DNA of 20,476 bases. It comes from a virus. The stretch lies in IMG/VR virus record IMGVR_UViG_3300021963_004603, positions 1-20,476 of that record, one strand, 5' to 3'. Below are positions 1 through 20,476 of this stretch, one piece after another (position 1 is the first letter of the stretch; each line of letters begins with the position of its first letter). The translations under genes were made by a program, and so were the position numbers. Under the pieces are notes generated by a model. It saw only the letters and a program-made list of their open reading frames with translations, had not been told where the DNA came from and did no database searches.

Positions 1-188
1 TACAAGGCACAGCCAGTAATCCAAATAGGATAGAGAGCCAGAAGAGGTGGGGTTGGGACTGTGGCAGCCATAGTAATCGCGCAACCAATACTGATAGCCC
101 AAGCAAGCAACTCAATAGCAAAGCGAACGCGGTTAGACTTATAATCATCTTTGATCCATTCAAACGTTGGTCTAAACAACTCTATCAT
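1..188 (-). CDS. Small membrane protein, partial (runs off the window)
   Basis: Only the first 62 codons are in the window; the reading frame is still open at base 1. It begins MIELFRPTFEWIKDDYKSN, a short charged N-terminus, followed by a hydrophobic stretch from about residue 25 (ELLAWAISIGCAITMAA) and a second one (LLALYPIWITGCAL), so it is probably an integral membrane protein with two or more helices. The start ATG overlaps the stop codon of the upstream gene as ATGA, which supports both the start and translational coupling. From memory, marine T4-like phages carry similar short membrane proteins of unknown role; I cannot confirm that by search and give no function. Confidence 0.7.
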   Translation of the reverse strand, partial: MIELFRPTFEWIKDDYKSNRVRFAIELLAWAISIGCAITMAATVPTPPLLALYPIWITGCAL

Positions 189-625
189 GCAGTTAGTACT
201 CTCTTCCACTTACCATTGAGGTTGAGATACAATTCACCATCAGGACCTGGGACCATTTTAACATCTACCTGTTTCTCTGTCCCTGGTACGAATTTCTTTC
301 CAGTCCCGCTAATCATCACCCCCCCACATGAAGTAAGCCTCATCACCTCACCACCAGAAGAACCAAAGAGGTAATGACCTGGGGGCTGGGGCTCGGGAGG
401 TGCAATCTCACCATAGGTTCTGGTTAAACTTAAGCTGGTTGAATCTTCCTCCAACTGGGCAACTATAGAAGGATCAATGGCCTCGCTAACAGGAGTGAGA
501 TCAGGATTAGGTACAACGGGGCTGTCCAATACGGACTCTCTACTTTGTGTACTAGCAGCCACACCCCCTGCAAGCACAGCAGAGAGCAGACCAAAGCCCT
601 TAACAAAATTTCTACGTCCATTCAT
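185..625 (-). CDS. Hypothetical exported protein with Tat-type signal
   Basis: A 146-residue protein whose first 25 residues look like a twin-arginine signal: GRRNFVKGF followed by a hydrophobic core (GLLSAVLAGGVAA) and small residues suited to signal peptidase cleavage. The Tat consensus is S/T-R-R-x-F-L-K. After the signal comes a proline- and acid-rich, probably disordered segment (about residues 35-85, ending PPEPQPPGHY). A small glycine-rich C-terminal part follows. No enzyme motif is visible. An AAGGAG ribosome binding site sits five bases before the ATG, and the upstream 53-residue gene ends nine bases earlier. If functional, it would be exported folded by the host Tat system, which is rare for phage proteins. 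Function unknown. Confidence 0.75.
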   Translation of the reverse strand: MNGRRNFVKGFGLLSAVLAGGVAASTQSRESVLDSPVVPNPDLTPVSEAIDPSIVAQLEEDSTSLSLTRTYGEIAPPEPQPPGHYLFGSSGGEVMRLTSCGGVMISGTGKKFVPGTEKQVDVKMVPGPDGELYLNLNGKWKRVLTA

Positions 626-634
626 TTTTACTCC

Positions 635-796
635 TTACCAATGACGAATTACACCTGCTACAATGAAGCAGTTGGTGATGATGTATGATAATACTATCAA
701 AGTACGAATTATGGCAACTCTGTCTGCTACCACATTATCGTCAGGTGCTGCCTTCTCCCCTAAGGCCTTTGCCCATAATGACCAAAACGCTCTCAT
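635..796 (-). CDS. Small single-span membrane protein, 53 aa
   Basis: A short gene of 53 codons starting MRAFWSLWAKALGEK and ending in VAGVIRHW. Residues about 28-50 (VAIIRTLIVLSYIITNCFIVAGVI) form one plausible transmembrane helix, after a charged, partly amphipathic N-terminus. The ATG overlaps the stop of the clamp loader gene as ATGA, and the stop lies nine bases before the next start with its AAGGAG site in between, so it fits exactly into the operon. Small proteins of this look are, from memory, common beside clamp loader genes in marine T4-like phages. Function unknown. Confidence 0.75.
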   Translation of the reverse strand: MRAFWSLWAKALGEKAAPDDNVVADRVAIIRTLIVLSYIITNCFIVAGVIRHW

Positions 797-1731
797 TTAA
801 ACTCACACTCCACCATCAGTTCAGTTAGACAGGCGGCCATATTGATCTCTTGATCGGCTACAAAGGCCGATTTGTATTGATAGTCTGCAATCTTAAGCAC
901 CAAGACAGGAATGGTGTTTGGTGTTAGGTACTCAGCTGCCACATCATACAACTTACGAAAGAACGATGCGCTATCAATATCACTATTGGACCCAACCCAC
1001 TTACGCATATCGGTAAAGTTCTTCTCCTTCAATAGCTTGATCAAGTTACGAACGTTATCGTCATGGAAGTTAGATAGGATGCCAGTATCGATCTTGCCAG
1101 TTGCAGCATACCTTTGCAACTCATTAAGTACCCTTCTCCAATCAGGTATGAACTTAATGATTAACTCAGCTAGAACCTTCTTATCATACTCCACACCCTC
1201 CCCCTCAAGGATGCCACATACCCTGCTGAGGAACTGCATAGCCATCTTTGATTTGTCTTTGCCCTCGATCTTAAACTCAACCACACTGCAGCGAGAATGT
1301 AGAGGTTCAATGATACGATTCTTAAAATTGCATGTAAGGATGAAGCCACAATTCTTACTAAACTCTTCCATGAAGTTACGGAGGGCGGGTTGGGTGCTGT
1401 TGGGGTTAAGGTAGTCAGACTCATCTAAGATAACGTACTTGCGCCCGCCTTGTAAGGAGACAGAAGAGGCGAATGCCTTTATCTCGTTACGCAAGGTATC
1501 AATGTTACCATTCATTGACCCGTTAATGACGATGTAGTCACAATCGAGTTGTTCAAGCATGGCACGGGCAACAGTCGTCTTACCAATACCTGCACGCCCG
1601 GTCAGTAGTAGATTAGGAACGCTCCCATCATCTACAAATTGCTGGAAGGTCTTCTTTAGATCTTCCGGTAAGATCGCATCCTCAATTGTCTGTGGCCGAT
1701 ATTTTTCCACCCATAGGAAGTGATTCATCAT
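793..1731 (-). CDS. 44: Sliding clamp loader ATPase subunit, gp44-like
   Basis: This is the AAA+ subunit of the phage clamp loader, which with gp62 opens gp45 and places it on primer-template DNA. The protein starts MMNHFLWVEKYRPQTI, where EKYRP is the hallmark N-terminal box of RFC/gp44 proteins. Walker A is GRAGIGKTT (about residues 45-53), Walker B is ILDESD (101-106, with S in place of A in DEAD), and the RFC SRC motif is at 146-148. Length is 312 residues, close to T4 gp44 (319). The frame can be extended 18 codons to a TTG at 1785, but that lacks a ribosome site and family support, so I chose the ATG at 1731; the adjacent ATG at 1728 is equally possible. No gp62 gene follows within the window. 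Confidence 0.93.
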   Translation of the reverse strand: MMNHFLWVEKYRPQTIEDAILPEDLKKTFQQFVDDGSVPNLLLTGRAGIGKTTVARAMLEQLDCDYIVINGSMNGNIDTLRNEIKAFASSVSLQGGRKYVILDESDYLNPNSTQPALRNFMEEFSKNCGFILTCNFKNRIIEPLHSRCSVVEFKIEGKDKSKMAMQFLSRVCGILEGEGVEYDKKVLAELIIKFIPDWRRVLNELQRYAATGKIDTGILSNFHDDNVRNLIKLLKEKNFTDMRKWVGSNSDIDSASFFRKLYDVAAEYLTPNTIPVLVLKIADYQYKSAFVADQEINMAACLTELMVECEFK

Positions 1732-1909
1732 AATATAAGTTTCGCCAGTTTTCAGGTTTAATTTGTGATCCAGATAGGATAGCAATGAATACTATCCACC
1801 ATGCAGACCAATCATAATTTAGAATAATGTACATACCCCCACCCCACACCATTAATTCATATGCTATACAGTAGATGAGATAGGTGATGATGAGTAGGTT
1901 GTTCTTCAT
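1682..1909 (-). CDS. Small membrane protein between clamp and clamp loader
   Basis: A 75-residue protein with two hydrophobic stretches: residues about 4-31 (LLIITYLIYCIAYELMVWGGGMYIIL) and 34-47 (WSAWWIVFIAILSG), followed by a polar tail. The start overlaps the clamp gene stop as ATGA, and its last 50 bases overlap the clamp loader start in another frame. This tight packing and the coherent membrane pattern argue that it is real. The polar tail of about 28 residues is written in sequence that also encodes the gp44 N-terminus, so the tail may be weakly constrained. Function unknown. Confidence 0.65.
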   Translation of the reverse strand: MKNNLLIITYLIYCIAYELMVWGGGMYIILNYDWSAWWIVFIAILSGSQIKPENWRNLYYDESLPMGGKISATDN

Positions 1910-2565
1910 TGTTCAAATGTACTAGATGCCTCAGTTGCAATCCAGTACTCAACATCAGTACCCTTAAAATATGCAATACCCTTAGATGATATCTGCACAT
2001 CGTAGTCACCTGGCATAATTTTAATATTTTCTGATTTAAAAATCATCTTGAATGTAAGAGAGGTATCACCCAGACGAACTTTATAGTTATCACTTGATGG
2101 GTTCTTTGAGTCGATAGCTTCAATGTGCATGCTAGACCCATCCCCGGTGACTGCGATCTCTGGTAACTGCAACACCCCCATTGCCTTCATAACCTTAGAC
2201 AGATCATCAGTAGTGAATCTGAATTGGATTTCACAATCGGGCATCTTTACTTCTTTATCACTAGGAGATACGATCATGTTTTCGGCAGCAAAGGTATAGC
2301 TCACCCTTTGATGTCCTCCGGCAATGTCCATACTCCTATCACCAATGGTCAGTTGAGGTGATTCAAAGAGAGATAGTACCCCTAGGAACTTAGACAGATC
2401 ATAGATGGCAAAGCTACTAGGGATAACCTCCCCAATAGTTGCCTTTGCCATAACAGTCTTAAGAGGGGAGACCGTACTAAGGGTGCTCCCAGGTCTAAAT
2501 GCCATTGAGGGGTTGATAGAGGAAAAGCTCTTCAATATTTGAATCGTTCTAGATTCTAATTTCAT
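1906..2565 (-). CDS. 45: DNA polymerase sliding clamp, gp45-like
   Basis: The trimeric processivity clamp of the phage replisome, and in T4-like phages also the DNA-tracking activator of late transcription together with gp55 and gp33. At 219 residues it is close to T4 gp45 (228). The N-terminus MKLESRTIQILKSFSSINPS resembles T4 MKLSKDTTALLKNFATINSG in spacing and residues, and AIYDLSKFLGVLSLF matches the T4 AIYDLNGFLGILSL segment. The C-terminal region keeps the family pattern of a MPGDY turn and a terminal EASSTFEQ. It is followed by a coupled small membrane gene and by gp44, as expected for the replication module. The gene lies six bases after the methyltransferase stop. Confidence 0.93.
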   Translation of the reverse strand: MKLESRTIQILKSFSSINPSMAFRPGSTLSTVSPLKTVMAKATIGEVIPSSFAIYDLSKFLGVLSLFESPQLTIGDRSMDIAGGHQRVSYTFAAENMIVSPSDKEVKMPDCEIQFRFTTDDLSKVMKAMGVLQLPEIAVTGDGSSMHIEAIDSKNPSSDNYKVRLGDTSLTFKMIFKSENIKIMPGDYDVQISSKGIAYFKGTDVEYWIATEASSTFEQ

Positions 2566-2571
2566 AATATA

Positions 2572-3378
2572 TTACCTTGTTGCAAACATATAAAAATTAC
2601 CTTCATCCACATTAAGCATGGATATATTCTTCAGTTTGATATTTTTCTTATAGAGTGTTGGATACTTTCTTACAAAATAATCCTTATTATCAACGTCAAA
2701 AATAATACCTTGAAAGGTTACAAGCATATCACTATCTTTGAATTGTTTAACAATAATGTCTCGATCTCTAAGTTGAATCTCACTCAACCCCCATGCGCTG
2801 AATAGCAAAGTCTTACTTGAAGCATTAATATCCTTGACATCCATTGCAAATTTAACCTGGGGGTAGTCTTTAAGATTAATTTTAGAATACACACTAATCT
2901 CTGGCAAATCTAGAATAGTATATTCACCTCTGTAACCTAATGCATCATATACCATTCTAGCAGATTCACCAATACCAGCACCTACCTCCACTATATGATC
3001 ATACTCATTGATATCCTTACCAGATAGCTCCAGTAATGTTATCCAATGATGAAGTGACTTAACTGTCCACACACTAATGTCCTGTAAGTCTTTCGATGGA
3101 GAGAAAATAGCATCAGTATAGGATTGATTAGTGTGACCGATGCGCCTTTCTTGAAGTGCTTTGGAGATAACTTCTTTACAGCTCTCACTCTGTCGGTCAT
3201 AGTAGCTCATAACGTCCTTTAAATACTCCATATCAAATGCAAGCAAATAATCAGTATATAAAGGAACTCTGTATACTATATAATCCGTTTTAAAATGTTC
3301 TGTTGGAGGATTATCGCGTGCAATAGTCGCAATATTATTCCAAAAGTTTGCCGTCTCAGCCGGCCAGTTTATTCTCAT
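2572..3378 (-). CDS. Putative SAM-dependent methyltransferase (sugar O-methyltransferase-like)
   Basis: A 268-residue protein with a Rossmann-type SAM-binding motif, IVEVGAGIGES at about residues 129-139, followed by a second acidic-strand motif ILDLPE (155-160) consistent with binding the SAM ribose. The layout, a long N-terminal helical part and then the nucleotide-binding fold, resembles putative sugar O-methyltransferases found in surface polysaccharide loci and some phages. The acceptor cannot be deduced. The start forms TAATG with the end of the glycosyltransferase gene, so the two are probably made together and may act on the same glycan. It could instead modify a base or a protein. 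The family assignment rests on motif and length only. Confidence 0.6.
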   Translation of the reverse strand: MRINWPAETANFWNNIATIARDNPPTEHFKTDYIVYRVPLYTDYLLAFDMEYLKDVMSYYDRQSESCKEVISKALQERRIGHTNQSYTDAIFSPSKDLQDISVWTVKSLHHWITLLELSGKDINEYDHIVEVGAGIGESARMVYDALGYRGEYTILDLPEISVYSKINLKDYPQVKFAMDVKDINASSKTLLFSAWGLSEIQLRDRDIIVKQFKDSDMLVTFQGIIFDVDNKDYFVRKYPTLYKKNIKLKNISMLNVDEGNFYMFATR

Positions 3379-4223
3379 TACTTTTTCTTTTTCAATTGAC
3401 TAGAATCAGCAGTAGCAGAGGCGCCAATGGTTGCCAGGTCAGCCAAGCTACCACCGAAGATATAACTACCAACGTGCTGGAGTTGCATCCAAGGACAGAA
3501 CCAGACTCTCAATCCAATCTTCTGGGCATGATAGCAGAAGTTATAGTCCTCAGACAAATAACGTTTGCTTTCAGGATCAATGATACAATCAAAGTATGCA
3601 TGGATCTCCCTACTACCATCGAAGTGCTCTGTACGAACGTGATCGGGTTTGTAGCTCAGTTCGGGATAGGCAGCGGCATACTTGGTGAATGTTTCTTTGC
3701 GTACCATCATGAAACCAGTACCAATTTCTAACACCTCTACTGGCTCACCTAATGGGATCTCTTTCTGTCCACCTTTAGGATTAAACACATAGTCACCTAC
3801 GTATTTCTCTAATAGGTTAGCATCCTCGTCTGCTACACCCTTATCAACAGCCAGTTTAATCTTCTCCCAGCTGATACATTTCTTAGGATATGGACCGCCG
3901 ATGACGTCATAATCACTCTCGTCTGTCATCAAAGCCATCAAGGCGATAACGTCTTGGGGGTTAAAGCCAATATCACTATCAATAAACATCAAGTGAGTAG
4001 CATCACTGCGCATGAACTCATCCACACAGTAGTTACGTGCCCGGGTGATCAACGACTCATTAAAGAGATAGTAAAGCTGTAAGGGGATGTTGTACTTGGC
4101 GCAGAATGCAGACAAGTCAGCAACTGAACGGCAATACATACCAGCGCACTGACCCCCGTACATGGGTGTGGCGACGAAGAGTTTCTTCTTCTGTAATTCT
4201 GCAATCTGTACTTCTATTTTCAT
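3378..4223 (-). CDS. Glycosyltransferase, family 2-like (GT-A fold)
   Basis: A 281-residue protein with GT-A features: an N-terminal strand KKLFVATPMYGG (about 13-24), a helix with SLITRARNYCVDEF (58-70) typical of phage GT2-like proteins, and FIDSDIGF (80-87), whose DSD is a DxD-type metal and nucleotide-sugar site. Further on, IGTGFMMVRKETF and YLSEDYNFCYHAQKIG (around 220-235) supply the acidic ED expected for the catalytic base region. The C-terminus is a lysine run after a Ser/Ala-rich tail. The donor and acceptor are unknown; candidates are virion protein, host surface glycan or modified DNA. The start is ATGA-coupled to the dUTPase-like gene and the end is coupled to a methyltransferase. 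Confidence 0.75.
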   Translation of the reverse strand: MKIEVQIAELQKKKLFVATPMYGGQCAGMYCRSVADLSAFCAKYNIPLQLYYLFNESLITRARNYCVDEFMRSDATHLMFIDSDIGFNPQDVIALMALMTDESDYDVIGGPYPKKCISWEKIKLAVDKGVADEDANLLEKYVGDYVFNPKGGQKEIPLGEPVEVLEIGTGFMMVRKETFTKYAAAYPELSYKPDHVRTEHFDGSREIHAYFDCIIDPESKRYLSEDYNFCYHAQKIGLRVWFCPWMQLQHVGSYIFGGSLADLATIGASATADSSQLKKKK

Positions 4224-4720
4224 TGTGTTACTCCATATTTTTTATCATGCTCTTTATTAATACCATAGTCACCATCATACATTCCCAATGACTCTGCATC
4301 AAAACTTAAATACTGTCCTATCCTCGTACCTTTTTTAATCCTAGCCTGGCCAATTGTAACATGAAGCATGCCGGCCATAGCACCATGATAGCCGCTATCG
4401 TACAACCCAGATGTAAGAAAAAGACCGTTACGATTAAGAGTGCTGCGGGTAATGACCCATCCTGCCTCGCCTTGTCCCACATTAATAATGTTCTCCATAA
4501 CGACCTCGTAATGGCCGATGGGTAGGTTAAAGTATCCTTCCAAGTCAGGTTTGATCTCGATTGATCCTCTGTGCTTTTTGTGTTCGTTTGATACTTCGAA
4601 TAGTCCATCATTAACTTTGAATACTTTGTCGACCCTTAGGTCAATGGCGTTGGGTTGGCTGTCACCTTCTTGGACAGCAGTTAGGGTAGACCTTGAATCT
4701 GGTCCTAAGATATGCTTCAT
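4220..4720 (-). CDS. dUTPase / dCTP deaminase superfamily protein
   Basis: A 166-residue trimeric-fold nucleotide enzyme of the dUTPase/DCD superfamily, which keeps uracil out of DNA by removing dUTP or by feeding dUMP synthesis. Visible family motifs are NAIDLRVD (24-31, the ASGxDL-like strand), ITRSTLNRNGL (90-100, the SRSS phosphate loop), GLYDSGYHGAMAGMLHV (105-121, the GxxDxxYxG strand holding the pyrimidine-site residues) and IGQYLSF (about 134-140). The DxxYHG form favours dUTPase-like chemistry over the classical DCD motif, but I cannot separate the two from sequence alone. It lies two bases after the amidotransferase gene and is ATGA-coupled to the glycosyltransferase. Confidence 0.72.
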   Translation of the reverse strand: MKHILGPDSRSTLTAVQEGDSQPNAIDLRVDKVFKVNDGLFEVSNEHKKHRGSIEIKPDLEGYFNLPIGHYEVVMENIINVGQGEAGWVITRSTLNRNGLFLTSGLYDSGYHGAMAGMLHVTIGQARIKKGTRIGQYLSFDAESLGMYDGDYGINKEHDKKYGVTQ

Positions 4721-4722
4721 GC

Positions 4723-5352
4723 TTAATCATCTCCAAAATAGTACGGATTTTCTACCGTTTTAAACTCACCTCTATTATATAGCGCCTTGGTCTCAAAGTC
4801 CATAAACAAAAACTTATTTGATGGTGTTGGTATACTACCTTCAAACTTCGTTGATGAAATGTTTAACTCATTATCGAAGAACATAGGGCTAATATCGTTC
4901 CTAAAAAGATAAGCTCCAGCCCCGTCATACCACAGACAACTAAAAGATCCGTCCACGTTGTTAATTTCATCTCTAGACGTATTGACAGCTCGAAGTAACA
5001 ACTGAGTATCCCAGTTCGTATCGTTGCCAAAGCGTGCCTGCATCTCTTTAACATAATTTGCCTTTATGATACCGTTATGCCAGAGAGCAGTAAACCACTC
5101 CCTTGCCGGGTGAATACTATCAAAGTCTCTTGCCTCTGTAGTTGGTGCCTGTATGTGAACGATACCATAGCCACCATCCTCTATCAAGTTAAGTAAATCT
5201 TTATCAAATGTGCCCAATCCTTTAACAATCACATGTAAGTCACCATGTAATGGTATAACAGAAAAAGAAAATGAATGACTGCCTCGATAGCTATTAAGAT
5301 CTATCAACTCAATCAGCTTATCTTTACTAAACGATCCTATAATTGCACACAT
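4723..5352 (-). CDS. Class II glutamine amidotransferase (GATase) beside queC
   Basis: A 209-residue single-domain N-terminal nucleophile amidotransferase. MCAIIG at the start places Cys2 as the nucleophile exposed after Met removal, as in PurF/GlmS (MCGI). The remaining class II landmarks are HIQAPT (66-71), WHNG (91-94, oxyanion hole Asn-Gly) and NWDTQLLL (113-120), followed by GSFSCLW. It would release ammonia from glutamine. It has no synthase domain of its own. The start forms TAATG with the queC stop, and in phage 9g and some archaea a Gat domain is fused to QueC, so the natural partner is QueC. It may feed ammonia for nitrile or amide formation, or convert preQ0 to an amidine or amide product. 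Which of these it does is inference. Confidence 0.75.
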   Translation of the reverse strand: MCAIIGSFSKDKLIELIDLNSYRGSHSFSFSVIPLHGDLHVIVKGLGTFDKDLLNLIEDGGYGIVHIQAPTTEARDFDSIHPAREWFTALWHNGIIKANYVKEMQARFGNDTNWDTQLLLRAVNTSRDEINNVDGSFSCLWYDGAGAYLFRNDISPMFFDNELNISSTKFEGSIPTPSNKFLFMDFETKALYNRGEFKTVENPYYFGDD

Positions 5353-6101
5353 TATTTAATTAGCTTATCCCAAGGTATCGCAACATTATACGGAATTGGA
5401 TCCTTAATGCCAGCTTTGGCAAAGTTAGCAATACGTTCACTGCATGAAGGACACTTCCCACAACTCTGCCCGGCCTCATTGGGATTGTAGCATGTGAGGG
5501 TGAATGCTAGTTCTACATTACCTAACTCATTGGCAATCATCAACTCATCGTACTTGGATAGGGCAGAGAATGGGGCCTCAAGACTGGCCTTATGTGAGCG
5601 ATTTTGTTCGGCAACAGCATTCATACTATCAACAAATCGTTGACTGGTATCCCAGTACCCGTACTCGTCATGTACTTGTAAGCCAGTAAAGACATGGGAT
5701 GCTTTATTAGACTCGGCAAATGAGAATGCCAGGGAGTTTAAGATCATATTACGAAACGGTACATATGTCTTTGGCTGTGGGTCACCTAATACGTCTTTGA
5801 TCGTTGGCATTGCAACACTCGTGCCGCCAATATTGGCTGATACATTCTTTACTATCTCACCTAAGATGCTTAGGTTAAGGATCTTATGGGCAATGTTCAA
5901 ATGACGGCACGTTGCTGCAGCCATTGCCAACTCACGTACCTGCTTCTGTCCATAATCATATGACAAAGCAAATACCTTATCCTTACCATACTTCTTTACC
6001 AGAATATAGGTAAGGATAGTAGAATCAAGTCCTCCAGATAGGACTGATACTACATTAAATGGCGTCTCTGGGAGCTTTGCCAGTGCTTGTTCTAAGTTCA
6101 T
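5352..6101 (-). CDS. queC: QueC, 7-cyano-7-deazaguanine (preQ0) synthase
   Basis: QueC converts 7-carboxy-7-deazaguanine to preQ0 using ATP and ammonia. The protein has the PP-loop SGGLDST at residues 22-28 and a four-cysteine zinc site near the C-terminus (C204, C214, C217, C220, within CYNPNEAGQSCGKCPSC), both hallmarks of the family. Length 249 is slightly above typical bacterial QueC (about 220-235). An AAAGG ribosome site lies seven bases before the ATG, and the gene begins inside the last 47 bases of the MazG-like gene. The stop overlaps the amidotransferase start. Together with FolE, QueD and QueE from the same window it completes preQ0 synthesis from GTP. Confidence 0.95.
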   Translation of the reverse strand: MNLEQALAKLPETPFNVVSVLSGGLDSTILTYILVKKYGKDKVFALSYDYGQKQVRELAMAAATCRHLNIAHKILNLSILGEIVKNVSANIGGTSVAMPTIKDVLGDPQPKTYVPFRNMILNSLAFSFAESNKASHVFTGLQVHDEYGYWDTSQRFVDSMNAVAEQNRSHKASLEAPFSALSKYDELMIANELGNVELAFTLTCYNPNEAGQSCGKCPSCSERIANFAKAGIKDPIPYNVAIPWDKLIK

Positions 6102-6291
6102 CTTTTAACCTTTCAACATATACCGCAGCATCTAACAACTCTTCTTGTAAGTGCTGCAACCATCCTAACGTATCAATATCTTTTCGTTCTGTAGTAGTAC
6201 CATACTTGGTGTAACCGGCGCCCATTCTCTGCCACAACATACGACGAACGGCCTCTACATTCTTATCAATTGGAAATGTATCGTATTCCAT
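6055..6291 (-). CDS. MazG-like small protein
   Basis: A 78-residue protein, MEYDTFPIDKNVEAVRRML..., whose C-terminal helix WLQHLQEELLDAAVYVERLK resembles the EExxD-type helices of MazG/all-alpha NTP pyrophosphatases. Such proteins hydrolyse non-canonical or excess nucleoside triphosphates, or act on signalling nucleotides, but this one is shorter than a full MazG domain (about 100 residues). The frame extends upstream to 6315, but the ATG at 6291 forms TAATG with the queF stop and has a GAGG site, so I prefer it. The gene overlaps the queC start by 47 bases. A role in clearing or balancing nucleotide pools during base modification is plausible but unproven. Confidence 0.62.
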   Translation of the reverse strand: MEYDTFPIDKNVEAVRRMLWQRMGAGYTKYGTTTERKDIDTLGWLQHLQEELLDAAVYVERLKDELRTSTGKAPRDAI

Positions 6292-7217
6292 TATTGCCTC
6301 GGCGTCTTTGTGCAAGGAAGACCTGCATTAACAATTGCGCCATAGACATGCAGTAATCTAATATCAGTTGCACGTACGGGGTTAATATCAATACCACCAC
6401 GGCGTGTATACAGACATGCAACGAACAACTCTTTAGGGTTGATCAGGTCCTTAATACGCTTGTAAATACACTCACAAATCTCTTCATGGAAATGGTTCTC
6501 ACGTCTCATGGAGATGATGTATTGTAGTAACGATTCAGGTGTTACTGACTGATCACCTTTAATATGAATGTATACATCGCCCCAGTCAGGTTGATTGGTA
6601 ACACGGCAATTGGAACGGAGTGAATTCGAACGCCATCTCTCGTATCTACCTATGCTTGGAACTACTTCAAGAATATCTGCGCTCTCGTTATAGTTATTAA
6701 ACTCCATACCTTCTACATTACAGTATGTTTCTAGTGATGTAAAGTCACCAATGATCGGGCGTGTCGTATCTACATCACCTAGGAACAGACAGACGTCAAC
6801 CTCCCCACCAACAGCCTTTGATAGATCGGCGGCAATTTTATCCTCTAGCCTCCAAAGGTCTCGCAACTCATCTACAACACATGCCATGTTAAAGGAGTTG
6901 AGGTATAACTTAACTGATTTACTCTCTACAATGTTTGGGGTATCGGAACTGTAAGCGAATTTAATCCAACCTGATACAGGGAAGCCATTCTTAAGTAAGG
7001 TAGAGAACTCATATGCATTCCATGCATCACGTCCGGCAAAGGGTAAGTTACCTTCTTCAATACCATACTGTTCACGATTCAAATAACGAGGTACGGATAC
7101 CAGGAGACCTGGATCGACTGCATCTGGTGTCACATATGGTTTAACTACAGACCCATCACCTGCCTTACCTAGGTGGACGGATACTAATTTATTTAATTCG
7201 TCTTGTCTACTCATCAT
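6291..7217 (-). CDS. queF: QueF, preQ0 reductase (NADPH-dependent, long form)
   Basis: QueF reduces the nitrile of preQ0 to the aminomethyl group of preQ1. The family signature ESKSVKLYLNSFN is at residues 98-110, the catalytic thioimide cysteine is C204 in LRSNCRVTNQPDWG with the partner Asp at 211, and HFHEEICE (242-249) and YTRRGGIDINP (270-280) match the long E. coli-type QueF closely. Length is 308 against 282 in E. coli. The start is one of two adjacent ATGs (7217 or 7214), ATGA-coupled to the kinase-like gene. QueF in a DNA-modification cluster indicates that preQ1, not only preQ0, is the intended DNA base or its precursor. Confidence 0.95.
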   Translation of the reverse strand: MMSRQDELNKLVSVHLGKAGDGSVVKPYVTPDAVDPGLLVSVPRYLNREQYGIEEGNLPFAGRDAWNAYEFSTLLKNGFPVSGWIKFAYSSDTPNIVESKSVKLYLNSFNMACVVDELRDLWRLEDKIAADLSKAVGGEVDVCLFLGDVDTTRPIIGDFTSLETYCNVEGMEFNNYNESADILEVVPSIGRYERWRSNSLRSNCRVTNQPDWGDVYIHIKGDQSVTPESLLQYIISMRRENHFHEEICECIYKRIKDLINPKELFVACLYTRRGGIDINPVRATDIRLLHVYGAIVNAGLPCTKTPRQ

Positions 7218-7753
7218 CTTCCTTCTAATAAATCCATAATCGAATTAACTCTGTTACGAACAGAGCCTTTAACACGATGTAAGGTTAGTTTCTTATTAAT
7301 AATAATAGCTTCAAACATATCTGCTATTTCGTTTCTAAAATCAATATCTACACTACGCACCCCATCATCTACTATATCAAACTCAGGTTCAATATAGAAA
7401 ACATGATTGTATTGCTTCCATACCCGGTTAAAAACTTCTGTAGCATAGGCAACAGTCTGATTATTGACCTTTGCATGCTTATACAAATAGGTAGTATATA
7501 CCAGTCCATCTAAGGCTGTACGATCGGTTAACATTCTGTCGTGCATGAATACATTCACAATATGCTCATTCATAATAAGGCGCTGGGTTGTATCAGTCCC
7601 ACCCTCATTGATAGGCAACCCATAACTCTTCACCCGACGAGTAACCTCATCGCATATAATAAAGTTATTTTCAGAGAATAGTTTCTCCGAACGTAAAGCA
7701 TTCAATAGAGTAGTCTTACCTACTGATTGAGCACCCGTTATACCTATACGCAT
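7214..7753 (-). CDS. P-loop kinase/ATPase (NadR-like, AAA_28-type)
   Basis: A 179-residue single-domain P-loop protein beginning MRIGITGAQSVGKTTLLNAL, with Walker A GAQSVGKT (7-14), a CDEVTRRVK segment (about 35-43) like the E-x-x-R region of NadR-type nucleoside kinases, a MLTDRTALDGL strand (about 73-83, Asp-Arg) like the DR(S/T) of deoxynucleoside kinases, and a basic C-terminal helix. The frame opens at 7783, but the ATG at 7753 is chosen because the Walker motif then sits where expected and an AAGGA site precedes it. It sits between the formyltransferase and queF. It may phosphorylate a nucleoside or other small molecule; the substrate is not evident. Confidence 0.7.
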   Translation of the reverse strand: MRIGITGAQSVGKTTLLNALRSEKLFSENNFIICDEVTRRVKSYGLPINEGGTDTTQRLIMNEHIVNVFMHDRMLTDRTALDGLVYTTYLYKHAKVNNQTVAYATEVFNRVWKQYNHVFYIEPEFDIVDDGVRSVDIDFRNEIADMFEAIIINKKLTLHRVKGSVRNRVNSIMDLLEGR

Positions 7754-8298
7754 ATACCCATTTCCTTCATTGCAAATATCCACGCCGCCAGAGATGTGCT
7801 CTTTAACATATCAAATGTTTCTTCTAATGAGCGCGCATTATTGGTAAGATGAACGCTCTTTATGATTCTACCTGCATCTACCTCAGGTACAACCTCATGT
7901 ACTACGCTGCCTAAGAACTTATAGTTCCCTTTATTCTCCCATGTTCTCTCCTGGGGATCCTTACCTTTTAAATCTGAATACAAATCGATTGCACCTGGAT
8001 GCCCATTGAGCATCTTATACTTACCACACACCTCGGCTGGAATGATTCTAAGATAGCCATGGAGGGTGATTATAACATCATCTGGATTATAGATCACGTT
8101 ATCCATCATATAAGCCATCAACCTATCATGCTTGGCTGCCATAATAGTACCCATAGATCTGAGATCGGGATGGTATTTCCACTTATCCTCTAGCATGTTA
8201 TTAGTAACAATGAGGTCTGGCTTGACGCCCAGGGCATAAGATAGGTTGACTATCTCCGAACCTGTCTGACTAAAGAATGCAATCCACTTCTTAGCCAT
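7744..8298 (-). CDS. dpdN: Formyltransferase, PurN-like; candidate dPreQ1 formyltransferase (DpdN)
   Basis: A 184-residue protein with the formyltransferase fold of GAR transformylase. The catalytic trio is visible as N98 and H100 in MLNGHPG and D141 in VPEVDAGRII, matching the N-x-H and D of PurN. GSVVHEVV (130-137) corresponds to the PurN GxTVHxV strand. It would use 10-formyltetrahydrofolate. It overlaps the DpdA-like gene by eight bases and lies two genes before queF, so purine synthesis is a less likely role than formylation of the preQ1 aminomethyl group in DNA, the activity reported for phage DpdN. The family is certain; the substrate is inferred from context. Confidence 0.82.
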   Translation of the reverse strand: MAKKWIAFFSQTGSEIVNLSYALGVKPDLIVTNNMLEDKWKYHPDLRSMGTIMAAKHDRLMAYMMDNVIYNPDDVIITLHGYLRIIPAEVCGKYKMLNGHPGAIDLYSDLKGKDPQERTWENKGNYKFLGSVVHEVVPEVDAGRIIKSVHLTNNARSLEETFDMLKSTSLAAWIFAMKEMGICV

Positions 8299-9076
8299 TA
8301 CAAATAGCCCTAAAGCATTCGATGTTATAGAGTACCAATTGTAGTTCGTATGAACTGAGTTTACTATCGATCATGGTATGGAGTTTCTGGGAAGGTTTAT
8401 CTTCTAGTCCGTTCCTACCATTATACCTCATTCCCTTGATAGCGGCAACTACTGGGTTAGATGTATCTACGCTATCAATCCATTCGTAATCAGAATAGCT
8501 ATCGAACTCCTGTGGCAGTCCACAACCAAGTAGGTGATGGGGCTTATCGGTGTTGATAACGTTATCAGTTAGTAGACGATGGATGAGTGCATCTCGTCCA
8601 TACATGTAGTGATGGTACTTTGTAGGGAGATATCCATTGAGCTCAGGGTTAATAAAGAAACTATAGTCAAAGGAGATAGCAACCTTATCAACCAATGGTT
8701 CTACCTCCTGGTAACACCATTTAATTTCTTCATATGTCTTACCCTGCACCACTCCGATAGACTTACATCCGTTAACTGGCTTCCAACTTTTGGCATTAGC
8801 GACTGTCTTCTCAGCATTCTCCAATGCATCAGGTATGACATAGTAAGTAGGTTGTAGTTTTTCAATCCAAGGATAAAACTTATCAGCCTCAAAGGCCTCA
8901 CCCAACTCAAAGATAGAGTTATCAAGAATAATCTCTCGTCCTATCTCCTTGGCGCGTACAAATTTATCCCAATACTCCTCATTCTCTTCAAACAGATGAA
9001 CAAGGGCATAATCATAATCTGTAACCTCTTGTACACGGTTAAAGATACACAGGGGTGCTTCATGGGCGATCTTCAT
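8291..9076 (-). CDS. dpdA: DpdA-like DNA guanine transglycosylase
   Basis: A 261-residue TIM-barrel protein related to tRNA-guanine transglycosylase (TGT). Visible echoes of TGT are ILDNSIFELG (50-59, substrate-binding Asp region), YVIPDA (79-84), GVVQG (108-112, the G(I/V)VQGG strand), HLLGCGLP (181-188, the YLMGVG loop) and WIDSVDTSNP (199-208), which lines up with the nucleophile Asp of TGT (MFDCVxPTR). The C-terminal CxCxxC...H zinc site of tRNA TGT is not visible. The combination of compact size, missing zinc motif and neighbours FolE/QueCDEF points to DpdA, which swaps guanine in DNA for a 7-deazaguanine. The frame can start at a TTG at 9079; the ATG at 9076 has a GAGG site. The DpdA subfamily cannot be set without a tree. 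Confidence 0.85.
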   Translation of the reverse strand: MKIAHEAPLCIFNRVQEVTDYDYALVHLFEENEEYWDKFVRAKEIGREIILDNSIFELGEAFEADKFYPWIEKLQPTYYVIPDALENAEKTVANAKSWKPVNGCKSIGVVQGKTYEEIKWCYQEVEPLVDKVAISFDYSFFINPELNGYLPTKYHHYMYGRDALIHRLLTDNVINTDKPHHLLGCGLPQEFDSYSDYEWIDSVDTSNPVVAAIKGMRYNGRNGLEDKPSQKLHTMIDSKLSSYELQLVLYNIECFRAICNG

Positions 9077-9461
9077 CAAATACCTCTAATAGTTTTTTAG
9101 TTTCTTGAGCCTTTTCACGCTCACGCTTTTGATAGTATACAGTATTAAGCCAGGTCATACGATCGATGATACGATCAATCTCCGGTCTAGTTAACTTAAC
9201 AATCTCAGTTACTCCAGATACCTTATCTTCAATCCATAAGTTCTTTGGATAGAATGCTTTGAATGTCTCCTCCACACCCTTCATCTCCTCCAATGGGCCA
9301 TAAACGGTCTTCATGATCTTGATATCCCATTTATTGTATTGCTCAGGCTCATAGGTAAACCTATCCATTGCATCATATGAGGAGGTATGTCCAAACTTAA
9401 AGAACTCAACCTCTTTGGTCTGCTTATTAGTAAAGCGTGCCAAGTACATCTTACCGTTCAT
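9060..9461 (-). CDS. Hypothetical protein, possible GIY-YIG/T5orf172-like domain
   Basis: A 133-residue protein. The N-terminus KMYLARFTNKQ (4-14) and KFGHTSSYDAMDRF (22-35) has the spacing of a short strand, a turn, and KxGxT...R as in T5orf172/GIY-YIG-type domains, but the second motif is not the classical YIG and a catalytic Glu is not certain. The C-terminal third is a charged helix rich in Arg, Glu and Lys (KREREKAQETKKLLEVFDED). It is ATGA-coupled to the gene before and overlaps the dpdA start by 17 bases. It could be a nuclease-like accessory of the modification genes or a degenerate binding domain; I assign no function firmly. Confidence 0.6.
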   Translation of the reverse strand: MNGKMYLARFTNKQTKEVEFFKFGHTSSYDAMDRFTYEPEQYNKWDIKIMKTVYGPLEEMKGVEETFKAFYPKNLWIEDKVSGVTEIVKLTRPEIDRIIDRMTWLNTVYYQKREREKAQETKKLLEVFDEDRP

Positions 9462-9727
9462 ACACCTTTCCCTTCACCAGCTAGAAAATAGTTAGTCATA
9501 GTAAACACCAATAACTTCTTAGACTCTGATTGACCTATAATCTTAATAAATTTAGTCTTTGTAGTAGAAGATGCGCTTGAACTTTCAATAATATCATAGC
9601 ACATAGACTTAAACTCTTCAAGATCGGCCGTTTCTAATGCCTTAAATAGTTTGGTCATTGCCTCCTCACCAATAGTATCTTTCTTGACCCTGGGCTTGGA
9701 GCTTGATTGAGTTATCGAATCAGACAT
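9458..9727 (-). CDS. Hypothetical protein, 89 aa
   Basis: A small soluble protein of 89 residues that I do not recognise. It has a polar, serine-rich start (MSDSITQSSSKPRVKKD), followed by a mainly helical part (EEAMTKLFKALETADLEEF, then KTKFIKIIGQSESKKLLVFTMTNYFLAGEG). No catalytic motif is visible. The start codon lies within the last bases of the 48-residue membrane gene, in another frame, and the stop is ATGA-coupled to the following gene. From memory, proteins with a similar ending occur in marine T4-like phages, but I cannot name a role. Confidence 0.65.
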   Translation of the reverse strand: MSDSITQSSSKPRVKKDTIGEEAMTKLFKALETADLEEFKSMCYDIIESSSASSTTKTKFIKIIGQSESKKLLVFTMTNYFLAGEGKGV

Positions 9728-9858
9728 GCTATCACTCCTACAAACATACAGAAGACAAACGAAATAGCATATGCATACATTCTTTCGTCAATATCTTTCA
9801 TTACTTCATCCTTACAATCACACCAGCGGCCTTCATAGCACTCACCATTGCAGCTCAT
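9712..9858 (-). CDS. Small Cys-rich single-span membrane protein, 48 aa
   Basis: A 48-codon gene: MSCNGECYEGRWCDCKDEV then a short charged linker and a hydrophobic helix (AYAISFVFCMFVGVIACLI). Four cysteines cluster within the first 15 residues (C3, C7, C13, C15), suggesting a metal-binding or redox head outside the membrane segment. A GGAG site lies six bases before this ATG; an ATG two codons earlier is too close to the site. It is the first gene after the sigma70-like promoter at 9885-9913, and its end overlaps the next gene by 16 bases. Function unknown. Confidence 0.65.
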   Translation of the reverse strand: MSCNGECYEGRWCDCKDEVMKDIDERMYAYAISFVFCMFVGVIACLIR

Positions 9859-9884
9859 AGTCATCTCCAAAGTTAAGATAATCT

Positions 9885-9913
9885 ATTATAGCCACTTATG
9901 TAATTTAAGGCAA
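9885..9913 (-). promoter_or_regulatory. Sigma70-like promoter, start of the dpdA-queF-queC operon
   Basis: Reading the minus strand, TTGCCT (9908-9913) and a perfect TATAAT (9885-9890) are separated by exactly 17 bases. The -35 matches four of six consensus positions. The element begins immediately after the folE stop codon and is followed by a short leader and a GGAG ribosome site at the 48-residue gene. It lies in one of the few intergenic gaps of this dense region, so it probably drives the block from the 48-residue gene towards the clamp genes with host sigma factor. Confidence 0.65.
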
Positions 9914-10606
9914 TTAAAGTTTTTCGTTATATGTCTGCTGTAAGGCAATGTTATCGAAGAACTCTTTCTTTACGTCTGCCTGATGGAATTGACCATGAAG
10001 AACGGTTGTCTGGGTAAGGGAAGAATGGGCATTGATTCCTCTATTCTCACAACATCCATGCCTGGCAGCAATGTATACTGCAACGTCAGGTGATTCAGTT
10101 GACTTCATGATAGAGTTAGCAATATGGGTGCACAATTCTTCCTGTAATGTACCCCTACGTGCATGCCATTGAGCCACACGTGCATACTTAGACAGACCAA
10201 TCACCTTATTACCTGGAATAATACCAATGTATGCAATCCCCCTTACCGGTTGATGGTGATGGGAACACATTGATTTAAGTTCTGCCCTTACTACCAGCAT
10301 ACCTGTATAGCGTTCTGTTCCGTCGTTAGGGAATGCAGTAGAGTCTGGTTCGGGGTAATAGCGACCGGACATGATCTCGTCTACATACATCTTAGCCAGA
10401 CGCTTCCCTGTGCCCTTACTATTGGGATCATTCTCGGTATCAATGAGTAAGGAACTTAAGACTCCATTGAACTTCTCTGTTAACTCGTTCACCAATAACT
10501 CTCGATTATCATCATCAAGGTATTCAGAAATATTATCACAAGCAAAGAACCGTTTACCGTCCTGCTTCATTCTCTCACGTAACACATCAGAAAAATATCG
10601 TTCCAT
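9914..10606 (-). CDS. folE: FolE, GTP cyclohydrolase I
   Basis: GTP cyclohydrolase I opens GTP to dihydroneopterin triphosphate, the first step towards 7-deazaguanines. The zinc ligands are visible as C114 and H117 in SMCSHHHQPV and C185 in RHGCCENRG, matching E. coli C110, H113 and C181. The conserved core KVIGLSKYARVAQWHARR (134-151) follows at the right distance, and SSLTQTTVLHG (195-205) matches the conserved TxT...G region near the C-terminus. Length 230 is close to the E. coli enzyme (222). It lies two bases after queD and is followed directly by a promoter. The same product could also feed folate synthesis, but the QueD/QueE neighbours make deazaguanine supply the likely role. Confidence 0.95.
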   Translation of the reverse strand: MERYFSDVLRERMKQDGKRFFACDNISEYLDDDNRELLVNELTEKFNGVLSSLLIDTENDPNSKGTGKRLAKMYVDEIMSGRYYPEPDSTAFPNDGTERYTGMLVVRAELKSMCSHHHQPVRGIAYIGIIPGNKVIGLSKYARVAQWHARRGTLQEELCTHIANSIMKSTESPDVAVYIAARHGCCENRGINAHSSLTQTTVLHGQFHQADVKKEFFDNIALQQTYNEKL

Positions 10607-10608
10607 AA

Positions 10609-11085
10609 TTATCCCACAAATTCATTATCTTCTCTATGACCGACTCTCATTGCCATGTTTGAGTCAGTCTCCCTCACCTCAACTTTACTACACCATACAC
10701 GTTTGGCCTCTTCGCCCCAGCCCGGTAACATAATTGTGTTGATGTATTCGTATAGGAAGTCAGCCAATCCTTCACATCCGGTCTTCTCTACCTCGGTGAT
10801 CTTAGCCAATCCTAGTTTGCCTAGTTTCAGTAACTCCTCACGCTGGGGGTCATCTTGTGCAACCAACAACGTATGATCGAACCAGTCTTCTAAGTTATAC
10901 TTTAGATCTTTTAGACCACCAAAGTCAACGCACCAGTTACGGGCATCCAAGGTATCACATTCGAATTCAAAATGGAAGGATAGAGCATAACCGTGAATCA
11001 GATTACAATGACTATCGGCCCTCCACTGTCTATATGCTACAGGTCCTAAATGTCTGTAGGTCTTTGTTGAAATATATTTTGCCAT
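10609..11085 (-). CDS. queD: QueD-like 6-carboxytetrahydropterin synthase, divergent
   Basis: QueD converts dihydroneopterin triphosphate to 6-carboxy-5,6,7,8-tetrahydropterin. Here the active-site stretch reads ADSHCNLIHGYAL (23-35): Cys27 aligns with the catalytic cysteine and His31 with one zinc ligand, but the position of the usual third ligand (HGH) is Tyr33, and the N-terminal AAH ligand region reads VAY. The FDHTLLV segment (69-75) supplies the catalytic Asp-His, and RNWCVDFGGLKDL (49-61) matches the vDF/L segment of the family. Length is 158. The start at 11085 is set by TAATG overlap with queE and a GGGGA site; an ATG at 11097 has no ribosome site. The T-fold assignment is secure, but the zinc site differs from the textbook one. 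Confidence 0.88.
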   Translation of the reverse strand: MAKYISTKTYRHLGPVAYRQWRADSHCNLIHGYALSFHFEFECDTLDARNWCVDFGGLKDLKYNLEDWFDHTLLVAQDDPQREELLKLGKLGLAKITEVEKTGCEGLADFLYEYINTIMLPGWGEEAKRVWCSKVEVRETDSNMAMRVGHREDNEFVG

Positions 11086-11936
11086 TAGGTTCCCCATTCA
11101 TTTTTAAATAGCGGTACTTGTAAACGGTCACTATATCTCCATCCTTTTTTCATGGCGTATTCAGCAACCTGTCTATTATTAAGAGCGTACACCCGTTCAA
11201 CCCCACCAACAGGCATAAGGTAAACAGGCCCGTCAAAGCCTTTGTTACGATACTCATCTACAGCCCTTTCCGCCTCATGCACGTGAAGCATATCACTTAC
11301 TACGAACTTAAGATAGGTAAACCCAATCATAGAGTATTGTGCTACAACGTTAGGGATGATTGCATCTTCCCATTTCTCACCTGATGCCGATAGCTTGGGT
11401 GATACTGAAAAGGTAAGACAATCGTAACCCCCTGTTGCAAACGTCCACTCACTTAGGTAGTTATAGAACTCCGGTGATAGTTCTTGTGTACCGTTTGTCT
11501 CAAATGTTATCTCCTTTAATCCTTGCATCTTAGGATGTGAGAGTAGATCGGGATATGCACGCTGCCATCCTAGTAAAGGCTCACCTCCGGTGATTACGAG
11601 ATGTTCGTCTTTCCATTCCTTGTACGGTAGGAGATCCACAATCGAATCGGCCAGTGAGTCAGTAGGGATAACAGGACTGAGATGCTTAAAACGAACATCC
11701 CAAGAAGCATATGAATCACAACCAGTAGAAACAAGAGGAAGACTTTTATAGGTCTTGTAATTGTCTGCATTGTGTGCTATCACTTCTCTTTCTTGACTCT
11801 TCTCACCTGCTGGCATACCAAAGCCATCACAGGTAAAATTACAGCCAAAGGTTCTTAGAAAGACAGAAGGTACGCCCATATAGCGACCCTCACCTTGAAT
11901 GGAGTAGAACAACTCCGATACTTTTAATTTCGACAT
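11085..11936 (-). CDS. queE: QueE, 7-carboxy-7-deazaguanine synthase (radical SAM)
   Basis: QueE rearranges carboxytetrahydropterin to 7-carboxy-7-deazaguanine. The N-terminus VSELFYSIQGEG is the standard QueE opening. The iron-sulfur cysteines are arranged as C32 and C36 (GCNFTC) and then, after 36 other residues, C73 in STGCDSYASWD, which aligns with the usual WCDTxYAW. The third cysteine is thus displaced by an insertion. HLVITGGEPLLGWQ (radical SAM GGE motif) and EITFETNGTQ follow. Length is 283, longer than minimal bacterial QueE because of the insertion. The start at 11936 has an AGGAG site at ideal spacing; a GTG two codons upstream is less likely. It heads the queE-queD-folE trio. Confidence 0.93.
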   Translation of the reverse strand: MSKLKVSELFYSIQGEGRYMGVPSVFLRTFGCNFTCDGFGMPAGEKSQEREVIAHNADNYKTYKSLPLVSTGCDSYASWDVRFKHLSPVIPTDSLADSIVDLLPYKEWKDEHLVITGGEPLLGWQRAYPDLLSHPKMQGLKEITFETNGTQELSPEFYNYLSEWTFATGGYDCLTFSVSPKLSASGEKWEDAIIPNVVAQYSMIGFTYLKFVVSDMLHVHEAERAVDEYRNKGFDGPVYLMPVGGVERVYALNNRQVAEYAMKKGWRYSDRLQVPLFKNEWGT

Positions 11937-11972
11937 TAACACTCCTAGTTATACGTGGAAGGGCACGATAGA

Positions 11973-12491
11973 TTATATAGCTTGTTTTAGCTCACGCGCC
12001 TGTTGTCTATCGAGTTGCTTCTTCTTATTAAGTGCCCGTTGTAGGTGCACAGGGTTAGCTCTTTTAGTATAGCTAATCCCATTTAAATGATCAAGTTCGT
12101 GTAAGATGGCACGGGCGGTCATACCAATAAATTTCTCTGTATGAAACTCACCCGTTACATCTTGATACCTTACCTTAATGATTTTTGGTCTCTTAATCTT
12201 AACAACCATGTTAGTATTAGAGGCACAAGTCTCTTCTAATATAATGTGTTCGGTTGTCTCGTCGATCAACTTAGGATTAAAGATCACTAATGGGTCTTGG
12301 GTGTGAAAGACACATACACGATAAGGTAGTCCACATTCGTTGGCCGACAGACCTATACACTTACGTTCAATTAATGTCTCAAGTAAGTCACGGGCAAGCA
12401 TAACCGGGTCGGTAGGTGGATCCTTAAAGTCAAAAGTAGGAATCTTATTGTGTAATAATTCGTTACTCGGGTCAACTAATTTTAATACCAT
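11973..12491 (-). CDS. def: Peptide deformylase-like protein
   Basis: A 172-residue metallohydrolase of the peptide deformylase family, which removes the formyl group from new protein N-termini. Motif 3 HELDH is intact (zinc ligands and catalytic Glu). Motif 1 reads IGLSANECG instead of xGLAAxQxG, so the usual Gln is Glu. Motif 2 reads EETCASN instead of EGCLS, keeping the zinc cysteine but losing the Gly and Leu. The start at 12491 has an AGGTGG site; an upstream GTG frame extension to 12521 is less likely. Marine T4-like phages often carry a deformylase. Here it directly precedes the deazaguanine genes, 36 bases before queE, so a non-protein substrate should be considered, but nothing in the sequence proves it. 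Confidence 0.85.
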   Translation of the reverse strand: MVLKLVDPSNELLHNKIPTFDFKDPPTDPVMLARDLLETLIERKCIGLSANECGLPYRVCVFHTQDPLVIFNPKLIDETTEHIILEETCASNTNMVVKIKRPKIIKVRYQDVTGEFHTEKFIGMTARAILHELDHLNGISYTKRANPVHLQRALNKKKQLDRQQARELKQAI

Positions 12492-12702
12492 TCTGCCACC
12501 TTTCCGACCAACTCTTACCACAGGAGAGACATCTCTTATTGGTTGTAGTTACATTCATATCGGGGTTAATATTGACCCCTTGTTTGTTATAGGTAGGTGG
12601 GAAGTACATACCAGTAACGGAACTAGGACCTTCCTGTATCATACAGTCATCCCTCATACATCCTGGCCCACCATCTGTATACTCTGAAAGAAACTTTGTC
12701 AT
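12472..12702 (-). CDS. Small protein with possible zinc ribbon, 76 aa
   Basis: A 76-residue protein coupled to gp46 by ATGA and overlapping the deformylase start by 20 bases. Four cysteines (C15, C20, C58, C61) form two pairs, CMRDDC and CLSCGKSW, a layout that could bind zinc, separated by a tyrosine/proline-rich and Asn-rich stretch. From memory, short proteins beginning with a similar MRDDCMIQEG segment occur near gp46 in marine T4-like phages. No function can be stated. Confidence 0.65.
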   Translation of the reverse strand: MTKFLSEYTDGGPGCMRDDCMIQEGPSSVTGMYFPPTYNKQGVNINPDMNVTTTNKRCLSCGKSWSERWQNGIKIS

Positions 12703-14414
12703 GTTGCCATCCTTGAAAAATTCTTATGCTTCTCAAACCTTATTACATTAGCAAACTTATCTACCAATTGATCGGTCTTATGACTGATTACAAATACATT
12801 AGTGTCACCAGCTAATGTTTGTAAGATCTTCATCAACTCATCACTTCCTTGTACGTCCATAGAGCTGTCGAATACTTCGTCCAATATAAGAAGATTTGTT
12901 GAAGCACTATTGCGCAGCTTAGCCACAGCTCTCCAGGTAAATAACAGAGCCAGGTCAATGCGAGACTTTTCACCTTCACTAAAAGACTCATAACTAAATT
13001 CATCTCTAAACCTCGATTTAATTGTTTCTTCAAATCCTTCGTTAAGTTCAAAGTTAACGAAGAAGTCCATGGATGCAAGATACTTATTAATTAGTTTGTT
13101 CATGATAGGAACGTACTGCTTAATGATCTTGGTCTTAATACCAGTATCCTTTAGAAGAGTATTGGCAATGTCAAGTACTTGCTTGTCTATTATCAATGCT
13201 TCCTTAGATGCAATCAACTCTCTCAACTCATCTTTAAGAGTCTTTAACTCCACATTGGTGGATTCGATATGTTTGTTAGTTATATTAAGAGACTCAATTT
13301 CTTTATTGATATCGGTAATAAAACTAGCCCAGGTACGACACTGAACATTCAGGTCGGAGACTTCTCTATTCCTAGTAGATATTTCAGAGGATATACTTGA
13401 GATTTCGGCAAGTCTGCTATTAATACTATCCAATTCTTCAGCAATTTTTCCCTTGCCTGATTCAATTTCAGTAATCTGCGAATTGCTTTTACTAATAATG
13501 GTATTTTTGTGCTCGTGTGCAATTCCCTGACGACAAGTTGGACAATCATCATGTGATGTAAAGAATTGCGTCTCCTTGCGTAGCTTCTCCAATCGGAGAT
13601 CAACTTGTCTTGCAATATCGCGGATTTTTTCCAGCCTGGCCCGTACCTTGTCCTGATCGCCAATGTTACTAGACTTTTCTTCGATTTCAGTTTGTAGCCT
13701 TTCGATATCGGCATTCGTACGCTGGATGTTGGCAGTGAGTTCATTTACCTTTGCCTCCTTCTGTTTAACTAGTTCTTCATTATTTTGTTTGAGAGAGTCG
13801 ATGTGCCTTTTGTACAGCTCAATCTTCTCCCCTGTTGACTTGATACCGAAGTCTGTAGTAATGATAGTATCCCTATTGGCCGATAGCTTACCCTTGAGTA
13901 AGGTATTCATGGTGGAGAAGATCTGAATGTCTAACAAATCCTCAATAACATCTCTACGATGCTGGGCCGATAGCTGCATGAAAGGTACAAAGGCTGCACT
14001 ACCAAGGATTACAATTTGCGAAAATGATTTATGACTTAACTTAAGTATGCTACGTTCAAACATTTCCTGGTAGTCGCGAGCCTCTGCATCTTGATTTATT
14101 GGTTTGCCGTCTTGTAGAATCTCAAAGATAGAAGGCTTCATACCTCTTCTTACCTTGTATTCCCTCTTACCAATAGAGAATTCCACCTCCACCTCCAACC
14201 CCTTGCTGTTGATGGAGTTGATGAGTTGTGGTTTGTTTATTTTACGGAACGGCTTGCCGTAGAGTGAGTAACACAGGGCATCTAACAATGTAGACTTACC
14301 TGCCCCATTCTCACCCACAATGAGTGTTGACTTATGTTTGGTAAAGTCAATCTCAGTAAATGTGTTTCCAGTTGAAAGAAAGTTCTTCCATCTTATCGTC
14401 TTAAAGTATATCAC
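12699..14414 (-). CDS. 46: Recombination endonuclease subunit gp46 (Rad50/SbcC-like)
   Basis: The ATPase subunit of the gp46/gp47 complex, which resects DNA ends for recombination-dependent replication and host DNA breakdown. The 571 residues show the Rad50 order: Walker A GENGAGKST (34-42), a long coiled coil with a CPTC zinc hook near residue 293 (HDDCPTCRQG), the second coil, ABC signature SFSEGEKSR (near 478), and Walker B LLILDEVFD (near 510) with SHKTDQ (H-loop) after it. Length is close to T4 gp46 (560). The start is ATGA-coupled to gp47. The complete fold and neighbour make the call firm. Confidence 0.95.
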   Translation of the reverse strand: MIYFKTIRWKNFLSTGNTFTEIDFTKHKSTLIVGENGAGKSTLLDALCYSLYGKPFRKINKPQLINSINSKGLEVEVEFSIGKREYKVRRGMKPSIFEILQDGKPINQDAEARDYQEMFERSILKLSHKSFSQIVILGSAAFVPFMQLSAQHRRDVIEDLLDIQIFSTMNTLLKGKLSANRDTIITTDFGIKSTGEKIELYKRHIDSLKQNNEELVKQKEAKVNELTANIQRTNADIERLQTEIEEKSSNIGDQDKVRARLEKIRDIARQVDLRLEKLRKETQFFTSHDDCPTCRQGIAHEHKNTIISKSNSQITEIESGKGKIAEELDSINSRLAEISSISSEISTRNREVSDLNVQCRTWASFITDINKEIESLNITNKHIESTNVELKTLKDELRELIASKEALIIDKQVLDIANTLLKDTGIKTKIIKQYVPIMNKLINKYLASMDFFVNFELNEGFEETIKSRFRDEFSYESFSEGEKSRIDLALLFTWRAVAKLRNSASTNLLILDEVFDSSMDVQGSDELMKILQTLAGDTNVFVISHKTDQLVDKFANVIRFEKHKNFSRMAT

Positions 14415-15478
14415 GCAATCTCCATACTTAACGCTTCATTGTATAGGTTACGGAGTAGATTTTCCAGCTTTGGCTTATCTACTTTGAGTTCTAATTGATC
14501 CACAAACTTGTTAAGTATAGTTAAGGTATCCTCTGCCTCATTAACAATATCGGCGTCATCTTCTAAGTTGAGGTTAAGGTGGTCTTCTACTACCTGTAAG
14601 TCTAACAAGCCCCCTCTTTCCAATCTCTCAATAAACAAATCAAACCAGTATGGATTAGTTTTGTTCTTAATGATGACCTTTACAATGGTATCTTTATATT
14701 GTGCATAGTCATCCACGATAACGTCAGACATACTCTTGTTAAGATCATCATACCAAATTTTATGGAACATCACATTAGGATTAGGTACGAATTCTAACTC
14801 CCTGGTACTGGTATCCAGTATATGGAATCCTTTTGCATCTTCAAAGTCTGACCATGTCATCTGATAGGGGGTACCAGTATAGACAATGTTACCTCTCTTA
14901 CTACGGGTATGGAAATGGCCAGATATGACCATATCGAACTTATCGAATATACCCTTATCTAACCCGGTATCACATATTGCACCTTTGTGCATTTCAAACC
15001 CACTGATTTCAAAATGACCTATACAGATTTGTGCTGTAGACATCTCCATAGCCTTCAACACCTCTGCCTCATTCTCCTGACATATCCAAGGCACCATTAG
15101 TATGCTGGTACCATTGAATCCATACTCCATTGGAATCTGAACTTGATTGATATTGGTGAATTGGTTTAGAAGTAAATCTAATGAGTTAACATCATTGGTG
15201 TTCTTGTAGTAAGTATCGTGATTACCTACCAACAGCCAACTCTTAAACTTTGGTTGATTGAGGGGGTCAAAGAAGTATTCCCGGCAATGCTTTAATGTCT
15301 GATAGTTAACGAATTTACGTCTATCAAATACATCACCAAGTTGAATAACGCATTCTACTCCATTCTGTTCTAGATATGGAAAGAATACCTCATCATAAAA
15401 TTTCTTAAAGTGCTTATGAAAGTGTGGGCTATCACCTCTAGCACCGAAATGACTATCCCCGAGTATCGCTATCTTCAT
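14411..15478 (-). CDS. 47: Recombination endonuclease subunit gp47 (Mre11/SbcD-like)
   Basis: The nuclease partner of gp46. The calcineurin-type phosphoesterase motifs are in order: GDSH (7-10), LGDVFDRR (47-54), VGNHD (84-88), IGHFE (153-157) and SGHFHT (186-191). These residues bind the two catalytic metals. Length 355 compares with 339 in T4. The last 26 bases of the late sigma factor gene overlap the start of this gene, so the two are packed and likely co-translated. The stop overlaps gp46 as ATGA. Confidence 0.95.
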   Translation of the reverse strand: MKIAILGDSHFGARGDSPHFHKHFKKFYDEVFFPYLEQNGVECVIQLGDVFDRRKFVNYQTLKHCREYFFDPLNQPKFKSWLLVGNHDTYYKNTNDVNSLDLLLNQFTNINQVQIPMEYGFNGTSILMVPWICQENEAEVLKAMEMSTAQICIGHFEISGFEMHKGAICDTGLDKGIFDKFDMVISGHFHTRSKRGNIVYTGTPYQMTWSDFEDAKGFHILDTSTRELEFVPNPNVMFHKIWYDDLNKSMSDVIVDDYAQYKDTIVKVIIKNKTNPYWFDLFIERLERGGLLDLQVVEDHLNLNLEDDADIVNEAEDTLTILNKFVDQLELKVDKPKLENLLRNLYNEALSMEIA

Positions 15479-16031
15479 CTACCGGCTCTTCCTCTTCAAT
15501 AAATTTCTCAAGACCTTTTTTACGAAGCTTTTTCTTCTTATCTAAGTTCTCTTCGAAGTTGAGAATAAAATCATTCATATTCTCGTTTTCCATATCAATG
15601 TATGCCGGGGTAAACTCCCCATCATCATGCTCCCCCTGCTCAATGAGCGTATTCATGAGTAAGGAGTTACCTAATACTTTGTGTTTGATGTAGAGTTGTT
15701 TCTTCTCTTTTTGGATGCGTCTAAGGAAGGCGTAGTAGATGATTTGCGTGAAATACGCAAAAGGATTATCAGATTTACTAGGGTCAAAATTATCAATATA
15801 GCTAATACAGTTTTCAATACCATCACTTATCATCTCTTCTCTATACGAGTAGTTAATAAAGTTAGGCTTGTACGAAAGCCTTTGGGCGATCATTAACATA
15901 CAATGACCAATGTAATTAGGGATGCGTGGTTTTTCTGTATTGTTTGCCCTTGACTCAATAACAGCATTTCTATATTCAACTACTGCGGCCAATAATTTCT
16001 TATTGTCAACATAATGATTGGGTTCACTCAT
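15453..16031 (-). CDS. 55: Late transcription sigma factor, gp55-like
   Basis: The phage-encoded sigma subunit that directs host RNA polymerase to late promoters (TATAAATA in T4). The 192-residue protein has a sigma region 2-like core: YREEMISDGIENCISYIDNFDPSKS (63-87) followed by NPFAYFTQIIYYAFLRRIQKEKKQ (89-112), the segment for core binding and -10 melting in the gp55/sigma70 family. The C-terminus is acid- and lysine-rich (EEEEPVDEDSD), which in T4 gp55 is the area that contacts the gp45 clamp through a short hydrophobic end; such a hydrophobic end is not obvious here. Position before gp47 is typical of marine T4-like phages. At least one perfect late promoter occurs in the window. Confidence 0.9.
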   Translation of the reverse strand: MSEPNHYVDNKKLLAAVVEYRNAVIESRANNTEKPRIPNYIGHCMLMIAQRLSYKPNFINYSYREEMISDGIENCISYIDNFDPSKSDNPFAYFTQIIYYAFLRRIQKEKKQLYIKHKVLGNSLLMNTLIEQGEHDDGEFTPAYIDMENENMNDFILNFEENLDKKKKLRKKGLEKFIEEEEPVDEDSDTRG

Positions 16032-16038
16032 AATATCC

Positions 16039-16425
16039 TTAGTTCAAAGGCTTCTTAGCCATATGTCTCTCTAACATAGCAAGATAGCTATCATAATTAG
16101 CTGGTTTTCTTGGCTCTACCGCCTCCATCAAATCGGCCACCAGACTTGGGTCGATGTGTTCTTGTATTGCTTTGAGTGCACTATCGTAGTACTCAGGCAA
16201 TCCCTGGATAGGGTTACAAGTTGTCTCAACACAATGTCTTTGTACTCTAAGGTTCTCATCAGATGTAAAAGGAATGTACCGTTGTAAGGTAATGGATGGT
16301 GGTCCATTAGCCCGGTGTACGTATAGAATTTGTAATGGATTGTTAACGGTGATACTTTCGTAATCCTCTTTAACTATACTCCCTACAATTTCCGTCCCTG
16401 ATGATAACCTTAGTACTGTAACCAA
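16039..16425 (-). CDS. Hypothetical protein, possible LSm-like N-terminal domain
   Basis: A 128-residue protein between uvsW and gp55. The first 45 residues (VLRLSSGTEIVGSIVKEDYESITVNNPLQILYV) have the alternating pattern of a small five-strand barrel like Sm/LSm proteins: a strand with a GTEIVG turn, then DYESITVNNP. The C-terminal part is helical (SALKAIQEHIDPSLVADLMEAV and later). From memory, this gene is a constant neighbour of gp55 in marine T4-like phages. Whether it binds RNA or DNA is not known. The LSm idea rests on pattern only. Confidence 0.7.
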   Translation of the reverse strand: MVTVLRLSSGTEIVGSIVKEDYESITVNNPLQILYVHRANGPPSITLQRYIPFTSDENLRVQRHCVETTCNPIQGLPEYYDSALKAIQEHIDPSLVADLMEAVEPRKPANYDSYLAMLERHMAKKPLN

Positions 16426-16426
16426 T

Positions 16427-17902
16427 TTAGCTCCTTAGTTCAACGTTATATATTTTATAGTCGAACTTTTCTTCGTTGTACATCTTAATACGTTCAACGA
16501 AGTGTAGTATAGTATGATTCTTCTTTGACTTCCAGCTCAAGTCGTCAGCAATGTCATATAATGTAAACATACTCTTGCTAAACAACTTCCTAAGACCGCG
16601 TCCAATGGATTGAAGAACTTTGATTCTAGACTTTGATGGACTTGCAAATATAACATTATGTAAATTCTTAATATTTATCCCTGTAGAGAATGTACCTAGG
16701 GAGGCTACAATGATACCGTCTTGTATATCTTCGACCTCTTTCCTAATATCTTCTCTTATCTCCCCATCAACATCACCATCTACGTAGTAGAGTTGTCTAC
16801 CGTCCATTTTATCTTTAAGCATATCGTAAATGGCCTTGCCATGGGCCTTATGTCTGAACAATACCAGGCTGTTACCTTTTAGAGAAAGAGCGAGATTAGT
16901 AACAAATTTATTACGATGCTGGCTAGTAGTGATAAAATTAATCTCATCTGCATATTGCATCCCCTTTACTAATTTCCTGGTCTCTTCTGAGTGGTTGAGT
17001 ACTATGGCCTTAATTTTAAATTTTGATAATGTATTATTCTCAATTAACTTGGCCGTTGTAGTGACCTTCTTAACCGGGCCAAACAATCCTTCAAGTACCA
17101 GTTTATGGGTCTCGGTACCGTCCAACGTGCCAGTAAAGCCAAACCGATATTGACAATCGGTCATCTTACTCATAATGTCAGTTAGACTTTTGGCCTTAAA
17201 CAGATGGGCCTCGTCCCCTACCACTATACCAAATCTCTTAAACCATTCTTTAGGTAACTTGTATATGGATTGCCAGGTGCAGATGTAGATAGGTTTATTG
17301 GAGTCCTTTTCTGCCCCAGCCAATATTCTATGGCATAGCTTATTGGGATCGTCCTGCATGTAATCACCAAAGTCGGTAGCCATTTGGTGTACCAGGGAGG
17401 TGGTAGGGACGATAATGAGTGCTGGTCTATTTGGATTTCTACTCAGTAACTGCATTACGATAGAAAATATCATCAAGGACTTGCCCGAGGCCGTTGGTGA
17501 TACAAATAATGCACGTTTGGTTCTTACGGCATGGGTATAGGATTCTACCTGGTAATCCCTCACCTCAATATCCGGTCTCTTAATGTATCTCTTTACATCT
17601 ATGTTTGCATCAACGAGTGAGTAATCTTCATCCAAGAAAGAATTATGATTATCATACTCTATCTCATACTCTCTTTCACGTGCAAATATCTCCACATACA
17701 GACGAAGACCGGCATAGATCCTTTTGGTCATAATATTGTATAGACGTATCTTCCCATCCCACATCTTATTACGATACATGGGTGTGAATTTAGCCCCTGG
17801 CACACTAAACGTAAAGTATGCACTCAGTTCATATGCTACATCAGGATCACATTGTATCTTTATGTAAACATCATCTATACGTGTTATAACTAGTTTGCTC
17901 AT
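16427..17902 (-). CDS. uvsW: UvsW-like SF2 helicase
   Basis: UvsW is the T4 RecG-like helicase that unwinds R-loops and branched DNA, switching replication from origin-dependent to recombination-dependent. The 491-residue protein has SF2 motifs in order: Walker A SPTASGKS (135-142), VVGDEAHLF (227-235, DEAH box), FGFTGTLDG (254-262, motif III TGT), SLGTFSTGIN (motif V region, about 400-410) and QSIGRGLRK (motif VI with arginine finger, about 435-445). The N-terminal part before the helicase core is the UvsW-type small DNA-binding region. Length is near T4 UvsW (503). The start overlaps uvsY as ATGA. Confidence 0.95.
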   Translation of the reverse strand: MSKLVITRIDDVYIKIQCDPDVAYELSAYFTFSVPGAKFTPMYRNKMWDGKIRLYNIMTKRIYAGLRLYVEIFAREREYEIEYDNHNSFLDEDYSLVDANIDVKRYIKRPDIEVRDYQVESYTHAVRTKRALFVSPTASGKSLMIFSIVMQLLSRNPNRPALIIVPTTSLVHQMATDFGDYMQDDPNKLCHRILAGAEKDSNKPIYICTWQSIYKLPKEWFKRFGIVVGDEAHLFKAKSLTDIMSKMTDCQYRFGFTGTLDGTETHKLVLEGLFGPVKKVTTTAKLIENNTLSKFKIKAIVLNHSEETRKLVKGMQYADEINFITTSQHRNKFVTNLALSLKGNSLVLFRHKAHGKAIYDMLKDKMDGRQLYYVDGDVDGEIREDIRKEVEDIQDGIIVASLGTFSTGINIKNLHNVIFASPSKSRIKVLQSIGRGLRKLFSKSMFTLYDIADDLSWKSKKNHTILHFVERIKMYNEEKFDYKIYNVELRS

Positions 17903-18333
17903 GCACCTACTTTAAACTTTTCCCAGGTAATTGCGGCATTTATTTGATAGCCCCGGGAAGGTAATGATTTAATAATTGACTCAACAAACTCTACCTTATC
18001 GGCCTGGAGGCTTATCATGGCCTTGGCCTTGGAGATATCCTTATCAGCCTCCATGTAGGTAGGTATATCGGTCTTTAAAATACGGAGACCAAAGGGTTCC
18101 CATTGATTTGCCCGTAGTTCTTCCTCACTCAGTGTTCCGTTATAGTATTCGAATTTTTCCTTGTATAACCGTTTATAATCTCTTTCCCAGTTCCTTAGAG
18201 TGGTTCTTTCCTGGGAGTAGATCTTGTAGTACTTGGAATGTAGTTGGGGAATGCGTAGGGACTCTTCACCTAACTCAGTACGGTCAACGCATGAGTCTCT
18301 TTCCCACAATGCCTCTATCTCTTCTAACTTCAT
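17899..18333 (-). CDS. uvsY: UvsY-like recombination mediator
   Basis: UvsY loads UvsX recombinase on single-stranded DNA covered by gp32. The 144-residue protein begins MKLEEIEALWERD, like T4 MRLEDLQEELKKD, and keeps the family core: LHSKYYKIYSQERTTLRNWERDYKRLYKEKFEYYNG (an amphipathic helix pattern like the T4 Y-S-K-W...L-D-Y-Y-S-G region), ADKDISKAK (ADKDVLKVD in T4), and IIKSLPSRGYQINAAI (AIKSRGFAIKHI in T4). Length and the uvsW neighbour agree with the assignment. It is the first gene after a sigma70-like promoter, suggesting it is expressed with the early/middle genes rather than with the late virion genes. Confidence 0.92.
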   Translation of the reverse strand: MKLEEIEALWERDSCVDRTELGEESLRIPQLHSKYYKIYSQERTTLRNWERDYKRLYKEKFEYYNGTLSEEELRANQWEPFGLRILKTDIPTYMEADKDISKAKAMISLQADKVEFVESIIKSLPSRGYQINAAITWEKFKVGA

Positions 18334-18361
18334 ATCACCTCACTGTATGCACAACAAATGT

Positions 18362-18390
18362 ATTATAATGTAATCGTATTCTTAAATCAA
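18362..18390 (-). promoter_or_regulatory. Sigma70-like promoter upstream of uvsY
   Basis: On the minus strand TTGATT (18385-18390) and a perfect TATAAT (18362-18367) are separated by exactly 17 bases. The -35 lies in the last codons of the tail gene and its stop codon falls in the spacer. A leader with a GAGGTG-type ribosome site follows before the uvsY ATG. The architecture matches a host sigma70 promoter and marks the change from virion genes to DNA metabolism genes. Confidence 0.68.
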
Positions 18391-18900
18391 GTATTCCAAA
18401 TCGAAGGATTGATAGGTAAAGGTGGCAACAGCATCGATGTAGTCTATGTCTGTCATTCGTGTGTCAAACACTAGTTCAGATAAGGCTGATGGATACAGGT
18501 TCTTGAACTTGCACAGTGCGATAGGCTTCTTAGAACTGGAGAGAATGGTAAGGGTGGCATCGGAGAACACCCCTTCTCCTGGATTGGCGTTTACTAACGA
18601 ATTGTAACCAGTAAAGCCTTCATTACGAGTAATCTTAGTCAGCCAAGTATACAGCTCGTAGTAATTACGAAGTTCTTCATCAACACGAAATGTAATGTTC
18701 ATATCACCGTAGTCAATCTTATCACCAGGGTACTTCAATGTGTTGAATGGGGTGTTAACTTCTGCCCTTCCAATATTTAAGGAAGGAATACTTGCACTCT
18801 GTACAAAGAAATTAACGCCAGGTGTTTTAAAAATCGAGAAATTGAACCCAAGTGGTGATAGGAAGTTCTTATTCGTAGGTAATCTATCTATAGCAGCCAT
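18382..18900 (-). CDS. Tail-tube-fold structural protein (probable gp3/gp19 type)
   Basis: A 172-residue virion protein that I recognise as a T4-like tail component, but I cannot decide which one. It begins MAAIDRLPTNKNFLSPLGFNFSIFKTPGVNFFVQSASIP, the short strand and loop pattern of tail-tube-fold proteins (gp19, gp54, gp48 and the terminator gp3), followed by YGDMNITFRVDEELRNYYELYTWL (the conserved VDE...N..E segment) and a final strand YIDAVATFTYQSFDLEY. In marine T4-like phages the gene between gp23 and uvsY is usually annotated gp3, the tail completion and sheath stabiliser; a tube paralogue is the alternative. An AAGGAG ribosome site precedes the ATG. Confidence 0.7.
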   Translation of the reverse strand: MAAIDRLPTNKNFLSPLGFNFSIFKTPGVNFFVQSASIPSLNIGRAEVNTPFNTLKYPGDKIDYGDMNITFRVDEELRNYYELYTWLTKITRNEGFTGYNSLVNANPGEGVFSDATLTILSSSKKPIALCKFKNLYPSALSELVFDTRMTDIDYIDAVATFTYQSFDLEYLI

Positions 18901-18916
18901 AATATCTCCTTAAGAG

Positions 18917-18924
18917 TATTTATC
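18917..18924 (-). promoter_or_regulatory. Late-promoter-like box GATAAATA
   Basis: On the minus strand GATAAATACTC lies just after the gp23 terminator and 16 bases before the tail gene ATG. It differs from the T4 late box TATAAATA in the first base only. A transcript starting about six bases downstream would carry a very short leader, just including AAGGAG. Plausible, but not proven, as a late promoter giving the tail gene its own transcript. Confidence 0.45.
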
Positions 18925-18930
18925 GGCAAT

Positions 18931-18957
18931 AAAAAAAGGGCTCCGAAGAGCCCTTTT
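18931..18957 (-). terminator. Intrinsic terminator after gp23
   Basis: On the minus strand the sequence AAAAGGGCTC-TTCG-GAGCCCTTTT forms a perfect 10-bp stem with a UUCG tetraloop, continuing into a run of seven U (18931-18937). It lies about 40 bases after the gp23 stop and before the next late-promoter-like box. This is a textbook Rho-independent terminator and would end the high-level capsid transcript. Confidence 0.92.
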
Positions 18958-18996
18958 AAGTTCACAAAATGCAATCTATTATTATTTTTATTTTGA

Positions 18997-20361
18997 TTAC
19001 ATTAAGTTAGAAACGATGACACGTCTGTAGTACACGTTGGTGTCAGCGGTCAATGCACCAGTACCGGCTGCTGTAGCACCATCACTGAATGGGTTTGCAA
19101 CCATTCCGTAACGGGTCTTGAAGCCAATCTTTGGTTGGAATGTGTCTTGATCAACTGCACGAACCATTTGTAGAGGAACATATGGGCAATAGAATAGACC
19201 AGCATCGAATGCGCTAGAGCCTTTGTAACCAACGGTCAGATATTGACCAGAGGCACTGTTTTGACCACCAGCATATGGATCGATGTAAACACGAATACGA
19301 CCGTTTAGAACACCAGCGAAAGTGTTACCTGTGTCATCAACGTTAAGGTTGTTGCTGTTCAGGGCTGGGGCGTAATCAAGAACACCAGCCATTTGAAGAG
19401 CAGAAGCTACGTCAGATGAACAGATGATGATATTACCTTTACCGCGACGAGTTGCTTTAGCAATTTGATTTGCTTCACGCTCGACTTGGAACATCAGGCC
19501 TTTGAACTTCTCAACTGACCAACGACCGTTAGAGTCGGTGTCAAGGTCGAAAACACCAGCAGTTGTTACGTTCTCAGTAGCACCACGGGTAGAGGTGATA
19601 TTGATTGTACGGATAACTTCACGATTGATTTCGGCTAGGATTTCTGAAGAAAGAATATTTGACAATTCTGTCTCAGCATCCAGACCGTGAACAGCACGCA
19701 AGTCTTGTGCAAGTTCCATTGAGTATTCAGCTTTTAGAGCACGTGACTTAGCAGTAACAGTTACTTTCTCGATAGAGAAAGCCATTTCTGGGAATACCAG
19801 AGATGCGTTAGAACCAAGGTTCTCAGCAGAAGCTGTAGACATACCAGAACCGGTGTTGTACAGGCCGTTGGAGACCATGTCAGCACCAAGAGTAACAGTG
19901 GTGTTACCTGGAATGTTACCTGCGTTCTTCAGACCAAAGGTGTTAGCACCAGATAGGACTGAGGAGAATGCAGTGTTGACTTCACCGTAGAATGTTTCGG
20001 TACCAGCGTTGTTGCTGTAACGTGCACGCATTGCGAAGATCAAACCTGTAGGACCTGTCATTGGCTGTACGCCGCAAACATCATAGGCCATTAGGTTAGG
20101 CATTGCACGACGAACCAAGCTGATCAGTACAGGATCAAATGTATCGATAGCACTTGAACCGCCTTGGGCTTGAATAGCGTTAGCAGGCTGATTGGCTTCT
20201 AATAGAGACTGACCGCCGTAGCCGCCGCTTTCGCGAAGAGCTCTTTCGGTATTCTCTAAGATTTGAGCAGTAACAGCACGCTTGTGAGGATCTTTAATTG
20301 CTACAAGATCTTCGTGCTCTAATACTGGAGCCCATTTTCTTTGAATTTCTTCAGTTAACAT
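18997..20361 (-). CDS. 23: Major capsid protein, gp23-like
   Basis: The capsid hexamer protein of T4-like phages (HK97 fold). The 454-residue protein starts MLTEEIQRKWAPVLEHEDL and carries the family landmark VRRAMPNLMAYDVCGVQPMTGPTGLIFAMRARY (about residues 87-120), nearly the same as in T4 (VRRAIPNLIAFDICGVQPM). It is shorter than T4 gp23 (521), like marine T4 relatives. SLLE at 52-55 fits the prohead protease rule (I/L-x-E), predicting removal of a 55-residue propeptide, where T4 cuts after residue 65. The start has an AAGGA ribosome site and a perfect late promoter about 40 bases upstream; a strong terminator follows. Confidence 0.97.
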   Translation of the reverse strand: MLTEEIQRKWAPVLEHEDLVAIKDPHKRAVTAQILENTERALRESGGYGGQSLLEANQPANAIQAQGGSSAIDTFDPVLISLVRRAMPNLMAYDVCGVQPMTGPTGLIFAMRARYSNNAGTETFYGEVNTAFSSVLSGANTFGLKNAGNIPGNTTVTLGADMVSNGLYNTGSGMSTASAENLGSNASLVFPEMAFSIEKVTVTAKSRALKAEYSMELAQDLRAVHGLDAETELSNILSSEILAEINREVIRTINITSTRGATENVTTAGVFDLDTDSNGRWSVEKFKGLMFQVEREANQIAKATRRGKGNIIICSSDVASALQMAGVLDYAPALNSNNLNVDDTGNTFAGVLNGRIRVYIDPYAGGQNSASGQYLTVGYKGSSAFDAGLFYCPYVPLQMVRAVDQDTFQPKIGFKTRYGMVANPFSDGATAAGTGALTADTNVYYRRVIVSNLM

Positions 20362-20401
20362 AGAGTTTTTTCCTTCCGTTTAAAAATTATCGGGTTAAGT
20401 T

Positions 20402-20409
20402 TATTTATA
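20402..20409 (-). promoter_or_regulatory. T4-type late promoter TATAAATA for gp23
   Basis: On the minus strand TATAAATA is found exactly, four bases after the gp22 stop codon and about 40 bases before the gp23 ATG. This is the gp55-dependent late promoter box of T4. The leader contains the GGAAGGA ribosome binding site. Together with the terminator after gp23 it forms a separate capsid transcription unit. Confidence 0.82.
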
Positions 20410-20413
20410 ATAC

Positions 20414-20476
20414 TTATTTCTTGACTGTGCGAGAAATTGCTCTTACGTAATTAGCAACGGAAGGAGCAACGACAGG
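20414..20476 (-). CDS. 22: Prohead scaffold (gp22) C-terminus, partial
   Basis: Twenty codons and a stop in frame at the right edge, reading PVVAPSVANYVRAISRTVKK. The final YVRAISRTVKK-type helix resembles the C-terminus of T4-like scaffold proteins, and gene 22 is the expected gene immediately before 23. The stop codon lies four bases before the late promoter of gene 23. Too short for proof without the upstream sequence. Confidence 0.65.
   Translation of the reverse strand, partial: PVVAPSVANYVRAISRTVKK

What the first reader, a model, noticed from the sequence alone, without database searches (positions are those of the whole stretch)
4723..11936. One phage block encodes a whole route from GTP to formylated preQ1 in DNA
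FolE, QueD, QueE and QueC (GTP to preQ0), QueF (preQ0 to preQ1), a DpdA-like transglycosylase and a PurN-like formyltransferase all sit within 7.2 kb. The set matches what is known of phage 7-deazaguanine DNA modification and of DpdN, which makes 2'-deoxy-7-(formylamino)methyl-7-deazaguanine. Finding every step from GTP to the final mark in one T4-like genome implies host-independent supply of the base and probable resistance to restriction enzymes. The genes are seen in the sequence; the final chemical product is inferred.
Basis: partly seen in the sequence, partly recalled or inferred. Interest (0 to 1): 0.9.

Follow-up and report, generated by a model that had tools for sequence, protein, structure and literature searches.

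The report
Kinase-linked phage guanine-replacement gene cluster
A T4-like virus of bacteria carries a compact gene set that builds a modified guanine and swaps it into viral genetic material, and its relatives nearly always keep a nucleotide-kinase-type gene near the swapping enzyme, a link that could help explain how such phages replace every guanine.

Summary
In detail: FolE, QueD, QueE, a DpdA-type transglycosylase, a PurN-like formyltransferase, QueF and QueC lie on the minus strand, with most checked active-site residues conserved. The transglycosylase has the TGT fold (Z 17.8). Part of the gene order matches Flavobacterium phage immuto. The formyl-preQ1 product is plausible but inferred; the names DpdA3 and DpdN come from a paper I recall and could not open.

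In two samples of related loci, 80 of 80 informative loci and 77 of 79 (74 within 2 kb) carry near this DpdA either that kinase or a DUF3310 protein, the domain of T7 gp1.7, a dTMP/dGMP kinase. Neither was found in 12 DpdA1/DpdA2 control loci. In sample 2 the kinase mostly stays where no formyltransferase or base-synthesis gene is near.

So complete dG replacement (published for CP220/CPt10) may involve deoxynucleotides, not only finished DNA. Untested; a recalled negative result argues against it.

The parts
11085..11942 (-). QueE-like radical SAM, 7-carboxy-7-deazaguanine synthase
   Evidence: phrog_2076 1.7e-53; C34, C38, C75 conserved in at least 95% of 61 homologues; five NCBIfam QueE models match, all below cut-off
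10609..11097 (-). QueD-like 6-carboxytetrahydropterin synthase
   Evidence: PTPS 3.6e-16; phrog_2389 6.7e-42; CxxxHGY, with Tyr in 58 of 58
9914..10606 (-). FolE, GTP cyclohydrolase I
   Evidence: PF01227 6e-38; C114, H116, H117, C185 conserved in at least 95% of 69
8291..9079 (-). DpdA-type guanine transglycosylase (DpdA3-like; subfamily name recalled)
   Evidence: 54.9% to an immuto protein annotated as DNA guanine transglycosylase, 38-39% to Campylobacter CP220-group proteins; model pLDDT 92.4; VIA Z 17.8 to archaeosine TGT
7744..8298 (-). PurN-fold formyltransferase (DpdN-like; name recalled)
   Evidence: profile to PDB GAR transformylase 1.4e-13; N98, H100, D141 invariant in 32; 38.9% to the immuto gene after its DpdA
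7214..7783 (-). P-loop kinase, AAA_28, in the conserved slot near DpdA
   Evidence: PF13521 5.9e-16; model pLDDT 88.1; Foldseek best hits deoxyadenosine kinase, NadR, dCK, thymidylate kinase; synteny
6291..7217 (-). QueF, two-module preQ0 reductase
   Evidence: QueF_N and QueF over Pfam cut-offs; TIGR03138 231.8 bits, below cut-off 293.45; C204 and D211 conserved in at least 95% of 76
6055..6315 (-). small conserved protein, labelled MazG1 in my scripts; function not established
   Evidence: six PHROGs of unknown function; no Pfam, no PDB match; conserved EEL/M-DA--Y core
5352..6101 (-). QueC, preQ0 synthase
   Evidence: TIGR00364 161.8 bits, over cut-off 150.3
4723..5352 (-). stand-alone class-II glutamine amidotransferase (Gat) next to QueC
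   Evidence: profile hits glucosamine-6-phosphate synthase 1e-5; C2, R23-G24, N93-G94, D115 invariant in 12 and in at least 95% of 36; QueC-Gat order also in nt-1, pf16, Vibrio 2.275.O; the class-II pattern itself is recalled

Best explanation
This is a phage 7-deazaguanine DNA-modification operon of the DpdA3-like kind. FolE, QueD, QueE and QueC (Gat probably feeding ammonia to QueC) make preQ0 from GTP; QueF reduces it to preQ1; the TGT-fold enzyme swaps guanine for preQ1; the PurN-fold enzyme probably formylates the aminomethyl group. These steps follow from homology. The kinase is an integral part of the module: it, or a DUF3310 protein like the domain of T7 gp1.7 in the same slot, is kept near this DpdA in nearly every locus examined. 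The most economical reading is that the slot phosphorylates a guanine-type deoxynucleoside monophosphate. Whether that is (d)GMP, as pool or recycling support while DpdA works on DNA (about 0.5), or the modified nucleotide itself, with exchange before polymerisation (about 0.35), is open.
For: Families and conserved residues. TGT fold. PurN fold with triad. Order DpdA, formyltransferase, kinase, QueF as in immuto, whose first gene is annotated DpdA. Kinase next to or just behind DpdA in all 18 phage records that hold the DpdA (4 immuto, 14 Campylobacter, duplicate accessions included; positions). QueC, divergent DpdA, kinase, DNA polymerase in CC_R7. Sample 1, 84 loci: kinase in 57, all within 2 kb; DUF3310 in the slot in 23; contig ends first in 4. 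Sample 2, 80 loci: kinase in 77, 74 within 2 kb and 3 at about 6.8 kb; L176 ends; L168 and L187 have none. In sample 2 the formyltransferase is seen in 19 of 80, and FolE, QueD, QueE, QueC in 3, 3, 4, 4 of 80 within the stretch. DUF3310 is a domain of T7 gp1.7, reported to phosphorylate dTMP and dGMP (PMC7693777, passages). The best DpdA tree needs 4 slot changes. Neither family within the stretches read of 10 DpdA1 and 2 DpdA2 loci. dG is 100% replaced in CP220 and CPt10 (PMC8306585, passages), against none to about 32% in the DpdA1/DpdA2 phages of PMC6884629 Table 2.
Against: No chemistry was measured for this phage. The kinase fold does not tell nucleoside from nucleotide kinase. DUF3310 activity is inferred from T7 gp1.7, where the domain covers residues 122-184 of 196. 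The kinase family also occurs in 89 Streptomyces phage records, and in the one examined it is not near deazaguanine genes. Well-supported branches force as few as 1 slot change for DUF3310. L032 and L066 hold both a kinase in the slot and a DUF3310 gene after QueF, and five loci hold two DUF3310 genes, so the families are not strictly exclusive. Two sample-2 loci lack both. QueF, QueD, FolE and QueE score under their NCBIfam equivalog cut-offs. Simple motif checks in sample 2 held in 57 of 70 QueF, 18 of 19 formyltransferases and 70 of 78 kinase frames, some frames being cut. HVTV-1 reaches about 30% dPreQ1 with no DpdA of its own.
Confidence: 0.62

Rival explanations
1. DpdA exchanges the base on finished DNA, as is accepted for DpdA. 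The kinase only supports the pool: it re-phosphorylates GMP/dGMP, for example from guanine released by DpdA and captured by the phosphoribosyltransferase often encoded nearby.
For: Nucleic-acid-level action is the stated view (PMC12783734 introduction, passages), and dpdA inactivation abolishes modification in CAjan (PMC6884629). A PF00156 phosphoribosyltransferase lies in 9 of 10 large contigs, in 44 of 85 sample-1 loci, and in 25 of 30 kinase loci against 0 of 8 DUF3310 loci of the deduplicated set with enough upstream DNA. FolE of MMDA13 and Vibrio 2.117.O carries an N-terminal region matched by my phosphoribosyltransferase profile, by Pfam only weakly and in one of the two (0.0096).
Against: Does not predict why the kinase stays with DpdA where base-synthesis and formylation genes are not near, nor why the DpdA1/DpdA2 loci examined lack it. 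The window's 164-kb sibling shows no such phosphoribosyltransferase. The base rate of PF00156 in phages was not measured.
Confidence: 0.5
2. Exchange occurs on the nucleotide: DpdA turns dGMP into d(preQ1)MP, the kinase makes the diphosphate, and the polymerase inserts the modified nucleotide, as in 2-aminoadenine phages.
For: A kinase-type slot filled by two unrelated families; 100% dG replacement in CP220/CPt10. In the deduplicated set, 33 of 35 kinase loci and 0 of 13 DUF3310 loci hold a gene I scored as a phosphohydrolase: 16 of the PRA-PH/MazG type, 1 HD type (CP220) and 16 of the unproven MazG1 type. A MazG-type enzyme makes dGMP in S-2L (PMC8342488, passages).
Against: Recalled abstract of Crippen 2019 (not held): no dADG phosphate was seen in Campylobacter infections. 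Half of the phosphohydrolase count rests on MazG1, which could not be shown to be a MazG. The link is one supported independent pair only (4 on all branches). A MazG-like gene also lies beside Gat in the DpdA2 phage pf16.
Confidence: 0.35
3. The final mark is not formyl-preQ1 but dPreQ1 or dG+ (archaeosine), with Gat and QueC making the amidine and the formyltransferase acting elsewhere.
For: Gat fused to QueC makes dG+ with phage 9g DpdA (PMC6884629), and Gat stands beside QueC here and in nt-1, which has a little dG+. The paper says that phage QueF and QueF-like proteins are hard to tell apart by sequence.
Against: QueF here is the two-module type with its catalytic motif, and the formyltransferase sits two genes from QueF, next to DpdA, with its triad kept. 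Immuto, which has the formyltransferase, shows no Gat in the 24.8 kb read.
Confidence: 0.25
4. The genes raise queuosine in host tRNA rather than modify phage DNA.
For: Suggested in PMC6884629 for phages without DpdA.
Against: A DpdA homologue is present, and it shares only 13-15% identity over 221-231 residues with the tRNA TGTs listed. The paper found no queuosine-specific gene in the viruses it analysed; I did not search this phage for them.
Confidence: 0.04

Closest known systems
Flavobacterium phage vB_FspM_immuto_2-6A (NC_055915)
   Same: QueD, QueE, FolE, DpdA, formyltransferase, kinase, QueF in one block, the last four in the same order
   Different: No QueC or Gat found in the 24.8 kb read; a PRA-PH/MazG-type gene upstream of DpdA; DpdA 54.9%, formyltransferase 38.9%, kinase 38% identical
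Campylobacter Firehammervirus CP220 / CPt10
   Same: DpdA homologue (38-39%) followed directly by the same kinase family
   Different: No QueF or formyltransferase in the CP220 stretch read; HD-phosphohydrolase/P-loop fusion upstream; mark is dADG at 100% of dG
DpdA3 and DpdN of Cui et al. 2023 (NAR gkad657; not held, recalled; only its citation seen)
   Same: Recalled: DpdA3 allows complete replacement of guanine; DpdN is a predicted dPreQ1 formyltransferase
   Different: I do not recall a kinase in that account and could not check
Phages 9g and CAjan (DpdA1), nt-1 and pf16 (DpdA2)
   Same: preQ0 route beside a DpdA; QueC-Gat pair in nt-1 and pf16
   Different: No kinase of this family and no DUF3310 found in the stretches read; partial modification in CAjan and nt-1
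Cyanophage S-2L Z-cluster (PurZ, DatZ, MazZ)
   Same: Works-like comparison only: nucleotide-pool enzymes clustered with a base-replacement enzyme
   Different: Different chemistry; no protein shared, so far as recalled

Membership tests
TGT/DpdA transglycosylases | TGT-type fold | tested here: met
   Model pLDDT 92.4; Z 17.8, rmsd 2.9, 231 residues to 1iq8; Z 17.7 to TGT with preQ0, 2pwv
TGT/DpdA transglycosylases | catalytic Asp pair and preQ1-binding motifs | tested here: inconclusive
   D53, D84, Q112, D205 conserved in at least 95% of 84; equating them with TGT D102, D156, Q203, D280 is recalled, not computed residue by residue
tRNA TGT | zinc-binding Cys/His site and sequence-family match | tested here: not met
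   No Pfam or NCBIfam TGT match; only C122 and C186 are conserved cysteines among 84; the zinc motif itself is recalled
DpdA3 subfamily (recalled name) | groups with CP220-type and immuto DpdA, not with DpdA1/DpdA2 | tested here: met
   tblastn finds 18 phage records, all immuto or Campylobacter; the profile finds nothing in DpdA1/DpdA2 control loci; no joint tree with other DpdA classes was built
PurN (GAR transformylase) | equivalog score | tested here: not met
   27.9 bits against 150.1
Formyltransferase superfamily | family match and N-H-D triad | tested here: met
   Pfam 27.4 over 26.1 bits; profile 1.4e-13 to 3kcq; N98, H100, D141 invariant in 32; the triad is recalled
DpdN (recalled) | formylates dPreQ1 | not testable with these tools
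   Synteny and 39% identity to the immuto gene only
QueF | nitrile reductase Cys and Asp, score | tested here: inconclusive
   C204 and D211 conserved in at least 95% of 76; 231.8 bits under cut-off 293.45
QueC | equivalog score | tested here: met
   161.8 over 150.3 bits
QueD | zinc triad of histidines | tested here: inconclusive
   The usual HGH (recalled) reads HGY in 58 of 58; PTPS over cut-off; QueD model 36.8 under 89.25 bits
dNMP kinases | phosphorylates a dNMP | not testable with these tools
   Fold shared by nucleoside and nucleotide kinases

The most novel reading that the evidence does not exclude
DpdA3-type phages replace guanine before polymerisation: the transglycosylase works on dGMP, and a dedicated kinase (P-loop type or T7 gp1.7 type, interchangeable) carries the 7-deazaguanine nucleotide towards the triphosphate. 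So far as I know this would be the first transglycosylase route to a wholly substituted dNTP pool, and it would overturn the post-replicative view for this DpdA class.
Probability: 0.33. Interest if true: 0.87.

Novelty: new variant of a known kind. Interest (0 to 1): 0.6.

Why it matters
How some phages replace every guanine, while other DpdA phages replace only a part, has no settled mechanism in the papers I could read. A kinase tied to this DpdA class, and swapped for an unrelated kinase-type family at the same place, gives that question a direct test with two purified proteins. If nucleotide-level exchange is right, these enzymes could also make 7-deazaguanine dNTPs for whole-genome base replacement.

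Tried and rejected
Chance association of the named genes: rejected by synteny in two samples. The protein at 6055-6315 as a MazG: not shown; no Pfam, no PDB match, no profile link to the PRA-PH type or to DUF3310, on thin alignments. MazG as a mark of nucleotide-level exchange: dropped as decisive, because pf16 (DpdA2) has one and only one supported independent pair exists. Protein charge as a sign of DNA binding: the DpdA proteins are acidic (median net charge -11 and -8, 67 distinct each), but so are nine DpdA1 proteins (median -6), so uninformative. Pfam thymidylate kinase (PF02223) in ten large contigs: none found; other kinase families were not searched there, apart from a Walker-motif listing in the window's sibling that showed no second small kinase I recognised. 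Phosphoribosyltransferase in that sibling: none found by two searches. CAjan DpdA as query gave 3 loci in IMG/VR, so controls came mainly from named phage records, chosen by me from a spread list of 40 of 230 records. In the control loci one other P-loop frame of 130-280 residues appeared, annotated Sak4-like, about 10 kb from CAjan DpdA. Papers: Cui 2023 and Crippen 2019 are not held. Nine paper searches were counted; eight touched this subject (one search was on T7 gp1.7). No title or abstract start in those listings mentions the kinase link, but the two key papers could not be read, so I do not claim that it is unpublished. Sampling: each scan kept the best 80 of more than 500 matches; the 84 loci of sample 1 hold 68 distinct DpdA proteins; sample 2 was not deduplicated; CP220 is in both. 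Dropped before counts: L003-L009 (duplicates) and, in the 84, L012 (the window's sibling, still in the 85-locus family counts).
Full report
OBSERVATION. The block reads, in transcription order on the minus strand: QueE, QueD, FolE, two small frames kept in 30 and 20 of 85 sample-1 loci, DpdA, formyltransferase, kinase, QueF, a small conserved protein, QueC, glutamine amidotransferase, then a dCTP deaminase-like protein (PF22769, 2.7e-11) and a protein with only weak glycosyltransferase matches. The capsid protein at 18997-20361 matches 2,502 phage records, best Stenotrophomonas phage DLP6 at 71%. The window is 92-95% identical in DNA to parts of a 164,146-base IMG/VR contig.

BIOSYNTHESIS. QueC is over its equivalog cut-off; FolE, QueF and QueD are over Pfam cut-offs but under NCBIfam equivalog cut-offs; QueE is clear only by PHROG. 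FolE Cys/His residues, QueF Cys/Asp and three QueE cysteines are conserved across sample-1 homologues; their roles are recalled. QueD carries HGY in 58 of 58, where I recall HGH. The stand-alone amidotransferase has the class-II pattern and sits beside QueC also in nt-1, pf16 and Vibrio 2.275.O. In 9g a Gat domain is fused to QueC, and that protein with DpdA makes dG+ (PMC6884629, whole Results section read).

KEY ENZYMES. The DpdA model is confident (pLDDT 92.4) and matches tRNA-guanine transglycosylases (Foldseek best 1.3e-8; Z 17.8). By tblastn its relatives among 50,697 phage records are 4 Flavobacterium (immuto) and 14 Campylobacter records; CC_R7 was added by synteny and profile. The formyltransferase has PurN-fold relatives (1.4e-13), an N-H-D triad, and a conserved FSQTGxE segment near its start; among phage records only the immuto ones match it. 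That this pair equals DpdA3 and DpdN is from memory of Cui 2023.

THE KINASE SLOT. A kinase follows DpdA within 2 kb in 57; a DUF3310 protein lies in the slot in 23; in the other 4 (L021, L025, L026, L044) the contig ends first. Of 61 distinct ones with at least 2.5 kb downstream, 42 have the kinase and the 19 others DUF3310. Sample 2 is the best 80 loci of a CP220-led scan (548 matches before the limit): kinase in 77, 74 within 2 kb and 3 at about 6.8 kb together with the formyltransferase; L176 ends; L168 and L187 have none. Here the formyltransferase is seen in 19 of 80, QueF in 70 and QueC in 4 within the stretch; of 10 sample-2 contigs searched whole, 4 show a QueC. CC_R7 has QueC, a divergent DpdA (26% to the window; profile 2.3e-19 among six proteins with a composition bias of 15 bits), kinase (7.3e-26) and DNA polymerase in a row. 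In the isolate records the kinase is adjacent to DpdA, or one gene away in immuto, in 18 of 18. So the kinase-type slot is the steadiest partner of this DpdA across both samples, with QueF next.

WHAT THE SLOT MEANS. DUF3310 is a domain of T7 gp1.7 (4.5e-23, residues 122-184), a protein described as phosphorylating dTMP and dGMP (PMC7693777, passages). The P-loop kinase is of the deoxynucleoside kinase / NadR / thymidylate kinase fold. The best DpdA tree needs 4 changes between the two; well-supported branches force as few as 1. Some loci hold DUF3310 genes in a second place after QueF. Non-homologous exchange at one position points to one function, and a guanine-type deoxynucleotide kinase is the overlap; this is inference. 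Controls: ten DpdA1 loci and the DpdA2 loci of nt-1 and pf16 show neither family at E 0.01; the kinase in the one Streptomyces phage examined lies away from deazaguanine genes.

MECHANISM. Shown: genes, predicted folds, conserved residues, synteny. Inferred: substrates and products. CP220 and CPt10, which have this DpdA and kinase, are reported to have all dG replaced by dADG (PMC8306585, passages), against none (Orion) to about 32% (CAjan) in the DpdA1/DpdA2 phages of PMC6884629 Table 2. The accepted view puts DpdA on finished DNA and 2-aminoadenine at the nucleotide level (PMC12783734, passages). A dedicated kinase fits the nucleotide level better, but I recall that no dADG phosphate was found in Campylobacter infections, so I leave DNA-level exchange with pool support ahead (0.5 against 0.35). 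A phosphohydrolase association that would strengthen the nucleotide model rests half on an unidentified protein and on one independent pair, and is not specific to this DpdA class.

VERDICT. The kinase slot is the part I found in no paper that I could read, and it is testable.

Noticed in passing
window 10609-11097; 58 aligned sample-1 homologues: QueD carries CxxxHGY rather than the usual HGH (recalled) in 58 of 58; a zinc ligand may be changed.
   Followed up: partly
L201 4095-4982 (MMDA13), L202 4007-4930 (Vibrio 2.117.O): FolE has an N-terminal extension matching the phosphoribosyltransferase profile of DpdA3 loci (weak in Pfam); a possible guanine-salvage link to the deazaguanine route.
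   Followed up: partly
L129 3796-4746, L168 9522-10589: IMP dehydrogenase / GMP reductase family genes (PF00478) within about 4 kb of DpdA, another guanine-nucleotide theme.
   Followed up: no
L032 2813-3196, L066 6418-6657: A DUF3310 gene follows QueF in two loci that keep the P-loop kinase in the slot.
   Followed up: no
window 11973-12521: Peptide deformylase directly upstream of QueE, present in 32 of 85 sample-1 loci; a link to formylation was not tested.
   Followed up: no
many sample-2 loci, for example L122, L131, L138: DpdA, kinase and QueF form a three-gene cassette on the strand opposite to flanking structural-type genes.
   Followed up: no

Follow-up and report, generated by a model that had tools for sequence, protein, structure and literature searches.

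In Enterobacteria phage 9g and in archaea, where 7-deazaguanine synthesis belongs to the archaeosine branch, a class II glutamine amidotransferase (Gat) domain and QueC, the 7-cyano-7-deazaguanine (preQ0) synthase, form a single polypeptide with the Gat portion first. These fusions retain the substrate-binding Arg of class II Gats, read YPDN at the YPDC motif of QueC, lack the Gln of YxQxHxxE and have dG+ as their product, as documented for the phage 9g protein (PMC6884629). Stand-alone QueC proteins, such as those of E. coli, Dp-1 and Skure, have no adjoining Gat gene, and the known nitrogen donor of QueC is ammonia (PMC13329287). Modified bases have been measured in two Vibrio phages relevant to the present study. 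In nt-1 DNA, dPreQ0 is the main modification (232 per million nucleotides) and is accompanied by dADG (72) and dG+ (44), the last of which was attributed to ArcS (PMC6884629). In Vibrio phage 6E351A, 15% of dG is modified, and the only modified nucleoside reported, with a mass of 295 Da, is dPreQ1 (PMC12028318).

A separate gene of the PHROG family phrog_12378, which overlaps queC by one base, is present in KVP40 (KVP40.0125) and nt-1. For KVP40.0125, a match to a Pfam glutaminase family is already mentioned in the KVP40 record, and this protein and its nt-1 homolog are described there only as hypothetical or as a "nucleophile aminohydrolase". The phrog_12378 protein does not seem to be named as a part of the pathway in Hutinet 2019 or in the table for KVP40 of PMC8056088.

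Organization of the 7-deazaguanine cluster

The window analyzed here is the whole of a 20.5-kb IMG/VR viral contig from a T4-like phage. The genes of interest are all on its minus strand, arranged in the order QueE, QueD, FolE, a small open reading frame (ORF), a TGT-like DpdA candidate, a formyltransferase-fold protein and a NadR-like P-loop protein, followed by QueF, another small ORF, QueC, Gat and a dUTPase/dCTP-deaminase-like gene. The features considered in this study are as follows.

4723–5352, minus strand: Gat, stand-alone class II (Ntn) glutamine amidotransferase-like protein, 209 aa, phrog_12378, starting with MCAIIGSF; motif residues Cys2, R23-G24, Gln68 (in place of the glutamine-binding Arg), W91-H92-N93-G94, K97 and D115
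5352–6101, minus strand: QueC, preQ0 synthase, variant subfamily (YGQKQ..E, YWDT), 249 aa
6291–7217, minus strand: QueF, nitrile reductase converting preQ0 to preQ1, two-domain type, with intact catalytic and NADPH residues
7214–7783, minus strand: NadR-like P-loop (AAA_28) protein, between QueF and the formyltransferase
7744–8298, minus strand: formyltransferase-fold protein, DpdN-like candidate (putative preQ1 formylation)
8291–9079, minus strand: small TGT-like protein, candidate DpdA, phrog_19058, with conserved D53 and, after HLLG, conserved D205-T-S
9914–10606, minus strand: FolE, GTP cyclohydrolase I
10609–11097, minus strand: QueD, 6-carboxytetrahydropterin synthase
11085–11942, minus strand: QueE, 7-carboxy-7-deazaguanine synthase (radical SAM)

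The subfamily names DpdN and DpdA are used provisionally for the products of 7744–8298 and 8291–9079, respectively.

A preliminary description of this DNA had reported a separate Gat, bearing Cys2 and WHNG, that is TAATG-coupled to QueC at 4723–6101 in a cluster that also encodes QueF, and each of these points was confirmed. On the coding strand, the QueC/Gat junction reads ATTAAATAATGTGTGC, and the final A of the QueC stop codon TAA doubles as the A of the Gat ATG, giving a one-base overlap. WHNG occupies residues 91–94 of Gat. The window QueF retains all of the residues corresponding to E. coli QueF E89, C190, D197, H229 and E230, as well as the NADPH motif ESKSxKLYLNS, and scored below the curated NCBIfam cut-off for QueF (231.8 vs 293.45).

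Gat has a class II amidotransferase fold and an altered substrate site

Profile searches with Gat gave no match to any Pfam or NCBIfam family, and the only family detected was phrog_12378, which is annotated as "unknown function". An AlphaFold2 model built from an alignment of 60 relatives (mean pLDDT 94, pTM 0.90) has the Ntn fold of class II amidotransferases, and the nearest solved structures found by Foldseek were the glutaminase domains of GlmS, PurF, EgtC and AsnB (best E-value, 2.8e-9). The resemblance extends to the active site, since alignment to GlmS, PurF and AsnB showed that the N-terminal Cys2, the Asn-Gly oxyanion pair and the Asp that binds the alpha-amino group are all present. 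In 60 diverse Gat sequences, Cys2, Arg23-Gly24, His92-Asn93-Gly94 and Asp115 are invariant. Unlike the four structural relatives, Gat carries no fused synthase domain and has invariant W91 and K97, which are specific to its lineage (60 sequences).

The substrate site of Gat differs from those of GlmS, PurF and AsnB, the three enzymes against which it was checked, in having Gln68 in place of the substrate-binding Arg, and this Gln was found in all 113 distinct stand-alone Gats. The corresponding segment reads HTRW in GlmS, HVRY in PurF, N-x-RAEPTTE in eight phage Gat-QueC fusions and H-x-Q-[AS]-P-T in the phrog_12378 family; the position of the invariant Lys97 is Ala in the aligned fused Gats. 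In human asparagine synthetase, Arg-48 contacts glutamine and belongs to the substrate-recognition network (PMC6748925). Lys97 of Gat aligns with Tyr-78 of the human enzyme, a residue of its domain interface, and by this alignment would be expected at an interface with QueC. As judged from these alignments, the invariant change from Arg to Gln, which the preliminary description does not mention, is the most surprising new fact about the family, and because of it glutaminase activity cannot be assumed.

The partner QueC is a variant preQ0 synthase

The window QueC matched the Pfam QueC family (E-value, 1.2e-51) and scored above the NCBIfam equivalog cut-off (161.8 vs 150.3 bits). Like the stand-alone QueC proteins of E. 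coli, Dp-1 and Skure, it retains the PP-loop motif SGGxDS, VPxRN, the zinc cysteines and the preQ0 signature residues Y35, R99, Y131 and Y189. Unlike them, nearly all Gat-partnered QueC proteins depart from the canonical sequence at two positions, likewise absent from the preliminary description. The His of YxQxHxxE (His39) is replaced by Gln in 86 of 87 partners, and the Cys of YPDC (Cys134) is replaced by Thr in 84 of 87, where the motif reads YWDT; the three exceptions are KVP40-like. This Cys was kept in E. coli QueC and in eight phage QueC proteins without a Gat, and eight fused Gat-QueC proteins have Asn at the same position. Therefore, the YPDC Cys is usually lost in both types of Gat-associated QueC, by Asn in the fused and by Thr in the partnered proteins, and we hypothesize that its loss may be related to the route by which ammonia arrives. 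Among annotated phages, the count of the partner QueC subfamily matches that of the Gat records described below, and the next QueC relatives drop to 35% identity.

Distribution of Gat and its pairing with QueC

The Gat family is carried by many T4-like aquatic phages, and at least 372 relatives were found in IMG/VR. The family is also present in 51 records of annotated phages, which include Vibrio phages of the KVP40/nt-1 kind, Vibrio phage 2.275.O and Pseudomonas phage pf16. Among 84,980 prokaryotic genomes, Gat was found on only four contigs, all from draft assemblies and all with phage-type queuosine clusters. Gat loci were recovered better with an alignment as the query, and single-sequence scans with other members added few new loci.

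Pairing was counted among 96 distinct Gats whose upstream sequence extended to 1.2 kb or more. QueC was located within 2 kb upstream of Gat in 95 of them and within 70 nt in 75, the commonest arrangement being the −1 overlap (48 loci); in the single exception (L094), QueC lies elsewhere in the same cluster. Pairing conserved to this extent is not due to chance. Where the two genes are not adjacent (L025, L026–L028, L035, L039, L041, L052, L053, L055 and L060, and also L045 and L057), the intervening gene often appears, by eye from the sequence, to encode a HAD-type phosphatase or a YhhQ-like membrane transporter.

Gat follows QueC irrespective of the later steps

The association of Gat with the later steps of the pathway was counted in 70 Gat neighborhoods with at least 5 kb of upstream sequence. 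QueF was present in 55 and absent from 15, and the QueC-Gat pair remained in both groups. The formyltransferase was always accompanied by QueF (34/34 loci), indicating that these two travel together and that Gat does not follow them. On ten of the contigs without QueF, several of which are fragments, neither QueF nor an ArcS domain was found anywhere on the contig. The complete genome of nt-1 lacks QueF and encodes an ArcS-like DUF5591 protein instead, KVP40 has QueF and no ArcS, and both keep QueC-Gat. The near-invariant pairing is thus independent of QueF, and Gat tracks QueC, whose step is common to all branches, whatever the QueF or ArcS status. Correlation of distance matrices was not specific in this respect, as the value for Gat and QueC (r = 0.64) was no higher than that for Gat and QueF (r = 0.70).

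The ArcS-like protein of nt-1 (L004, 4318–4998) occupies the place of QueF, and the close relatives KVP40 and 1.081.O have QueF, so that the final step of the pathway has been exchanged naturally among these phages. The NadR-like P-loop protein (7214–7783 in the window) mostly travels with QueF and the formyltransferase (28 of 34 formyltransferase loci) and could act on a preQ1-type substrate.

Relationship to the fused Gat-QueC proteins

The window pair resembles the fused Gat-QueC proteins in combining a class II Gat with QueC in a 7-deazaguanine cluster. In contrast to the fusions, it consists of two genes with QueC first, has Gln68 and YWDT, and is accompanied by QueF downstream in the pathway. 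In the QueC tree, the partner proteins formed one clade (support 100/100) and the fused QueC proteins also formed one clade; in the Gat tree, the stand-alone Gats (100/99) and the fused Gats (97/95) formed separate clades. A joint clade of partnered and fused QueC proteins was not rejected by the AU test (p = 0.451). Profile-profile comparison of the stand-alone Gats gave scores of 55.7 with GlmS, 52.9 with the fused Gats, 47.9 with PurF and 38.1 with AsnB. The first two of these scores are about equal and give no ground for placing Gat nearer to GlmS than to the fused Gats. The stand-alone Gat showed almost no similarity to the single Gat sequence of 9g, for which the profile-to-profile comparison is the fairer one.

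The preliminary description had suggested a two-gene version of Gat-QueC, a proposal that stands as an analogy. As to descent, stand-alone and fused Gats form separate clades and differ in substrate-site residues, and the AU and profile results are compatible with a shared origin as well as with separate ones. It had also held that grouping of Gat with asparagine synthase or PurF-like enzymes, together with the lack of a QueC interface in co-folding, would speak against the proposal, and on this point the outcome is mixed, since GlmS and PurF are about as close by profile as the fused Gats. The phrog_12378 profile also matched one control genome, that of Sulfolobus acidocaldarius; the match may be an archaeal Gat-QueC and is possibly a lead on the origin of the Gat family.

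Possible roles of Gat

We propose that Gat is probably a dedicated nitrogen-supplying partner of QueC, and that the two genes would encode an amidotransferase-assisted preQ0 synthase with QueF acting next. Cys2, N-terminal after removal of Met, would hydrolyze an amide donor, most likely L-glutamine, and the ammonia would pass from Gat to QueC, which would use it to convert CDG to ADG and then to preQ0. QueF would reduce preQ0 to preQ1, which the TGT-like DpdA candidate would insert into DNA and the candidate formyltransferase might further modify. Because QueF and a formyltransferase are encoded, the final base of the window phage is expected to be derived from preQ1 and may be formylated. 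The genes, the class II fold, the retained catalytic core and the pairing are shown here, and glutaminase activity of Gat, its physical contact with QueC and the transfer of ammonia between them are what we infer. That bacteria and other phages manage with QueC by itself counts against such a role. A QueC-Gat model folded as a single linked chain, read through the L023 stop, had a pTM of 0.65 and gave no asparagine-synthetase-like two-domain match, the QueC and Gat portions matching known structures only separately; the linkage blocks the N-terminal Cys, which makes this a weak test.

A different function, in which the pair is a split Gat-QueC that makes the formamidine G+ from preQ0, so that the phage carries dG+ beside preQ1-type bases, would accord with the product of the 9g fusion, with the PTTE-like motif that follows the substrate residue in both Gat types, with the AU result and with the trace of dG+ in nt-1 DNA (PMC6884629). 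However, QueF accompanies most Gat loci, the fused proteins keep the Arg and have YPDN where the partners have YWDT, and nt-1 possesses the pair but has mostly dPreQ0, its ArcS-like gene being able to explain the dG+ trace. The phage 6E35.1a (MW824377), which we equated by name with 6E351A, has the order FolE-DpdA2-QueF-QueC-Gat with the same one-base overlap. Its Gat shows the Gln motif, its QueF is intact, and dPreQ1 is the only base published for it (PMC12028318); the expected mass of dG+ is 308 Da vs the 295 Da reported, although trace dG+ is compatible with that measurement. The chemistry of 6E351A and nt-1, together with the gene order, argues against a second guanine mark made by Gat, and we regard this function as distinctly unlikely. 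The preliminary description had left the choice between ammonia delivery and two different guanine marks. Ammonia delivery is the better supported, because Gat follows QueC rather than QueF, staying when QueF is present, absent or replaced by ArcS, and because 6E35.1a, with its QueF-QueC-Gat order, was reported to contain dPreQ1 alone; the two marks are disfavored for the same reason. Gat would then act in the formation of preQ0, which every branch has in common, with no separate G+ mark.

The invariant Gln68 raises the question of the donor. It is unlikely, though worth considering, that the pair makes preQ0 with a Gat that uses another amide donor or substrate and a QueC whose active site has changed to match (His39 to Gln, Cys134 to Thr), forming a new kind of nitrogen-transfer couple. 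Another reading, which we consider rather unlikely, is that Gat no longer uses L-glutamine and that Gln68 recognizes another amide, such as asparagine, a dipeptide-like donor or a deazaguanine amide (e.g., ADG), with different chemistry for QueC. It would explain why Gln68 and the lineage-specific W91 and K97 are invariant and why His39 and Cys134 of the partner are altered too; against it stands the retention of D115, which holds the alpha-amino group of glutamine, and of the remaining catalytic core, suggesting an amino-acid amide as the donor. The loss of the substrate Arg and the strict pairing could also mean that Gat has lost its amidotransferase activity and serves to stabilize QueC as a regulator or non-catalytic subunit, but the invariance of Cys2, N93, G94 and D115 is not expected of a dead enzyme, and this is very improbable. 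Finally, QueC relatives modify proteins encoded by neighboring genes (PMC13329287), and Cap9 is among the structural neighbors of the window QueC, so the N-terminus of Gat might be a substrate of QueC, as in the Cap9/QatC partners that receive an N-terminal deazaguanine. This is scarcely credible, since the described QatC target has an N-terminal glycine rather than cysteine, QueC keeps its preQ0 signature and a phage with the QueC-Gat pair makes dPreQ1.

If Gat supplies QueC, the missing nitrogen donor of QueC would be a large unnamed phage family whose gene almost always lies immediately behind that of QueC. preQ0 is an ingredient of the protective modified DNA of these phages, and a Gat that, most likely, feeds nitrogen to QueC for preQ0 might explain how phages in ammonium-poor water make enough preQ0-derived bases. 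A Gat gene next to QueC would then be no sign of archaeosine by itself, which corrects the earlier view. In addition, the coupled changes make it possible to test directly what His39 and Cys134 do in QueC and whether class II enzymes require the substrate Arg.

Other features of the loci

In L051 (3897–4565), an in-frame stop splits the Gat gene, which also does not begin with MC; this may reflect a broken gene or a sequencing error. A weak tblastn match in MW202615 (L006) proved to be a different phage Gat, phrog_4736, located beside amidoligase genes and outside the phrog_12378 family. In the window, a peptide deformylase gene (11973–12521, minus strand) adjoins QueE, and a comparable neighbor is present in L069, L076 and L091. 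The dUTPase-like gene is separated from the sliding clamp by genes for a conserved phage protein, phrog_1574 (3378–4223, minus strand), which is glycosyltransferase-like by eye, and by a methyltransferase-like ORF (2572–3378, minus strand).
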